Assembly: GCF_030408815.1 (NCBI RefSeq) | Contig: NZ_CP047355.1 | Coordinates: forward strand, 682,001-746,000 | Direction: 5' to 3' | Length of the DNA stretch: 64,000 nt | Source: Corynebacterium freiburgense | GTDB taxonomy: Bacteria > Actinomycetota > Actinomycetes > Mycobacteriales > Mycobacteriaceae | Notes under the pieces: model-generated | Seen by the model: only the letters and a program-made list of their open reading frames with translations | The model's database searches: none | Told to the model about the DNA's origin: nothing | Position numbers and translations under genes: made by a program | Shown: positions 1 through 64,000 of the stretch, in pieces | Layout: each line of letters opens with the position of its first letter | How positions within the stretch are numbered: the first letter of the stretch is position 1

Positions 1-4
1 TTAA

Positions 5-220
5 ACTAGTGATGTTTTCATCCCCACTGTCACAGATTCCATAAAATCGGCTGAAAAAAATGGAATTTGTGACAGCAAGCCATGTTGCGCACAAGCGTTG
101 ACCTGGGGTTTGTCGCAGATTCCATAAAAACAGTGAAAAAAATGGAATCTGTGACAGGTTCCCTACCTATCGTGTCACAAATTCCATAAAAACAGCCGAA
201 AAAATGGAATCTGTGACAGC
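5..220. repeat. Triple-hairpin repeat element, left copy
   Basis: Three successive hairpins lie at 28-74, 111-156 and 173-218. Each has 15-nt arms of the type TGTCACAGATTCCAT / ATGGAATCTGTGACA around an A-rich 16-17 nt loop, with at most one G/T wobble per stem. The spacers are 36 and 16 nt; the first contains GTTGACCTGGGGTT just before hairpin 2. A nearly identical element in the same orientation is at 60311-60525. Nothing codes for protein here. A noncoding mobile or REP-like element is my inference. Confidence 0.85.
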
Positions 221-313
221 CCCCGAATAGCAGCTCAGCCAGCACTCCGACCACTACACGATCAGCCGCACGAACAGATACCCGACCACCCCCAAACCAC
301 CACCCCCAAACCA

Positions 314-1174
314 CTATTTGCTCGTTTCGCGTTCCCAGCAGATCGGGCATGTGGGGTGGATTTGGATGTAGGTACGTTGGATATGGTTTGCGTAGGGGTT
401 AATGGTTTGGATTTCGCCTGGTGTGAGTTGGAGGGGTGGGGTTCCTGGTGGCTCCTCGTGTTGCTCTAGGAGTGTGAGTGCGCATGTGGCTATGCGTGCG
501 GCGGTAGTTTGGAGGAGGATTTGGTTTGGTGGGGGTGGGGTTTCCCAAGGTTGGAGCTTGTTCCGGTGTGGGTCTTGTTGGGTTTGGTGGAGTTCGTAGC
601 ACATGGGGCAGGGGCCTTGTCCTTTGATGTGGAGGGGGCCGATGTGTCCTTGGCCGTCGGTGATGGTGGCTGGTATCCAGGTTTGGTTTGGGTGTTTGAG
701 GTGTTCAGCGATATTGATGGGTTGTTGGATGGCGATTATGGGGGTGGGTTTTTCGTATTGGATTCGGTCGAGGAAGTCTTTGGTGTGTTCTTCGGGGATG
801 GGTTGGCGGATGGTGAGTCCGCTGTTTTGGAGGGTGTTGGTGGTGTGGCGTGCTAGTGGGTTGTTTCCCAGGATGATTATGGTTTGGTGTGGTGGCTTGG
901 GTTGGAGGATTCGATAGTTGAGTAGGTCCTGGATAAGGCTTTGTGCTGCGGTTTTAGTGAGTCCTGCTGCTGTAAGGCCGACGGTTATGGTGTTGAGGGG
1001 TACGGGGTTGCGGGCGGTAAGAAGTGCGAGCGCGACGCTTTTGACATTGGTGGGGGTGAGGGCGTCGAAAATGCCTGCGTGGTGTGGGTCGGTGCCGAAT
1101 TGTATAGCTGGGCCTGGGCGAATATGTAGTTGGGTGGCTGATGAAAGCTGAATTGTATTGTCCTCCCCGTGCAT
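314..1174 (-). CDS. ThiF/TOMM-like adenylyltransferase-fold protein
   Basis: This 286-residue protein resembles the actinobacterial proteins annotated as TOMM precursor leader peptide-binding or ThiF-family, which often sit beside a YgjP-type peptidase, as here. The middle (about residues 95-150) has a Rossmann-like stretch starting TIIILGNNPLARHTTNTL. Two Cys pairs, GPCPMCYELH near residue 190 and HPTCPICWER at the C-terminus, look like a zinc site joining distant parts of the chain. No precursor peptide gene is visible nearby, so a role in peptide modification is unproven. The start ATG at 1174 lies only 6 nt after a TACACT that could be a -10 box, so the mRNA may be leaderless. It is divergent from the next gene with 28 nt between them. 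Confidence 0.7.
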   Translation of the reverse strand: MHGEDNTIQLSSATQLHIRPGPAIQFGTDPHHAGIFDALTPTNVKSVALALLTARNPVPLNTITVGLTAAGLTKTAAQSLIQDLLNYRILQPKPPHQTIIILGNNPLARHTTNTLQNSGLTIRQPIPEEHTKDFLDRIQYEKPTPIIAIQQPINIAEHLKHPNQTWIPATITDGQGHIGPLHIKGQGPCPMCYELHQTQQDPHRNKLQPWETPPPPNQILLQTTAARIATCALTLLEQHEEPPGTPPLQLTPGEIQTINPYANHIQRTYIQIHPTCPICWERETSK

Positions 1175-1202
1175 GATTTGAGTGTAAATACAATGTGTTG
1201 TT
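1175..1202. promoter_or_regulatory. Divergent, possibly leaderless promoter pair
   Basis: Only 28 nt separate the two start codons. On the plus strand TACAAT (1189-1194) lies 8 nt before the ATG at 1203; on the minus strand TACACT (1186-1181) lies 6 nt before the ATG at 1174. Neither gene has a Shine-Dalgarno sequence, which fits leaderless transcripts. I see no clear -35 boxes. Confidence 0.4.
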
Positions 1203-1697
1203 ATGGCTACCCCTGAGGTTGAGGTTATTAGGTCGGCGCGGCGTCGGCGTAGTGTGCAGGCGCAGTTTGTCGATGGCCGGATTCAGGTTCGGGTGCCTGC
1301 ATCATTGGGTGCTGCTGAGGAGGCTGAGATTGTGGCCCGCGTGGTGGCTAGGTTGCAGCGCCGCACACCGCGTGTCGACGCCCAGCTCGCCGAGCTCGCC
1401 GAAAAGCTTAATGCGGAACTCCTCGAAGGGCGGGCAAAATTCCGTAGTATCCGCTGGGTGGCAAACCAAAAGAAACGCTGGGGCTCTTGCACTCCGGCAA
1501 CTGGTGATATCCGCATTTCTGATCGTCTGCAAACCGTGCCGGACTACGTGCTAGCGGCGGTCATTGTGCATGAACTTGTCCACACCTTTGTCAGTGGTGG
1601 TCACACCAAGGAATTCTGGTCGTGGGCGGACCGGGCGCCGCATGCTGAACGCGCGAAAGGATTCCTGGAGGCTTACCAACGGTATGGTGGTGAGTAG
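1203..1697 (+). CDS. YgjP-type (DUF45) zinc metallopeptidase
   Basis: A 164-residue protein of the M48-related YgjP/DUF45 family, probably a cytosolic zinc peptidase. The catalytic signature HELVH is at about residues 122-126 in VIVHELVHTFVSGGHTKEFW, where the later His is the likely third zinc ligand. Upstream, SIRWVANQKKRWGSCTP is the family's typical WGSC motif. The length is usual for compact actinobacterial members. There is no signal peptide or membrane segment. The start ATG has no visible ribosome binding site, which suits the leaderless promoter described just upstream. Its substrate is unknown. Confidence 0.85.
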   Translation: MATPEVEVIRSARRRRSVQAQFVDGRIQVRVPASLGAAEEAEIVARVVARLQRRTPRVDAQLAELAEKLNAELLEGRAKFRSIRWVANQKKRWGSCTPATGDIRISDRLQTVPDYVLAAVIVHELVHTFVSGGHTKEFWSWADRAPHAERAKGFLEAYQRYGGE

Positions 1698-1728
1698 TCG
1701 CACAATGTGAGTAACCAGGAGGATTTAG

Positions 1729-2181
1729 ATGAGCGTCCCGCAACCAGTGCCTGAATCACAATCTGCCAGGGATCTTACTGCTCATGCTGAAGCCACCAAA
1801 ATAGTTCAAACCGCCTTTGCCAATGGTTGGATTGATGTACATGACCTGGATCGTCGGCTTGAAGGAATCGCTAACGCTGGCACTCCACTGGCAGCTCGCG
1901 CATTTATTGTGGACCTGGAAGAACCATGGTCGCTTATTCGTGCAAAAGAGCAACAAAAGGAGATGGCTGCATCACACAATAAAGTTATGATTCATGTGTA
2001 CAGCACTCCGTTCTATGTCACTGCCAGCTCCTTTGTCATTTGTGCGATGATCTGGGCCATTGTCGCTATGAGTGAAGGATTTCACTATTTCTGGCCCGTG
2101 TGGGTGTTGCTTCCCGTGGTGATTACCTATCCGCTCCGCTTCGTTGCACAGCGCATATATCGCACCGACGACCTTAAGTGA
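1729..2181 (+). CDS. DUF1707 domain membrane protein
   Basis: A 150-residue protein. Residues 12-65 match the DUF1707 (SHOCT-like) domain common in actinobacteria: RDLTAHAEATKIVQTAFANG followed by an acidic DLDRRLEGI segment and an aromatic DLEEPW end. Two hydrophobic segments follow, at about residues 97-115 and 120-138, and the tail is basic, so the domain should face the cytoplasm. GGAGG lies 7 nt before the ATG. It runs 31 nt after the YgjP-type gene and converges on the DUF2342 gene. The role of the family is not established; a membrane-linked regulatory part is only a guess. Confidence 0.8.
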   Translation: MSVPQPVPESQSARDLTAHAEATKIVQTAFANGWIDVHDLDRRLEGIANAGTPLAARAFIVDLEEPWSLIRAKEQQKEMAASHNKVMIHVYSTPFYVTASSFVICAMIWAIVAMSEGFHYFWPVWVLLPVVITYPLRFVAQRIYRTDDLK

Positions 2182-2220
2182 TTACAAATCACTATGACGG
2201 TGGGTTGAGGCTGCTAGGAC

Positions 2221-3669
2221 CTATGATTTTGTATCGTCGTCCTTAGGGTCTTCGTCGTTATTTTCACCATCATTCTTTGTGGCGGTGTCGTCCTTCTTAT
2301 CGGCTTCCTCTGCGAGCATTTTTTCTAAGGCATCGATTTCGGCAATCGGATCGAAATCGTCGCCTTCGGCGAGGAGCCCATCAATGAATTCGGCACTATT
2401 TTCTAGGTCGGATGCCACTGGAAGGAAATCAGGGTGATCCCAAATCTTGTCGCGACGCTGGGCGCCAACTGCTACCGTAACGCGACGCCACAACTCCAAA
2501 GCCTCACTGACTTTTGGTGCACTAAATTCGATTCCCACAACTTTTGAAAACGCCTGTTCTGCCGATCCACCGGTGGCGCGGCGGTGTCGCCAAGCCTGAT
2601 TCATGGCAATGGTTGACGGGATACGTTCACTAAGTGCTTCCGTAACTACGTACTCCACCCAACCTTCGATAAGCGCAAGCAAGGTTTCTAACCGTGAAGT
2701 GGCACCCGCATTGCGGGAAGTAATACGTGGGGAAAAATCAAAGTCCTGAAGCTGGGACATTGCATCTTGAATTTGGGTGAAATCACCTTCGAGGTTGATA
2801 TTCCGTAAGGCGTCTTCCACATGGGAGGAATCCATTTCTAACCCGGCAGCATATTCTTCTACTGAAGCGATAAGACGTTCGGTAAGCCATGGCACGTGTT
2901 TAAATAGTCGCTGGCGGGCCGCCTCCAATGCGCACAGGTACACCATGGCGTCCTGCGGAGGTACCGGAAGATCCTTAGTCATCTTTGCCATATGTCCCGG
3001 CAAAATGGCGATCACTCCGGTGGGGGATACTGGGACACCGAAGTCCGAGCCAGATAGTGCTTGGGTTGCTAGTTCGCCCAGGTCACGGCCTAACTCAATG
3101 CCCACTTGCATACTGGACATTTGTTGCATCATACTTGCTGCTGCATTGAGCATTTCCCGAGCTTCCTCAGGGACATTATCTAACTGGGATTCATTCATCC
3201 GTTGGGCAACCGGTGTAACCATGCGTTTCCACATCGGTAGGGTTTGTCGAAGCCAGTCTAATGCGTTCCAGGTTTCCACCCGGCTATTTGAGGTTGGCAG
3301 GATCGTGGCATCATCGAGCCAGAGTTCTACTAGTTTTACTGCCTCATCAATGGCTGCCCGGTCGGATTCTTTAAGAGCCGGAACATTACCAATACTTCGT
3401 TCGGCTGTTCGTTCGGCTATTTCATAGTTCACCGGGCTACCGGGTTCCTGATTGGCAAAACTTGAACCAAAGCCAGAAAGCATTTGGCCAAACTGGTTCA
3501 AAATATCGCCGAGGCCACCGTCCCCTGCACCGGAACCGGAGCTACTGGCGTGGAAGCCTTGAAAACCATTGCTACCGAATCCGAAGATGCTAAACGGATT
3601 CTGGTTGTTGCGGCGATCTTCGTCATCGTCATCGTTATTTGGGTTAAAACCGAAGCCGTTGCTATTCAT
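2221..3669 (-). CDS. DUF2342 family protein (zinc-metalloprotease-like), HExxH not seen
   Basis: A 482-residue homologue of the mycobacterial Rv3195-type DUF2342 proteins, usually annotated as zinc-dependent metalloproteases. The N-terminal 60 residues and the last 35 are low-complexity and acidic (Asn/Asp/Gly-rich, then Asp/Glu/Lys-rich). The core has the family-like stretches KHVPWLTERLIASVEEYAAG (about residues 255-275) and LIEGWVEYVVTEAL. I find no HExxH anywhere; where I would expect it, before RLFKHVPW, the chain reads LCALEAARQ, so zinc binding may be lost. I prefer the ATG at 3669 over a TTG three codons upstream. It diverges from the PDZ protease gene, the same pairing as in mycobacteria. 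Confidence 0.8.
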   Translation of the reverse strand: MNSNGFGFNPNNDDDDEDRRNNQNPFSIFGFGSNGFQGFHASSSGSGAGDGGLGDILNQFGQMLSGFGSSFANQEPGSPVNYEIAERTAERSIGNVPALKESDRAAIDEAVKLVELWLDDATILPTSNSRVETWNALDWLRQTLPMWKRMVTPVAQRMNESQLDNVPEEAREMLNAAASMMQQMSSMQVGIELGRDLGELATQALSGSDFGVPVSPTGVIAILPGHMAKMTKDLPVPPQDAMVYLCALEAARQRLFKHVPWLTERLIASVEEYAAGLEMDSSHVEDALRNINLEGDFTQIQDAMSQLQDFDFSPRITSRNAGATSRLETLLALIEGWVEYVVTEALSERIPSTIAMNQAWRHRRATGGSAEQAFSKVVGIEFSAPKVSEALELWRRVTVAVGAQRRDKIWDHPDFLPVASDLENSAEFIDGLLAEGDDFDPIAEIDALEKMLAEEADKKDDTATKNDGENNDEDPKDDDTKS

Positions 3670-3750
3670 GGTTTCCAACGTACCGTGCTTGAGCTATGGA
3701 AACTATGTATCTTAGGGACGCTGTTAGCGAACACGGTAGGGTAGTGCCCT

Positions 3751-4824
3751 GTGAAACTCCTTCGTACTTTCCTTTGGGGCGCGCTACCAGTCGCTGCGTT
3801 TACTACTTTGGTTGTCTCCGACCACATTCCGGGAACGGATATTCCATTAACGGTTCCATATGCTGCGGAGGGGCCAGGCCCAAGTTTTAACACTTTGGGT
3901 GATGTCGATGGTGTCCAAGTAGTGGACATTAAAGGTACTGAAACCGATGATGTGCATGGCAATTTAAATATGACTACAGTCTCGGTACGCCATGGAATGT
4001 CGCTTTCCCAAGCGCTGGTCCGATGGTTGACCACGGATGACACCCTCGTGCCAATCGAGCATATTTTCCCACCGGAGCTCACTGAGGAAGAGGTGCGGGA
4101 GCAAAACTCTATTGCGTTTTCAACGTCTGGTTCCACCGCCACATTGGCAGCAATGCAATATTTAAATCGTCCAATTGAGGTTTCCGTTGCCGATGTTTCC
4201 AAAGATTCAGCTGCCGCAAAAGAAATCGAATCTGGTGATGTAATTACCAGTATTAATAAAATTCCTGTGGATAAACCAGCTTTAGTACGTGCGTTCGTTC
4301 AAGAGCATAAGCCTGGGGATACCGTTGAAGTGGGTATTCGGAAGGATTCACAGGCGAAGGAAGGTGAGCGCGGGGAGGAAATCACCAAAGAAATTAAACT
4401 TGGTGAACATCCAGAAGATAAAAATGTGCCATTGCTTGGTGTCACTATGATGGTGCAACCAGCCGATGGAGTGCGCGTGAAATATAATCTGGAGGAGGTT
4501 GGTGGTCCTAGCGCGGGTCTAATGTTTACCCTGGCAGTGGTAGATAAGCTCAGCCCTGGCGATTTGGGCGGTGGCAAGTTTGTGGCTGGTACGGGCACAA
4601 TTGCGGAGGATGGCAAAGTTGGCCCGATTGGCGGTATTGCGCATAAAGTTCGCTCGGCGCGGGATTTAGGGGCGGAGGTATTTCTTGCTCCGGAGGCGAA
4701 TTGCGCGGAAGCTGTCAGCCGAGATACCGGCGATATGGTTGTGCTGAAAATCACAGACTTGGACCAGGCGATCCAGCAATTGAAAAACTATTCGGAAGGC
4801 TCTGAGGTTTCAACCTGCTCTTGA
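3751..4824 (+). CDS. PDZ-domain Lon-like serine protease (YlbL family)
   Basis: A 357-residue membrane-anchored protease of the YlbL/Rv3194c type. Residues 1-25 form a signal anchor. A PDZ domain covers about residues 125-220 (SKDSAAAKEIESGDVITSIN). The Lon-type proteolytic domain follows, with the catalytic Ser in EEVGGPSAGLMFTLAV (about residue 255) and the catalytic Lys in GPIGGIAHKVRSARDLGA (about residue 297), so the Ser-Lys dyad is intact. There is no AAA domain, which fits an ATP-independent extracytoplasmic role. It starts with GTG. The 3' end overlaps the convergent lipoprotein gene by 37 nt. Confidence 0.88.
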   Translation: MKLLRTFLWGALPVAAFTTLVVSDHIPGTDIPLTVPYAAEGPGPSFNTLGDVDGVQVVDIKGTETDDVHGNLNMTTVSVRHGMSLSQALVRWLTTDDTLVPIEHIFPPELTEEEVREQNSIAFSTSGSTATLAAMQYLNRPIEVSVADVSKDSAAAKEIESGDVITSINKIPVDKPALVRAFVQEHKPGDTVEVGIRKDSQAKEGERGEEITKEIKLGEHPEDKNVPLLGVTMMVQPADGVRVKYNLEEVGGPSAGLMFTLAVVDKLSPGDLGGGKFVAGTGTIAEDGKVGPIGGIAHKVRSARDLGAEVFLAPEANCAEAVSRDTGDMVVLKITDLDQAIQQLKNYSEGSEVSTCS

Positions 4825-5405
4825 TTCTTTAGGAGTCCAAGTTCAATGATTCGATCTTTGGGCTCCTGCTTATCGGCGCTCATCATCTGCTGCATAACCA
4901 AACCGCGTTTAGTGTCTACCACGGTAATAACAGCGGTGGAACCCAATGATGACCAGCCGATAAGTTTGTCGTCATCGCGTTCGACAATGCGGGAGGAATC
5001 CAGCTCTGTTAGTAGTTGGGTCGTGGTCACTGCTTTATTTTCGGATTCAAAAAACTGGAATTGCCCGACTTCCGTGCCGGAGCATTGCATAGATTTATCT
5101 ACTCCGCCAGGCATGCAGCTTTCCAACTGTTCAAAAAGCGATTTCGGCGCCAGCGATTGGAAAAGATCGTAGGCTTCCTTTACGGATTTCTCTTCCATTC
5201 CGGTCTTTTTTGCGCTGCTTGTCGACGTCTCGGTGGTGGAAGTTGCAGGCGTGCTTGAGGTGGTGCTTTCAGCTGATGTTGTCGAGGTAACAGCACTTGT
5301 GGTTGGAGTTTGTTGTGTTGGGTTTTCCTCAGGTGAGCAACCGGTAAGAGTGCAGGCCAAGGTGCCTATTGCTAGCACTGAAACCCACAAGCGATTGTGC
5401 AACAC
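4788..5405 (-). CDS. Secreted lipoprotein of unknown function
   Basis: A 205-residue predicted lipoprotein. The signal peptide ends in a lipobox LTGC (Cys at residue 23), so it should be lipid-anchored on the outer face of the membrane. Residues 28-68 are a Thr/Ser-rich linker typical of surface lipoproteins. The folded part (about residues 70-195) has two Cys, in ESCMPGG and MQCSGTE, that may form a disulfide. I do not recognise the fold. The start is GTG with AGGAG 7 nt upstream. Its coding end lies inside the end of the PDZ protease gene on the other strand. Confidence 0.75.
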   Translation of the reverse strand: MLHNRLWVSVLAIGTLACTLTGCSPEENPTQQTPTTSAVTSTTSAESTTSSTPATSTTETSTSSAKKTGMEEKSVKEAYDLFQSLAPKSLFEQLESCMPGGVDKSMQCSGTEVGQFQFFESENKAVTTTQLLTELDSSRIVERDDDKLIGWSSLGSTAVITVVDTKRGLVMQQMMSADKQEPKDRIIELGLLKNQEQVETSEPSE

Positions 5406-5455
5406 TTTATTTCTCCTGGTTGTGCAAGATTGAAATCAACTCTTGTACCTTAAAT

Positions 5456-5956
5456 CTACAGTTCACCCTCGCCAAGTGTGTATCGCAGCGCGGTGATTAC
5501 CCCAGGAGCCACACCTGTACCGCCGCGAAGTTCCACGTGGTCATCCGCAAACGGCTTGTCCAATTCCTCTTCAGACGGCCGAATTTGTAAGAGCGTTTGA
5601 TCAATGCCACCGCGCAGGACTCCCGAGAACAAACGAGCGGGACGAGGGGCATCCGGTGAATCGGGTACAGCGAATTGGATTTCTTGCGCTAGAATCACAC
5701 CTGCGACCTGTTCTGGCCATGCCAGACGGGAAATAAAATCCCCGAGTTCGTCTGTGCCACCACCGAGGTTTTCCGGAAGGTCGTCTTGGACCACCAGCGT
5801 AAGCGGGGCGTCATCCTCAGCGGGCAGGGCGTCGATAAGCAATTCGCTGGGGACCAGCGCAAAGAGAGTGGGGTGCGCATCCCAACCCTCGGCGTGAATA
5901 AAATCGACGGCCTCAAGCATAGCCTTATTGAGAGCCTGGATTGTCAGCTTGGACAT
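5456..5956 (-). CDS. PPA1328-like conserved actinobacterial protein
   Basis: A 166-residue cytosolic protein similar to the PPA1328 family, which in many actinobacteria lies opposite the UPF0182 gene as it does here. It starts MSKLTIQALNKAMLEAVDFI and has no membrane segment. The reading frame is open upstream to 6016, but the ATG at 5956 has an AAGGAA ribosome binding site and matches the family start. Acidic mid-region motifs such as LPAEDDAPLTLVVQDDLPEN are present. Its function is unknown. The divergent intergenic region with UPF0182 is 80 nt. Confidence 0.75.
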   Translation of the reverse strand: MSKLTIQALNKAMLEAVDFIHAEGWDAHPTLFALVPSELLIDALPAEDDAPLTLVVQDDLPENLGGGTDELGDFISRLAWPEQVAGVILAQEIQFAVPDSPDAPRPARLFSGVLRGGIDQTLLQIRPSEEELDKPFADDHVELRGGTGVAPGVITALRYTLGEGEL

Positions 5957-6036
5957 GACCGTTAAATTCCTTGCCTTAGCGTAACTGCGTAAAGTAGTAA
6001 GGATACTCGGCACCATAACCCCAAAAGGAGTTGGAG

Positions 6037-9018
6037 TTGGCTACTAGCCTTACACCACCCGTGAAGCGACCACCACGTGTGATCAGTTTCCTTATCGCCA
6101 CAGTGTTCCTGTTGGTGTTTATTGTCCCATGGCTCGTTGGATACTACACAGACTGGTTATGGTTTGGTGAAGTTCAATTCCGTGGGGTATTTACCAAAGT
6201 CCTCTTTACCAGGATTATTTTATTCCTTGTCTTTGCCGCTATCGCCGGCGCCATTTCATGGTTCGCGGGCTACCTGGTGATTCGAAATAGACCTGAACAC
6301 TTATTTGGTCTTGATCCAGATCATCCGATCGTGGCATTCCGAGCTGGCGTTGAAGCGAGCCTCCGCAAAGCCTTGCTATTCCTGCCGCTCACTATAGGAG
6401 TGCTTGCTGGACTAGTAGGTCAGAGCAATTGGCGAACCGTGCAAATGTTTCTGCATGGAAGTGAATTTGGGCAAGCCGACCCGCAATTCAATATGGATTA
6501 TGGGTTTTATGCCTTTACGCTGCCATTTTTGCGCCTTGTTACCGGATCCGTTTCCGCACTCTTAGTTGTGGCGTTTCTTATCGCGCTTGTAGGCCACTAT
6601 GCCTTTGGAAGTATTCGCGTAGGCAACCAAGCCCTCGGCCAAAAAGGCCATATTTCCAATGCCGCTCGCATCCAACTCGCTGTGACCGCAGGCCTATGGA
6701 TGCTGGTAAAAGTAATAACTTACTGGCTTGACCGCTTTGACCTACTGAATGTAAAAAACGATATTTTTACCGGCGCAGGCTTTACTGCTATTCACGCCGA
6801 ACTTCCCGCAAAAATCATTCTTATGGTGATTGCGGTTGTGGTCGCACTGGCGTTTTTCTCCGCAGTAGTCCTAAAAGATTTGCGTATCCCGGCACTGGCC
6901 ACCGGACTTATGGTGCTGAGCTCCCTGGTTCTAGGCAATGGTTGGCCGCTTATGGTGGAGGAATTCTCCGTAAAACCAAACCGTGCCTCCAAAGAAGCTG
7001 AATTTATTTCCCGAAATATTCAGGCCACACGCTTTGCTTACGGTATTACCAATGACAAGGTAAATTACGTAAAAAACTGGGGTGCAGATAAAAGCAAGGA
7101 TGCCAAAGAAGTCCGCGACCAAGTAGCCAACGATGCGGCTACACTTTCGAATATTCGTCTGCTTGATCCAGAGATTCTTTCGGCAACGTTTACCCAGCAA
7201 CAGCAACTAAAGAATTTCTATGGATTCCCCAAAAACCTTAATGTGGACCGCTATACCGTGGATGGGGAACTCCGCGATTATGTTGTTGCAGCTCGTGAGC
7301 TTGATCCGCAGTCTTTAAGCGAAAACCAAAAGAACTGGATTAACCGCCATACCGTATATACCCATGGCAATGGCATTGTTGCCGCTCCGGCCAATAAAGT
7401 AGATGAGGTTGCCCGAGATGTAGGCTCAACTCGTGGTGGCTATCCCGTGTACACCGTGTCTGACCTGCAGGCTCAAAGCGATAAAGAACGCGCCGAAAAG
7501 CTTGGCATTAAGGTTGACCAACCGCGCGTTTACTATGGTCCAGTGATTTCCAATGTGGCACCACTTGAGGATTACGCCATTGTCGGTGCTGCAGGAAGCG
7601 ACCCCGTAGAATACGATACCGACGGTTCTAACTTCACCTATGACGGTAGTGGCGGCGTAGATATTTCCGGGTTTATGAACCGGGTGGCATTCGCACTGCG
7701 CTACCAAGAGCTCAATATGATGCTCTCGGACCGTATTGGCGAAGATTCGAAAATCATCTACCAGCGTGACCCACGTACTCGCGTAGAAAAGGTCGCCCCC
7801 TGGCTAGAAACCGACAACACCACCTACCCAGCCGTGATCGACGGCCGCATTAAATGGATCGTTGATGGCTACACCACCCTTGATAGCCTGCCTTATGCCT
7901 CAAGGACCAACCTTAACCAGGCAATTACCGACGCCCAGACCGTCAACGGTCAATTGCAAACCCCGATCGTCAACGAAGAAGTTGGCTATATTCGCAACTC
8001 TGTGAAAGCAGTTGTGGATGCCTACGACGGCACGGTGGAACTCTATGAATTCGACACCGAAGATCCCGTACTAAAGGCCTGGCGTGGTGTTTTCCCAGAT
8101 ACAGTAAAACCAAAAAGCGATATTTCTGCAGACCTGATGGAACACCTCCGCTATCCAGAGGATATGTTCAAAGTTCAGCGAGAAATGATTTCCCGCTACC
8201 ACGTTGATGACGCTGGTGTCTTCTTTACCAACGACGCTTTCTGGTCGGTTCCAGGAGACCCCAACTCCAAAGAAAAAACCGACGACGAGCGTACCCCCAA
8301 CCAACCGCCTTATTATGTTGTAGCCGCAGACCCGGAAACTGGAAAACCAAGTTTCCAGCTCATTACCCCATTCCGTGGCCTTAAGCGTGAATTCTTGGCG
8401 GCCCATATGTCCGTAAGCTCCGACCCAGACAACTACGGTCGCATCACTGTTCGAGTCTTGCCGACGAATACCCAAACCCAAGGTCCCAAGCAGGCTCAAG
8501 ACACTATGATGTCTTCCGACCAAATCGCCCGTGACCGCAGTCTTTGGGAAGCTACTAATGACATTAAAAACGGTAACCTCCTGACTCTGCCCGTTGGAGA
8601 TAGTGAAATCCTCTATGTGGAGCCAATCTATTCACAGCGCAAAGGCCAAACCTCTGCATTCCCTAAGCTACTGCGAGTGCTCGTCTCCTATGACGGCAAA
8701 GTGGGCTATGCGCCAACAATCGCAGAAGCACTTAGCCAAGTGGGGATCGATCCAAAAGAGGCTAGTGACCTGGCAGAATCCGAAGTAACGGCAGGAGAAA
8801 CCAAAGACCCAGAAAAAGAAGCAGATAAGACCAATACGGATAAACCAAGTAGCGACAAACCGTCGTCTCAAACCTCGGGCGACCAAGCATCACGAGTAGA
8901 AGCAATTAACAAAGCCTTGCAGAAACTCGAACAGGCGAAAAACGGTAGCTTTGAGGAATACGGCAAAGCACTGGACGAACTTGATAAAGCCGTAAAGGAC
9001 TTCCAAGCAAACCAGTAA
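6037..9018 (+). CDS. UPF0182 family large membrane protein
   Basis: A 993-residue member of UPF0182 (COG1615), conserved in actinobacteria (Rv3193c type). The first about 300 residues hold seven hydrophobic segments; the rest, about residues 310-900, is a large domain presumably outside the membrane. The last 70 residues are Lys/Asp/Ser-rich with a short helical end. The frame allows a TTG at 6031, but AAAAGGAG at 6023-6030 touches that codon, while TTG at 6037 is 6 nt away, so I use 6037. Its function is not known. An initiator tRNA gene follows 97 nt downstream. Confidence 0.88.
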   Translation: MATSLTPPVKRPPRVISFLIATVFLLVFIVPWLVGYYTDWLWFGEVQFRGVFTKVLFTRIILFLVFAAIAGAISWFAGYLVIRNRPEHLFGLDPDHPIVAFRAGVEASLRKALLFLPLTIGVLAGLVGQSNWRTVQMFLHGSEFGQADPQFNMDYGFYAFTLPFLRLVTGSVSALLVVAFLIALVGHYAFGSIRVGNQALGQKGHISNAARIQLAVTAGLWMLVKVITYWLDRFDLLNVKNDIFTGAGFTAIHAELPAKIILMVIAVVVALAFFSAVVLKDLRIPALATGLMVLSSLVLGNGWPLMVEEFSVKPNRASKEAEFISRNIQATRFAYGITNDKVNYVKNWGADKSKDAKEVRDQVANDAATLSNIRLLDPEILSATFTQQQQLKNFYGFPKNLNVDRYTVDGELRDYVVAARELDPQSLSENQKNWINRHTVYTHGNGIVAAPANKVDEVARDVGSTRGGYPVYTVSDLQAQSDKERAEKLGIKVDQPRVYYGPVISNVAPLEDYAIVGAAGSDPVEYDTDGSNFTYDGSGGVDISGFMNRVAFALRYQELNMMLSDRIGEDSKIIYQRDPRTRVEKVAPWLETDNTTYPAVIDGRIKWIVDGYTTLDSLPYASRTNLNQAITDAQTVNGQLQTPIVNEEVGYIRNSVKAVVDAYDGTVELYEFDTEDPVLKAWRGVFPDTVKPKSDISADLMEHLRYPEDMFKVQREMISRYHVDDAGVFFTNDAFWSVPGDPNSKEKTDDERTPNQPPYYVVAADPETGKPSFQLITPFRGLKREFLAAHMSVSSDPDNYGRITVRVLPTNTQTQGPKQAQDTMMSSDQIARDRSLWEATNDIKNGNLLTLPVGDSEILYVEPIYSQRKGQTSAFPKLLRVLVSYDGKVGYAPTIAEALSQVGIDPKEASDLAESEVTAGETKDPEKEADKTNTDKPSSDKPSSQTSGDQASRVEAINKALQKLEQAKNGSFEEYGKALDELDKAVKDFQANQ

Positions 9019-9115
9019 AATGCCAGCTCAAAGGTGAAATTTGCGCAGGTTTAGTAACGTGTGTAAAGTAGTTCATCGTTGCCAAGAAATACGGCAACGG
9101 TGAATAATCACCCAA

Positions 9116-9192
9116 CGCGGGGTGGAGCAGCTCGGTAGCTCGCTGGGCTCATAACCCAGAGGTCGTAGGTTCGAATCCTGCCCCCGCTACCA
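9116..9192 (+). tRNA. Initiator tRNA-fMet (CAT anticodon)
   Basis: A 77-nt cloverleaf with encoded CCA. The anticodon loop CTCATAA gives CAT. Two initiator marks are visible: three successive G:C pairs (GGG/CCC) at the bottom of the anticodon stem, and an unpaired first acceptor position (C1 against T72). The T arm contains GTTCGAATC. Confidence 0.96.
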
Positions 9193-9195
9193 CGT

Positions 9196-9233
9196 AAAAC
9201 CCTCGTGCTAGAGAAACCTAGCACGAGGGTTTT
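9196..9233 (+). terminator. Rho-independent terminator after tRNA-fMet
   Basis: Perfect 15-nt arms AAAACCCTCGTGCTA / TAGCACGAGGGTTTT with an 8-nt loop, just after the tRNA. The U-rich end is part of the stem, so it could act on both strands. Confidence 0.85.
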
Positions 9234-9258
9234 CTCCATTGGAAGGGTAACGAAGGCT

Positions 9259-9630
9259 ATGGAGTTGAAATCACTGGTAACAATGTTGATTCTCCCCAAA
9301 GATGAAGCCTGGATTCTAAAAGAGCTCAGTGCCCATTTTGGAAGCGATATACAGCCTCAATTTCATGATGGAGATGCGGAACCTTACCTCTTTGAGCAGT
9401 GGGCGCTTGAACACCCAGACACTCCAGTAGGTGAGCGTAGAATCAGAACACTCAGTGCACGTGTAAATGACAGCGATGTAAAGCGAGTTGCTGAAGTGGT
9501 GATCGATATTATCTCCCCTCACGCTCGCGAAGAAGACCGCAAAATCCGAAATGGTGAACAAGTTACAATGACACCAGACCGCATACCTTGGTCCGCATAC
9601 ACTGCCTTGTGGGAAGATGAGGTTCGCTGA
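9259..9630 (+). CDS. Hypothetical protein, 123 residues
   Basis: A soluble acidic protein that I do not recognise. It begins MELKSLVTMLILPKDEAWIL and has no signal peptide, membrane segment or Cys cluster. The frame is open upstream to 9205, but that would run through the tRNA terminator; ATG 9259 has GAAGG 4 nt upstream and is the better start. The ATG at 9283 is another choice. It stands alone, followed by 800 nt without convincing genes. Confidence 0.5.
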   Translation: MELKSLVTMLILPKDEAWILKELSAHFGSDIQPQFHDGDAEPYLFEQWALEHPDTPVGERRIRTLSARVNDSDVKRVAEVVIDIISPHAREEDRKIRNGEQVTMTPDRIPWSAYTALWEDEVR

Positions 9631-9733
9631 GTGGGGGACACCTGCACGTCGGTTGGCGTTCGGTATAAAGCGAGATAGTTTCTGGGTACAGGTGTTTCGG
9701 GGTGCTTCTTTTAAGTATTACTAGGCGGGGGAG

Positions 9734-9780
9734 TGATACAAAATAGGAATGTTTTTTAAAAACATGCCCTTTTTGTACCA
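9734..9780. repeat. 47-nt hairpin, TGATACAAAA family, copy 1
   Basis: A nearly complete palindrome from TGATACAAAATAGGAATG to CATGCCCTTTTTGTACCA with an AT-rich centre TTTTTTAAAAA. Copy 2 lies 37 nt downstream in the same orientation, and copy 3 at 39520 is reversed. All three are exactly 47 nt. Confidence 0.85.
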
Positions 9781-9817
9781 GGGGTGGCGGCAAAACCCAA
9801 GGTCAAAAATCTTCGGT

Positions 9818-9864
9818 TGATACAAAATAGACAGGTTTTTTAAAAACATGCCCTTTTTGTACCA
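9818..9864. repeat. 47-nt hairpin, TGATACAAAA family, copy 2
   Basis: This copy shares its last 29 nt almost exactly with copy 1 (GTTTTTTAAAAACATGCC onward) and has the same ends TGATACAAAATAG and TTTTTGTACCA. Differences fall mainly in the left arm (GACAG instead of GGAAT), which weakens pairing. Confidence 0.85.
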
Positions 9865-10440
9865 GTTGTGCAGCAGCTAAACTAGGCGATTTCTGGATTT
9901 TGTGGGTAGCGGCATGCAATAGCCGTATTCCAACGCCTTACAGGGAAAAATTAAAATGCGCGCAATGTTATAAGGCCGCGAGGTTATGTAAACTCAGATT
10001 ACCTCTGCCAGGTGTCAGCGTCCTTCCCAGACTTTGCCCAGACCTTCCCTAAGCATTTCACGGCTATCTGCTTGGTGTGCGTTCCTTGGTGGCAGTGCAA
10101 AGGGGGACAAGTAAAAGCAAAAGGTCGCACCCCGGTTAATTTGGCAATATCTTTTAATATAAGCCCCTCGGTGCTTGCGGCTCAGTTTCAATAAAACCGC
10201 GGAGGGGTGATATTAACCAGTCGCTTTTTAGCCCCAAGTATTTGGCCCATTGAATTTCCGTTCGTTCATTGTGCCGCGGGCACTTACTGCACTTTCGCGC
10301 CGCATTCGCAAAGGATATTAAAAGAAAAAGCTCGAGTAAATACTTCTTTGGCACTATGTAGCTTGCGAGGGGGCGGACTATTTCATAGCTTATCGACGTC
10401 CCGTTCCCACATGTTGGCCGGTATGTTTAGTAAATCAGTG

Positions 10441-11650
10441 CTAGTGATTTGCTTTAAGATCGTGTGAGCGGACAAACAATAACCAAGTTGTACTTGCAGC
10501 AACGAGGATGACTGATGCGATATGCCAAGCGAGGGACAAATCACCGGTGGCAACGATACTACCTGCGATAATTGACGCCCCAGCTTTGGATAAGCCAGCG
10601 AATGCATTGCGTAGGAGGGTGAAGCTCGCGACTTGGTCCGCTGGTGGCGCTTGGTTGGTCAAAACTTGCATGGTCAGTACGTGGGCAGTTCCAAAGAGAG
10701 AGGCGAAAAAGATTAAGGTGATTGCCGTGTAGGGGGAGGTGATAAAAGCCAGCCCGAAAGAGCTGATTGCGGCAAGAGGGAGCGCGGTGTTGAGCGTGAT
10801 CGGCAGGGGAAGGCGGTCAGTTCCCAGAATGGCTCCAGCGAAGATACCAGCGGCCGATGTGGCGAGGGTTAAAACGGACACCAAGGAAGCACTATTTGCA
10901 TTCGCGGTTGATTGGAGGGAATCTGCAAGAGGGACAATGAGCGTGTTGAGATAAGGGAGAAAAGCACTGCTTGGCACGGAGAACACGAGTACGAGGGTCA
11001 TTAATCGAGTGAGATGCTTGGGACTTCCTTGGTGAGGGTTTGGTTTCGGTGATGTTGTTGTGGGCTTCAGATCATTTGAAGACCGGGATAACGAAAGTTT
11101 TGCAAAGACAAGCGAAAGTATGTAGAGGGCGGCAGAGAAAGTAAAACACCAGGTTATGCCCAATGAGTCGGTGACTAAGCCGGTAGTGCCAGCGCCAGCA
11201 AGGCCGCCGAAAATGCCAAGCGATGTGGCTCTCTGGAGGATCTTGGAGCCGTCGGAACTTGGAAAATGTATGCGAATGATACGTCCTGCGTAGCCTTTAT
11301 TAAATGCTTTGACAATACTCAAAGATGATTGGGAAATAACAAAGATGGTCAGGTAGATCGGGTGTGAAGGGCTAAGTATTTAAGACAATGGCACCCGCAA
11401 CCAAAAGAGAATTCGAAGTTGCGAGGCGTCGTTCAGCGCCCGGGGCGTCGGCAAGCGAACGGAACAACAAACTTACAATGACCCCGGGAAGATATGCGGT
11501 GGCGCCAATCACCCCAACCCACACCGGACTTTGTGTCGCCGCGAATACTGCGAGAACAATGCACAAGCTTTGCATTGTTTCCGCGAAATTTGAGGTGAGG
11601 TAGAACGCCTGGAATACTGTGGCTCCGTGAGGTGATTTACGGATGCGCAT
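10441..11650 (-). pseudogene. MFS transporter gene broken by a frameshift
   Basis: Two frames together make one major-facilitator protein of about 400 residues. The first (11650-11372) starts MRIRKSPHGATVFQAFYL, has ribosome binding site AAGGAG further upstream, covers the first two or three TM segments and stops after VAGAIVLNT. The second (from about 11379 to 10441) continues in another frame as ILSPSHPIYLTIFVISQSSL and carries the remaining TM segments to the end LLFVRSHDLKANH. The break falls in TTAAATACTTAG near 11373-11382 and looks like a one-base indel. Read as recent decay, or as a sequencing error. The substrate is unknown; the family resembles drug-efflux MFS. Confidence 0.75.
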
Positions 11651-12009
11651 TAGCGTTGTATCCCAATCCTCACAGAAAACTCCTTTTGCGAACTAGTGTT
11701 CAATTCAATGGGGGGTCTATCAAAGGAGGGTGGATGCGGAACCTCACTCATTAACTTACTAACTTGTGTAGCTGCGCATCGTGTCTGTGATATCAGGGAT
11801 TGTTGGCGAGTCTGCAACTCTATGCGGTATTGGAAAACGCCAAACTTGTTCAGACCTGAAAATCTGCAATGGACTTATTTCTTCCAAAGGCAAACTTTAA
11901 CAGCTGCAGTGCGTCATATTAATATGTAGATTGTATGTGCTAATATCAGGAGTTTAGCATCTAGAAAATGTTTGCTATATCCTTTAATCCAGAGCTTTTA
12001 ATGGTGTTC
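11651..12009. other. AT-rich intergenic stretch
   Basis: I see no coding sequence or clear repeat here. It separates the broken MFS gene from the array of small membrane protein genes. Confidence 0.4.
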
Positions 12010-12262
12010 TGAGAAAAATGGGATTGACCACATAAATAACGTTGGTAATGAAATCAATGAGAAGATAGTTGCTGCCTATAGGTCATAGGATTTTGGCCTG
12101 ATTGCAAAGAATACATTGAAAAACTACGCTAAAAAATGTTACTTAGTCAAGTAACTTCCATGTCCGCAATTTCCCAAATAATTCTTGCAGCGATATAGCT
12201 TAGGAATGTCAAAAACCAGCCGATTTTGCGTGCTGTAAAAACATGGGGAACCTCATTCTTAC
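12010..12262 (-). pseudogene. Decayed fourth copy of the type A small membrane protein
   Basis: From 12260 down to 12147 the frame reads VFTARKIGWFLTFLSYIAARIIWEI, clearly type A, then stops. Downstream, 12146-12010 still matches the second half of the copy at 14166-14462 at the nucleotide level (TTACCAACSTTATTTATGTG and flanks), but a deletion and stop codons break it. The start region has GAGG then GTT where copy 12586-12852 has an in-frame GTG, so the start codon is also lost. It is closest to the 14166 copy, which suggests a recent duplication. Confidence 0.7.
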
Positions 12263-12283
12263 ATTTAAAATCGCGGTTGTAAA

Positions 12284-12580
12284 TCAGTAGAATAAGGGCG
12301 CTAAAGGAGGGACTATGAAGAAAATCAAGAGTGGAGAATAGAAGGTTAGTATACCGGCGATAATCAGATCGTGGCTTTTTGATTTCACACTTAGCGTTAA
12401 AATAGTGGCGGAGATTGCTACTACACAAAAGATCAAAAACCACAGTGCTGTGTAGTTTTCGCCTGGAAGCCAGAGTGGATGCAAAGCCCATGCACTGGCA
12501 GGAACCAAAGAGAAGAGCGTGAGCCCCCAGCCTATTGGTCGAGCGTGGTGGATAAAAATTGCCTTGTTGTTTTGAATCAT
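12284..12580 (-). CDS. Type B small three-TM protein, copy 3
   Basis: A 98-residue protein of an unrecognised family, called type B here. It begins MIQNNKAIFIHHARPIGWGL, and the ARPIGWGLT motif starts exactly 12 residues after the Met, as in the other two copies. Three hydrophobic segments are seen (about 16-34, 44-62, 70-92) with the basic SVKSKSHDL loop before the third; the positive charges suggest N-inside, C-outside. It lies 5 nt after the stop of the type A partner, so the two are likely translated together. No catalytic or metal-binding motif is visible. The function is unknown. Confidence 0.6.
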   Translation of the reverse strand: MIQNNKAIFIHHARPIGWGLTLFSLVPASAWALHPLWLPGENYTALWFLIFCVVAISATILTLSVKSKSHDLIIAGILTFYSPLLIFFIVPPLAPLFY

Positions 12581-12585
12581 TAGTA

Positions 12586-12852
12586 TCACTTTGCGGAGAA
12601 ATACGGGGCAGCCCATCCAACAACAACAAGTAATGAAGTGGATGAGAATAATGCGGCGGCCCAAAGGTCGTAGCACTTAAATTTTATGGCAAGAAATACG
12701 ATTGCTAGAAAGCATATTAGAATTCCAACTATATTCACGTAATGGAGCCATGTGGGGCCATTTAGGTTTGACCAGTATAAAAAGGCCAAGATGTAACTTG
12801 GTATCGTTAAGCACCAACCAATTTTTCGTGGTGTAATAAACACATGAATCAC
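12586..12852 (-). CDS. Type A small three-TM protein, copy 3
   Basis: An 88-residue protein of an unrecognised family, type A. The motif TPRKIGWCLT is at the N-terminus, and AIKFKCYDLWAAALFSSTSL leads into the third hydrophobic segment. Type A and B proteins share the R-[KP]-[IV]-G-W-x-L-T start and the basic loop ending in DL, so they are probably ancient duplicates of each other. The frame starts at GTG 12852, directly abutting AAGGA; a second GTG three codons later is 9 nt from that site and may be the true start. The partner type B gene follows after 5 nt. Confidence 0.6.
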   Translation of the reverse strand: MIHVFITPRKIGWCLTIPSYILAFLYWSNLNGPTWLHYVNIVGILICFLAIVFLAIKFKCYDLWAAALFSSTSLLVVVGWAAPYFSAK

Positions 12853-13863
12853 TCCTTCGTATTATTATGAGTTTTATACTATATTAGTTCATATGCCCCC
12901 GAGATTTGGTTTTAGTACAGAGCGAGCGCCGATTCAAGGCAGCTTACGACGCTCACTTTTTATTTCCAGGGATATTCGCTGTGTCGCATGCACATACTCG
13001 TTACTTGTGTTTGTGTGCTTTAACAAATGGTAATCCTCCGTAGAATACTGGCCAGGGGAATTAATGATTTTGCGGGGCAGGAGTTCTTATATGCTGATTT
13101 TTTGCGATTGAATAACCTTCGAACATTTCCAAGTACCATTTTTGAGTTTGAATAACTATTCAACTTCTGATCATATTGAAATATATTTCAATTAAAAAAG
13201 TAAGCGTTAGATTAGAATTGTCACGTGATGTGGATTCAGGCTCACGTGACTCACTGTCTTAATGCGTCTGATCTGGTTCACGGTAGTTGTAAAGGGGATT
13301 TCTTTTCTATGATTCATCGCCAACAAGCTGGAGCGTGATCGTTGCGTTGACTTTATTAGAGTTTGTTGAAGCTGGTTGTCTTCTCGCAATGAATTTCGGA
13401 GTTTTTGGCCATTGATCATAGTATCAAGAAAACTGCTAATGTGATTCCGGATATTTCTGCTGTTATGTAGATTAGGAAGGTGAGGGACGTAACGACTTTA
13501 TGGGCAGTTGAAAAAAGGGGGTAAAATCTTGCCTATTTCTAGTCAGTAGTAAGGTTCTATCTTGCAATTAGTGTTATTCACAGACGCAATAATTCTGCAT
13601 GTTGTAACGTCTCTAGGTAACTATTTATGACCGATAGTAGCTTTAAATAATTTTTATAAAAAGATTAAAATCGAAGAATGTGAAGCTATACGGATTTATG
13701 CAACTATTTAGTTGTATAATATGAACCTTACAACAGACAAATTTTGAGGTTGACTATCGAGAATTCTTACGCTTACGTTGGTGGAAATCGCCTAATCATT
13801 AAGTTTTATTTTTTTGGGCACATTGTCCCCAAAAATCTGTAATGAACTTTTGTGACGGTTAAA
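12853..13863. other. AT-rich stretch between modules
   Basis: I see no intact gene. It contains the type A remnant at 13425-13512 and an inverted repeat TCACGTGA-[12 nt]-TCACGTGA near 13221-13250. The low GC content contrasts with the flanking housekeeping DNA. Confidence 0.4.
13425..13512 (-). pseudogene. Fragment of a type A small membrane protein
   Basis: On the minus strand this translates to AHKVVTSLTFLIYITAEISG, which aligns with ARKVGWSLTFLSYIAAGII of the 14166 copy; the bases TAAAGTCG and TTCCTAA match as well. The Gly-Trp of the motif is gone, a stop follows, and no start is visible. Confidence 0.55.
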
Positions 13864-14148
13864 TTAATTGAAATAGTTGGGCAGCACTATCATTATTAGT
13901 GGGGCATTAAAGGCTATAAGTCCTGCAAGAATTAGGTCGTGGCATTTGCTCTTGTTTGCTAGCAGGATGATGCAGAATGTAATGATTACAACACATAATA
14001 TCATTAACCACATTAATGTATAGACTGAGCGTGCTGGGCCAAAAAACTCAAAGCGCCAGGCTGCGGCTGGGAGAAATGCAATTGCCGTAAGTCCCCAACC
14101 TATTGGCCTGGCGTAACGTATAAGTGTTTTCGAATGTGTTAATTGCAT
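13864..14148 (-). CDS. Type B small three-TM protein, copy 2
   Basis: A 94-residue protein beginning MQLTHSKTLIRYARPIGWGL, with the same 12-residue spacing to ARPIGWGLT as copies 1 and 3; that spacing is why I choose ATG 14148 over a TTG at 14169. Three hydrophobic segments follow, with the basic loop NKSKCHDL before the last. It lies 17 nt after the type A stop in this module. A Phe-Gly-Pro-Ala-Arg stretch (FFGPARS) after the first segment is shared with copy 1 (LFGPASR). The function is unknown. Confidence 0.6.
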   Translation of the reverse strand: MQLTHSKTLIRYARPIGWGLTAIAFLPAAAWRFEFFGPARSVYTLMWLMILCVVIITFCIILLANKSKCHDLILAGLIAFNAPLIMIVLPNYFN

Positions 14149-14165
14149 TGTGTAGTTCACCACTT

Positions 14166-14462
14166 TCAATTATGTTCGGAAAAAAAGGGCACTGCCCACA
14201 TAAATAAGGTTGGTAACGAAATTAGTGATATCACGGCGGCGGCCCACAAATCATGGTATTTAGACTTTATTGCGAAGAAAATATTAAAAACTACGCTGAT
14301 AATAATCACGCCTAAAAATATATCTCCTAGCCATAAAATTTGCATGTCGGTGATCTCCCAAATAATTCCCGCAGCGATATAACTTAGGAACGTCAAGGAC
14401 CATCCGACTTTACGTGCTGTTACAGACTTGTGCAATAGTCTCACCTGATTTTTATTGGCCAA
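14166..14462 (-). CDS. Type A small three-TM protein, copy 2
   Basis: A 98-residue protein if the TTG at 14462 is used, or 92 residues from GTG 14444, which better matches the other copies. Motif TARKVGWSLTFLSYIAAGII at the start, then a second hydrophobic segment and AIKSKYHDLWAAAVISLISL. The C-terminal WAVPFFSEHN resembles WHAPFFSVS and WAAPYFSAK in copies 1 and 3, giving a family end motif W-x-x-P-[FY]-F-S. No good ribosome binding site is seen for either start. Its partner type B follows. Confidence 0.58.
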   Translation of the reverse strand: MANKNQVRLLHKSVTARKVGWSLTFLSYIAAGIIWEITDMQILWLGDIFLGVIIISVVFNIFFAIKSKYHDLWAAAVISLISLPTLFMWAVPFFSEHN

Positions 14463-15432
14463 TGGGAAGTGCTTTTAGATTAATTTTGTTGTCCGTCAGT
14501 ATGCTAATTTTATCAATGTATTGTGCTGATCGAAATTATTATTTGTTAAATGGTAGTAATTGTGGGTAATTTGTGGCTTAGTTGCAACCTTTAAGGTTGC
14601 CGCGCCCGCAGCTGGCCCTACGCAGCGTATGACGGCCGTTTTCATTGGAGGGGGCTGCAGCGGGTGCTTTGGCTTTGCCTGGTCTTACTTATTGGTTCCG
14701 CTTGGTATACTTCCGGATGGCTACAATATTAGTAGCAGTCGTGATAGCGAGGGGTTCCAAATATCGCCGCCTCGAGATATGTTCGAGCACGACGATCTTT
14801 CTCCGACGGATATTCGCCACGAAGGCTTCGCAATTTATTCACGAATTCTTCATCGCAGGTACATATATCTTTACCCAGATTTATACCCTGTAGTGAGAAG
14901 TTTTTTGATCTTCATGAATTTTCTCCTTAAAAAGGACGATTTCTTTAGGTGAAGATGGCTTAGATTGGAGGTAATATAACTCCGCTATCCAGGTAAGCAG
15001 TAGTTTTGTTTCGTGTCTAGTGTTGCTGTGGAATCAATCTTCAGGGGTGTTTATTGCTTTATTTTTAGCAATATGTAGGGCGGATGTGTTTCATAGTCGG
15101 GTGGAATGGTGTTTCCTGTATGGCTATATCGCACACTATTTCGAACTTTTTATTTTTTCGAAGATACTTTCACTGAAATATAAAGTGATTCAGAGTGTCA
15201 GGTTTATAATGCTGCAGAAAGTGTTAATAATCTGAATCGCCTTTTTGTGCTGCGGGAAAGGTGGACTCTGGGTGGTTGGTGGATAAACAATTGCGGCTGC
15301 CATCGGGCACTGAAGTAAAGTTTGAACTCAAAGTCAACCGATTATTATATGTCGAACATATCGCCGCAATTGTGTAGCTTGACAGAGGGTCCCATTTTGG
15401 CGCAAAAGGGTGTTGGTATTTCCTGGGTGTAT
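14463..15432. other. Gene-poor AT-rich stretch
   Basis: Frames on the plus strand at 14559-14952 and 15020-15235 have no ribosome binding site, no recognisable motif and odd composition, so I do not call them genes. I find no A/B homology here. It may hold promoters for the module to the left. Confidence 0.4.
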
Positions 15433-15479
15433 TAGCGGACGCCACGCGCTAGGGGGTAGCGGACGCCACGCGCTAGGGG
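15433..15479. repeat. Tandem direct repeat, two 23-nt units
   Basis: TAGCGGACGCCACGCGCTAG followed by GGG occurs at 15433-15455 and 15457-15479, one base apart. Each unit carries the small inverted repeat TAGCG / CGCTA. The second unit overlaps the stop codon of the type B gene at 15473, so the repeat has set or extended that protein's end. Confidence 0.85.
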
Positions 15480-15772
15480 AGCAGCGGCCTGATAATGTCA
15501 CCGCCGAATCCGAGAATTATTGTGGAGTAAAACGCAAGTATCCCGGCAAACACTAGGTCGTGGCATTTGGATACCACGCTTAGCCGTAAAATAGCGGCGG
15601 TGATAATGATTATCCCGTAAATCAAGGCCCACATGATGGTGGTGGTTTCTCGGGATGCGGGCCCAAATAGTTGGTTGAGCCAAGCAAATGCCAAAAGGTA
15701 TGCCAGGGCGGTGAGTCCCCAACCAAGTGTTCGGGCGTAGCGGATAATAAACGAGGGGTTAGCTATAGGCAT
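15473..15772 (-). CDS. Type B small three-TM protein, copy 1
   Basis: A 99-residue protein starting MPIANPSFIIRYARTLGWGL; the family motif reads ARTLGWGLT here. Three hydrophobic segments at about 17-34, 45-66 and 74-92, with the basic loop VVSKCHDL before the third. It is 5 nt downstream of its type A partner, the same gap as in module 3. The stop codon lies within a 23-nt tandem repeat. The function is unknown; no Cys pair or charged residue inside a membrane segment points to transport or catalysis. Confidence 0.62.
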   Translation of the reverse strand: MPIANPSFIIRYARTLGWGLTALAYLLAFAWLNQLFGPASRETTTIMWALIYGIIIITAAILRLSVVSKCHDLVFAGILAFYSTIILGFGGDIIRPLLP

Positions 15773-15777
15773 TCTGA

Positions 15778-16050
15778 TCAACTCACTGAGAAAAACGGTG
15801 CGTGCCACCAGAAAATGGTGAATAGTGATGTAAGTGAAAATAGTGCTCCGGCCCAAAGGTCATAATATTTAAACTTGATCGCAAATATTATATTGACCAC
15901 TACGGATAGCAGAATTATCGCCACATAGACAGCATGGGTCCATTCGTAGCCTTCAGTGTTCCACCAGAAAAATCCTGGCAAAATATAGCTTAATGCAGTT
16001 AAACCCCAGCCGATTTTACGTGGCGTCAATAACAGAGCCGTGGATGACAT
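15778..16050 (-). CDS. Type A small three-TM protein, copy 1
   Basis: A 90-residue protein starting MSSTALLLTPRKIGWGLTAL. AAAGGAGCG lies 5 nt before the ATG, the best ribosome binding site of the array. Hydrophobic segments at about 13-32, 39-58 and 66-84; the loop AIKFKYYDLWAGALFSLTSL precedes and enters the third. C-terminal WHAPFFSVS fits the family end motif. It is the first gene of the array on the minus strand. A TATAAT on the minus strand at 16207-16202 could be its promoter, with a 150-nt leader. Confidence 0.65.
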   Translation of the reverse strand: MSSTALLLTPRKIGWGLTALSYILPGFFWWNTEGYEWTHAVYVAIILLSVVVNIIFAIKFKYYDLWAGALFSLTSLFTIFWWHAPFFSVS

Positions 16051-16357
16051 AAAAGCGCTCCTTTCTGCAATTGCAATGCCTGCGCAAAAGTCTTTAGTTT
16101 TTAGGGGTAAAACGCTCAAGGTGTATATGGGCTGTAGTAAAGATCAGCGCTCATGCATTACCTCGTTAAACGCCAATGGTTCTCTTCCGGTAGAAAATAT
16201 AATTATAGCAAGCTGCGGTTGTCACGCTTAGATGTAATTTTGCCGGGAGGCCGAAATATGTAGGCTGCGGCAGCTTTCCGCGGCGTCGATAAGCGCGGGT
16301 GCGTTTTCTGTTAGCGTGGTGTTAGCAGCCTGCAGGACGGACCGCCCGAGGGTAACT

Positions 16358-17218
16358 ATGAACAATAAGACGGATCTTTCCTTAGATACATTAGAGGGGC
16401 GTCGGTGTTCGAAATGGGATGCGGCTGGTCAGCCGTCGTTGCACTCGATTAGCGTTGTTATTCCTTGTTTTAATGATGCAGCTTTACTTCGGCGCTGCCT
16501 TAAATCATTGGCGGCGCAGCACACACCTCCGGACGAAGTCACTGTTGTGGATAATGCTTCTACTGATAACACCGTAGAGGTTGCCATAGCTGCAGGTGCG
16601 CGCGTAGTCAGCGAGGAGCGCCGCGGCATTACTTGGGCGACCCGAGCTGGTTTCGATGCGGCTTCTTGCGAGATTCTTGCTCGCATTGATGCGGATGTGG
16701 TTGCCCCTTCTGATTATATTTCTAAGCTTCGTGCCGCCTGGGCTGCTGCGGATCTTTCTGCTGGGCGCCGTGTTATTGGCGTTACTGGGGTCGCACGGTT
16801 TGAGGTGCCTGGGTGGTTGGGGGATATAGCTAGCTCTATATATTTGGGCGCTTATCGGCGCAGCGTTGGCTTAGCGTTAGGGCATTACCCACTGTTTGGG
16901 ACCAATTATTCGGTGCGTGCTTCATGGTGGCAGGAGATTCGAGATGAGGTTGATTCTTCGGATACTGAATCGCATGAAGATATGCAGATTTCCTTCGAGG
17001 TGAGGTCTGATGAAACGGTATGGTTTCAACCCGATCTGACTCTTGATATGGATCCTCGGGCACTGTATGGAACCAGGCAAATGCTCCGGCGTTTTCGTAG
17101 AGGAATGCATACTATTCTGCGTGCTTGGCGCAGGCACCCTCCACATAGGCGATTGGCGGCACGTGGTTTGCTCGGTTACGCCAACGCATTTCCTATCCGT
17201 GTGTTTCGCTGGAGGTAA
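16358..17218 (+). CDS. Family 2 glycosyltransferase, probable carotenoid glycosyltransferase
   Basis: A 286-residue GT-A fold enzyme. The N-terminal half is typical of GT2: ISVVIPCFNDAALLRRCLKS, then VTVVDNASTDNTVEVA and the metal/nucleotide-binding ARIDADVVAP (DxD). Late motif SHEDMQISFEV supplies the catalytic-type acidic pair. There is no membrane segment. GAGGG lies 7 nt before ATG 16358; the frame is open to 16316. Because crtYe, crtYf and crtEb follow with a 4-nt gap, I infer that it glycosylates a C50 carotenoid, as the CrtX-type GT2 does for decaprenoxanthin in C. glutamicum. This rests on context. Confidence 0.72.
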   Translation: MNNKTDLSLDTLEGRRCSKWDAAGQPSLHSISVVIPCFNDAALLRRCLKSLAAQHTPPDEVTVVDNASTDNTVEVAIAAGARVVSEERRGITWATRAGFDAASCEILARIDADVVAPSDYISKLRAAWAAADLSAGRRVIGVTGVARFEVPGWLGDIASSIYLGAYRRSVGLALGHYPLFGTNYSVRASWWQEIRDEVDSSDTESHEDMQISFEVRSDETVWFQPDLTLDMDPRALYGTRQMLRRFRRGMHTILRAWRRHPPHRRLAARGLLGYANAFPIRVFRWR

Positions 17219-17222
17219 GCAC

Positions 17223-17554
17223 ATGGCCTTTATATATCTAAGTATTTTGCTGGTGGCTCTGGGGTGCATGGTGCTTTGCGACTTGCGCTGGGGACTCACT
17301 TTTTCCAAGACTTCCGCCGCGCTTGTTGTATCAGTCTGATTATGGTCGGCGCATTTCTGGTGTGGGATGCTTTGGGAATTGCCACGGGATCCTTCTATCG
17401 TGGGAATTCGCCTTATATGACTGGCATTGAATTGGCGCCAGAGTTGCCTCTGGAGGAGCCGATCTTCCTGTTTTTCCTTACCTATCTGACCATGAACTTT
17501 ACGTCTAGCGCACGTTTGCTTTTCGACGCCCCCGTCAGGCAGGTGAGCACATGA
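17223..17554 (+). pseudogene. crtYe: C50 carotenoid cyclase subunit CrtYe, split by a frameshift
   Basis: The two parts match the small lycopene-cyclase-domain subunit CrtYe. Part 1 (17223-17339) gives MAFIYLSILLVALGCMVLCD and runs to ALVVSV before TGA. Part 2, in another frame up to 17554, gives LIMVGAFLVWDALGIATGSF, SPYMTGIELAPELPLEEPIF and the rest, including the conserved PxE(E) motif. An ATG at 17342 begins 2 nt after the TGA, so part 2 could be made by re-initiation as a 70-residue chain. Otherwise it is a disrupted gene or a sequencing error. It overlaps crtYf by ATGA. Confidence 0.75.
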
Positions 17555-17838
17555 CGTACCTGCTTATCAGTACCCCTTTCCTTTGTATAGCTCTAGCGAT
17601 TGCCTGGTGGCGACGCCACACAAGCCCTCGACAGTGGATGGTTACAGGTGTAGTTATGGCTGTCCTATTGGTGCTTACCGCTATCTTTGACAACCTTATG
17701 ATTCTGGCGGAGCTTGTTGGTTACGGTGAGGAGCAACACCTGGGTCTTCAATTGGGGTTAGTGCCGGTAGAAGACTTCTTTTATGTCATTTTCGCCGCTC
17801 TAGTTATCCCCGCATTATGGCTAGGCGGAAAGCGATGA
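17551..17838 (+). CDS. crtYf: C50 carotenoid cyclase subunit CrtYf
   Basis: A 95-residue integral membrane protein with three hydrophobic segments, matching the second subunit of the heterodimeric C50 carotenoid epsilon-cyclase. The conserved region FDNLMILAELVGYGEEQHLG followed by GLVPVEDFFYVI carries the family's PxED motif. With CrtYe it would close the rings of flavuxanthin-type C50 carotenoids. It starts at the ATG overlapping the crtYe stop and its end overlaps crtEb by ATGA, so the three are translationally coupled. Confidence 0.85.
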   Translation: MTYLLISTPFLCIALAIAWWRRHTSPRQWMVTGVVMAVLLVLTAIFDNLMILAELVGYGEEQHLGLQLGLVPVEDFFYVIFAALVIPALWLGGKR

Positions 17839-18698
17839 GTATCTTTCGTAGTATTCTTGCCGCTTCACGTCCTATTAGTTGGGTGAACACTGCCTTTTCT
17901 TTTGGCGTGGCTTATTTGTTTGTTGGCAACCGGATCGACTGGTTGTTTTGGGTTGGCGTGGTATTTTTCCTAATCCCGTACAACATTGCCATGTATGGCA
18001 TCAATGATGTCTTCGACTATGAGTCTGATATTCGTAATCCCCGCAAAGGTGGTGTTGAAGGGGCAGTACTACCAAAGTCAATGCATGCGCCCCTGTTATG
18101 GGCTTCCGTGCTAACGACGCTGCCTTTTATTGCCGTAATGAGTATTACGGGCACTGCACAGTCGGTGTTTTGGCTGTTCATATCTATTGCTGCCGTGGTG
18201 GCGTACTCTGCTCCAAAGCTACGTTTTAAGGAGCGCCCCGTCCTTGATTCCGTAACGTCTTCCGCTCACTTTGTCACACCGGCTATCATTGGTGCCACAA
18301 TTCGGGAAGGGGAATTGCCGGTACCTGGTTATTTTTGGGTGGCCGTCGTCGCATTTTTCCTTTGGGGCATGGCCAGCCATGCCCTGGGAGCGGTACAGGA
18401 TGTAAAGGCTGATCGTGAGGGTGGTCTTTCGTCGATCGTCACAGCCTTTGGAGCCCGCACTATAACGCGATTGTCCGCTGTAGCGTATCTTCTTACTGCG
18501 CTACTACTATTTTTCTTGCCTTCACCTGGTTGGATTGTTGGGGTTGCGGGGCTTGGGTATGTGGCTAATGCGCTGCGCTTCTGGAATATTACTGATTGCA
18601 CATGCGAAGAAGTCAATCGTGCCTGGCGGGTATTTCTCTGGCTGAATTACCTGGTCGGAGCGGTGGTAACAATGAGTCTTCTTTATGTTTTTCTCTAA
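17835..18698 (+). CDS. crtEb: Lycopene elongase CrtEb (UbiA prenyltransferase)
   Basis: A 287-residue polytopic prenyltransferase of the UbiA superfamily. The first Asp-rich motif is NDVFDYESD (about residues 56-64), the second lies in DVKADREGG (about 190-198); both bind Mg and prenyl diphosphate. Eight or nine hydrophobic segments are seen. In C. glutamicum CrtEb adds two C5 units to lycopene to give C50 flavuxanthin, which CrtYe/Yf then cyclise. Start ATG 17835 overlaps the crtYf stop. The phytoene synthase and desaturase genes crtB and crtI are not in this window. Confidence 0.85.
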   Translation: MSIFRSILAASRPISWVNTAFSFGVAYLFVGNRIDWLFWVGVVFFLIPYNIAMYGINDVFDYESDIRNPRKGGVEGAVLPKSMHAPLLWASVLTTLPFIAVMSITGTAQSVFWLFISIAAVVAYSAPKLRFKERPVLDSVTSSAHFVTPAIIGATIREGELPVPGYFWVAVVAFFLWGMASHALGAVQDVKADREGGLSSIVTAFGARTITRLSAVAYLLTALLLFFLPSPGWIVGVAGLGYVANALRFWNITDCTCEEVNRAWRVFLWLNYLVGAVVTMSLLYVFL

Positions 18699-18721
18699 AG
18701 ACGGAGTAAACAAAATACTTA

Positions 18722-18737
18722 TGTGATTCAAATCACT
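18722..18737. promoter_or_regulatory. GlxR-like (CRP-type) binding site
   Basis: TGTGATTCAAATCACT fits the corynebacterial GlxR pattern TGTGA-N6-TCACA with one end mismatch. It lies 99 nt before the first Asp23 gene and 24 nt after crtEb, so I infer control of the Asp23 operon by cAMP-GlxR. Confidence 0.55.
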
Positions 18738-18835
18738 AAAATTTCACGTGAGGGTTTGTGCGTTGATCACGTCTTACCTTTGTCCGCTTTCAAACGCGTC
18801 AGCGAATGTTGATGCTTCGAGCAAAGGAAAAGATT

Positions 18836-19336
18836 ATGAGTGACAATGTGATCCCACAGACCGGTGTACAACGGGACCGTGAAGCTGACAAGCAGGATGC
18901 ACGTCAAGGCGACCATGCCAAGAAACTGCAGGGGCCGCTGCAAACCGAGCGTGGAGTGACCACACTTTCAGACACGGTCGTTGCAAAGGTTGCCGGAATT
19001 GCTACCCGGGAAGTGCCTGGAGTGTATGACATGGGCAATGCGGCGCGTCGTGCGTTTTCCGCAGTAAGTGAGCGAATCCCAAACGCGCAAACGAATGTTG
19101 CTGGCGGCATTAGCGTGGAAAAAGGTGAAGTTCAAACCGCGATTGACTGCACGATTGTTATCGAGTACGGGTATTCAATCGTCGAGGTTGGGAATGCAAT
19201 TCGTCGCAATGTTATTGAGCAGGTTGAGTCTGCAACCGGACTTGAGGTCATTGAAGTCAATATCGATGTGGTTGATGTTCATGTTCCACAAGACGATGAT
19301 GATGCTCAGCAAAAGCGCGATACCGAGCTCCAATAA
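18836..19336 (+). CDS. Asp23/Gls24 family envelope stress protein
   Basis: A 166-residue Asp23/Gls24-family protein and first gene of a long operon. After a charged 40-residue N-terminal tail comes the domain: VVAKVAGIATREVPGVYDMG, then IVIEYGYSIVEVGNAIRRNV and ATGLEVIEVNIDVVDVHV. No membrane segment; in firmicutes Asp23 is tethered to the membrane by AmaP, and an AmaP-like gene lies downstream. The tail ends in an Asp/Gln-rich stretch. Start ATG 18836 has AAAGGAAAAG upstream; an upstream ATG at 18806 is less likely. Expected role: support of the cell envelope under stress. Confidence 0.9.
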   Translation: MSDNVIPQTGVQRDREADKQDARQGDHAKKLQGPLQTERGVTTLSDTVVAKVAGIATREVPGVYDMGNAARRAFSAVSERIPNAQTNVAGGISVEKGEVQTAIDCTIVIEYGYSIVEVGNAIRRNVIEQVESATGLEVIEVNIDVVDVHVPQDDDDAQQKRDTELQ

Positions 19337-19406
19337 CTGAAGCCCTGTAAAACAATTGTGCCTTTTATAAAGGCACAACGTAGGCATTTTTCTTAAAGGA
19401 GTTCTT

Positions 19407-19583
19407 ATGAAAACTTCGCAGTTTGCATTACTTATTGGTCTGCTTCTTGGTGCCGTATTTGCGTTTGGAACCTTTGGCCAATTTTTACTGGTTGGTTTGT
19501 TTGCGCTTATAGGATTCGCCATTGGGCTTATTGCAGAAGGACGCATTGAAATTCGCGGGGCCAATAACTTGTGGAAGGGGTAA
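19407..19583 (+). CDS. Small DUF2273-like membrane protein
   Basis: A 58-residue protein with two hydrophobic segments separated by a Gly-Phe turn: MKTSQFALLIGLLLGAVFAF, then FGQFLLVGLFALIGFAIGLI, ending in EGRIEIRGANNLWKG. AAAGGAG lies 6 nt before the ATG. DUF2273 proteins of this size occur in Asp23/AmaP clusters, which matches the position here, 3 nt before the second Asp23 gene. Confidence 0.8.
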   Translation: MKTSQFALLIGLLLGAVFAFGTFGQFLLVGLFALIGFAIGLIAEGRIEIRGANNLWKG

Positions 19584-19586
19584 GCA

Positions 19587-19979
19587 ATGACCTCTACAAG
19601 TGAACTGACTGTTGGGAAACGCCACTTAGAAACTCGCGGGCATACCAATGTCCGGGAGAAAGTGATTTCTAAAATTGCCCAGCAGGCCGCATTTGAAGTA
19701 CCAGGGATAGGTTCCGGATCTGGTGGTTTCCTTGGTATTGGATCGCACCGAGATTTTGAAACGTCACCTGATGTAGACGTGGAAATTTACGGAAATACAG
19801 TCGTTGTTCGAATGAACATTGGCATTGGGTTTCCAATGAATTTGGTTTCGATCCTGGATCGTGTTCGCACGCATGTGGAATCGCGAGTATTGGAACTCAC
19901 CGGCTTTCAAGTCGGGCACATGGATGTAAAGGTGTCGTGGTTACACGGTGCAGTAGCAGAACGGCGGGAGTTATTATGA
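19587..19979 (+). CDS. Second Asp23/Gls24 family protein
   Basis: A 130-residue Asp23-type protein. Domain marks: ISKIAQQAAFEVPGIGSGSG, a Gly-rich insert GGFLGIGSH, DVEIYGNTVVVRMNIGIGFP and HVESRVLELTGFQVGHMDVK. It lacks the long charged tail of the first copy. It starts 3 nt after the small membrane protein gene and its stop overlaps the next start by ATGA, so translation is coupled. It probably pairs with the first Asp23 protein at the membrane. Confidence 0.88.
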   Translation: MTSTSELTVGKRHLETRGHTNVREKVISKIAQQAAFEVPGIGSGSGGFLGIGSHRDFETSPDVDVEIYGNTVVVRMNIGIGFPMNLVSILDRVRTHVESRVLELTGFQVGHMDVKVSWLHGAVAERRELL

Positions 19980-20521
19980 GCAGCCCCGATACATTGATAC
20001 TACGTCCACCACGAACTATTCCAGCCATTGTCCTAGCGCTATTCGCTCTTGTTATTGGTGGCTTAGGCGCATGGATTTTTGGTGGGAAGTTGATAAACCA
20101 CTTTTGGCCATCACAGGTCGCAGAAACAATGCAATGGCTTGCAAGTATTCGACTCAATGATATTGGGATTGCCGCTATTGCTGTAGCACTTGCACTGCTC
20201 GGTTTGTGCTTGCTGCTGTGTGCTCTGATTCCGGGTGATCCAGCAAACCGCGAAGTATGCACTGATGATTTGCCAGGAAAAACCGCGATGTCTCGTAGGG
20301 ATTTTGCCCGTCAGGTCCAGCGCCGGGTTGAGTTAGTCGATGGCGTAAGTAAGGTCCGTGTCGCTTTCAGGGGCCGTAAACTGAGGGTTTCTATTGCTAC
20401 GCCGATTGATGCTATTGACTCGGTCAAGCAACGTGCTATTGCAGTGGTCAATGACACAATTGAACGCTTCCGCCCAGTACGCCCGGTTCGTCCACAGATT
20501 CGCGTTCAACAAGTTCGCTAA
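19976..20521 (+). CDS. DUF6286-type two-TM protein of the Asp23 cluster
   Basis: A 181-residue protein with two N-terminal hydrophobic segments (about residues 16-36 and 62-84) followed by a basic cytosolic domain. Within it, RRVELVDGVSKVRVAFRGRK and the following SIATPIDAIDSVKQRAIAVV follow the Asp23 rhythm of a strand pair, then a helix. Actinobacterial Asp23 operons usually have such a DUF6286 gene. The tail is Arg/Pro-rich (FRPVRPVRPQIRV). Start ATG 19976 overlaps the preceding stop. It probably anchors Asp23 proteins. Confidence 0.75.
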   Translation: MSSPDTLILRPPRTIPAIVLALFALVIGGLGAWIFGGKLINHFWPSQVAETMQWLASIRLNDIGIAAIAVALALLGLCLLLCALIPGDPANREVCTDDLPGKTAMSRRDFARQVQRRVELVDGVSKVRVAFRGRKLRVSIATPIDAIDSVKQRAIAVVNDTIERFRPVRPVRPQIRVQQVR

Positions 20522-20548
20522 TGACTACGAAATAGAGAGGAACTCTCA

Positions 20549-21184
20549 ATGCGTACAATTTCTCGGGGCCGTAATCGCTTTGCCTTGGCTATTGGCGGTT
20601 TACTCTTATTGATCGCTGGTGCATGGATCGCCACTGCCTCAACATCATTGAATGAAACATGGCCGCAAGGAGAGCAATTTCTTCCAGATGGGCATCAAAC
20701 ATTTTCTGAGTTTGCAGCGATGAATCAACCTTGGATTCTGCCGGTGGCATTCGCTGTCTCGGTGTTTTGCCTAGTGTTTGGTGTAGTGGTGCTTTGGGGT
20801 CAGATACCTAAATCTCCCGCGACGAGCAATATACAGATCACCGATGATCAAGATCAATTGCTTGCATCAATTGAGCCAAAAGTATTTGAACGAGCATTAC
20901 AAGAGATTGTTGATAATTATCCGGGGGTTTTAGATTCATCGGTATACTTTGGCGGTAGCGCTCGTGCTCCTTGGTTACAAGCCGAAATTACCGTTGCGGA
21001 AGATTCCCAGGTTGATTGGGTTGTTCGCCATACTCGTGCTGGTCTTGCCAATGCTATTCAAGCATCGCTCGGTGTGCTGCCGCAGCGACTTGACCTTCAG
21101 GTGAAATTGGGTTCTGGCAGTGGATCAACGTCTAAGCGGCTCAAGGTTGGGTCGCAGGTAGCAGCGCGATCAGAACCCCGCTAG
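20549..21184 (+). CDS. AmaP-like membrane anchor protein
   Basis: A 211-residue protein with hydrophobic segments at about 12-32 and 62-84 and a cytosolic domain resembling AmaP (alkaline shock response membrane anchor). That domain has FERALQEIVDNYPGVLDSSV and VDWVVRHTRAGLANAIQASL, again the Asp23-like pattern. The tail is Gly/Ser/Lys-rich. GAGAGGAAC lies 7 nt before the ATG. It sits just before the ECF sigma gene and presumably ties Asp23 proteins to the membrane. Confidence 0.75.
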   Translation: MRTISRGRNRFALAIGGLLLLIAGAWIATASTSLNETWPQGEQFLPDGHQTFSEFAAMNQPWILPVAFAVSVFCLVFGVVVLWGQIPKSPATSNIQITDDQDQLLASIEPKVFERALQEIVDNYPGVLDSSVYFGGSARAPWLQAEITVAEDSQVDWVVRHTRAGLANAIQASLGVLPQRLDLQVKLGSGSGSTSKRLKVGSQVAARSEPR

Positions 21185-21191
21185 GAATTAT

Positions 21192-21779
21192 ATGGCCTTA
21201 CATACAGAAAAACAGCGTCAGCTAGTCGTGCGATCGCAGGATGGCGATGATGTTGCCTTTTGCGAATTAATCAATATCCACCAGGCTCGATTATTTCGAA
21301 TCGCCTATATGATTATCCATGATCGAATGGATGCAGAAGATGTAGTTCAAGAGTCGCTGATGACGGCATGGAGGCGCATACATCTGCTCGAAGACCCAAA
21401 TGCTTTTTCTGTTTGGGTTTCGCAAATAACTTCACGAGCGGCCATTGATGTTGTGCGGAAACGTGCTCGAAGGGCAACGGAGAGCGCGGAGGTGCAGTCT
21501 CTTGAAGTATCAGCACAGAACAACACTCAGCCGCAACACACCACAAGTCATGTCAGTGATCCGGCTCGGACCGCCGTTGTAAATGCGCAATTGGAAGCGC
21601 TTGCAGAAATACTTCAGACTATTGAACCTCGGAATCGGGCGTGCTGGGTACTGTATGAAATCGACGGCCAAAACTACCGTGAAATCGCCTCGATCGTTGG
21701 AGCTTCCGAAACAACCGTCAGAGGGCGGATTGCGCGTGCGCGTTCTGCGATCATTGACCGCATGAAGGATTGGAGGTGA
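21192..21779 (+). CDS. ECF RNA polymerase sigma factor
   Basis: A 195-residue ECF sigma factor. Region 2 is RLFRIAYMIIHDRMDAEDVV followed by QESLMTAWRRIH, which binds core and the -10. Region 4 is NYREIASIVGASETTVRGRI with a helix-turn-helix for the -35. A Gln/Thr-rich linker joins them. No classical anti-sigma gene with a zinc motif follows; the next two genes encode Asp23-like proteins that might take that role (inference). The gene is inside the Asp23 operon, 7 nt after amaP-like, so it is likely to control this operon itself. Confidence 0.92.
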   Translation: MALHTEKQRQLVVRSQDGDDVAFCELINIHQARLFRIAYMIIHDRMDAEDVVQESLMTAWRRIHLLEDPNAFSVWVSQITSRAAIDVVRKRARRATESAEVQSLEVSAQNNTQPQHTTSHVSDPARTAVVNAQLEALAEILQTIEPRNRACWVLYEIDGQNYREIASIVGASETTVRGRIARARSAIIDRMKDWR

Positions 21780-21784
21780 CGGGA

Positions 21785-22288
21785 ATGGCCGATGTAGAAA
21801 AAGTATTCGACGAAGATACTTCTCAAGAGTACCTTGACCTGCTACGAAAAGTGAACGATGAGTGGACTGAACTCGAGCGAAATGGTGATGAATCGGTCCA
21901 GTTATCGTCGCGGGTAATCACGGCGATTCAAGAGGCCGTGCGTTCGGAAGTAAAATACGGGCGCCAAGTGCAAATGCCCCCAACAGCGTTCGGGCCGTAT
22001 TCCATCTCTGAATTGACATTACGAAATTTAGTTCGTGTAAGTGTGGATTCTATTGAAGGGGCGCTAGCGCTCCATAGTGACATTATTACTAATGAGGAAA
22101 ACCAAGCGTTCTTTGAACGTGGCTTACCAGAACGCTTAGTTTGCTATATTTCGGTCCGAGTTACCTGCCCGGATTATCAAGCAGTTGCACAAAATGTGCG
22201 AAATGCTATTGCAACAGCGTGTGCAGAGCAGCTTGGGTTATATGAGTTAGAGATCGATATTCATATTGAGGATCTACATGACGAATAA
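21785..22288 (+). CDS. Asp23-like protein following the sigma factor
   Basis: A 167-residue soluble protein. The C-terminal half has the Asp23 pattern: YISVRVTCPDYQAVAQNVRN and ATACAEQLGLYELEIDIHIE. The N-terminal half is helical and charged (YLDLLRKVNDEWTELERNGD). I choose ATG 21785, 5 nt after the sigma stop. Because it directly follows an ECF sigma gene where an anti-sigma often lies, a regulatory role is possible, but no anti-sigma domain is recognisable. Confidence 0.6.
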   Translation: MADVEKVFDEDTSQEYLDLLRKVNDEWTELERNGDESVQLSSRVITAIQEAVRSEVKYGRQVQMPPTAFGPYSISELTLRNLVRVSVDSIEGALALHSDIITNEENQAFFERGLPERLVCYISVRVTCPDYQAVAQNVRNAIATACAEQLGLYELEIDIHIEDLHDE

Positions 22289-22598
22289 ACCTATACAACT
22301 CAGGGCCACCGACATTGTGGATTTGGTTGAAGCAGTCCCGGGTGTCCGTGGTATCCAAGCCAGTGTGGGAACAGCGCTGCGGACACTTGATGCCAGGTTG
22401 AGGCAGGGAAATACATCTAATGCGCGCTTCGGCGTGCTTATTCAAGAAGATGAGCACAAAATCACAGTTGAGGTTTCACTGGAAAAAGGAACGAGCATTC
22501 GAGGGACCGTTGAGGACGTTCAACGTGCAATTTCCGGGCATTTTTCCAAGGAAGTTCAGGCACCAATTGTGAGCGTGAGAGTCATTTCAGTCCATTAA
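22278..22598 (+). CDS. Small Asp23-like protein, last gene of the operon
   Basis: A 106-residue protein, starting at ATG 22278 inside the end of the previous gene (11-nt overlap). TDIVDLVEAVPGVRGIQASV and ITVEVSLEKGTSIRGTVEDV, then VQRAISGHF and VSVRVISVH, follow the Asp23 order of elements, although it is shorter than the canonical domain. No membrane segment. It closes the operon; 198 nt without a clear terminator follow. Confidence 0.6.
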   Translation: MTNKPIQLRATDIVDLVEAVPGVRGIQASVGTALRTLDARLRQGNTSNARFGVLIQEDEHKITVEVSLEKGTSIRGTVEDVQRAISGHFSKEVQAPIVSVRVISVH

Positions 22599-22796
22599 AT
22601 TTACTTAAGAGCTGCATCCAGGCGCTGTATGTAAACGTAGTATCTCAAGTTGTGCTGCGTGTAACGGAATACTGTGTGCGGACGCTGTTTACTTAGGGTT
22701 CGAAATCTCGAGTTCCGAATATAGACGGCAGCACATGTATTTCGTGGCCTCGTTTGGATGAATCGATTCGGGCCGCAGTAAAGAAAGGTCGAATTA

Positions 22797-23444
22797 ATGC
22801 TCTCAGTGCTCACATTCGCACTCATTGATTCCGTGAATGCACTGCTAATTGGCGTAATTGTGGGCATTGGGGTGGTGCTACCAAAGAAGTATGGTCGTAC
22901 GGCTTCGCTATTAGTCGCTGGGGACTGGTTAGGCGTATTCGCAGTTTCCGTATTGTGCTTGGTGTTTTTCGACGCCATCGGGGATACGGTTCAATCACTC
23001 GTGTATTCACCAATATTTGGATGGTTATTAATTATTACCGGTGTCTTTGTATTGGTAATGGCGTTTCGCGGTGGGGAATCGAATGGATTGGTGGAAAAAA
23101 TACTGGTGCCGTTGCGGACACCATCGATAAAAACCGTGCTTATGGGTGTAATTCTAGGGGCAGTGCAATCACTGACTTCAGCACCATTCTACGGAGGGCT
23201 TTTATTATTATCAGCGGGTGGGTTTACCGTATTTACTCGCTATATCACATTGTTTCTCTATGCAACCTTAGCGTTAAGTCTTCCGGCACTATGTGCGATT
23301 GCGGTTGGGTATATACGCCGTCATCCGGAGGGATTTTTGGGCAGGGGATTTGTATGGGCGCGGGAAAACCAAGAGACAGTAACCAAAACTACAGGCGTTA
23401 TTGTGGCGTTTGTTTTGGTGGTTCTTGGGTATGCCCATCTGTAG
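22797..23444 (+). CDS. GAP/LysE-like integral membrane protein
   Basis: A 215-residue protein with six hydrophobic segments, starting MLSVLTFALIDSVNALLIGV. The layout and the early DSxN motif resemble the GAP (Sap) and LysE/cytochrome-c-biogenesis type membrane families of actinobacteria, some linked to export of cell-wall lipids. I cannot assign a substrate. AAAGG lies 9 nt before the start. It converges on the DM13 gene, with the DM13 terminator between them. Confidence 0.6.
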   Translation: MLSVLTFALIDSVNALLIGVIVGIGVVLPKKYGRTASLLVAGDWLGVFAVSVLCLVFFDAIGDTVQSLVYSPIFGWLLIITGVFVLVMAFRGGESNGLVEKILVPLRTPSIKTVLMGVILGAVQSLTSAPFYGGLLLLSAGGFTVFTRYITLFLYATLALSLPALCAIAVGYIRRHPEGFLGRGFVWARENQETVTKTTGVIVAFVLVVLGYAHL

Positions 23445-23468
23445 TGGAAAACACAGACAATCAAAAAA

Positions 23469-23503
23469 CCCTGCCTTGAACCGGGCATGTCCGGAAGGCA
23501 GGG
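23469..23503 (-). terminator. Rho-independent terminator of the DM13 gene
   Basis: Arms CCCTGCCTT / AAGGCAGGG with a 17-nt loop; on the minus strand the stem is followed by TTTTTTGA, so it ends transcription of the DM13 gene. Confidence 0.85.
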
Positions 23504-23517
23504 CGTCGAAAAGCAAC

Positions 23518-24069
23518 TTAGAGAGCTTTGAGAGCGGCAGCGCCGAAGGAGACGGAGAAATCTTCGCACCATAAGTCCACAGTTGGCCAGTCTGCGGGGT
23601 TAAAGTCCGCAGGGAGGTCATAGACCTGGGTACCTCGGTTACCTTTAATAGGTGCAACATCAAGGTGGGGGTGTTCGCCAGCGGTGGTCCATCCAGCGGT
23701 GCCCTCAATTACGGGGCCTTGAGAGAGCCAGACCCTTACATCGGGTCCATTTGAAGTGTCCAGGTTTTCGAGCGCAAGTTGGTAGTTGCCCTCGGGCAGT
23801 TGGTAAATACGAGCGGTACCTGTAGTGGTGTGCTCATGGGAAATAAATTCCCCTTCAGCAACGATCGTTGGTCCGCTTGGAGCGCTACCGTTTTCTTTTG
23901 AATCGCCTGGTGAAGAGGAGTTCGCCTGGGCGCTGACGCTGGGAACGGTGTCATTGACTTCGGTATTAACAAACAACAGCCATGGCTTAAATACGGCCAA
24001 CCCGATTCCAACAACAACGACTACAGAAGCGACAAGAGCTCCGATGATAATGCGCCTTTTTGAGGTCAT
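23518..24069 (-). CDS. Membrane-anchored DM13 domain protein
   Basis: A 183-residue protein: signal anchor (residues 5-31), a Ser/Asn-rich linker to about residue 68, then a DM13 domain (about 72-182). The domain shows FISHEHTTTGTARIYQLPEG, LENLDTSNGPDVRVWLSQGP, the YDLPADFNPADWPTVDLWCE end and a single Cys in the typical LWCEDF position. DM13 domains are extracytoplasmic and thought to work in electron transfer or redox reactions. It is monocistronic and divergent from the transcarboxylase operon. Confidence 0.85.
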   Translation of the reverse strand: MTSKRRIIIGALVASVVVVVGIGLAVFKPWLLFVNTEVNDTVPSVSAQANSSSPGDSKENGSAPSGPTIVAEGEFISHEHTTTGTARIYQLPEGNYQLALENLDTSNGPDVRVWLSQGPVIEGTAGWTTAGEHPHLDVAPIKGNRGTQVYDLPADFNPADWPTVDLWCEDFSVSFGAAALKAL

Positions 24070-24286
24070 CTCAAGCCTTTCTTAGTGCGATCTTTTTCAC
24101 TAAATTCGGGGAACAGTTGCGTTTCTTGGGTCTGCTCTCTGTAACGCAAAATAGCTCGCAAATAGTCCTGAAAAGGGGAAATTTTTTTGGTCGGGCATAA
24201 AACGGGCTTTTCATGGGGTGAATCGGGCATGGTTGTGTTGGTTTCTTGAAATGCATTGTGTTCTTGTTTGCAATAGATTTGAGGGT

Positions 24287-25783
24287 ATGAGTCCACGAAA
24301 AATTGGCGTAACAGAAGTCGCCTTGCGCGATGCGCACCAAAGCCTGATGGCCACTCGTATGGCCCTTGAAGACATGGTCGGTATCTGTGAGGAAATCGAT
24401 CAAGCAGGCTATTGGAGCGTTGAGTGCTGGGGTGGCGCTACTTTCGATTCCTGTATTCGATTCCTCAATGAAGACCCATGGGAACGGTTACGGACGTTCC
24501 GCAAACTCATGCCGAATAGTCGCCTGCAAATGCTACTTCGCGGGCAAAACCTCCTTGGCTACCGCCACTACGAGGATATGGTGGTTGATAAATTCGTAGA
24601 AAAATCCGCCGAAAACGGCATGGATGTATTCCGTGTTTTTGACGCCCTCAATGATGACCGCAACCTTGAACACGCCATGCAGGCCGTGAAAAAGGTTGGT
24701 AAGCATGCACAAGGTACCATTTGTTATACGGTTTCCCCATTGCATACGGTTGAGGGCTATATCCAACAAGCAGGTCGCCTGCTTGATATGGGTGCAGATT
24801 CCATTGCTTTGAAAGACATGGCCGCCCTATTAAAGCCACAACCCGCCTACGATATTGTTCGCGGCATTAAAGAAACCTACGGTGAAGATACCCAAATCAA
24901 TGTGCACTGCCACTCCACTACAGGTGTCACACTGGTTACCCTTATGAAGGCTATTGAAGCTGGCGCCGATGTGGTTGATTCGGCTATTTCTTCCATGTCC
25001 CTTGGGCCTGGGCATAACCCAACCGAATCTCTTGTGGAAATGCTTGAAGGCACTGGGTATGAAACCGGCCTTGATATGGATTTGCTCATTAAAATCCGCG
25101 ATCATTTCAAAGCCATTCGCCCGAAGTATGCTGAGTTTGAATCAAAAACTTTAGTGGATACGGATATTTTCCTTTCCCAAATCCCCGGCGGCATGCTTTC
25201 CAATATGGAGTCGCAGCTGCGTGCACAAGGCGCAGGTGACCGTATCGATGATGTGATGCGGGAAGTACCAGTTGTACGTAAAGATGCAGGTTATCCGCCA
25301 CTTGTAACGCCATCTTCCCAAATTGTAGGTACCCAAGCCGTATTTAATGTGCTTATGGGCCGCTACAAGGTGATGACCGCTGAATTCGCCGACCTTATGC
25401 TTGGCTATTATGGCGAATGTATTGGTGAGCGCAACCCGGAGCTTATTCAACAAGCCGAAGCACAAACCAAGAAGGAATCTATTACTGTTCGCCCGGCTGA
25501 TTTACTGGCACCAGAATGGGATAAACTCCGCGAAGAAGCCGCTAGTTTGGAAGGCTTTGATGGCTCCGATGAAGATGTGCTTACTGTTGCACTCTTCCCA
25601 GGTGTTGCCCCCGGCTTTTTAAAGACCCGCCCCGAAGGGCCAAAAAATGTGGGCAAGACTGCCGAGCAGCTGGAAAAGGAGAAAGCTGCAGCTTCGGGTG
25701 CTGCAAATGCAGTCCGCGAACCTATTAATTACAAGGTCACTGTGGGTGGCCGCACGCAGACCGTTAAGGTCGAACCGGCCTAA
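24287..25783 (+). CDS. Transcarboxylase 5S subunit
   Basis: A 498-residue carboxyltransferase of the 5S/OadA/PycB type. It moves the carboxyl group from carboxybiotin to pyruvate, giving oxaloacetate, or the reverse. Motifs of the metal-dependent TIM barrel: VALRDAHQSLMATRM (residues 11-25), the Lys that is carbamylated in ALKDMAALL (about 178-187) and the metal ligands in NVHCHSTTGVT (about 205). The C-terminal part matches the conserved biotin-binding domain. Gene order 5S-12S-small-1.3S is that of propionibacterial methylmalonyl-CoA carboxyltransferase. The start is the ATG before SPRKIGVTEV. Confidence 0.9.
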   Translation: MSPRKIGVTEVALRDAHQSLMATRMALEDMVGICEEIDQAGYWSVECWGGATFDSCIRFLNEDPWERLRTFRKLMPNSRLQMLLRGQNLLGYRHYEDMVVDKFVEKSAENGMDVFRVFDALNDDRNLEHAMQAVKKVGKHAQGTICYTVSPLHTVEGYIQQAGRLLDMGADSIALKDMAALLKPQPAYDIVRGIKETYGEDTQINVHCHSTTGVTLVTLMKAIEAGADVVDSAISSMSLGPGHNPTESLVEMLEGTGYETGLDMDLLIKIRDHFKAIRPKYAEFESKTLVDTDIFLSQIPGGMLSNMESQLRAQGAGDRIDDVMREVPVVRKDAGYPPLVTPSSQIVGTQAVFNVLMGRYKVMTAEFADLMLGYYGECIGERNPELIQQAEAQTKKESITVRPADLLAPEWDKLREEAASLEGFDGSDEDVLTVALFPGVAPGFLKTRPEGPKNVGKTAEQLEKEKAAASGAANAVREPINYKVTVGGRTQTVKVEPA

Positions 25784-25800
25784 GGAGACTGAGAACACTT

Positions 25801-27357
25801 ATGGCACACGAAGCCAGCATGCAAGAACGCCTTGAGGCGCTCCAAGAAGCACGCACCACTGTTGAACTCGGCGGTGGCGAGGCAAAACTCGAAAAGCAAC
25901 ATGAGCGCGGGAAACTCACTGCTCGTGAGCGCATTGCCGCTCTGGTGGATGAAGGCACATTCCAAGAAACAGGCATGTTTGCTAAACATCGCACCACTCA
26001 CTTTGGCATGGATAAGGCTGAAGCACCCGCTGATGGTGTGGTCACCGGCTCTGGTGCTGTTTTTGGACGCCCCGTCCATATTGCTTCCCAAGACTTTACG
26101 GTTATGGGTGGTTCCGCAGGTGAAACCCAATCCAATAAAGTTGCCGCAATGATGGAAGCCTCCGCTACCACCGGTACCCCCTTTGTATTTATTAACGACT
26201 CCGGTGGAGCTCGTGTCCAAGAGGGTATTGACTCCCTCTCCGGATATGGCAAAGTTTTCTACCAAAACGTACTTTTGTCCGGTTTGGTGCCCCAAATTTC
26301 CATTATTGCCGGCCCTTGTGCAGGTGGCGCCGCATATTCACCTGCGCTTACTGACTTTATTATCCAAACCCGTCAGGCCCAGATGTTTATTACTGGTCCG
26401 GGCGTAATTAAGTCTGTAACCGGTGAGGAAGTAACCTCCGAAGCCCTCGGTGGTGCCGATGCCCATATGACCAAAGCCGGCAATATTCACTTCGTGGCAG
26501 AAGATGATGAGCAGGCAATACTTATTGCCCAAAAACTCCTTAGCTTCTTGCCGCAAAACAATACGGAAGAACCACCAATCGTTGCCCCGGACGAGTATGT
26601 GGAGCCGGACCCAGCCATGCGGGATATCGTTCCTGTGGAAGGCAAAAAAGGCTACGATGTCCGCGAGGTTATTCAGCGCCTGGTAGATCACGGTGACTTC
26701 CTGGAAGTGCAAGCCGGCTACGCCCGCAACCTGGTCGTTGGCTTTGGCCGCCTCATTGGCCGCACCGTTGGCATTATTGCCAACCAGCCAAATGTAATGT
26801 CCGGTGTTCTGGATATTAACTCCTCGGATAAAGGCAGCCAGTTTATCCGTTTCTGCAATGCCTTTAATATCCCACTGATCACCTTGGTGGATGTTCCAGG
26901 CTTTATGCCTGGTGTGGCGCAAGAACATGGCGGTATTATTCGCCATGGTGCGAAAATGCTTTACGCATATTCCTCCGCCTCCGTTCCAAAGATTACGGTA
27001 GTACTACGGAAATCTTATGGTGGCGCATATCTTGCAATGTGCTCCAAGGATCTTGGCGCTGACCGCGTTTTCGCCTGGCCAACCGCCGAAATTGCGGTGA
27101 TGGGTGCCGATGGCGCTGTCAATGTGGTGTTCCGCCGTGAAATCGAAGCTGCCGAAGATAAAGAAGCAAAACGAGAAGAGTTGATCCAGCTCTATAAGGA
27201 CACCTTCTCTACACCATTTATGGCAGCTTCTCGCGGGCTCGTTGACGATATTATCGACCCAGCAGCTACCCGCCACGAAGTAGCGATGGCACTTGAGGTC
27301 CTGACCAATAAGCGCGTTACCCGCCCAGCGAAGAAGCATGGCCTAGGACCGGTGTAA
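25801..27357 (+). CDS. Transcarboxylase 12S subunit (methylmalonyl-CoA carboxyltransferase)
   Basis: A 518-residue crotonase-fold carboxyltransferase that transfers CO2 between methylmalonyl-CoA/propionyl-CoA and biotin. The two CoA/biotin oxyanion sites are visible: INDSGGARVQEGIDSL with GPCAGGAAYSPALTDF in the N-terminal half, and VDVPGFMPGVAQEHGGIIRH with RKSYGGAYLAMCSK in the C-terminal half. It is close to acyl-CoA carboxylase beta subunits, but its setting next to 5S and 1.3S genes and the lack of a biotin carboxylase point to transcarboxylase. It starts 17 nt after 5S. Confidence 0.9.
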   Translation: MAHEASMQERLEALQEARTTVELGGGEAKLEKQHERGKLTARERIAALVDEGTFQETGMFAKHRTTHFGMDKAEAPADGVVTGSGAVFGRPVHIASQDFTVMGGSAGETQSNKVAAMMEASATTGTPFVFINDSGGARVQEGIDSLSGYGKVFYQNVLLSGLVPQISIIAGPCAGGAAYSPALTDFIIQTRQAQMFITGPGVIKSVTGEEVTSEALGGADAHMTKAGNIHFVAEDDEQAILIAQKLLSFLPQNNTEEPPIVAPDEYVEPDPAMRDIVPVEGKKGYDVREVIQRLVDHGDFLEVQAGYARNLVVGFGRLIGRTVGIIANQPNVMSGVLDINSSDKGSQFIRFCNAFNIPLITLVDVPGFMPGVAQEHGGIIRHGAKMLYAYSSASVPKITVVLRKSYGGAYLAMCSKDLGADRVFAWPTAEIAVMGADGAVNVVFRREIEAAEDKEAKREELIQLYKDTFSTPFMAASRGLVDDIIDPAATRHEVAMALEVLTNKRVTRPAKKHGLGPV

Positions 27358-27360
27358 ACA

Positions 27361-27612
27361 ATGGAAAACCCTGAACTCCTCAAACTGGTTCAACAACTGC
27401 AACTTCGGCTCGACCACGTTGAAGCCGAACTCGCGGAACTGAAAAAGCGTTCAGAACAAGAAATCCCTGAAGACGTCCTTCTGGCTATCTCCGCGGCAGT
27501 GTCTGCATACCTTGGCAATAAAGGCCGCGTAAAAGCAGTACACTTTAGCCGCCATCGCACTTGGGCAGCCCAAGGTCGTCAAGCAGTTCAATCCCGCTCC
27601 CGTCACCTGTAA
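27361..27612 (+). CDS. Small subunit/accessory protein of the transcarboxylase operon
   Basis: An 83-residue protein between the 12S and 1.3S genes, 3 nt after the former. Residues 4-33 form a coiled coil (LLKLVQQLQLRLDHVEAELA). The second half, PEDVLLAISAAVSAYLGNKG, then VKAVHF and TWAAQGRQAV, resembles the small protein at the same place in propionibacterial transcarboxylase operons and decarboxylase accessory subunits. A role in assembly or stability is inferred from position. Confidence 0.7.
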   Translation: MENPELLKLVQQLQLRLDHVEAELAELKKRSEQEIPEDVLLAISAAVSAYLGNKGRVKAVHFSRHRTWAAQGRQAVQSRSRHL

Positions 27613-27621
27613 GGAGAAGTC

Positions 27622-27978
27622 ATGAAGCTCAAAGTGACAGTTAACGGCATCGCCTACAGCGTTGATGTCGAGGTCGAAGAAGAGCAGCGCCAACTCGGCA
27701 GTATCGTTTTCGGTGGAAGCCAATACGATTCCGAACCAGCAACCGCCAGTGTCCAAGGTGTATCCGCCAATGCTGTGGTGGCACCACTGGCTGGATCTGT
27801 TTTTAAGATCCTTGTGGAAGAAGGCCAAGAAATTGAAGCAGGCCAAGTACTGCTCATCCTTGAAGCCATGAAGATGGAAACCGAAATCACTGCGCCTTCC
27901 GCCGGAACCGTCCAAGCAATCCATGTGGATGTAGGCGACGCCGTCCAAGGCGGCCAAGCCCTCGTGGAAATCAACTAG
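27622..27978 (+). CDS. Transcarboxylase 1.3S biotin carrier subunit
   Basis: A 118-residue biotinyl carrier. The lipoyl/biotinyl domain covers about residues 50-118, with the biotin-accepting Lys84 in [10 protein letters not shown]. The N-terminal 25 residues ([20 protein letters not shown]) are the subunit's usual docking strand for 5S and 12S, followed by an Ala/Ser-rich linker. AAGGAG lies 5 nt before the ATG. It shuttles CO2 between the two catalytic subunits. A strong terminator follows. Confidence 0.93.
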
Positions 27979-27993
27979 GGTAATTAAGTTCCG

Positions 27994-28057
27994 GAAAATC
28001 AGCCAACGCCTCCGCGATGCGAAAGCATACAACGCGGTAAGGCGCTGGCTGATTTTC
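27994..28057 (+). terminator. Terminator of the transcarboxylase operon
   Basis: Arms GAAAATCAGCCAACGCC and GGCGCTGGCTGATTTTC (one mismatch) with an inner CCGCG/CGCGG stem, then TTGTTTATT. It stands directly behind the 1.3S gene. Confidence 0.85.
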
Positions 28058-28091
28058 TTGTTTATTGGTGGGGTGGGCATGCCGGTAGATA

Positions 28092-28235
28092 GTGCACAAT
28101 CGCTGACCTGGGGCTTGTCGCCGAATACACCATCTTGTGCCCAATTGGTGTATTTAGCGACAAAACTATGGCTTCTGAGGGGCTTCGGTGACGCTTTTTA
28201 CACCATCTTGTGTCCAATTGGTGTATTTTGCGACA
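28092..28235. repeat. Pair of 47-nt hairpins, ACACCA family
   Basis: Hairpin 1 (28116-28162) has arms TGTCGCCGAATACACCA / TGGTGTATTTAGCGACA; hairpin 2 (28189-28235) runs from TGACGCTTTTTACACCA to TGGTGTATTTTGCGACA. Both are 47 nt with nearly the same 13-nt loop. The 24 nt before hairpin 1, containing TGACCTGGGGCT, match the flank of hairpin 2 in the triple-hairpin elements at 1 and 60301, although the inner stem is unrelated. Confidence 0.85.
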
Positions 28236-28451
28236 GTGCCTCATGTTTCTCACTAGCCTCAGGGGTCAATAACTCAAATAAACCGTAATATTGAGTCTAA
28301 ATTCATTGCTAGTCCAGCGCCCTGCCATCTTGTAAATAGTTTTCCTTAATAATTAGTTCTATTTTATTGTGGCAATCCGATTTGTCCCCCAGTTGTGCAC
28401 TTCTGTTTGCTTAACTAGAAGCATTGATACTTTTGCTGCTGGGAGGCTTTG
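28236..28451. other. Intergenic region before the large gene
   Basis: AT-rich, with no gene and no strong promoter that I can point to. It separates the hairpin pair from the gene starting at 28452. Confidence 0.4.
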
Positions 28452-31400
28452 GTGGAGGATTTTTTGCGTCGGATTGAGTTGCAGTATCCATTGGCTACTT
28501 CAGCGTGCGAGCCTAGGGTATTGGCTCGTCGGATCGTTGCTTTATTAGCGAGGGTAGCCGATGACCTGCAGGATTATCATCCTCAATTGATTGCGGCAAT
28601 CGAGGAAGCGCGTGATGGGTTCGATGGTTTGATAATTCCGCGCCAGGTCCCTTTCGGCACTATGTCTCTCGAACTAATAAACGCTTTATGCGCTACTGCG
28701 GTGGATTGGGACGTTACTGAATTCGAACAGGGGCGGGCAGATTTTACATATAGTTTGTATCGCTGGTGTAAAAGTTTTCCGGAGAATTATTCCCGCAGCA
28801 ATTTAAAACATTTGCGCGAACATTCGAAATTGGGTTCGTGGTTGCATTCGACTATTTCGGTATTAGATTTGCAACGTAATGTTGATACGCTGTTGGCATT
28901 CGATGGCACTCGCGAATTATTGGCGGAATATTTACGCTCCACTGCGCATGATCGGGAGCGGTATAAGGGGAGTGTTCCTGGTCTGGCAAGCCTTTATCAG
29001 AATAGGATTGCTAATCTCGCGGCGCCGGAATTATGGGAGTTTGCGCCAGAGGCAATGGAACGCATTTTGCGTTTCGACGCCCCACTGGAGTTAGCGGCAG
29101 CCCTTCGGTTCGGTCTGGCGGCGGAATTGGGCTGGCAAGGTTTAGAACGTTGTATTGAACGTTTGTCAGATTCTGAAGGTGATATTCCACAGCTGTGTGA
29201 ATCATGGCCCGCGCTTGCTGTGATCTCACACAATGAGGCCGAATTCGTGTCCGGTGACGCTGTACTTCATCATGTGGATTATTCCTTTGCATTTTGGGAT
29301 ATAGCATCGTTGCGGATGGTAGGTGATGATGTAGCCGTATGTATGAGCTATGACTCAGTCTTCCTTGCTGGCTTGCTGGATGGTGGTGAGCTGGAGGAAG
29401 TCTCAGGCGGATTCCACAATGCGGAAAGATATTCGTTTCCTTTTGGAGATTCTCGGCTGACCGGTGTGGGCATATTGCGCTCGGGAGAACAACGGGAGCC
29501 AGCGGTGTGGCATGCTGGCGGGCAGGTTTTGGTCAATGGGGACATTGCATACATTCCTCTCGAGGGGAACGGTTTTGCGGTGTGGGCTATACGGGAAGGA
29601 TTCCGCGCGGAAAACCTGGGGCGCAGCGCCACACTCCAAGAGGTTCTCGAATGCCTTGGCGTCTATTCGTGGGTTAAAAACGCTGTTGGAGAGGCATTTA
29701 ATTGGCCAAATGTTCGGTTTAGGCCGAATCACTCCACAGTAATTCCCATTGCGTTTGAAACGGCGCCGAGCCCTATGGGGCGGGTTGGTGATCGACACAT
29801 TAATATCGTATTCAAAACGGATAGCGGCACTACTATTGTTTCTCCATTTGGCGTATTTCATAGTGCATATGATGTGTGCGCCGTGCTCGCTCGTCCAGGT
29901 GGTGGTTTTTGGCTTACCAATGGTTCAGAGCTTTTCGACGCCGCTGCTGACGTACCGTTGATGAAAAGCTTTAACGCGCATGGCGAAGCAATGTATATGT
30001 CTTCGAACCTGCCACTAGCTGGTTGGCATCATATGCGCCCAAGAAACGAAGGTGCTAGCGAGAAACTGCGCCATTGTACGGCCGAGCAGGCAGCTCGTCT
30101 GCTGAGCGCATTAGTTCCAGAGCCAGGTCGCAAAGTGGGTAGCGTAATGCAACCAGGAAAGCAATGGTGGCGTTATGGGGATAACACGGTTGAATTCACT
30201 ACGAGTATGAATACCAATTCGGATTCCCAGGTGCTTCGTGTGATCAATGAACAGTTTGGTGCGATGCCACAAGAGCTGGCGATTGCAATCGTACATACGG
30301 CTGCGGATATTGCGGCCTTGGCGCAGCGATTTGAAAGTTTAAGGGGAGGCACCGGGAATGCCGCCGATTTCGTGGAAGTATGTTCGTTTCCGGAATTGCG
30401 AGATATTTCCAATGACCTTATTGGCTACCTTTATGGTGCGGATACTGGCCAATTCAGTGGAGACCAGGTCAGGATCGCTCTTGAGACACTTGCACGGGTA
30501 TTACACCATCCGAGTGAGATTGATGACTCCCTATTTTTTGCGCCAATTTTCTATTTTATTGGGCGAGAGCGATTGCTTTTAAGTTTGCTTAGTGCACCCC
30601 TGTTACGTCGGGAAATTGTGTTCGAACTTGCTGGGTTTTTACGGGCTGTCACAAATGCTGGTGTGTTGAGTGGTGGATTAGCTCACGTTGTTGTGCCATT
30701 GCATGATTTACAGGCGCCAAGTGTGATTGGGGATTGTATTGTGTTGGAATCTCAACATTTGAGTGCCCAGGTGTTGGCCCCTTCAGTGGCTGTGGAAGCG
30801 CAAGAAGTTTTGGAAGAATTTGGGTTGCCTCGGGCGGAGTTCTTGGCGGGATTGGAAGCATTGGAAGAGCGCAAGGAACCCGACTTTGAAAAACTCGAAA
30901 AAGAAATTGAAATGTTGAGTGCTGGGACATGTTGGACTCCGGCGGCAGCCCGTTGGCTTTTAGGTGGCAAGCCGCTCAATGGCGAATTGCGAAATATTGC
31001 AATTGCCCAGCTAGGGGAGCGACCGTTTATTGATTACGCGGAGATTTTAGTTGAACTTATCGACTCTGAAAATCCAGACCAGTCAATACAATACGGAAGG
31101 CGAATCGAATTCTGTATCAATGCTTGGCGGAGTAAGTTTGGCGAGCCGCAACTCCATTTGAGTGATTATGAGTATGCGGAACTTTTGCGGTTTTTTAGTG
31201 CGAAAACCTGTGCGCAATTATGGAAGCAGATTGAAGTAGACGAAATAAGCGCCCAATTCATCGGGGCATTGCTGCTTCTTTTATCGTGGCGTAGAACTGA
31301 TGATCCTGAACGTGCGTTTATAGCCAGGCAATTGCGAGAGGTACAGCGCCATATCCACAAACAAAACTACGAATTCCCGGAAGATTTCAATCTAGGTTTT

Positions 31401-31934
31401 GATGAAGTAATTGCGGATAATTCATTACTGGACTTAGATGCCCTCACTTTAGAAATGTTACGAAAGGGTGTTCTAAATCTTGCATTGCTTGAGGCATCTC
31501 GTCCGTATGGTAGCCCGAGCGGGCACCCTTATGATCCGCTGGTTTCTGCCCCTACTGTGGTGGAAGCTGTAGCTCATGATCTGCAGGTTGGGATTGATGC
31601 CGCACGCTATTACCTGCAGTTGCTGGCGCTTACTGATCCAAATGATGAGAATATTTGCTATTGGAATGGTTGGCAGCCCGGTTACCTGGCAGTATTAGCA
31701 CGTGAGCTAGATGCATATTTGGCCCCATTGGCGCGCCCAGATGCTCGGCGTAAATGGGGTATCCCCGGACCGTGGCTTGAAAGCCATGATCACTATGTGG
31801 GTATGGAACAGCACAAGGCGAAACTATATTCGCTATTGGCTGGCCAGGATGTGCAGCCGATTATCCCAGGGTGCCCGCCTCCGATGCCAATGGGACAACT
31901 ATTTCTATTGGCGTGGGAACGGGCTAAGCGATAG
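28452..31934 (+). CDS. Very large protein of unknown function, 1160 residues
   Basis: I do not recognise this protein. There is no signal peptide, membrane segment, Walker motif or Cys cluster. The first about 300 residues look helical (HPQLIAAIEEARDGFDGLII). The middle, about 300-560, is rich in short strands and Gly turns (GGQVLVNGDIAYIPLEGNGF), like a beta-propeller or repeated sheet, with WHHMRPRNEG near residue 525. The last 500 residues are again helical, including an acidic coiled-coil-like LEALEERKEPDFEKLEKEIE. GTG 28452 is 5 nt from GGGAGG; TTG 28449 is less likely. It is monocistronic and meets hisN head-on with a 13-nt gap. Confidence 0.75.
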   Translation: MEDFLRRIELQYPLATSACEPRVLARRIVALLARVADDLQDYHPQLIAAIEEARDGFDGLIIPRQVPFGTMSLELINALCATAVDWDVTEFEQGRADFTYSLYRWCKSFPENYSRSNLKHLREHSKLGSWLHSTISVLDLQRNVDTLLAFDGTRELLAEYLRSTAHDRERYKGSVPGLASLYQNRIANLAAPELWEFAPEAMERILRFDAPLELAAALRFGLAAELGWQGLERCIERLSDSEGDIPQLCESWPALAVISHNEAEFVSGDAVLHHVDYSFAFWDIASLRMVGDDVAVCMSYDSVFLAGLLDGGELEEVSGGFHNAERYSFPFGDSRLTGVGILRSGEQREPAVWHAGGQVLVNGDIAYIPLEGNGFAVWAIREGFRAENLGRSATLQEVLECLGVYSWVKNAVGEAFNWPNVRFRPNHSTVIPIAFETAPSPMGRVGDRHINIVFKTDSGTTIVSPFGVFHSAYDVCAVLARPGGGFWLTNGSELFDAAADVPLMKSFNAHGEAMYMSSNLPLAGWHHMRPRNEGASEKLRHCTAEQAARLLSALVPEPGRKVGSVMQPGKQWWRYGDNTVEFTTSMNTNSDSQVLRVINEQFGAMPQELAIAIVHTAADIAALAQRFESLRGGTGNAADFVEVCSFPELRDISNDLIGYLYGADTGQFSGDQVRIALETLARVLHHPSEIDDSLFFAPIFYFIGRERLLLSLLSAPLLRREIVFELAGFLRAVTNAGVLSGGLAHVVVPLHDLQAPSVIGDCIVLESQHLSAQVLAPSVAVEAQEVLEEFGLPRAEFLAGLEALEERKEPDFEKLEKEIEMLSAGTCWTPAAARWLLGGKPLNGELRNIAIAQLGERPFIDYAEILVELIDSENPDQSIQYGRRIEFCINAWRSKFGEPQLHLSDYEYAELLRFFSAKTCAQLWKQIEVDEISAQFIGALLLLLSWRRTDDPERAFIARQLREVQRHIHKQNYEFPEDFNLGFDEVIADNSLLDLDALTLEMLRKGVLNLALLEASRPYGSPSGHPYDPLVSAPTVVEAVAHDLQVGIDAARYYLQLLALTDPNDENICYWNGWQPGYLAVLARELDAYLAPLARPDARRKWGIPGPWLESHDHYVGMEQHKAKLYSLLAGQDVQPIIPGCPPPMPMGQLFLLAWERAKR

Positions 31935-31947
31935 TACCTTTGGAATT

Positions 31948-32727
31948 CTATCGGCCCTCGGTCAGTATTTTCCGTGTCTCTTCATGTATAAGCCCGTTAG
32001 TGGCGAGTGCATTGCCACCGTGGGGGCCGTCGATACCTTCAAGGGAAGTAAAACGGCCGCCTGCCTCGGTGACCAGGATAGCTAGAGGTGCGAGATCCCA
32101 AAGGCTAACTTCTGGTTCTGCTGCAATGTCGACGGCGCCTTCGGCCACGAGGCAATAGGAGTAAAAATCGCCGAAGCCGCGGAGCCGCCAGGTGATATCG
32201 GAGAGGCTAAAGAAATTATCGCGAAGATTAAGATCACGCCAACCGTCGAGGGACGAGAAGGAAACGGATGCATCTTCGAGTTTGGAAATTGCGGACACCC
32301 CCAAACGCTTTGGTTCGCCGCCAAATACCGAGCGCCAAGCTCCTTCACCTTCAACTGCCCACCAGCGCCGTCCGAGCGCTGGGGCTGATATAACGCCTAA
32401 GACCGGGCGGCCGTCGATAAGCAGTGCGATAAGTGTCGCCCATACGGGAACGCCTCGAACATAGTTTTTGGTGCCGTCGATTGGATCGATTACCCATTGG
32501 CGGCCTGCGGAGGTGCTTCCACCGAATTCCTCGCCAAGAATTTCATCTTCGGGGGCTAGTTCATTAATGAGTATTCGAAGTGCTTCTTCGCAGGCAAGAT
32601 CGGCATCAGAAACCGGTGTCATATCCGGTTTCGAATCCACTTTCAAATCGCTGGCTTCGAACCGGGGGAGGGTAATGCTGTCCGCCAGATCGGCAAGTTG
32701 TAGCGCTATGACGAGGTCTTTATGCAT
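31948..32727 (-). CDS. hisN: Histidinol-phosphatase-like inositol monophosphatase family enzyme
   Basis: A 259-residue Mg-dependent phosphatase of the IMPase family. Metal ligands: GEEFG (about residue 66), the [20 protein letters not shown] motif (about 81-100) and [16 protein letters not shown] (about 209). The form [11 protein letters not shown] and the overall length match actinobacterial HisN, which removes phosphate from histidinol phosphate in histidine synthesis. The frame is open upstream, but ATG 32727 begins right after the preceding phosphatase gene (4-nt gap), so the two form an operon. Confidence 0.8.
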
Positions 32728-32731
32728 TGTT

Positions 32732-33550
32732 TTAGTGTAACGCGTCCAGTATTTCTGCAACCGCGCGTGTGTTCCCAGCAATATGCCAGGTTACGCCACC
32801 AGCATCGGCTGTTTCGCAGCGTCCGCCCGCGCCTTCGATTAAGGCCTTGCCGGGCAGCCAATCCCATGCTGGGGCCGAGTGTTGCATCCACGCCCCTAGG
32901 GTTCCATCGGCCACACTTGCTAAATCAATACTGCCAGCGCCGAGCATTCGTACCGTGGCTGCGTGTTTCGCAACATTGATCCAAGTAGCAGAAAGCGAAT
33001 TCATATACGAAGGGTGAAGATATGACCCCAGGGAAACTTCGCTTAATGGAGTGTCCTGTAATGGCGCTAGTTTTTGCGAATCACGCGTGGTTGGGATGTG
33101 TTTTCCGCCAAACCAAGTATAGCCCATTGTAGGCCGGTGTACTGCGCCGAAGCGTAATTCGCCGTTGTCCTGTAGGGCTAGGGCGGAGCAGAAATAGTCG
33201 CTGCCGGAAGCGAAATTGTACGTGCCATCAATAGGGTCGATTACCCATATACGGCCGGTTTCAGCAGGCCGCGAAGCACCCTCTTCCCCTAAAACACCAT
33301 CATTTGGACGCAGTGCCAATAATGCGCCAGAAATAAATTGTTCCGCGGCGTGGTCTGCTTCTGTAACCACGTCACTAATATTGGTTTTTCGTTGAGTGGT
33401 AATTCCGGTTTCGCGCATACGCCAAGCGAGCCGTCCGGCGTTAAATACTAAAGCTTGTGCGAGATGCTCATCGGTATCCGCCTCATGTGCAATAACAAAG
33501 GTTTTGGTAATTGTTCCGATCATCTCTTCGAGATTTTGTGAGTTTTGCAT
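32732..33550 (-). CDS. Inositol monophosphatase family protein
   Basis: A 272-residue second member of the IMPase family. Metal ligands in GEEGAS (about residue 93), [20 protein letters not shown] (about 105-124) and [15 protein letters not shown] (about 226). Actinobacterial paralogues include SuhB/ImpA (inositol-1-phosphatase) and CysQ; I cannot tell which applies. Inositol-phosphatase would serve mycothiol and phosphatidylinositol synthesis. ATG 33550 has no clear ribosome binding site; ATG 33523 is another start. Transcribed with hisN. Confidence 0.8.
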
Positions 33551-33647
33551 AGGTTCTATTTTGCATTGTCACGCCAGACTTTGTGCGCTGGAATGGTATA
33601 GCCTGGGCAATGAAATAGATCTTATAGAACTTAGGTACGCTCATCTT

Positions 33648-34124
33648 ATGTTGTCCGCAGTGTTCTTTCTGGTTTTTATGGTTGGCTGCCTTGCAGTACC
33701 CGCAATCGGGGAGATGTGCTGTATGCATCAGGGCATATGTTGGGAAAATGGAATCCGCAGTTCTTCTTTATTTTGGGCTGGGCTATTTATCGGACCTGGG
33801 CTATGGATGTTGTTTCCGTTTTGGGGCATTGTTTTAGGTTTGGGTGACGGGCCAATGATCATATTGTTTTTCCTATTGGCTGTGGCATGTGTGATTGTTG
33901 TTTCTGCAGGGACGTGGAATGGCCGGCGGAAATGGGGGAGTGCGGCAGGAATTACCTATGGGACAGTTATTGGTGTGACGCTTCCGTGGGCGGTGTGGGT
34001 GTCACCAACTATGAATGAGCAGGTATTTTTTCATCAGCTTTGTACGATGGTGTGTCTTACCCTTTCGGGACTCACCTTGATTGCCATGTTGACCGTGCAT
34101 TTTCGGATTGCTAGGCGGAAGTAG
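33648..34124 (+). CDS. Hypothetical four-TM membrane protein
   Basis: A 158-residue protein with five short hydrophobic stretches, starting [21 protein letters not shown] recognise no domain. Two Cys-containing patches ([15 protein letters not shown]) lie in the first loop, perhaps outside the membrane. The frame is open far upstream, but ATG 33648 begins the hydrophobic segment and upstream translation overlaps the divergent phosphatase gene. It precedes prfB by 68 nt. Confidence 0.5.
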
Positions 34125-34192
34125 CCTGGTGGTGGGCGCGGCGTCGTTACGCAAGATGCTCGGGTGTGTGGGGTCGGCTAAACTTGATCGCT

Positions 34193-35293
34193 ATGCGACA
34201 AGATCTTGCTGCTGAACTTTCGGCCCTTTCTGCGACGCTTACCACTATTGAAAAAATTATGGACCCGCAGGAGATGTCGGAACGGGTGCGCGAATTGGAG
34301 GCGCGGGCTTCCGATCCCTCGCTTTGGGACGACCCGGAAAACGCGCAGCAAGTAACCAGTGAGCTTTCCACGGTGCAGGGCAACCTTAGGAAACTGCAGG
34401 AGCTACGCCAACGCCTTGATGACCTGCCAATTATGTACGAACTTGCCGAAGAAGAAGGTGAGGGGACCGAACAGGTGGATGAAGAATTCGCCGAGTTGTG
34501 TGCGGATATTCAATCCTTGGAAGTTAAAACAATGCTGTCTGGGGAGTACGACGCCCGGGAAGCGGTGATTAATATTCGCTCCGGCGCTGGCGGGGTCGAT
34601 GCTGCAGACTGGGCTGAAATGCTTATGCGAATGTATATTCGCTGGGCGGAAAAGTCTGGGCGCAATGTTGATATTTACGATATTTCCTACGCGGAAGAAG
34701 CTGGCATTAAATCCGCAACCTTTGTTGTGCATGGCGAATATACATATGGCACGCTTTCGGTGGAGCAGGGGGCGCATCGCCTGGTGCGCATTAGCCCATT
34801 TGATAACCAGGCGCGGCGCCAAACCTCGTTTGCGGAAATTGAGGTATTGCCGGTGGTGGAAACCACAGATCATATCGACGTCCCGGACTCCGATATTCGT
34901 GTCGATGTATACCGTTCATCGGGGCCAGGTGGGCAATCGGTAAATACAACAGACTCCGCAGTTCGTATTACACATATCCCTACTGGGATCGTGGTGACCT
35001 GCCAAAATGAGAAATCACAAATCCAAAACCGGGCGTCAGCAATGCGGGTTCTGCAAGCAAAGCTTTTGGAGCGCAAACGCCAAGAAGAACGTGCGGAAAT
35101 GGATGCACTCGGTGCGGGTGGTAATGCTTCATGGGGTAATCAAATGCGATCCTATGTATTGCACCCCTACCAGATGGTGAAAGATCACCGTAACCAATTT
35201 GAGGTCAATGACCCAGCAAAAGTCCTTGATGGTGAAATTGATGCCTTCCTTGAAGCAGGCATTCGTTGGCGGATGTCTCAGACGGAAGCGTAG
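34193..35293 (+). CDS. prfB: Peptide chain release factor 2
   Basis: A 366-residue class I release factor for UGA and UAA codons. The stop-codon-reading tripeptide SPF is in [14 protein letters not shown] (about residue 200) and the peptidyl-tRNA hydrolysis motif GGQ in [20 protein letters not shown] (about 245). No internal in-frame TGA occurs near residue 25, so the autoregulatory +1 frameshift of E. coli prfB is absent. I choose ATG 34193; an upstream start at 34166 adds nine residues. It heads the block prfB-DUF454-ftsEX-smpB-ssrA. Confidence 0.95.
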
Positions 35294-35338
35294 GAAACTA
35301 TTGGAATTGCCTTAGGCTTACCTACTACAGTGTCTGGT

Positions 35339-35764
35339 ATGAAAATCCTTCTCAAGGTCCTTGGCTTACTCTCCCTAGGTCTCGGGGCAGTCGGAGTTGT
35401 CCTTCCGCTCCTGCCAACAACACCATTTTTACTTTTTGCCGCGTTTTGTTTTGCGCGGAGTTCTGAGCGTTTACACCACTATCTGTATGAGCATTCAATT
35501 TTTGGTGGGTACCTCCAACGTTATGAATCTGGTGCACTTACTCTTGCGGATAAAATCCGCACACTTGCCATCCTCTGGATTGGTCTAGGTTTTTCTGCGT
35601 ATATGTCCAGTAAACCGGTTGTCGCGGTAATTCTGGGTGTTATTGGGATCGCTGTAAGTGTGCATTTATTACTGCTCGGCAAAAAGCATAAGCGCGAATC
35701 AGATGCCTCTGCGAGCTCAGGACAAGTGCAAAAGGAATATTCGCAAGTGAACGCTCAACGCTAG
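35339..35764 (+). CDS. DUF454 (YbaN) family membrane protein
   Basis: A 141-residue inner-membrane protein of the YbaN/DUF454 family. The conserved N-terminus GAVGVVLPLLPTTPFLLFAA plus FCFARSSERLHHYLYEH is complete, followed by two more hydrophobic segments (about 72-110) and a Ser/Gln-rich tail. ATG 35339 begins the first membrane helix as in relatives; a GTG three codons upstream is possible. The family has no known function. It sits between prfB and ftsE. Confidence 0.85.
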   Translation: MKILLKVLGLLSLGLGAVGVVLPLLPTTPFLLFAAFCFARSSERLHHYLYEHSIFGGYLQRYESGALTLADKIRTLAILWIGLGFSAYMSSKPVVAVILGVIGIAVSVHLLLLGKKHKRESDASASSGQVQKEYSQVNAQR

Positions 35765-35859
35765 GCGGAGTAGCCAAGCTTTGCAGTGCCCGTATAGGTT
35801 TTCTGAGAATTACCTGAACGCACTAGATCATGTGACAGGTGTGAACTACTGTGGATTGA

Positions 35860-36549
35860 GTGATCACCTTCGATAGTGTTACTAAAATTTACAAAACCTC
35901 CACACGGCCAGCTCTAGACAATATCTCACTCAGCATTGATCGTGGTGAGTTTGTATTTCTTATTGGCCCTTCCGGATCTGGCAAATCAACCTTTTTAGAG
36001 CTTATGCTGCGTGAGCAAAAAGTTAGCTCGGGTGATATCCATGTGGGGGAGTTTCACGTTAATAAGTTGCGTGGTTCCCAGGTAAATAAACTCCGTCAGC
36101 GAATCGGATACGTGTTCCAAGACTTTCGCTTGCTTCCCAAAAAAACGGTTTACGATAATGTTGCCTTTGCCCTTGAAGTGATCGGCAAAAAACGAAATAT
36201 CATCGATAAGCTTGTCCCAGAAACCTTGGAACTTGTAGGGCTTGAAGGTAAAGCAAATAGGACACCAGGCGAACTTTCCGGCGGTGAGCAGCAACGAGTA
36301 GCTATTGCTCGGGCCTTTGTAAACCGGCCACTTGTGTTACTTGCTGACGAGCCGACCGGAAACCTCGATCCAGAGACCGCCAATGACATTATGGTTCTGT
36401 TAAATCGAATTAACCGCACTGGAACCACTGTGGTGATGTCCACACACAATGCGGCTGCGGTGGATGCAATGCGCAAGCGAGTGATTGAACTTAATCTTGG
36501 CAAGCTTGTTCGCGACGATGCTCACGGCGTGTATGGCGTAGGCCGCTAG
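35860..36549 (+). CDS. ftsE: Cell division ATP-binding protein FtsE
   Basis: A 229-residue ABC ATPase. Walker [10 protein letters not shown] (about 37-45), Q-loop in [18 protein letters not shown], signature [15 protein letters not shown] (about 140-154), Walker [14 protein letters not shown] (about 158-170) and the switch His in VVMSTHN. With FtsX it forms a membrane complex that activates peptidoglycan hydrolases (RipC-type in actinobacteria) at division. The start is GTG 35860. FtsX follows after 20 nt. Confidence 0.96.
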
Positions 36550-36569
36550 TAGAAAAGGAATCCAGACTT

Positions 36570-37472
36570 ATGAAGATCGGTTTTGTCCTGCGTGAAGCCT
36601 TTCAAGGTTTAGGCCGCAATCTGACCATGACTGTGGCATTGATTATTACAACAGCGATTTCATTGGCGTTGCTTGCAACAGGTTTCCTAGTTACCGGAAT
36701 GACGGAGCGTACCAAGGAAATCTACCTTGATCGTGTAGAAGTCATGGTGCAGCTTAATGAAGAAATATCGGCGAATGATCCAGATTGCTCATCGCAGCCG
36801 TGTAAAGAAGTGCGGGATAAGCTTGATGGCGCAAATGGTATTGAAAGTGTGACCTTCCGTTCCCGGGACCAATCCTATGAACGCTTTGTAGAGGTATTCC
36901 AAGATTCGGATCCATTGCTGGTCGCTTCTACTAGTAAAGATGCCCTCCCTGCTGCATTGCATGTACGCCTTGCAGACCCGCTTAATCCATCACCGCTGGA
37001 CCCAGTGCGAGAAATGCCCCAGGTCGCCGATGTTATTGATCAAGTTGATGACCTACGTTCGGCAACCGGAAACCTTGATGCAGTACGAAACGCCACCTTT
37101 TTAATTGCCGCAATTCAAGCAATTGCAGCCATTTTCCTTATTGCAAATATGGTTCAAATTGCTGCCTTTGCTCGGCGCGAAGAAATTTCCATTATGCGCA
37201 TGGTCGGAGCATCTCGCTGGTATACCCAAGCACCCTTTGTTATGGAAGCAGTAATGGCTGCCTTGTTTGGTTCGGTTCTTGCCATGGTAGGTCTTATCGC
37301 TGGTAAAAAGTTTGTTCTAGATCGGGCGCTTACGGGACTTTATGAATCGAAACTGATTGCGCCTATTACTGCGGCGGATATTTGGGTGGTTTCACCGATT
37401 GTTGCGATCGTCGGCATTATATTTGCGGCGATCACTGCACAGGTGACATTGCGGATGTACGTCCGCAAATAG
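36570..37472 (+). CDS. ftsX: Cell division protein FtsX
   Basis: A 300-residue permease-like partner of FtsE. Four membrane segments: about 20-45, 175-200, 225-250 and 268-292, with a large extracytoplasmic loop between the first two. That loop has the Cys pair DPDCSSQPCKEV, probably a disulfide as in mycobacterial FtsX, and contacts the hydrolase. The MRMVGASRWYTQAPFVMEAV stretch is the conserved region of the family. GGAATCC lies just before the ATG. Confidence 0.95.
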   Translation: MKIGFVLREAFQGLGRNLTMTVALIITTAISLALLATGFLVTGMTERTKEIYLDRVEVMVQLNEEISANDPDCSSQPCKEVRDKLDGANGIESVTFRSRDQSYERFVEVFQDSDPLLVASTSKDALPAALHVRLADPLNPSPLDPVREMPQVADVIDQVDDLRSATGNLDAVRNATFLIAAIQAIAAIFLIANMVQIAAFARREEISIMRMVGASRWYTQAPFVMEAVMAALFGSVLAMVGLIAGKKFVLDRALTGLYESKLIAPITAADIWVVSPIVAIVGIIFAAITAQVTLRMYVRK

Positions 37473-37491
37473 CTGTAAGCTTAATTTCGCT

Positions 37492-37983
37492 ATGGCTAAG
37501 AAAAAGAAGAAGGCGGTGGATAACCCGGTTATCGCTACCAACCGCAGAGCAAGACACGATTATCAAATACTAGAGACCTATGAGTGCGGTGTGGCGCTCG
37601 TAGGAACGGAAATTAAAGCACTCCGTGAAGGCAAAGTAACACTCAACGATGCCTTCGCAACCATTGACGATGGTGAGATTTGGTTACGTCACCTGCATAT
37701 ACCCGAATATTCGCATGGTTCGTGGATGAACCACAGCCCACGCCGCAGCCGAAAGTTATTGCTACATAGGCGCGAAATCGATGCGATTATAGGCAAAGTG
37801 CGGGATGGAAACCGAACCCTTATACCGCTCAAACTGTATTTTAAAAACGGCCGGCTTAAAGTCGAACTCGGATTAGGTCAAGGCAAACAAAAATATGACA
37901 AGCGACAAGACCTAAAACGACGTGCCGCAGAACGCGACGTTACCCGCGAATTAGGGCGCCGCGTTAAAGGAATACGTGGATGA
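37492..37983 (+). CDS. smpB: SsrA-binding protein SmpB
   Basis: A 163-residue tmRNA-binding protein for rescue of stalled ribosomes. Family motifs: NRRARHDYQILETYECGVAL at the start, GTEIKALREGKVTLNDAFA, HLHIPEYSHGSWMNHSPRRS and the basic C-terminal tail KQKYDKRQDLKRRAAERDVT that inserts in the mRNA channel. Its RNA partner ssrA is 900 nt downstream. Its stop overlaps the next gene by ATGA. Confidence 0.96.
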   Translation: MAKKKKKAVDNPVIATNRRARHDYQILETYECGVALVGTEIKALREGKVTLNDAFATIDDGEIWLRHLHIPEYSHGSWMNHSPRRSRKLLLHRREIDAIIGKVRDGNRTLIPLKLYFKNGRLKVELGLGQGKQKYDKRQDLKRRAAERDVTRELGRRVKGIRG

Positions 37984-38777
37984 GTGAGCACCCTGCTTGG
38001 GTGTGGGAAATAACGCACCCGGTCCTCGGCCACATTCAAGTGATCGAGGCCGGGTTCGAAAAACTATGCGAATTTGACCCCGGGTTTCCAGAACCCTCCA
38101 AAACTATTTCCATACTTCACACAATCAAATGGAAGGGTATTGGCCAACGAGCCATCGCCGGCGGTAAGCGCAGCGTCTTAGTGCTTGTCGACGCCACCCC
38201 TACCGCACGCTTCGAACGCCCGTCCAATGTTCGCTTTGTATTAGGGGCCAAATGCAAACCCGAAGTTTTTAGTCCAATGCGTCCGAAACGGACCAAAAAC
38301 TACGGTGTTATCCAGGCAAATCCATTTAGTGAAATCATTGAAATAAAGCTGTGCACCACTGAAGGTGTGGTGTTCCTGGAACCTCCAAAAGGTTCACCGG
38401 CCGCGCAGCGCTATCAAGAAATGGAACAAACTCCAATTAAGCGCCTGCTCTATCCGCTACTTGGTGGGCTCGGGAAAGTTGGGTGGGCAATACTTGCTCT
38501 TATATTTGTCCCGCTTTTAAAACAATTGGTTGGCTTGCTCCCCACTATTAATGTGCCGAATATTCCCTGGCCAGCGTTTCATCTGCCAGCCATACCATGG
38601 CCGAATATTCATTTGCCGAAGCTTCCAGCATGGACAGTGTGGGCTTTGGATAATTCGAATCTTTGGATGCCATTGGTAGTGGGGGTGGTTATAGGCCTAA
38701 TTGCGTACCGGGACCATAAACGTTCCCGAAAAACCGACAATCATGGGATGAAAGCGACGATACGCCGAACTAACTGA
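37980..38777 (+). CDS. Membrane protein with Pro/Trp repeats, coupled to smpB
   Basis: A 265-residue protein I cannot assign to a function. The N-terminal half is a soluble strand-rich domain (HPAWVWEITHPVLGHIQVIE). A hydrophobic segment at about 160-185 is followed by a repeated stretch, residues 188-220: INVPNIPWPAFHLPAIPWPN and on to IHLPKLPAW, where the units have the form IPWPxxHLPxxPW. Another membrane segment (about 227-244) and a basic tail end it. The ATGA overlap suggests co-translation with SmpB. Such repeats may form a stiff spacer outside the membrane. Confidence 0.6.
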   Translation: MSEHPAWVWEITHPVLGHIQVIEAGFEKLCEFDPGFPEPSKTISILHTIKWKGIGQRAIAGGKRSVLVLVDATPTARFERPSNVRFVLGAKCKPEVFSPMRPKRTKNYGVIQANPFSEIIEIKLCTTEGVVFLEPPKGSPAAQRYQEMEQTPIKRLLYPLLGGLGKVGWAILALIFVPLLKQLVGLLPTINVPNIPWPAFHLPAIPWPNIHLPKLPAWTVWALDNSNLWMPLVVGVVIGLIAYRDHKRSRKTDNHGMKATIRRTN

Positions 38778-38885
38778 TAAGAGTGGGGGTGGGCGTCAAA
38801 AAGCAAAAGCTTGCGGATATAAACACAATTGGTTTACAATGGTGAAGCTCTTTCGGAAGGCACAATCCCGCCGAAAGAAATGTGA

Positions 38886-39263
38886 GGGGCTGATTTAGGT
38901 TTCGACTCCGTACATTAAGCCAGGGGAAGCGTGCCGGTGCAGGCTAGAGACCACCGTTAAGCGTCGTGGCACAAAATAAGCGCAGAGAATACTCAGCGCG
39001 ACTATGCACTCGCTGCCTAATCCAGCGACTGCATGTCTGTCAGCCTAGGTTTCGTCCTTGGCCTAGAGTCTGGCATCGACTAAAGGACTTGCTGCCACAT
39101 TGTGTTGACGGGATGTGGCGGGACTTTCACCGACAACTGGGCCTATCATCCGGACATGTTCGTCTGATCCGGAGGGCCGAGTAGAGATCACGTGCGAACT
39201 GCGCACGGAGAAGTCCTGGCAAGATGACGAAGGACCCGGGTTCAATTCCCGGCAGCTCCACTA
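38886..39263 (+). ncRNA. ssrA: Transfer-messenger RNA (tmRNA)
   Basis: The 5' end GGGGCTGATTTAGGTTTCGA and 3' end with GGTTCAATTCCCGGCAGCTCC form the tRNA-like part. The mRNA part encodes the tag AENTQRDYALAA, codons 38982-39017, then TAA. The terminal CCA is not encoded (CTA follows the discriminator A). Together with SmpB it frees stalled ribosomes and marks the products for proteolysis. Confidence 0.96.
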
Positions 39264-39269
39264 GAAGTG

Positions 39270-39312
39270 CCAAACCTGAGAGATAGATTTTCAGGTTTGG
39301 TACTTTTTCTTT
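39270..39312 (+). terminator. Rho-independent terminator of ssrA
   Basis: Perfect arms CCAAACCTGA / TCAGGTTTGG with an 11-nt loop, then TACTTTTTCTTT. Confidence 0.9.
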
Positions 39313-39346
39313 ACTGCGTGAATGATTGCTGGTTGGGGGCGGCGAT

Positions 39347-39433
39347 GCTAGAGGGTCGGCGGTGGTTTTTTGGGGGGTGTCCTAGAGGGTAGGCAGTGGT
39401 CCGGGGGATGGCTGTCCTAGAGGGTCGGCAGTG
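39347..39433. repeat. Three imperfect direct repeats
   Basis: CCTAGAGGGTCGGCAGTG-like units occur at 39347-39364, 39381-39398 and 39416-39433, about 34 nt apart, separated by G-rich stretches. They lie in the gene-free stretch between ssrA and the GNAT gene. I see no coding function. Confidence 0.7.
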
Positions 39434-39519
39434 AGGGGCCGAGCTTGAGTGGATGTCGGATGTAGCTATCGGGTGGGGTTGGTTGTTGGGAGCTAGAGGA
39501 GAGTTTTCATAACCGCAGG

Positions 39520-39566
39520 TGATACAAAAAGGGCAAGTTTTTAAAAAACATTGCCATTTTGTATCA
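39520..39566. repeat. 47-nt hairpin, TGATACAAAA family, copy 3
   Basis: Runs from TGATACAAAAAGGGCAAG to CATTGCCATTTTGTATCA. It is the reverse orientation of copies 1 and 2 at 9.7-9.9 kb and again exactly 47 nt. The stem is nearly perfect through the AT-rich centre. Confidence 0.85.
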
Positions 39567-39695
39567 GATGTGCTCAATGGAAAGTTGCTGTTACTAGGAT
39601 TCTGGGGGAACTGGCGGTTGGATGCAGGAGTCTAGGGTCTTAGAAGCCATAAACTGATTGCGTGCAATATCCGTGTAATAGTGGCGAGGAAACAC

Positions 39696-40139
39696 ATGAA
39701 GATACTGGAAGTCACTGAAAATAAGAAACAGTTTTTGGAACTGCTGCTTCTCGCCGATGAGCAAGAAAATATGATCGATAAGTATCTCGGTCGAGGAACC
39801 ATGTTCGTTTTAGACGATAACGGGGTTAAGGCAGAGTGCGTGGTTACTGATGAAGGTGGTGGGATTCTGGAAATTAAAAATCTGGCGACCGTCCCCGAGT
39901 TTCAGGGCAATGGGTATGGTAGGGCGCTTATTGAATTTGTAGCCAAGAGATACCAGAACCAATTTTCTGTATTACAGGTTGGCACTGGTGAAAGCCCTCA
40001 AACACTCGGCTTTTATGAAAAATGTGATTTTATCAGGTCGCATGTAGTGAAAGACTTTTTTACGGACAACTATGACCACCCAATTTTTGAATGTGGTGTC
40101 CAATTGGTTGACATGATCTACTTGCAAAGAGCGCTATAA
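39696..40139 (+). CDS. GNAT family N-acetyltransferase
   Basis: A 147-residue acyltransferase. The acetyl-CoA-binding motif A is EIKNLATVPEFQGNGYGRAL, with the QGNGYG pyrophosphate loop at about residues 73-78. GFYEKCDFIRSHVVKDFF is the usual motif B with the late Tyr. The substrate is unknown; the overall form resembles small-molecule and peptide N-acetyltransferases. GAGGAAA precedes ATG 39696. It is AT-rich and lies just before the helicase gene, in accessory DNA after ssrA. Confidence 0.85.
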   Translation: MKILEVTENKKQFLELLLLADEQENMIDKYLGRGTMFVLDDNGVKAECVVTDEGGGILEIKNLATVPEFQGNGYGRALIEFVAKRYQNQFSVLQVGTGESPQTLGFYEKCDFIRSHVVKDFFTDNYDHPIFECGVQLVDMIYLQRAL

Positions 40140-40203
40140 CTAGCTGGTATCAGTAATCGCTGCCATTATTTTTACTCTCAATGTAAAAAGAAACATAAAA
40201 CCA

Positions 40204-43200
40204 TTGATTTTTTGGTTTTTTACCGAGAACAATAGGGGTATGGTTTCTTCTGGTTGGAGTCATATTGTCCAATGTTGGAGAGCATTAGAGCTATTGAATC
40301 CGCAGCCGCTACCGCGGATTCAAAAAGCTAGCAGGCAATCTCCATTTGATGAGCAAGTTGTCCGACTTCGTCCTGGGGGCCGATTGCCTTGGGAATATCT
40401 ACAGCCGCCGAAAGCGCAAAAGGGAAAGAAACGAGTGTGGCGGCATGTAATCTTTGCAGGTATATACCCGCTCCAATCAACCCATAATTATCTTCGAACA
40501 TTATTTCGCTTACGTGAAGGGGGATATGAGGAAAAAGTAGCTGGAAATAGTGCGTGTGCGGCACTAATGCTTAATGAATGTGGCGAAATCATTAAAGGAA
40601 CTGCCGAACTTTCTTCTGCGCTCTGGGCTGTTGGTAGTTTGCGCACAGTTGGTTTTGGGAATTCTGATTGGGTAGAAGGATTTAGTGAAGCAAAACATAG
40701 ATTTTCAATGAAAGTAGATGATTTTGCGGAGCAGGGTTTGCAAGCTGAAGTAACGTGCGATGAGGGTTCAAAAACCTTGCGCTGGGATGATCTGACAACG
40801 CTTTTGGATATTGCCCAATCTATTTCGGGAGTTCGGGATCTAGCGGAAATCTTCAGCGATTATTTTATTATTAAAAGCTATCTAGTGAATCCACATACCG
40901 AGGAAGCGAATCTTCAACGAGATTTTCTTAATAGCTTTTTTCTAGATGATTTAGCGCGAGTAAGCCGCCAAAATATCGACTCTCAATCTGCTTGCGGCAT
41001 CTATCTATCTGAACAGGATACCGCCCAAACAGGCAATCGAATAGATTTGCGTAAAGATCGAAACGTTGTGCTTTCCTCCGTGACTCCAAGTCACATTCCA
41101 TTGGGGCGTTGGCCGGCGCGACCAGAGCATTCGCTAGCATTAAGCCAGCAGTTTGCGGTGAACAAGATATTGGATCCTGCTGAAGCTGCACAAAAATTCG
41201 TTGGCGTAAATGGTCCTCCGGGTACCGGAAAAACCACAATGCTGCGGGATATTATTGCCGCAAACGTTGTTCAACGAGCCCAGCAATTAGCCGCTTTACG
41301 ACGCCCCGGTGACGGCTTTGTTCCAGATAAACTCACCTGGTCGACAGAACAAGGTTACAAGCGAAGTGTATTTGCGCTGAAGCCTGAAATTACTGGTTAT
41401 GAGATGGTTGTAGCGTCCGCAAATAATGCCGCGGTGTTAGGAAATCGAGCGAAACGCAAGAAATTTATTGATTTATTTTGGAGCACGCCGAAGCAAGTAA
41501 AAAGCGGTCCGAAAATACCTGATATGAAGGGTCGCTTAGAAGCCTGGTACCAAGGTAAGGAACCGATCCCAAATTGGGACGAAAGCCGACGAAATTTTCG
41601 CCGAGCCCAGCGGCGCGTCGAAAAGCTTAAAGCGGAATGCGAATCAGCAAATCAGCGAAGAATCCAACTTGTAGCTATCCAAGAAAAGCTCCTACAGGCT
41701 TCCCAACTACTTACCAGTACCCAATTGCAATTGGAAGAAATACGCCAGAAATTGCATGAAATAGCGGTGGTGCGAAAACAATCCGAAGAACACTATGCGC
41801 TTACCAAAGCCCAATATGAACGCCAACTAAACCTCAAACCAGGATTACTAGAGACTTGGCTTGACCTAGGGGGCCAACGAAAAACATGGAGAGCTGCGCT
41901 TGCGGAAATATCCGCAGCGCTTACCCAAGCTGAAGAAACACTCCGGCAATATCAGGACGAAGAATCGCAACTACGAGCTACAGAGAACAAGTGTGAGGAA
42001 CAACGTTTAGCCGCGCAAGATGCTTTTAACCAAAGCCTGCAGGAACACGACGAGCTAGCCAACGAATGTTCGAATGATAAAGCGCGTTTTCTACAGAATT
42101 ATCCAGACGAACAGTGGCAAGGTGACCAACAAGAACTCTACGCTCCTTGGCTCAATAAAGAATTAGAGATTGCTCGTTCGGAGCTTTTTCTGGCGGCATT
42201 GCAATTGCACCACGATTTCATTGCAAATAACGCTGGACGGATGCTCACAAACTTGCGCGCAGTCTGTGACATCGTAAAAGGAAGCGCACCTGCAGATTTA
42301 AGCCCCCAGAAAACGCTTGCTGCCTGGCAAGTCCTCTTTTTGGTTGTGCCAGTTATTTCAACGACCTTTGCGTCTTGCGGATCGATGTTCCAGTGTCTAA
42401 CTGAAGAGTCAATAGGGTGGCTTTTTATAGACGAAGCTGGCCAAGCGGCTCCACAACACGCACTTGGGGCTATTTGGAGATCAAAACGAGTAGTAGCGGT
42501 TGGTGATCCGTTGCAGCTCCAGCCGGTGGTGACTCTGCCAGCGGCAATGCAACGTGGAATCATTGACGCATGTAAGGTGCCCTCTTTATGGATACCTCCT
42601 AACGCATCCGTGCAGACACTTGCTGATCGCGTATCACGCTACGGCACCACCCTAAATGAAGACAGTGACCCAATCTGGGTTTCCATGCCACTAAGAGTGC
42701 ATAGACGTTGCAGCAATCCAATGTTTCAATTTTGCAATGAGGTTGCGTATGACGGAATTATGGTTCATGGTGTTCATGAAGCATCCGAAAACAAGCAGCT
42801 ACCAAAAAGCTTTTGGTGTGATGAACCAGCAACGAACCCAGGCACGCATATCCAACAACGCCAACTCGAACGATTTCAAAATGGCTTACAGTTATTGCTT
42901 GACCAAGGTATCCCAACCACAGACATTATCGCCATAACTCCATTTCGTGAGCTTGCCAAGTGGTTAGAAAAATTCTCACGCAAATACCCAGGCTTACGAG
43001 CTGGAACCATTCACACCGCTCAAGGACGAGAAGCCAACATTGTATTTTTTGTGTTGGGAGGAGATCCTGCACGAAATGGAGCGAAAAAGTGGGCGGCGTC
43101 GTCAGTAAACCTAATTAATGTTGCTGTTAGCCGTGCGAAACGCCGACTCTATGTTGTGGGGGATCGCGAGGCGTGGAAGCAATATCAATATTTTGCACAA

Positions 43201-43221
43201 CTTGCAGAGCTGCTTCCATAA
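40204..43221 (+). CDS. UPF1-like superfamily 1 helicase
   Basis: A 1005-residue protein. Walker A GPPGTGKTTMLRDI is near residue 340; the second ATPase half holds WLFIDEAGQAAPQHALGAIW (motif II, DEAG), VAVGDPLQLQPV (motif III) near 765, ITPFRELAKWL, then GTIHTAQGREANIVFFVLGG (motif V) and NVAVSRAKRRLYVVGD (motif VI) near the end. A long coiled coil, about residues 470-660, is inserted between motifs I and II. This is the layout of UPF1/Dna2-type SF1 helicases, several of which work in phage defence. The N-terminal 330 residues are unassigned. TTG 40204 is the frame start; ATG 40240 is another choice. Confidence 0.82.
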   Translation: MIFWFFTENNRGMVSSGWSHIVQCWRALELLNPQPLPRIQKASRQSPFDEQVVRLRPGGRLPWEYLQPPKAQKGKKRVWRHVIFAGIYPLQSTHNYLRTLFRLREGGYEEKVAGNSACAALMLNECGEIIKGTAELSSALWAVGSLRTVGFGNSDWVEGFSEAKHRFSMKVDDFAEQGLQAEVTCDEGSKTLRWDDLTTLLDIAQSISGVRDLAEIFSDYFIIKSYLVNPHTEEANLQRDFLNSFFLDDLARVSRQNIDSQSACGIYLSEQDTAQTGNRIDLRKDRNVVLSSVTPSHIPLGRWPARPEHSLALSQQFAVNKILDPAEAAQKFVGVNGPPGTGKTTMLRDIIAANVVQRAQQLAALRRPGDGFVPDKLTWSTEQGYKRSVFALKPEITGYEMVVASANNAAVLGNRAKRKKFIDLFWSTPKQVKSGPKIPDMKGRLEAWYQGKEPIPNWDESRRNFRRAQRRVEKLKAECESANQRRIQLVAIQEKLLQASQLLTSTQLQLEEIRQKLHEIAVVRKQSEEHYALTKAQYERQLNLKPGLLETWLDLGGQRKTWRAALAEISAALTQAEETLRQYQDEESQLRATENKCEEQRLAAQDAFNQSLQEHDELANECSNDKARFLQNYPDEQWQGDQQELYAPWLNKELEIARSELFLAALQLHHDFIANNAGRMLTNLRAVCDIVKGSAPADLSPQKTLAAWQVLFLVVPVISTTFASCGSMFQCLTEESIGWLFIDEAGQAAPQHALGAIWRSKRVVAVGDPLQLQPVVTLPAAMQRGIIDACKVPSLWIPPNASVQTLADRVSRYGTTLNEDSDPIWVSMPLRVHRRCSNPMFQFCNEVAYDGIMVHGVHEASENKQLPKSFWCDEPATNPGTHIQQRQLERFQNGLQLLLDQGIPTTDIIAITPFRELAKWLEKFSRKYPGLRAGTIHTAQGREANIVFFVLGGDPARNGAKKWAASSVNLINVAVSRAKRRLYVVGDREAWKQYQYFAQLAELLP

Positions 43222-43510
43222 CTATTGTGGGCATTCCAATAATTGAAACCTTAAAGATGTGGATATTACATAGTCGGCGATTATGTGTTACGTGCTTTTG
43301 GTTTTGAAATGATGACCTTGGGAAATGCTGTTTTATAACTTTCCATATCGTTAATGTATAACAATTTTAAAACTAAAGTGCTGTAATATAACGATTAAAT
43401 TACCCTTAAAATGAAGTGTAGACAGCGCCCTTTGGGATACGTAGGCTCAAAAAAGAAAAGCTTGTACAAGTTCTTGGATTGGCCGAATTTTCCCAAAAGG
43501 AAGGTGCAGT
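43222..43510. other. AT-rich intergenic region
   Basis: I see no gene. Its AT-rich character (for example TATAACAATTTTAAAAC) and the isolated position of the next gene suggest a promoter for the secreted protein, but I cannot fix one. Confidence 0.4.
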
Positions 43511-44197
43511 ATGCGGGCGTTTAAGATCTCTGCCGCTCTTTTTGCAGGACTCATTTTTTCAAACGCAATTGCTGGTGCAGCAGATCTAGATACGGAAATA
43601 ACGAATAATGTTGACGTAATCAAACAAGCTGCGGAAGAAGCTGGATACCTGGAGCTTAGCCCAGAAGATATTGAGAAACTATTGGATGCTTCTCACCTGG
43701 GTGACTATGAAAAAAGTACTTTGAGAGCTTTGGAAAAGTACATTGATATGTCAAACGCGACATTTGACTACGGGGCCGCTTCAGCTGATAACGCTGTTGA
43801 TCAGAAAATAGTGAGAGACTATGCCATTGGCTTGAAATCATCAGGTTGGGAACTTGTCGGTACTGGTGGCGGAATCTCAGACATTGAGACCAAAGCTCAA
43901 CAATTGCGGAGCGAATTTAACACTCCTGGAACGTGCGGAGGCGTAAACGGGTACCAATTTAATCCACCAGCGATCTTAATAGATAGTTGCATTATTAATG
44001 CCGCAGAACATTCGGAATCATTAGATGTAGGGTTTGCAGGCCCCGCAGGAATATTGACGCACAAAGCCGGGATCGGTCCCACAGCTGCAGGGGCAATTAC
44101 CGCTATTCTTGCATCAGAATCCGCGGCTGCGCGATCCTGTAATGCTACTGGAAATGGAATACGAGTTTTTGCGGATGGTCGTTGCGAATCGCAATAA
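43511..44197 (+). CDS. Secreted Cys-containing protein of unknown function
   Basis: A 228-residue protein with a Sec signal peptide (MRAFKISAALFAGLIFSNAI, cleavage about residue 24, AGA-AD). The mature N-terminal half is acidic and helical. The C-terminal half has four Cys, in NTPGTCGGVNG, LIDSCIINA, RSCNATG and DGRCESQ, probably two disulfides, and a Gly/Ala-rich hydrophobic stretch AGIGPTAAGAITAILASESA. That stretch recalls membrane-active bacteriocins, but this is only resemblance. AAAGGAAGG lies 8 nt before the ATG. It converges on a CPBP protease gene. Confidence 0.65.
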   Translation: MRAFKISAALFAGLIFSNAIAGAADLDTEITNNVDVIKQAAEEAGYLELSPEDIEKLLDASHLGDYEKSTLRALEKYIDMSNATFDYGAASADNAVDQKIVRDYAIGLKSSGWELVGTGGGISDIETKAQQLRSEFNTPGTCGGVNGYQFNPPAILIDSCIINAAEHSESLDVGFAGPAGILTHKAGIGPTAAGAITAILASESAAARSCNATGNGIRVFADGRCESQ

Positions 44198-44220
44198 ACA
44201 TCGAAGGTAGAACAACATTT

Positions 44221-44254
44221 AGCGGATGAGACCTCAACTGAGGTCTCATCCGCT
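44221..44254. terminator. Long hairpin between convergent genes
   Basis: Perfect 16-nt arms AGCGGATGAGACCTCA / TGAGGTCTCATCCGCT with only AC between. It lies between the secreted protein and the CPBP gene and could end transcription from both sides, although the T-runs are poor. Confidence 0.7.
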
Positions 44255-44268
44255 ATTGCTAGACAATG

Positions 44269-45195
44269 CTAGTCGCCGGTTTGAGATGCATGCTGACGTA
44301 CATGCCTCATATAGAGTGGAATAAAAAATACTAATATAATTAAGGCAGTGATCCAACCGGGATACCCTAGTGCCAAGAATTTAATAGGGTCAGGTTCTTG
44401 ATCAATATGGCCAAGAAGTATGGGAAGTCCAGCGGCTGCATTAAAAGTACCGTGGAAAATTGCTGCAGGCCAAATATTTCCGCTAAAAATCTGGGTAAAG
44501 CCGATAATTACACCCAAAAACATGCAACCAATAGTCATTACTGCGACGCCTACCCAATCAGTTCGATTGAAATTGTATCCAATCAAGATAACTGGACTAT
44601 GCCAAAGACCCCATAATGCTCCGCTGATTAAAAGTGCAGGCCAAACCCCATATTTTTGTAATGCAGGAAGAAGATAACCACGCCAACCAATCTCTTCACC
44701 AGCAGCAAAAAAGCTATTAAATAAGCCGCTAAATGGAATTGAGGCTATTTGGATTAAAAGCAATACCTTAACCGGCAAGGCGGGTTGATCGGACTCTTTT
44801 GATAGCGCTTGCAGATTGCTTTCAAATGCTGAGAAGTTCAGCAGATCGAGCCGGAACCAGCCAAATGCTGCAGCAATAAAGCTAGAGATTACGGGAATCA
44901 GAATGGCTAGTGCCATGCTCACCAAAATCCACACAACTGTCTTTTTATAAGGTTGGCGAATTGTGATGTTGAGAAAACTCGGTACCTGTTTCCAGGCGAC
45001 CTTATGCAAATAACGCGCGACGAAAACCGCGGCAACGGTGGGGGTGAACATCGCAAGCAGCAATAGAGGCAAAATTATTAAAAACTTAGTTTGTTCATCG
45101 ACAAGCCATAGCGGAATTGCTAGAATCCAGAAAAGCAATGATGCAATAACGTAAAAAATAATGGTTGATTTTAGGCTATATTCTTTTACTTCCAT
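44269..45195 (-). CDS. CPBP family intramembrane metalloprotease
   Basis: A 308-residue polytopic protein of the CPBP (Abi/CAAX-like) family with about eight hydrophobic segments. Catalytic motifs are present: AAGEEIGWRGYLLPAL (EExxxR, about residue 178), GALWGLWHSPVIL (His, about 214) and FHGTFNAAAG (about 270). Related proteins process prenylated or membrane substrates or give immunity to bacteriocins. I choose ATG 45195, with AAGGAC 9 nt upstream; the frame is open to 45231. It converges on the secreted protein gene. Confidence 0.85.
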   Translation of the reverse strand: MEVKEYSLKSTIIFYVIASLLFWILAIPLWLVDEQTKFLIILPLLLLAMFTPTVAAVFVARYLHKVAWKQVPSFLNITIRQPYKKTVVWILVSMALAILIPVISSFIAAAFGWFRLDLLNFSAFESNLQALSKESDQPALPVKVLLLIQIASIPFSGLFNSFFAAGEEIGWRGYLLPALQKYGVWPALLISGALWGLWHSPVILIGYNFNRTDWVGVAVMTIGCMFLGVIIGFTQIFSGNIWPAAIFHGTFNAAAGLPILLGHIDQEPDPIKFLALGYPGWITALIILVFFIPLYMRHVRQHASQTGD

Positions 45196-45356
45196 AGTGG
45201 TAGTCCTTGATGGAGATGCATATTGATTCAATGATCAATCAGGGATTAAAAAGTTTAGGTTGATTTAGCTGTACAAGAAATGATAGATATCCTCATTTTA
45301 TATCGGAGAGGAGTCCTGTGTCTTGTAAAAGCTTCCGAAACCGAAGCTAATAATAT

Positions 45357-45391
45357 AAAAGCCCGCTTACCAGAAAACGGATGGCGGGCTG
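45357..45391 (-). terminator. Terminator of the deoD-MFS operon
   Basis: Arms GCCCGC (45361-45366) and GCGGGC (45384-45389); on the minus strand the stem is followed by TTTTAT. It lies 21 nt beyond the MFS stop codon. Confidence 0.8.
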
Positions 45392-45411
45392 TTTGGTCAG
45401 AACGGAGTAGG

Positions 45412-46806
45412 TTATGTGGTGGCTATCGATCGCTCCTTTATTGCCATAGTTCGATCTGCAAGGACATAGATGACTGCCCCAGCTAAAGCTATGCATGTGA
45501 TAATCCAAAGTACTGTCGCATACTGAATCCCCACTTCGGATTCTGCTCCCGTGAGCGCCGCAAATGTAGACAATTTGAGGTCTATTAATTTTGCGGTGTA
45601 TGCAATACCAACAGGAATTGCGATATTAATTGTAAGGTTATAGAAACCAATCGCAACACCAGACTTTTCTGCTGGAATGTTTTGAATCGCTGTTGATACT
45701 AGTGGGGCATAAAGCAGTGCAAAGCTTGATGCAAAGACAATCACGGAAATGATAAGCGGTATGCGCCCAGATTCAAGGAAAAACGCTGCTATTGCAAGCG
45801 ATATAATTATGCCTGCGAGCGCGGAAAAAATAGTCACCCGAGATGACATATACCGTCCAATAAAACCTGACAATGCGCCGACAATTGCGGCACACGCATA
45901 TCCTGGTGCAACCATAAGTGAAGCTTGATCTAGTGTCATTCCCTGGAGGTCGCTCATTGCATAGGGGAACAAGAATAAAATGTACCCTAGTTGCACTGAA
46001 TAGATAATTAAGACCAGAATAATCGCCCAGACATATCGGCCATTCTTAAAAAACTCCGGTGCAACAAGCGCTTTTGGATTTGTATTAATATGCCACACAA
46101 ACAATGCAATGCCAGCAATAACTGGGACTAGATACCAGTAGTTAAAATCCTGCATATACAGCATCGTTGAAGTGGCGATTACTGTAATAAGGAATAAGCC
46201 AAATATATCCAAATTGCTTTGAGTGGCTTCTTCTGGGGGTATTTGCTTTATAATCGCCGGAACGGTGAGAAGCATAAGCAGTGGTATCAGGAACATTGCT
46301 GTCCAAGAAATATAGGTTGCAACGTAACCACTTGTTAACGTTCCGATAAGTAGGGCGAGTTGAAACGCGCTCGTCGAAAAGCCTAAATACGTTTTCTGAT
46401 CTTCACGCGAGAGATATTTTGTAACGTAAATAACGTACAAAGTCTCGGCTGCGGCTAGACCGCTTGTTTGAATAAGCCTTCCAGTGAGAACGGCATACCA
46501 AGAGGAGCTGAAAAAGAAACCCAGCAGCGAACCTACCGTAATAAAGGCAATGCCTACGAGCATTAGCTTTTTGATATTTATGGCATCGGCCATTGCGGCG
46601 TAGACAACTGCGCCAATACCAATAACAATGCCCGCAAGTGTAGCTTGGAGGCTTACCTCTGTGACAGAAAGGCCCAGATCATCAGCGATTGGTTGCGACA
46701 TGAACTTAAATCCATTGTCGATAACCAAACAGAACACAAAGCTGAAAAGCAGTATTGGTACGGCCGCTTTGGGATTCTTAGCTTGTTGAGCTGTGGCGCT
46801 AGACAT
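45412..46806 (-). CDS. MFS transporter, probably 14 TM, in operon with deoD
   Basis: A 464-residue major-facilitator protein with about 14 hydrophobic segments, the layout of the DHA2 group. The N-terminal half has FMSQPIADDLGLSVTEVSLQ and the loop ADAINIKKLM, and LTGRLIQTSGLAAAETLYVI in the fourth/fifth segments. It starts 3 nt after the deoD stop, so the two are co-transcribed. The pairing with a purine nucleoside phosphorylase suggests nucleoside or base transport, but DHA2-type proteins are mostly drug exporters, so the substrate is open. Confidence 0.8.
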   Translation of the reverse strand: MSSATAQQAKNPKAAVPILLFSFVFCLVIDNGFKFMSQPIADDLGLSVTEVSLQATLAGIVIGIGAVVYAAMADAINIKKLMLVGIAFITVGSLLGFFFSSSWYAVLTGRLIQTSGLAAAETLYVIYVTKYLSREDQKTYLGFSTSAFQLALLIGTLTSGYVATYISWTAMFLIPLLMLLTVPAIIKQIPPEEATQSNLDIFGLFLITVIATSTMLYMQDFNYWYLVPVIAGIALFVWHINTNPKALVAPEFFKNGRYVWAIILVLIIYSVQLGYILFLFPYAMSDLQGMTLDQASLMVAPGYACAAIVGALSGFIGRYMSSRVTIFSALAGIIISLAIAAFFLESGRIPLIISVIVFASSFALLYAPLVSTAIQNIPAEKSGVAIGFYNLTINIAIPVGIAYTAKLIDLKLSTFAALTGAESEVGIQYATVLWIITCIALAGAVIYVLADRTMAIKERSIATT

Positions 46807-46809
46807 GAT

Positions 46810-47526
46810 CTACACGCCTGCCAGTGGAAGCGCGAGTTCCATCATCGTGGTGAACGCTGTTTGGCGCTCTTCAGCGGTGGTTTTCTCGCCGGTAATAATA
46901 TTGTCGGACACGGTAAAGAGTCCGAGTGCATCGATGCCGGAGTAGGCAGCGATTGCGTATAGCGCAGCGGTTTCCATTTCGACGCCCAGTACGCCCATAC
47001 GTGCCCATCGGGCATTCGCGGTTTCATCGGCATTGTAGAAAATATCGCTGGAGAGTATATTGCCTACATGAGGCGTTACTCCTTGAAGCTTTGCCTGTTC
47101 GATCAAGGCAGAAATGAGTTTCCATGAACCAGTGGGGGCATAGGTTCCTGGAAGATTGTACTGCGAGAGGAAATTTGAATCGGTTGATGCGGATTGCGCA
47201 ACAACAATGTCATAAAGATCGAGATTCTCTTGAAGGGATCCGCAAGAACCGATTCGAATTATCTTTTTAACGCCGAATTCGTGGATCAATTCCCATGCGT
47301 AGATGGAGATGGAAGGCATTCCCATGCCGCTACCCATTACTGATACAGGTGTGCCTTGGAACGTTCCTGTAAATCCAAGAATATTTCGGACTTCATTGAA
47401 CTGGACCGGATTTTCCAGGTAATTCTCAGCGATAAACTTTGCGCGAAGTGGATCCCCGGGCATGAGAACGGTCTCAGCAATCTCGACTCCGTGCGGATTA
47501 ATGTGAGGGGTGCTCTTGTTAGACAT
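46810..47526 (-). CDS. deoD: Purine nucleoside phosphorylase, DeoD type
   Basis: A 238-residue hexameric-type phosphorylase that splits purine (deoxy)nucleosides to base and ribose-1-phosphate. Motifs: HINPHGVEIAETVLMPGDPL with substrate His4-type start and GDP phosphate loop, RIGSCGSL for phosphate, VEMETAALYAIA for the ribose, and TVSDNI with the catalytic Asp. The length matches E. coli DeoD. AAGGAGT precedes the ATG. A 17-bp palindrome 29 nt upstream may be its operator. Confidence 0.93.
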   Translation of the reverse strand: MSNKSTPHINPHGVEIAETVLMPGDPLRAKFIAENYLENPVQFNEVRNILGFTGTFQGTPVSVMGSGMGMPSISIYAWELIHEFGVKKIIRIGSCGSLQENLDLYDIVVAQSASTDSNFLSQYNLPGTYAPTGSWKLISALIEQAKLQGVTPHVGNILSSDIFYNADETANARWARMGVLGVEMETAALYAIAAYSGIDALGLFTVSDNIITGEKTTAEERQTAFTTMMELALPLAGV

Positions 47527-47554
47527 TTTGACTCCTTAAAAGAGCATGGGGAGT

Positions 47555-47571
47555 TGGTGTTTAAAACACCA
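47555..47571. promoter_or_regulatory. Palindromic operator candidate before deoD
   Basis: TGGTGTTTAAAACACCA is a perfect inverted repeat with 8-bp arms around one A. Its place, 29 nt before the deoD start, suits a repressor (LacI, GntR or DeoR type). No regulator gene is next to it. Confidence 0.5.
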
Positions 47572-47822
47572 GGGACACATTCCATGCTACGAAGCTTTGG
47601 AACAAACTTCTATGCTCGGTGGAACATTTGTGCCTGAGAAGTCTCTATGTTGTTACAAACGTAGAGTTTTGGCAGCTAGTTACGTCGTAAAGCACAAAAT
47701 CTTTTTAGGTGTTAAGCAGGTGATTTGTGGAAAATCATTGCCGTGTGTAAGGTTTTATGAGTCAGCGCGGCAGATGTTTGTTGGTAAAACAATCAGTCGG
47801 CTGATAATCCTAAAACATCTAC

Positions 47823-47852
47823 TTGACAATCTTCTAATGAGTTAAGTAATGT
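47823..47852 (+). promoter_or_regulatory. rRNA operon promoter
   Basis: TTGACA (47823-47828) and TAATGT (47847-47852) are 18 nt apart, followed by the GC-rich GCGGGTCCGC that is typical of stringently controlled promoters. It is about 290 nt before the 16S gene; a GT-rich leader lies between them. Confidence 0.65.
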
Positions 47853-47880
47853 TGCGGGTCCGCTCTTAAAGTGGAATGTG

Positions 47881-47905
47881 TTGTTTGAGAACTCGATAGT
47901 GTGCC
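47881..47905 (+). promoter_or_regulatory. nut-like antitermination motif in the rRNA leader
   Basis: TTGTTTGAGAACTCGATAGT resembles the conserved boxA/boxB-type leader motif of actinobacterial rRNA operons. A related form, TTGTTGAACTGTATAGTG, recurs in the 16S-23S spacer at about 49876-49893. Confidence 0.55.
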
Positions 47906-48140
47906 ATGTTTGTTTGTTGTGGTTGATTGGTTTGTTTTGGCTGTTTGTTGTGGTTGGTTGTGTGTTGCTGGCGGGGTTCATGCTTCGTGAGCTGGCGTGT
48001 GGCTGGTCATGGTGGATGGTTGGGACTTGGTTTTCGACTGTTTTTTTGTTTTTTGTTTTTTTGGGCAACTGATTGTTTTTGTTGGTTGTTTGTTTTTGTT
48101 GGGATGTTGGCTTTTCATGATTGTTTGAGCTGATTGTTCT

Positions 48141-53106
<4,966 letters not shown>

Positions 53107-53130
53107 AACCAACACCCACCCCACCAACCA

Positions 53131-53246
53131 GTCGGTGGCAACAGCGGCGGGGAAACGCCCGGACCCATCCCGAACCCGGAAGCTAAGCCCACCAGCGCCA
53201 ATGGTACTGCACACGGAAGTGTGTGGGAGAGTAGGACACCGCCGAC
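53131..53246 (+). rRNA. rrf: 5S ribosomal RNA
   Basis: About 116 nt, from GTCGGTGGCAACAGCGGCGG to GTAGGACACCGCCGAC. It has the typical CCCGGACCCATCCCGAACCC loop B/C region and the closing helix 1 between its two ends. Confidence 0.95.
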
Positions 53247-53257
53247 ACCACAACCCA

Positions 53258-53287
53258 CAAAGCCCAACCACCACGGTTGGGCTTTTT
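53258..53287 (+). terminator. Terminator of the rRNA operon
   Basis: Arms AAAGCCCAACC / GGTTGGGCTTT with a 5-nt loop, followed by TT. Confidence 0.93.
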
Positions 53288-53590
53288 ACGTACCGAGCTA
53301 ATATATGCTTAAAATTTCACATGGATTTTATCGATCCAGGGGCGGGGATTTTGGTGTGAATTCACCTATCGGGGGAATCTTTATTGTTTCTTTATATAAT
53401 GCTTTTTGCCTGCGGTTTTGCCAAGATTTTAGGTAACGATTGCGTTATATTGACGGTTTTGGGTGCACCCTTCGCCGTGCGGCATGGTTGTCTAATTTGC
53501 TAGCGGTTCTGCGTCCTATACGATTGGTTTTAATAGGATTCTTTGTCCAGTCATTTAGTTTTCTTAGGCTTTGGAAAGGGGCTGTACGTA
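53288..53590. other. Intergenic region before the surface protein gene
   Basis: AT-rich, with no gene. GGAAAGGGG lies about 12 nt before the start of the next gene. I see no repeat. Confidence 0.4.
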
Positions 53591-55066
53591 ATGTCCAACA
53601 CCTTTCGTAGGGCTGCTATTGCTGCAATTGCTGCGTTGTCGTTGACGGTCTCGTCGGTAGGTTTATCTTCTTCTATTGTGGCGGTTGCTGAACCTGCGGA
53701 TGCTTCTTGTTGTGTTTCCTGGTCGAGCAAGCTTGAGCTTGATAATGATGGCGATGGGAAGTTCCACAAGGATATTGATGCTTTTTTGGCCGGGACTGCG
53801 GTAGAACTACTGCCCGTTGTTGATGGTGCTGCCCCGAGCCCTACGGGTGTTATTGTGGCACATTCGAATGAGTCTGGTGTTTTTGAGTTTTCTGATGTGC
53901 CGTTTGGTAAGTATGTAGCTCGCGTGGTTATTCCTGAGGGCTATGTCTTATCTCCTGCGCATTCTGATTGGGGTAAAACGAATCCTGCGCCTGAAGGAAC
54001 CAGTGGTTTTGCTCCTGAGAATCCAGAGTTTAAATACGCATATTCTCAGGTCGTCGAGTTTGCTGCTGGTAGTACCGTGGATATTCCAGCGCCAATGTTT
54101 GTGCCTACAGTTGGTAAGGTGTTTGGCGCTATTTGGTTTGAGACCGACGGTGATGGCGTTCGCGAGGATACAGACGCTACGGGCTCGGTCCCTGAAGTTG
54201 AAGTTCAGTTGCTTCGCAAGGAGTCTCCTGACGGCCAAATGAAGCCGATTGAAGAGCCTTGGGCTGTTAAAAAGACTTCGGCTAAAAACGGAAAATTTAC
54301 TTTTAAGCATTTGCCTGTTGGGGAGTATCAATTGCTGTACCGGGCTCCCGATGGCTTTAATTTTTCGGCAGACGGTGCCGATAATCACGCAACCCGGCGT
54401 GCCGACGGTGGGCGGTTAAGTGAACCGTTTCAGGTATCAGCTTCGTCGAAGTCGGTTAATATGGGCGCGGCATTAACGTATAGCTTTGCGGGGGACGTGT
54501 TTTTTGATGCCAATGGCGATTCGCGACGTCAGGTAACGGAGCGGCCCGCAGCGAAGGTTCGGGTCGAGTTACTCAGTGGGGATAAGGTTATTTCCACGGT
54601 TGAGACCGATACCAATGGTAGGTATTTCTTTACAGACGCCCCGGATGGCTTGTATCAAGTCCGTGTACGCGCGCCAAAACCTTGGCAGGCAGCTGCAACG
54701 TCTCATAAGCGTGCCGACGCCGTGACTCTCGATGTTGAAGTATTTGGCAATGAGGTCACGGGGTTACAAGAAGTTTGGCTAATCCCGCCAGACAGCAAAT
54801 CGACTAGTGCGGCTTCGGATGCGTTTTCGGTGATTGATCCGCCAACGGAGGAGTTACATCGGGAACTTGATTTTGGATATCACCCGAATAATCCTCCAGA
54901 AAAGCCTGCGGAGATCGCTACTATTACGGCGCTTTGGAATATTTTTGGTGGTGGCTCAAACCCTTCTGATGTGGTGTTTGCTCCAAAGATTGGTTTGCGT
55001 TCCACCCTGGAGTCATGGTTTAGGGTAATGCTTTGCAAGCTGGGTATTACCAGTAACTGTCATTAG
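53591..55066 (+). CDS. Secreted SdrD B-like repeat protein without LPXTG
   Basis: A 491-residue exported protein. Signal peptide to about residue 36 (VAVAEPADA), then Cys-Cys in ADASCCVSW. Three SdrD/Cna B-like domains follow: about 40-165 (SKLELDNDGDGKFHKDIDAF), 170-300 (FGAIWFETDGDGVREDTDAT) and 305-420 (FAGDVFFDANGDSRRQVTER), each with an Asp-rich calcium-type start and a GxYxF-like end. The C-terminus ends MLCKLGITSNCH with two Cys; there is no LPXTG or membrane anchor, so it is not sortase-linked. ATG 53591 begins the signal peptide. It overlaps the convergent DUF3239 gene by 4 nt. Confidence 0.8.
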   Translation: MSNTFRRAAIAAIAALSLTVSSVGLSSSIVAVAEPADASCCVSWSSKLELDNDGDGKFHKDIDAFLAGTAVELLPVVDGAAPSPTGVIVAHSNESGVFEFSDVPFGKYVARVVIPEGYVLSPAHSDWGKTNPAPEGTSGFAPENPEFKYAYSQVVEFAAGSTVDIPAPMFVPTVGKVFGAIWFETDGDGVREDTDATGSVPEVEVQLLRKESPDGQMKPIEEPWAVKKTSAKNGKFTFKHLPVGEYQLLYRAPDGFNFSADGADNHATRRADGGRLSEPFQVSASSKSVNMGAALTYSFAGDVFFDANGDSRRQVTERPAAKVRVELLSGDKVISTVETDTNGRYFFTDAPDGLYQVRVRAPKPWQAAATSHKRADAVTLDVEVFGNEVTGLQEVWLIPPDSKSTSAASDAFSVIDPPTEELHRELDFGYHPNNPPEKPAEIATITALWNIFGGGSNPSDVVFAPKIGLRSTLESWFRVMLCKLGITSNCH

Positions 55067-55707
55067 AGCCGCAGTAAATTGAGGGGGGTGGCCAGCACGT
55101 CGTCGATACGCGCGGCGTGCTTAGCGAGCGTTTGCCATTGTTGCTGGGGGATAGCCTTGCTGGCCTGTTTAATCGTTTCCGGTAGCGGCGTTCCCCAGGC
55201 GATTGGCATAGGGGAGATTTCATCCCAAAAGCCAGTGTTTTTCATATTACGACGGCCCGCAACGGCCACCGCTGGCACGCGTTCGCCAACGGTTCGTGAA
55301 TGCCCGACCAGATTTGTGATCGTGCGAGCGGCAAGTGCGGGGGCCGGGCTGCCTTTGGTGTTGTCGACGCGGGCGTCGACAAGCGCGAGCAGTACCATAT
55401 CGCGGGGGTTTATTTTGGCGATTATTGCTGGCACAAGCTCATAGGTGTCATACATATGTTGGGGCGTGCCTATTTTTTTCGGAATAATAGCGATCATGCT
55501 AAAGCTCACCAGGGCGGTAACCGCGAGTCCAATTGAAAGCAGCCAGGCCCATGTTGCCTGATTGGTAAACCATAGAAACGCTGCGGCCACAAGGAGCTGC
55601 ACGATACCAAACACCAGTGCGGAAATCTGGAGGCGTTTTTGGTCTTTGAGAAACTCATTATGGGTTTTGGCGTGTGTGGTGTCAACGGTAAAACTAAAAG
55701 CTGACAT
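55063..55707 (-). CDS. DUF3239 membrane protein
   Basis: A 214-residue protein of the corynebacterial DUF3239 family. Two hydrophobic segments (about 27-47 and 53-73) are followed by a cytosolic or external domain with PKKIGTPQHMYDTYELVPAI and KINPRDMVLLALVDARVDNT. The family has no known function. The start ATG overlaps the XPB stop by one base (TAATG), so the two are translationally coupled. Confidence 0.8.
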   Translation of the reverse strand: MSAFSFTVDTTHAKTHNEFLKDQKRLQISALVFGIVQLLVAAAFLWFTNQATWAWLLSIGLAVTALVSFSMIAIIPKKIGTPQHMYDTYELVPAIIAKINPRDMVLLALVDARVDNTKGSPAPALAARTITNLVGHSRTVGERVPAVAVAGRRNMKNTGFWDEISPMPIAWGTPLPETIKQASKAIPQQQWQTLAKHAARIDDVLATPLNLLRL

Positions 55708-57374
55708 TAGTTTTCTTTCATGGGTCGGAGGATATCTATTGCGTCGAGGATTCGGTATGCGTAACCCTGTTCGGCAAGAAAGCGTTGTCGGTGTGCGGCA
55801 TACAATGTGTCTTTAGTATCCCGACTCACCACGGAATAGAAATGTGCTTGACCACCATCAGCCTTGGGACGCAGCAATCGGCCAAGGCGTTGCGCTTCTT
55901 CTTGCCGCGATCCAAAGGTTCCGGAAACTTGGATGGCCACTGCGGCTTCCGGGAGGTCAATAGAAAAGTTTGCCACTTTACTTACTACCAAGACATTTAT
56001 CTCGCCGCGTCGAAATGCACTAAAGAGTTTTTCCCGGAGTCTGGTTGGGGTTTTCCCTTCAATGACCGGAACTCCAAGCTCAGTGCCTATTTGTTCTAAT
56101 TGGTCCAAATACGCGCCAATAATAAGGGTGGGTTGTCCAGCGTGCATTTCCAAAAGCTTCCGCACCACAGGCATTTTCGTGGCCGCGCAGGCGGCAAGCC
56201 GGTAGTGTTCGCGGGAATCGGCAAGTGAATAGGCTCGACGTTCCGCATCGGTCATAGTGGTGCGGATTTCCACGCAATCCGCAGTAGCAATAAACCCTTG
56301 GTTTTCCAGGTCCTTCCAGGGAGCGTCATAACGCTTCGGCCCGATTAAGGAAAACACATCGCCCTCACAGCCATCTTCACGGATTAATGTGGCGGTAAGT
56401 CCAAGGCGGCGTCGGGACTGCAAATCAGAGGTCATACGGAAAACCGGCGCGGGCAGGAGGTGGACTTCATCATAGATAATCAGGCCCCAATCGTGATTAT
56501 CAAAGAGTTCAAGCGCCCGATATTCGCCCTTGGTTTTCCGCACCATTACCTGATAGGTGGCAATAGTTACTGGACGGATTTCCTTCTTTTCACCAGAGTA
56601 TTCGCCGATTTCATCTTCGGTTAGTGAAGTGCGGCGAAGTAATTCCGAGCGCCATTGCCGCCCAGCAACCGTATTGGTTACCAAAATCAGAGTGGTGGTT
56701 TGGGCTTTTGCCATCGCTGCCGCCCCAACCATAGTTTTTCCGGCACCACATGGAAGCACCACAACTCCAGAGCCGCCCTGCCAAAAGGAGTCTGCCGCGC
56801 GTCGCTGATAATCCCGAAGCTCCCAGGTTTCTTGGTCTTGCGAAAGCGCAATTGGATGGGCCTCACCATCAACATATCCGGCTAAGTCCTCGGCTGGCCA
56901 GCCGATTTTAAATAACTCTTGCTTAAGCCGTCCACGTTCTGATGGGTGCACTACTACGGTTTCCGAATCAATTACCTGCCCCAACATAGGTTTGATTTTC
57001 TTATGCAAGGTAATTTCAGTCAGAATGGCGGTTTCACTGGATTCCAAGATCAACCCGTGGGCGGGGTGTTTGTGTAAACGTACGCGTCCATAGCGTGCCA
57101 TAGTTTCGGCGACGTCGATAAGCAATGGTTGTGGAACCGGAAAGCGCGAATAACGCTCTAATACATCGACTACTTGTTCTGCGTCGTGGCCAGCTGCGCG
57201 GGCGTTCCACAATGCTAGGGGAGTAATCCGATAGGTATGCACATGTTCGGGTGCGCGTTCGAGCTCGGCGAAGGGAGCTAGGGCGGCGCGGGCTTCGTCG
57301 CCAAGCGGATGATCCACCTCTAGCAAGACAGTTTTATCGGATTGGACAATAAGTGGTCCATCTCCAAAGGACAC
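55707..57374 (-). CDS. XPB-type DNA repair helicase
   Basis: A 555-residue SF2 helicase related to eukaryotic XPB/Ssl2 and mycobacterial XPB. An N-terminal damage-recognition-like domain is followed by Walker A VVLPCGAGKTMVGAAAM (about residue 220), the DEVH box in LIIYDEVHLLPAPVFRM (about 315), GLTATLIREDGCE (motif III) and the RED triad with it, and the C-terminal motif QEEAQRLGRLLRPKADG. I use GTG 57374, with GGAGG 8 nt upstream, over an upstream TTG/ATG frame start. It follows its partner gene by 34 nt. Confidence 0.9.
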   Translation of the reverse strand: MSFGDGPLIVQSDKTVLLEVDHPLGDEARAALAPFAELERAPEHVHTYRITPLALWNARAAGHDAEQVVDVLERYSRFPVPQPLLIDVAETMARYGRVRLHKHPAHGLILESSETAILTEITLHKKIKPMLGQVIDSETVVVHPSERGRLKQELFKIGWPAEDLAGYVDGEAHPIALSQDQETWELRDYQRRAADSFWQGGSGVVVLPCGAGKTMVGAAAMAKAQTTTLILVTNTVAGRQWRSELLRRTSLTEDEIGEYSGEKKEIRPVTIATYQVMVRKTKGEYRALELFDNHDWGLIIYDEVHLLPAPVFRMTSDLQSRRRLGLTATLIREDGCEGDVFSLIGPKRYDAPWKDLENQGFIATADCVEIRTTMTDAERRAYSLADSREHYRLAACAATKMPVVRKLLEMHAGQPTLIIGAYLDQLEQIGTELGVPVIEGKTPTRLREKLFSAFRRGEINVLVVSKVANFSIDLPEAAVAIQVSGTFGSRQEEAQRLGRLLRPKADGGQAHFYSVVSRDTKDTLYAAHRQRFLAEQGYAYRILDAIDILRPMKEN

Positions 57375-57408
57375 CTTAGGCCTCCTACCATTTGCACAAT
57401 TCAACTCC

Positions 57409-59646
57409 CTAATTATCCACAATTACACTCGTAATGCGATGCAACTGGTAGCGATGTATTGCCCCCGTCAAAGGCTCCAATGCATCAAGCTGACCGCCGG
57501 TCACTGACATAGGTTGCACCACCCGTACAGATGCCACACCATGCTTATCGACGAACCCCAGGGTCACCCTCCGCTTCGAACGTACAGCTGCCTGCAGCGT
57601 AGATAGAATATTGGGCGAAGAATTCTCAGTGGTCGCCTTATTTGTATTTTGCCGAAGCTCAGCGATTACCTCAGCTGCATCAATCTTTGGTAGCTCCGGC
57701 GCTAATTGTACCGTAGTACCAGATATCAATCGAGTTGGGCTAGGGCGCATATCAATAGTGAAACCATGTGCATCCTCAGCTACTGGCCGGAAGCCACCAC
57801 GTTGCAAACTCTCCAAAATAGAGCCCAGAGACAAATGCGAAATAGCTACAGTTGGTGCTATAAGCCGTAGCTCTGGAGTTACAGACACCGCATGCTCTAG
57901 CAAATCAGTATCCTGACACCGCACATAGCTCAGTGCTTTCCCACCTCGAAGATCACCATGCTGGCGTCCTAAATCTGCCAAAAGATATGAAATTGCCTGC
58001 GGCACTTCACCTTTAATGTAATCCCGCAAAAACGACGCAATGTCCTCTGCGCCGAGACCAGCATCTAATGCTCGTTGCAAAGATCCTTCTGAAATCCGAT
58101 ACACACTCGCCAACCCGGGGGATTCAAGATCCGCCAAAAGTTCAAGTTTGCGCTGGATCACTGGCTCTAAAGGACCTGGCACCAAAATTGTCATATCCCC
58201 TTGAGCGATAAAATAATCCACAGTCGCAGGGGTTGCTAAAGCCGTTGCTTTCTCCAGTTGTGCGGGGTCCTCGATAAGTGCTTTAGCCATATGCGTTGGG
58301 GAAAAATCCGCATCAAGCACACCCAACCACACTGCCTCATCTAAAACCTCTTTTGGATACTGCATATTGCTAGCATCTAAAGGCGCATAAAAACCAGCCA
58401 TACTTAATGCCTGATCAAGCGACATTTTCCCCGCTCGAACAAATTGCGAGAGTAATAATTGCTTCGTTTTCCGTAGCGCAGGCAGGAATGTATTTACATG
58501 CAACAAATTCACCGGACGAACCACGCACCACGCACCGAAGTACGATCCAGACCAAGCTTGGATCAGCATGGCCCAACGAACATGAAGATCTGTTGCAAGC
58601 CAGGCATCGGCATCGACCGTAGGTGCTAATACGGGTTTGAGCTCTGTGCCCTCAGTAGCGAGCTCAGGAATTCCGGTGTCTAATAGACCCGCAGTAACTC
58701 CCAAACACACCAATCGACACACTTCAAATTGGCTAATATCTAGCTCTTTTGACAAGCGCTGAACACTACGAACCCCGATCGAACCATCCCGTAAACACGC
58801 CACTGGCGAATCCCCCAAAACGGAAATCAATTCCCCCATATGTCGGACTACTTCGAGGCCCGCTGCAGTCGCCCCACGATCTGCTTGATCAAACTGTTGA
58901 TCATCCGAACTTATATCCGGGAATGGCGGCACAAACGGAATATCCAAAGGACCTAAATCCCATAACACCCGCCGAGTCACTGGCGCTAAACGAACAGTTC
59001 GCGAATCCACCCGGAGCAATAACCCCGCCGCCAATAATATCGGAATAGGACGCTGAGGATCAGCATCTTCATCTGCATCCTTTGTGATCCCAGAACCACC
59101 CGAATCCAGTAACGTTTCTAAAATCTTGCGGCACCGAGAATCCGCATGCTCAATAAACTCCTGCGCCTCTGAATACGAAGGAGAAGGCACTCCAGGCTCC
59201 GGTAATAGTTGCCAATCTATAGGTAACGTTGCCATCACCTCCGACACCACCCGAAAACGCTTTTTAGAGCCAAAGATCAGAGCCAGTGCCCGTAGCTTTC
59301 GAATCGCCTCATTAAGATCCTTATCCTGCGGAGGTTCAAAACGTGAACCATTTACACATTCTAAAACCCACGACACCACAGCGGGGGCATCCACCGGGGT
59401 CAACTCTCCACCCAAATCTGCTGCCGCTTCCAAAACCAAAAGATCCACCGCATTCAATTGCGAAAGTGCCAGTGCAAGAGACTGCCACAATTGTAAACGA
59501 GCAGCTAAAACCCCAAAACTGGGAGGTGGTGGATGTAAAACATCTGGGCGAAGCTCAAACAGTTCCTCTAAGGCGGCATTATCCAGTGACATCAGCCAAT
59601 CCCGAAACGAACCAAACTCTTCTGGCAAATCAACACTCTTAGACAT
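57409..59646 (-). CDS. Helicase-associated (XPB partner) protein
   Basis: A 745-residue protein of the actinobacterial helicase-associated-domain family that lies beside XPB genes. No Walker motifs are present. Residues 1-200 are helical, with ALSQLNAVDLLVLEAAADLG; the C-terminal third has a domain resembling the XPB/Ssl2 N-terminal region (FIAQGDMTILVPGPLEPVIQ, about 485) and a final strand-rich part with VTLGFVDKHGVASVRVVQPM. It may load or regulate the helicase (inference). ATG 59646 begins MSKSVDLPEE; the upstream frame to 59712 lacks a ribosome binding site. Confidence 0.8.
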   Translation of the reverse strand: MSKSVDLPEEFGSFRDWLMSLDNAALEELFELRPDVLHPPPPSFGVLAARLQLWQSLALALSQLNAVDLLVLEAAADLGGELTPVDAPAVVSWVLECVNGSRFEPPQDKDLNEAIRKLRALALIFGSKKRFRVVSEVMATLPIDWQLLPEPGVPSPSYSEAQEFIEHADSRCRKILETLLDSGGSGITKDADEDADPQRPIPILLAAGLLLRVDSRTVRLAPVTRRVLWDLGPLDIPFVPPFPDISSDDQQFDQADRGATAAGLEVVRHMGELISVLGDSPVACLRDGSIGVRSVQRLSKELDISQFEVCRLVCLGVTAGLLDTGIPELATEGTELKPVLAPTVDADAWLATDLHVRWAMLIQAWSGSYFGAWCVVRPVNLLHVNTFLPALRKTKQLLLSQFVRAGKMSLDQALSMAGFYAPLDASNMQYPKEVLDEAVWLGVLDADFSPTHMAKALIEDPAQLEKATALATPATVDYFIAQGDMTILVPGPLEPVIQRKLELLADLESPGLASVYRISEGSLQRALDAGLGAEDIASFLRDYIKGEVPQAISYLLADLGRQHGDLRGGKALSYVRCQDTDLLEHAVSVTPELRLIAPTVAISHLSLGSILESLQRGGFRPVAEDAHGFTIDMRPSPTRLISGTTVQLAPELPKIDAAEVIAELRQNTNKATTENSSPNILSTLQAAVRSKRRVTLGFVDKHGVASVRVVQPMSVTGGQLDALEPLTGAIHRYQLHRITSVIVDN

Positions 59647-59710
59647 AATGGACACGAGTCTAACCATAGAAGAGATGACTTTTCTGCCCCCGATTTGAAA
59701 GAATAAGCAC

Positions 59711-59905
59711 ATGGCTAATATGCAAAAGAAAGGCTACGTCGATCCGGGCTGGCCCGACCATGCCCCAGGAGACGGACACGTAGTAACCGAACTTATCTCC
59801 AAAGTCGCTGGAGCCTCAAGCCCATACGGCGATGAAACTCCATTCCCACTCCCAGCCGAAAAACTCGGCTACGTACACCCCTATACCAACACCAATAAGC
59901 CCTAA
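59711..59905 (+). CDS. Conserved small actinobacterial protein
   Basis: A 64-residue soluble protein. KKGYVDPGWPDHAPGDGHVV and the ending LGYVHPY match a short protein found divergent from the XPB-partner gene in mycobacteria and corynebacteria. Its function is unknown. The intergenic distance to the XPB-partner start is 64 nt. Confidence 0.75.
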   Translation: MANMQKKGYVDPGWPDHAPGDGHVVTELISKVAGASSPYGDETPFPLPAEKLGYVHPYTNTNKP

Positions 59906-59919
59906 CACACAATAGCGCT

Positions 59920-59989
59920 GAACCTCTAAAACCTTCTTCTTGTGGAACTTTCTTCCTGCGGAACCTTGAAGTGAGGGTTTTAGAGGTTC
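59920..59989. repeat. Hairpin with 17-nt arms
   Basis: GAACCTCTAAAACCTTC / GAGGGTTTTAGAGGTTC with one mismatch, spanning 70 nt. Without a T-run it is not a standard terminator. It lies 15 nt behind the 64-residue protein gene, so it may end that transcript. Confidence 0.7.
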
Positions 59990-60310
59990 GATGTGTTTCT
60001 GGAGTGGGCTGGGGTGTGGAAGATCGTGGGAAGCTCGGGGGAGTCGTCTGAGAAATGCCTGGAATAGGGAAGAAGCGCTAGAAGCAGGCAGATTTGTGTT
60101 GTGGGCTCCTGGTTTGGGGGTGTGAGCTGGGGAAATGCGGTGGCGGGTTGTGGGTGATGTGAAATCTGCCTTTGTTGGGTGGTGGGGTGTGTTAGATCTG
60201 CCTGATTTTCAGGTTGGTGGGGCTGAAAACCAGGGATTCCCAGGGGTTTACGTTGGCTTTACGAGCCTTTGAGCCGCTTTCCCTGCAGTTTGATAGGCTG
60301 ACCCTATTGA

Positions 60311-60525
60311 ACTGGTGATGTTTTTATGCCAACTGTCGCAGATTCCATAAAATCGCCCGAAAAAATGGAATTTGTGACAGCAACCAACATTGCGCACAAT
60401 CGTTGACCTGGGGTTTGTCGCAGATTCCATAAAAACAGCGAAAAAAATGGAATCTGTGACAGGTTCCCTACCTATCGTGTCACAAATTCCATAAAATCCG
60501 CCGAAAAAAATGGAATCTGTGACAA
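60311..60525. repeat. Triple-hairpin repeat element, right copy
   Basis: Hairpins at 60334-60379, 60416-60461 and 60478-60524, with the same arms, spacers (36 and 16 nt) and flank as the left copy at 5-220. The two elements are about 90 percent identical by eye, with differences mainly in loops. Stems are kept: substitutions in arms stay wobble-paired. Confidence 0.87.
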
Positions 60526-60534
60526 CACGCCCAA

Positions 60535-60571
60535 CCAGCGCCCGAAAAGACCGGCCAGCGCCCGAAAAGAC
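60535..60571. repeat. Tandem repeat, two units with 20-nt period
   Basis: CCAGCGCCCGAAAAGAC at 60535-60551 and 60555-60571, just behind the triple-hairpin element. Confidence 0.8.
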
Positions 60572-60926
60572 TAGGCATCTCCCACCAACCCCCAACCAAA
60601 TCCCAGGCCACCGGACGCGCACAACCAAACCGCCGGCTGCAAACAAACCGCAAAGCAAGCCACTCCCAGCGACATCTGTGACACTATAATCACACAAGCA
60701 CCAAAAACTACATCAGCCCCAACGACTCCTTAAGGCCAACCACAAGGCTCTCCGAAAAAGCCAAGCTCGCTCCAACCCCAACACAATTCATTCCTGCAAA
60801 CGTGTTTATTGTCTGTATGGGAGTTGCGAGATCTGAGGGGGGAAGGTTTGGTCTTCTCAGTACCCACTGTGATCGGTTTGGGAATGCCAAACCTCCGCGC
60901 CAAATTGTGGGTGTGTTGGATCGGAG

Positions 60927-60962
60927 CCGTGCATGTCTTCCATACCGTGCATGTCTTCCACA
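60927..60962. repeat. Tandem repeat, two 18-nt units
   Basis: CCGTGCATGTCTTCCATA followed by CCGTGCATGTCTTCCACA with no gap. Confidence 0.85.
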
Positions 60963-60988
60963 CCTTTTACGGCTAACCTTGCATAGCC

Positions 60989-61027
60989 AAAAGGCCTTAT
61001 ACACGCTTCTGCGGCATAAGGCCTTTG
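60989..61027 (-). terminator. Terminator of the symporter operon
   Basis: Arms AAAGGCCTTAT / ATAAGGCCTTT with a 15-nt loop; on the minus strand the stem ends CCTTTT. It lies 14 nt beyond the symporter stop. Confidence 0.85.
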
Positions 61028-61040
61028 ATCGAGACTGGAA

Positions 61041-62666
61041 CTAGTGGGAAACTGCTTTTTCCACACCGACGCCGGTAAGGGAGCGAACTTCCATTTCGGC
61101 GGCTTTCTTTTCGAAGTTATCAGGCTTTCCAATGAAAGTACCGATAATGCCCAGGATAAAGCCAGCTGGGATTGCGATAATGGATGGGTTTGTAAGTGGG
61201 AACCATGCCCAGTCGGCTGATGGAACCATTGCGGTTGGTGAACCGGATACTGCTGGGGAGAAGATGATCAGGATGATTGAGGTAAGCAGGCCACCATAGA
61301 TGGAGAATAGAGCACCTGTGGTGTTGAACTTCTTCCAGTAGAGGGAGAACAAGATGGTAGGTAGGTTAGCGGAGGCTGCGATGCCGAAGGCGAGGGCGAC
61401 CAGGAAGGCAATGTTTTGGCCCATTGCGCCAATGCCTAGGACGATTGCGAGGATGCCGATAACTACTACGGTGATGCGAGAAACCCGGACCTGTTCTTCT
61501 TCTGTTGCTTCGCCGTTTCGGAATACAGAGTTGTACAGGTCGTGTGCTACTGATGCGGAAGCGGTAATCGCTAGGCCTGCTACTACTGCGAGGATTGTTG
61601 CGAAGGCAACGGCTGAGATACATGCCATAAAGATTGTGCCGCCGACCTTAGAAGAAAGCAGGAGCACAGCGGAGTTTACTCCACCTGGTGCGTTTTGAAT
61701 CTGTTCTGGGCCAACAAGTGCTGCAGCAGCGTAACCCATAACAACAGTGAGCAGGAAGAAGAGTGCAACGATTGCGATGGTCCAGGTTACGGAGCGGCGT
61801 GCTTCACGTGCGGTAGGCACAGTGTAGAAGCGCATAAGTACGTGTGGCAGACCGGAGGTACCAAATACCAGTGCCATACCAAGGGAGATAAAGTCGAGTT
61901 TGGTTAAGGTGCTCTTTCCGTACTTCATGCCCGGATTAAGAACGGCATCACCCTGTGGGTGGTTGGCTACAGCTGCTTCGAGGACTGCGTTAAAGCCGCC
62001 ACCGATTGCCCAGAACGCCAGGAGTGAAATAATTAGAGAACCGCCAACCAATAGAACGGCTTTGATCATTTGTACGTAGGTGGTGCCTTTCATACCACCG
62101 ATAAGGACGTAGGCGATCATAAGAATACCTACGACTGCTACAACTGCAGATTGCGCGCCTTTACCGGAAATGCCTAGGAGCAGTGCCACGAGACCACCTG
62201 CACCAGCCATTTGTGCGATTAGATAGAAAAGAGAAATTGTAAGTGTGGAAATAGCGGCTGCAGTGCGTACTGGACGTTGCTTAAGGCGGAATGAAAGTAC
62301 GTCCGCCATAGTGAATTTACCGGTATTTCGCAGTGGCTCTGCTACCAGCACGAGTGCGACCAAAAGAGCGATAAGGAAGCCCACTGAATAGAGGAATCCA
62401 TCATAGCCGTAGAGGGCGATGGCGCCAGTGACTCCTAGGAATGCCGCTGCAGACAAGTAATCGCCGGAGATGGCTAGACCATTTTGCCAACCATTAAAGG
62501 ATCCGCCACCGGTGTAGAAGTCTGAACCTTTTTGGGAGGTCTGCCGGGTAGCACGAATCACGATGGCCATAGTGGCCACAATAAAGAGAACGAAGATTGA
62601 AATATTGAGAATCGGGTTGCCAGTTTCGACGGCCGCGCTGGCAAGTGTCTGGTTTGAGAGGTTCAT
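61041..62666 (-). CDS. actP: Cation/acetate (monocarboxylate) symporter
   Basis: A 541-residue sodium:solute symporter family protein with about 13 TM segments. Family marks: GGGSFNGWQNGLAISGDYLS (segment 2), GYDGFLYSVGFLIALLVALV, LMRFYTVPTAREARRSVTWT and FGIAASANLPTILFSLYWKK. It is close to E. coli ActP and C. glutamicum MctC, which take up acetate, propionate and pyruvate. The start ATG overlaps the DUF485 stop by 4 nt. Sites resembling GlxR and RamB lie upstream of the operon, which fits carbon-source control. Confidence 0.9.
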   Translation of the reverse strand: MNLSNQTLASAAVETGNPILNISIFVLFIVATMAIVIRATRQTSQKGSDFYTGGGSFNGWQNGLAISGDYLSAAAFLGVTGAIALYGYDGFLYSVGFLIALLVALVLVAEPLRNTGKFTMADVLSFRLKQRPVRTAAAISTLTISLFYLIAQMAGAGGLVALLLGISGKGAQSAVVAVVGILMIAYVLIGGMKGTTYVQMIKAVLLVGGSLIISLLAFWAIGGGFNAVLEAAVANHPQGDAVLNPGMKYGKSTLTKLDFISLGMALVFGTSGLPHVLMRFYTVPTAREARRSVTWTIAIVALFFLLTVVMGYAAAALVGPEQIQNAPGGVNSAVLLLSSKVGGTIFMACISAVAFATILAVVAGLAITASASVAHDLYNSVFRNGEATEEEQVRVSRITVVVIGILAIVLGIGAMGQNIAFLVALAFGIAASANLPTILFSLYWKKFNTTGALFSIYGGLLTSIILIIFSPAVSGSPTAMVPSADWAWFPLTNPSIIAIPAGFILGIIGTFIGKPDNFEKKAAEMEVRSLTGVGVEKAVSH

Positions 62667-63004
62667 CGAGGGGACTCCATCTTGTCGCGGATTGCGGCGG
62701 TGGCAGGATCAAGTTTGTTATCGGCGAATCGAACATAAGCCCAGGTAACAAGGCCAGCTGTTGCGAATTGGGCGAGGCCCATAACCATTCCTACGTTGAT
62801 GGCACCCCAGACGGGTTGTTGCACAAAATCTACAGCGAACGTGGCTGTAACGATGTACCCGAGGTACCAGGCAAGGAACGCCACGCTCATCGGGAATGCG
62901 AAGCGGCGGAAAGTGCCACGAAGTTCGGCGAATTCGTCGCTCTTTGAGACTTCGAGGAATTCCTCTGGGGTGGGAACGTGCTTGGCACGTGTGGGGTCAG
63001 TCAT
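62663..63004 (-). CDS. DUF485 membrane protein
   Basis: A 113-residue protein with two hydrophobic segments (about 37-57 and 70-92). The family motif FAELRGTFRRFAFPMSVAFL is intact. DUF485 genes nearly always precede actP-type symporters (as yjcH does in E. coli) and probably support the carrier. GAGAGG lies 5 nt before the ATG. Confidence 0.9.
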   Translation of the reverse strand: MTDPTRAKHVPTPEEFLEVSKSDEFAELRGTFRRFAFPMSVAFLAWYLGYIVTATFAVDFVQQPVWGAINVGMVMGLAQFATAGLVTWAYVRFADNKLDPATAAIRDKMESPR

Positions 63005-63088
63005 GTCTACCTCTCTCGGCAGGCTATTCGGGGAGCGTGCTGCAGAACGCTTTATTGATCTGAAAGCTGCATCACGCTTTGGTGACGT

Positions 63089-63104
63089 TGTGAGACATTA
63101 CACA
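63089..63104. promoter_or_regulatory. GlxR-like site before the symporter operon
   Basis: TGTGAGACATTACACA fits TGTGA-N6-TCACA with one mismatch. It lies 85 nt before the DUF485 start. Confidence 0.45.
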
Positions 63105-63169
63105 TGATCTTCGCCAACTTGTCACACTTTTGAGATATCGGGCGAAAATCTCAGGCTTAGATCATTAAC

Positions 63170-63195
63170 AAGTTTGCAAATTTCTTTGCAAACTT
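63170..63195. promoter_or_regulatory. RamB-like inverted repeat
   Basis: AAGTTTGCAAA and TTTGCAAACTT form perfect 11-bp arms 4 nt apart. Each arm differs by one base from the core of the published RamB motif (ACTTTGCAAA). Its place suits control of acetate uptake. Confidence 0.5.
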
Positions 63196-63259
63196 CCAGT
63201 TTTGTAATGCGCTTTGAGTCGCTGAATGTGCTGCATGGGGGCAAAAGTACGAATGCAAA

Positions 63260-63291
63260 AATGCCGCCTTCCCAAGAGGAAAAGCGGCATT
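63260..63291 (-). terminator. Terminator of rpf
   Basis: Arms AATGCCGC / GCGGCATT with a 16-nt loop; on the minus strand it is followed by TTTGC. A second hairpin CCCCTGAAAAGGGG lies between it and the stop codon. Confidence 0.75.
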
Positions 63292-63338
63292 ATAAGAAGT
63301 TTGGATATCGTACCCCTGAAAAGGGGGTGGCCTAGGAG

Positions 63339-64000
<662 letters not shown>

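Follow-up and report, generated by a model that had tools for sequence, protein, structure and literature searches.

The window, a 64,000-nt stretch of the Corynebacterium freiburgense genome (NZ_CP047355.1, positions 682,001 to 746,000), carries on its minus strand, between 12 and 16 kb, three intact pairs of genes encoding small membrane proteins, designated A and B, and a broken fourth copy of A. Remains of a gene for a secreted phospholipase A2 (PLA2) of the sPLA2 fold, intact in a related Corynebacterium MAG (G190), lie among them. The features are as follows:

15778..16050, minus strand: A3, small membrane protein of 90 aa that starts at an ATG preceded by AAAGGAG; the structural model has three helices
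15473..15772, minus strand: B3, small membrane protein of 99 aa, beginning 5 nt after A3
14887..15145, minus strand: DNA with 68% similarity to the upstream region and 5' part of the intact G190 PLA2 gene (blastn against L038, 11460-11725)
14735..14884, minus strand: PLA2 relic, the last ~50 codons of a secreted PLA2; the part that would encode the Ca-loop and the His-Asp dyad is missing
14166..14444, minus strand: A2, small membrane protein that may start either at GTG 14444 or at TTG 14435
13864..14148, minus strand: B2, small membrane protein of 94 aa, beginning 17 nt after A2
12586..12852, minus strand: A1, small membrane protein; start at GTG 12852 or, more likely, at GTG 12843 after AAGGAG
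12284..12580, minus strand: B1, small membrane protein of 98 aa, beginning 5 nt after A1
about 12004..12245, minus strand: A4 relic, a broken fourth A copy with stops and a frame change; its DNA is 71% identical to the A2 region

Genes are 5-17 nt apart inside the pairs, and about 1.0 kb separates one pair from the next. An earlier note on this DNA had described three intact A-B units on the minus strand, two of them with a gap of exactly 5 nt; all six ORFs are intact at these places, and their coordinates give gaps of 5, 17, and 5 nt. Where it had proposed the motifs TPRKIGW for A and RPIGWGLT for B, A2 has TARKVGW and B3 has ARTLGWGLT. The GC content is 36-45% across 12-16 kb of the window versus about 50% in the flanks. 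A promoter and terminator scan found sites no more common than in shuffled sequences.

The A and B proteins are homologous to each other (HHalign probability 98.0%, E = 2e-13), as had been supposed. Three hydrophobic segments, previously claimed for all six, are found in 6/6 proteins at a Kyte-Doolittle mean of at least 1.0 over 17 residues, but only in 2/6 (A2 and B3) at 1.5, and the first segment is the weakest of the three. The AlphaFold2 model of A3 consists of three long helices (mean pLDDT 82.4). A and B are probably three-helix membrane proteins; the label "3-TM" for this class is based on the laxer hydropathy threshold plus one model, four of the six window proteins giving two segments at 1.5. 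Profile searches of Pfam, NCBIfam, PHROGs, PADLOC, and PDB returned no convincing match for A or B; the earlier note had likewise placed them in no known family. The weak matches, STING_TM (E = 0.62), DUF6358 (E = 0.042), EccD (E = 0.047), and AZOBR_p60025 (E = 0.008), were all far under the cut-off and were rejected; in PHROGs, nothing better than E = 0.008 was obtained with the six window proteins. Direct A/B homologs in other genomes (set S) align confidently with A (HHalign 98.7%, E = 4.7e-16). For most other PLA2s, the accompanying 3-TM proteins (sets M, K, U, N, T, Q, E, and X) gave weak HHalign probabilities of 0.2-68% against A, and one superfamily joining them with A, B, and S is not proven by such weak links. 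Within A, conservation is lowest in loop 1 (0.43) and fairly high at the C-terminus (0.73); the C-terminus of B is variable (0.37). The outer face is thus variable only in part. Charged residues on what is presumed to be the inner face (KxKxxDL, R..GW) are conserved.

The PLA2 relic stands between pair 3 and pair 2; the earlier note had overlooked it, and it suggests a target of immunity. Three intact relatives used as tblastn queries detected it at E = 1e-9 to 1e-10, and it is 68% identical to the G190 PLA2 (E = 2.6e-17). Its C-terminal codons begin past the catalytic dyad, and the window lacks any match to about 457 bp of the G190 gene. The genome from which the window comes also has an intact PLA2 gene about 24 kb before the window, accompanied by two 3-TM ORFs that differ in sequence type from A and B. 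The PLA2 relatives are stand-alone, cysteine-rich proteins of about 200 aa with their own N-terminal hydrophobic segment. An alignment of 22 open PLA2 ORFs revealed invariant C131, D146, C149, H152, D153, C155, and C165, with G132, G137, and G139 present in at least 90%; the open relatives thus have the His-Asp dyad, the Cys-Gly of the Ca-binding loop, and the conserved cysteines of secreted PLA2. In a profile search, they matched sPLA2 entries of the PDB from E = 3.8e-10. All four PLA2s checked in Pfam gave PF00068 at E = 2e-6 to 6e-6, but with 27-28.5 bits, below the gathering score of 32.1. PF09056 was rejected as the family of these four, all of which had given the sub-threshold PF00068 instead; a PF09056 search of the genomes matched 22 of 242. 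PLA2 profile A1 matched 2/251 genomes at the family level, both within the genus, and 5/396 at the phylum level, including the window's own (4 of 237 genera). Among phages, there was one PLA2 record, from a streptococcal prophage.

Behind its intact PLA2 gene, located at 11697-12320 of L038, G190 carries a syntenic A/B array with the same gene types, and the surroundings are common to both genomes (18.7-28 kb of the window matches L038, 11.4-0.1 kb). Low GC content had been read as pointing to transfer; because the same array stands in the same surroundings in G190, recent horizontal transfer is not needed, and we do not retain it. The G190 array on contig C25 has ten copies, five A and five B, with two A and two B unpaired. 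Contig C83 holds one further A-B pair, and its intact membrane genes stand beside a 15-residue PLA2 end (80% identity, E = 2.4e-4; E = 0.03-0.08 with other queries).

Four window genes have clear G190 orthologs: A3 (83% aa identity, dN/dS 0.13), B3 (72%, 0.13), A2 (82%, 0.06), and B2 (83%, 0.04). Judged by these ratios (0.04-0.13, with dS near saturation in several comparisons), the membrane genes of the array are under purifying selection. Over seven adjacent pairs, the distances among A and among B proteins correlate (Mantel r = 0.92; 8/5040 permutations as high). The earlier claim of selection on the pair stands as far as this correlation and the low dN/dS go; against it, one partner is often missing, and other species with an A/B relative mostly have one gene alone. 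A heteromeric A-B complex, also proposed before, is compatible with the correlation, but the unpaired G190 copies and the single genes elsewhere speak against an obligate pair, so that an obligate complex is not established. Occurrence is patchy: 19 of 242 genomes carry an A/B/S-type gene, and ten of these 19 have no PLA2 match.

We then turn to the neighbors of PLA2 genes. Among 43 Corynebacterium PLA2 loci, intact and broken, 32 have an ORF of 60-200 aa with at least three TM segments on the same strand within 400 bp downstream, and 0/43 have one upstream, an arrangement in keeping with an immunity gene beside its toxin. TM segments were counted simply by hydropathy, as 17-residue windows with a Kyte-Doolittle mean of at least 1.5. 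The 43 loci are 47 listed places minus the window relic, the second fragment of the G211 gene, and two weak matches, L121 (tblastn E = 3.8) and L122 (no tblastn match). Such an ORF follows 11 of 152 background ORFs (Fisher p = 3e-18 against the PLA2 loci, not corrected for kinship). These background ORFs came from loci partly chosen for this gene family, and their 11 positives include three PLA2 genes and two cases (L044, L045) in which the ORF counted is an A/B relative that follows an unrelated gene. Grouping the PLA2s by links at 60% identity gave 22 clusters, of which 19 contained at least one adjacency case; this cluster count is the only down-weighting of related loci. Five of the 11 failing loci (L100, L105, L111, L113, and L116) have no downstream 3-TM ORF by eye either; in the other six (L078, L084, L086, L088, L109, and L115), the array is further off, the contig ends, the script missed the ORF, or a truncated 2-TM ORF is present.

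Set S homologs begin about 16-45 bp after an intact PLA2 in G027, G032, and G036, and tandem small membrane ORFs stand behind PLA2 in L092, L093, L101, L108, and L110. G148 has a broken A/B homolog behind a broken PLA2. G185, whose flanks are 96.5% identical to those of G032, lacks the PLA2 and has kept the membrane gene. The same layout, PLA2 followed by a 3-TM ORF, is plasmid-borne in Enterococcus casseliflavus and Anaerococcus prevotii; among the Bacillota plasmid regions inspected (6 of 11 PLA2 records), 2/6 share it, and 4/6 (L139, L140, L143, and L144) have no 3-TM ORF directly behind PLA2.

From these sequence comparisons, we consider it likely that A and B act in the membrane as immunity proteins against a secreted, sPLA2-fold PLA2 that corynebacteria release against each other. 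Immunity was one of three guesses in the earlier note, and the PLA2 adjacency, the relic, and the orphan copies now make it the best supported. The PLA2 would leave its producer by means of the N-terminal hydrophobic segment, by appearance a signal peptide, cross the wall of a sensitive neighbor, and hydrolyze its membrane phospholipid. The 3-TM protein, placed in the cytoplasmic membrane with its N-terminus inside and C-terminus outside, would block the enzyme at the outer face, and its poorly conserved outer loop would give specificity. A and B may act jointly, as ExiC and ExiD do, or may be two paralogous single-chain immunity proteins. If the genes do confer immunity, the window array would behave as an orphan or poly-immunity locus, with a stock of immunity genes that has outlasted the toxin once belonging to it.

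Alternatively, though this is unlikely, the 3-TM protein could be a partner that the PLA2 needs, such as a membrane chaperone, a secretion or disulfide helper, or an anchor. The tight gene order and the cysteine-rich PLA2 would suit such a role, and a thioredoxin-family gene adjoins PLA2 on three Bacillota plasmid records, so likely helpers do occur. However, a helper would be expected to decay along with its client, whereas intact copies persist beside a dead PLA2 in the window and on C83, ten genomes keep an A/B/S-type gene without any PLA2 match, and G190 has ten array copies for one PLA2. Immunity fits better because the copies are tandem, because intact membrane genes stand beside dead or absent PLA2s, and because selection is purifying. 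We give slightly less credit still to a lipid or envelope function of the proteins' own (lysolipid handling or envelope stress), by which they would aid cells under PLA2 attack only indirectly: the conserved charged inner-face residues look functional and orphan copies occur, but the divergence, changes in copy number, and patchy presence are unlike a housekeeping membrane protein. In a last, very improbable reading, the small membrane proteins would be the toxins or form holin-like pores, and PLA2 would be a lytic enzyme delivered along with them. Small multi-TM proteins do adjoin a membrane-active enzyme here, but tandem copies are under purifying selection where PLA2 is dead, and the PHROGs match is poor.

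Under the immunity reading, a membrane-gene array that had been anonymous becomes a testable toxin-immunity system of Corynebacterium, a genus often found on skin and mucosa, and the small membrane ORFs behind PLA2 genes gain a candidate function. If true, it would explain how the secretor of a membrane-digesting enzyme survives its own product. Bacterial sPLA2s are often regarded as host-directed or nutritional; this reading suggests that they may serve competition between bacteria. More broadly, and here we see the chances as evenly balanced, corynebacteria and some Bacillota plasmids may share a class of enzymatic bacteriocins not described so far. These would be sPLA2-fold proteins that stand alone, are Sec-secreted, and attack Gram-positive competitors by digesting their membranes; each would be guarded by a fast-evolving 3-TM immunity superfamily that spreads as tandem orphan arrays, in this lineage as two-chain A+B units. 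Toxin-immunity and poly-immunity are known concepts; in the literature searched, we found neither an sPLA2 with a coupled membrane immunity gene nor, specifically, three-TM immunity proteins paired with a PLA2 of the Sec-secreted type.

Several described systems share parts of this arrangement. Like the secreted sPLA2 family (PF00068/PF09056; PDB), the open relatives have the invariant His-Asp, the Cys pattern, and the Ca-loop motif; unlike its members, they score under the Pfam gathering cut-off. In the sections of Zhang et al. (2012; PMC3482391) on these domains, Tox-PLA2 is a domain of large polymorphic toxins, and poly-immunity loci are tandem paralogous immunity genes in one orientation, changing in number, with small distances and never interrupted by toxin genes. 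The present system likewise combines a putative PLA2-fold toxin with tandem paralogous candidate immunity genes in one orientation, whose number changes from three pairs and one relic here to five A and five B (C25) plus one pair (C83) in G190; unlike the accounts given there, its PLA2 stands alone with an N-terminal hydrophobic segment, and a PLA2 relic interrupts the array. The membrane immunity proteins Imm-CdiI and Imm17 of the same source have two TM helices each, whereas the window proteins probably have three. EsxX of Staphylococcus aureus is described as a T7SS-secreted depolarizing toxin, not a lipase, and ExiC and ExiD as having six predicted TM helices each (DUF5079/DUF5080; PMC12744356); their likeness to A and B, probably with three, would be one of working only. 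TslA, by the account in PMC10730906, is an antibacterial secreted phospholipase A and T7SS substrate with a dedicated immunity protein, the lipoprotein TilA; the system proposed here would similarly pair an antibacterial phospholipase with putative dedicated immunity, but with an sPLA2 fold, an export segment of its own, and integral membrane proteins as its guard.

The window, positions 682001-746000 of the main contig in a genome of 2.96 Mb, carries an array of genes for small membrane proteins of two types, A and B, with the remnant (relic) of a secreted phospholipase A2 (PLA2) gene between two of the A-B pairs:

16050 to 12284, minus strand: three intact gene pairs, A3-B3, A2-B2 and A1-B1
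14887-15145: DNA resembling the upstream and start region of a PLA2 gene
14735-14884: PLA2 relic, last ~50 codons, between pairs 3 and 2 (E 1e-9 to 1e-10 with the PLA2s of relatives)
12004-12245, minus strand: A4, a broken fourth A, downstream of B1

The distance from A stop to B start is 5, 17, and 5 nt in pairs 3, 2, and 1, as the earlier note had read it (exactly 5 nt in two copies). The A proteins have in common R..GW, a KxKxxDL inner loop, and WxxP[FY]FS; the B proteins have R..GWGLT and an A-like inner loop with DL at its end. That the two types are related to each other was borne out by HHalign (98.0%, E 2e-13). Three hydrophobic segments, claimed for all six proteins, were recovered in each with the Kyte-Doolittle mean set to 1.0, but at 1.5 only in A2 and B3; an AlphaFold2 model of A3, built from 8 sequences, has long helices at 10-30, 36-60, and 64-81 (mean pLDDT 82.4). 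Neither Pfam, NCBIfam, PADLOC, PHROGs, nor PDB gave a family assignment, in agreement with the first reading. When A3 and B3 were each run as a single-sequence query against 5.8 billion proteins, one relative apiece turned up apart from the window's own protein, and a profile of 23 sequences (A, B, and their direct homologs behind PLA2 genes, together A/B/S) reached 13 proteins; four of these carry a source name, in every case Corynebacterium 'hypothetical protein'. Among 242 genomes of the genus, A3 had matches at E <= 0.01 in 17.

Several other features lie in the window. A 24-bp tandem repeat occurs at the B3 end (15433-15487). Adjoining the array, an MFS-type transporter frame (by eye, 10441-11650) is interrupted, falling into ORFs 10441-11322 and 11372-11650, and is apparently a broken gene. 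On the other side, 16316-18698 holds ORFs that, by reading of the sequence, were named as a glycosyltransferase, lycopene-cyclase-like proteins, and a UbiA-type prenyltransferase; they are likely carotenoid genes and lie outside the blastn match to the contig of a related MAG, Corynebacterium sp. S17M_Sa_7 (G190). A 218-bp direct repeat (1-218 and 60307-60524, 92% identical) has internal ~50-bp subrepeats and related copies in G190 (L038, 7226-7415), and a dispersed 47-65 bp repeat occurs twice near 9.8 kb (9734-9882) and once inverted near 39.5 kb (39520-39566).

With the intact PLA2 of G190 as query, we found 47 places in 38 of the 242 genomes; four were dropped, leaving 43 loci, intact and broken. 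At 32 of the 43, the PLA2 had on its own strand, no more than 400 bp downstream, a small ORF with three or more hydrophobic segments; none of the 43 had an upstream counterpart. Such a downstream ORF followed 11 of 152 other ORFs, of which three are PLA2 genes and two count an A/B relative (Fisher p 3e-18 and 3e-14, uncorrected for kinship). When the PLA2s were clustered at 60% linkage, 19 of 22 clusters had at least one case. Five of the 11 misses had no small membrane ORF of this kind at the locus; the others comprise G190's more distant array, a contig end, truncated 2-TM ORFs, and 3-TM ORFs overlooked by the script, which is strict enough to reject four of the six window proteins. Several PLA2s are trailed by small membrane ORFs in tandem, two or three per locus. 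By sequence, A/B/S is linked weakly to most other 3-TM types; the A/B/S profile does pick up one further type that is linked to PLA2, in G006 (E 1.3e-7).

The direct link to A and B comes from three genomes (G032, G036, and G027) in which a single A/B-homologous gene starts tens of bases after an ORF of ~200 aa that encodes a hydrophobic segment at the N terminus and a domain of the secreted PLA2 type. Relatives retain the Cys/Asp/His-Asp pattern of PLA2 (22 aligned), match PF00068 at E 2-6e-6, under the cut-off (four tested), and match solved sPLA2s at E from 3.8e-10. The window relic is 68% identical to the G190 enzyme, and the ~457 bp that in G190 separate the part matched by the relic from the part matched by 14887-15145, and that carry the catalytic dyad there, are unmatched; the window copy is dead. 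The window's own genome has an intact secreted PLA2 ~24 kb before the window (C1:657012-657626; L092, L136), and behind it stand two 3-TM ORFs in tandem, their sequence type other than A/B.

In G190, where the array flanks are syntenic with the window, the intact PLA2 (L038, 11697-12320) has five A and five B ORFs downstream in its own orientation, forming three adjacent pairs plus two A and two B unpaired. A further contig of G190, C83, bears a lone A-B pair; of the PLA2 ahead of it, just the C-terminal 15 residues remain (80% identity, E 2.4e-4, against the G190 enzyme; E 0.03-0.08 against three distant queries). Orthologs of window pairs 3 and 2 lie on the G190 contig C25, where the pairs stand in another order. 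Their dN/dS (Nei-Gojobori), for which the earlier note took values near 1 as counting against it, was 0.13 for A3, 0.13 for B3, 0.06 for A2, and 0.04 for B2, at high dS (0.84-2.7). Its further claim, selection on the pair, stands in part: A and B distances are correlated across seven adjacent pairs (r 0.92; 8 of 5040 permutations as high), so the pairs moved mostly as units, but linkage alone can produce such a correlation, and G190 has unpaired copies.

The membrane gene also persists where the enzyme is missing. Of 19 genomes with an A/B/S-type gene, ten had no PLA2 match to the G190 query:

G025, G052 (counted here, with a weak PF09056-type match), G069, G073, G097, G133, G167, G172, G185, G237

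The flanks of the site, on either side, are 96.5% identical between G185 and G032, and G185 retains the membrane gene without PLA2. G054 and G132 have their PLA2 at another place in the genome, and in G148 (taken as C. silvaticum) both genes are broken.

Among sampled Actinomycetota beyond the genus, matches to the PLA2 profile are rare. The PLSDB plasmid records that carry a related PLA2 number 11, and all of them are from Bacillota. A 3-TM ORF overlaps the PLA2 end in two of six regions examined (Enterococcus casseliflavus and Anaerococcus prevotii plasmids); none lies directly behind PLA2 in the other four (Vagococcus, E. faecalis, and two Brochothrix plasmids). In A. prevotii pAPRE01 (L142) the two genes are flanked on one side by class III lanthipeptide genes and on the other by a radical SAM/ABC transporter gene set, a bacteriocin-like context. 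A thioredoxin-family gene adjoins the PLA2 genes in three plasmid records (L140, L141, and L143), and in the two Brochothrix plasmids a PLA2 gene lies on each side of it.

Directional adjacency, tandem amplification, and intact membrane genes beside a dead or absent PLA2 are the behaviour of immunity genes, and we consider it likely that A and B confer immunity against PLA2. The 3-TM proteins would be oriented N-in/C-out and may block the enzyme at the outer face of the membrane. Conservation per segment agrees only partly with this picture: the inner loop scores 0.84 in A and 0.81 in B, the outer loop 0.43 and 0.60, and the C-terminus 0.73 and 0.37. On rechecking, the 3-TM assignment and the C83 relic carried less weight, with the likelihood of immunity unaltered. 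The paired array was soundly observed at the outset, and it belongs to a genus-wide module whose proposed function is concrete and can be tested.

In the open literature searched, no secreted PLA2 of corynebacteria coupled to a membrane immunity protein was found described; the toxin-immunity concept is already known, and the combination of PLA2 and membrane protein appears new. A secreted phospholipase A can act as an antibacterial toxin with an immunity protein (TslA/TilA, PMC10730906). The array works like the poly-immunity loci of Zhang et al. (PMC3482391); we do not file it as one because a toxin relic interrupts it and its pairs lie ~1 kb apart. The closest working model for A/B is ExiC/ExiD, two membrane proteins that are both required against an extracellular membrane toxin and occur as orphans in other strains (PMC12744356).
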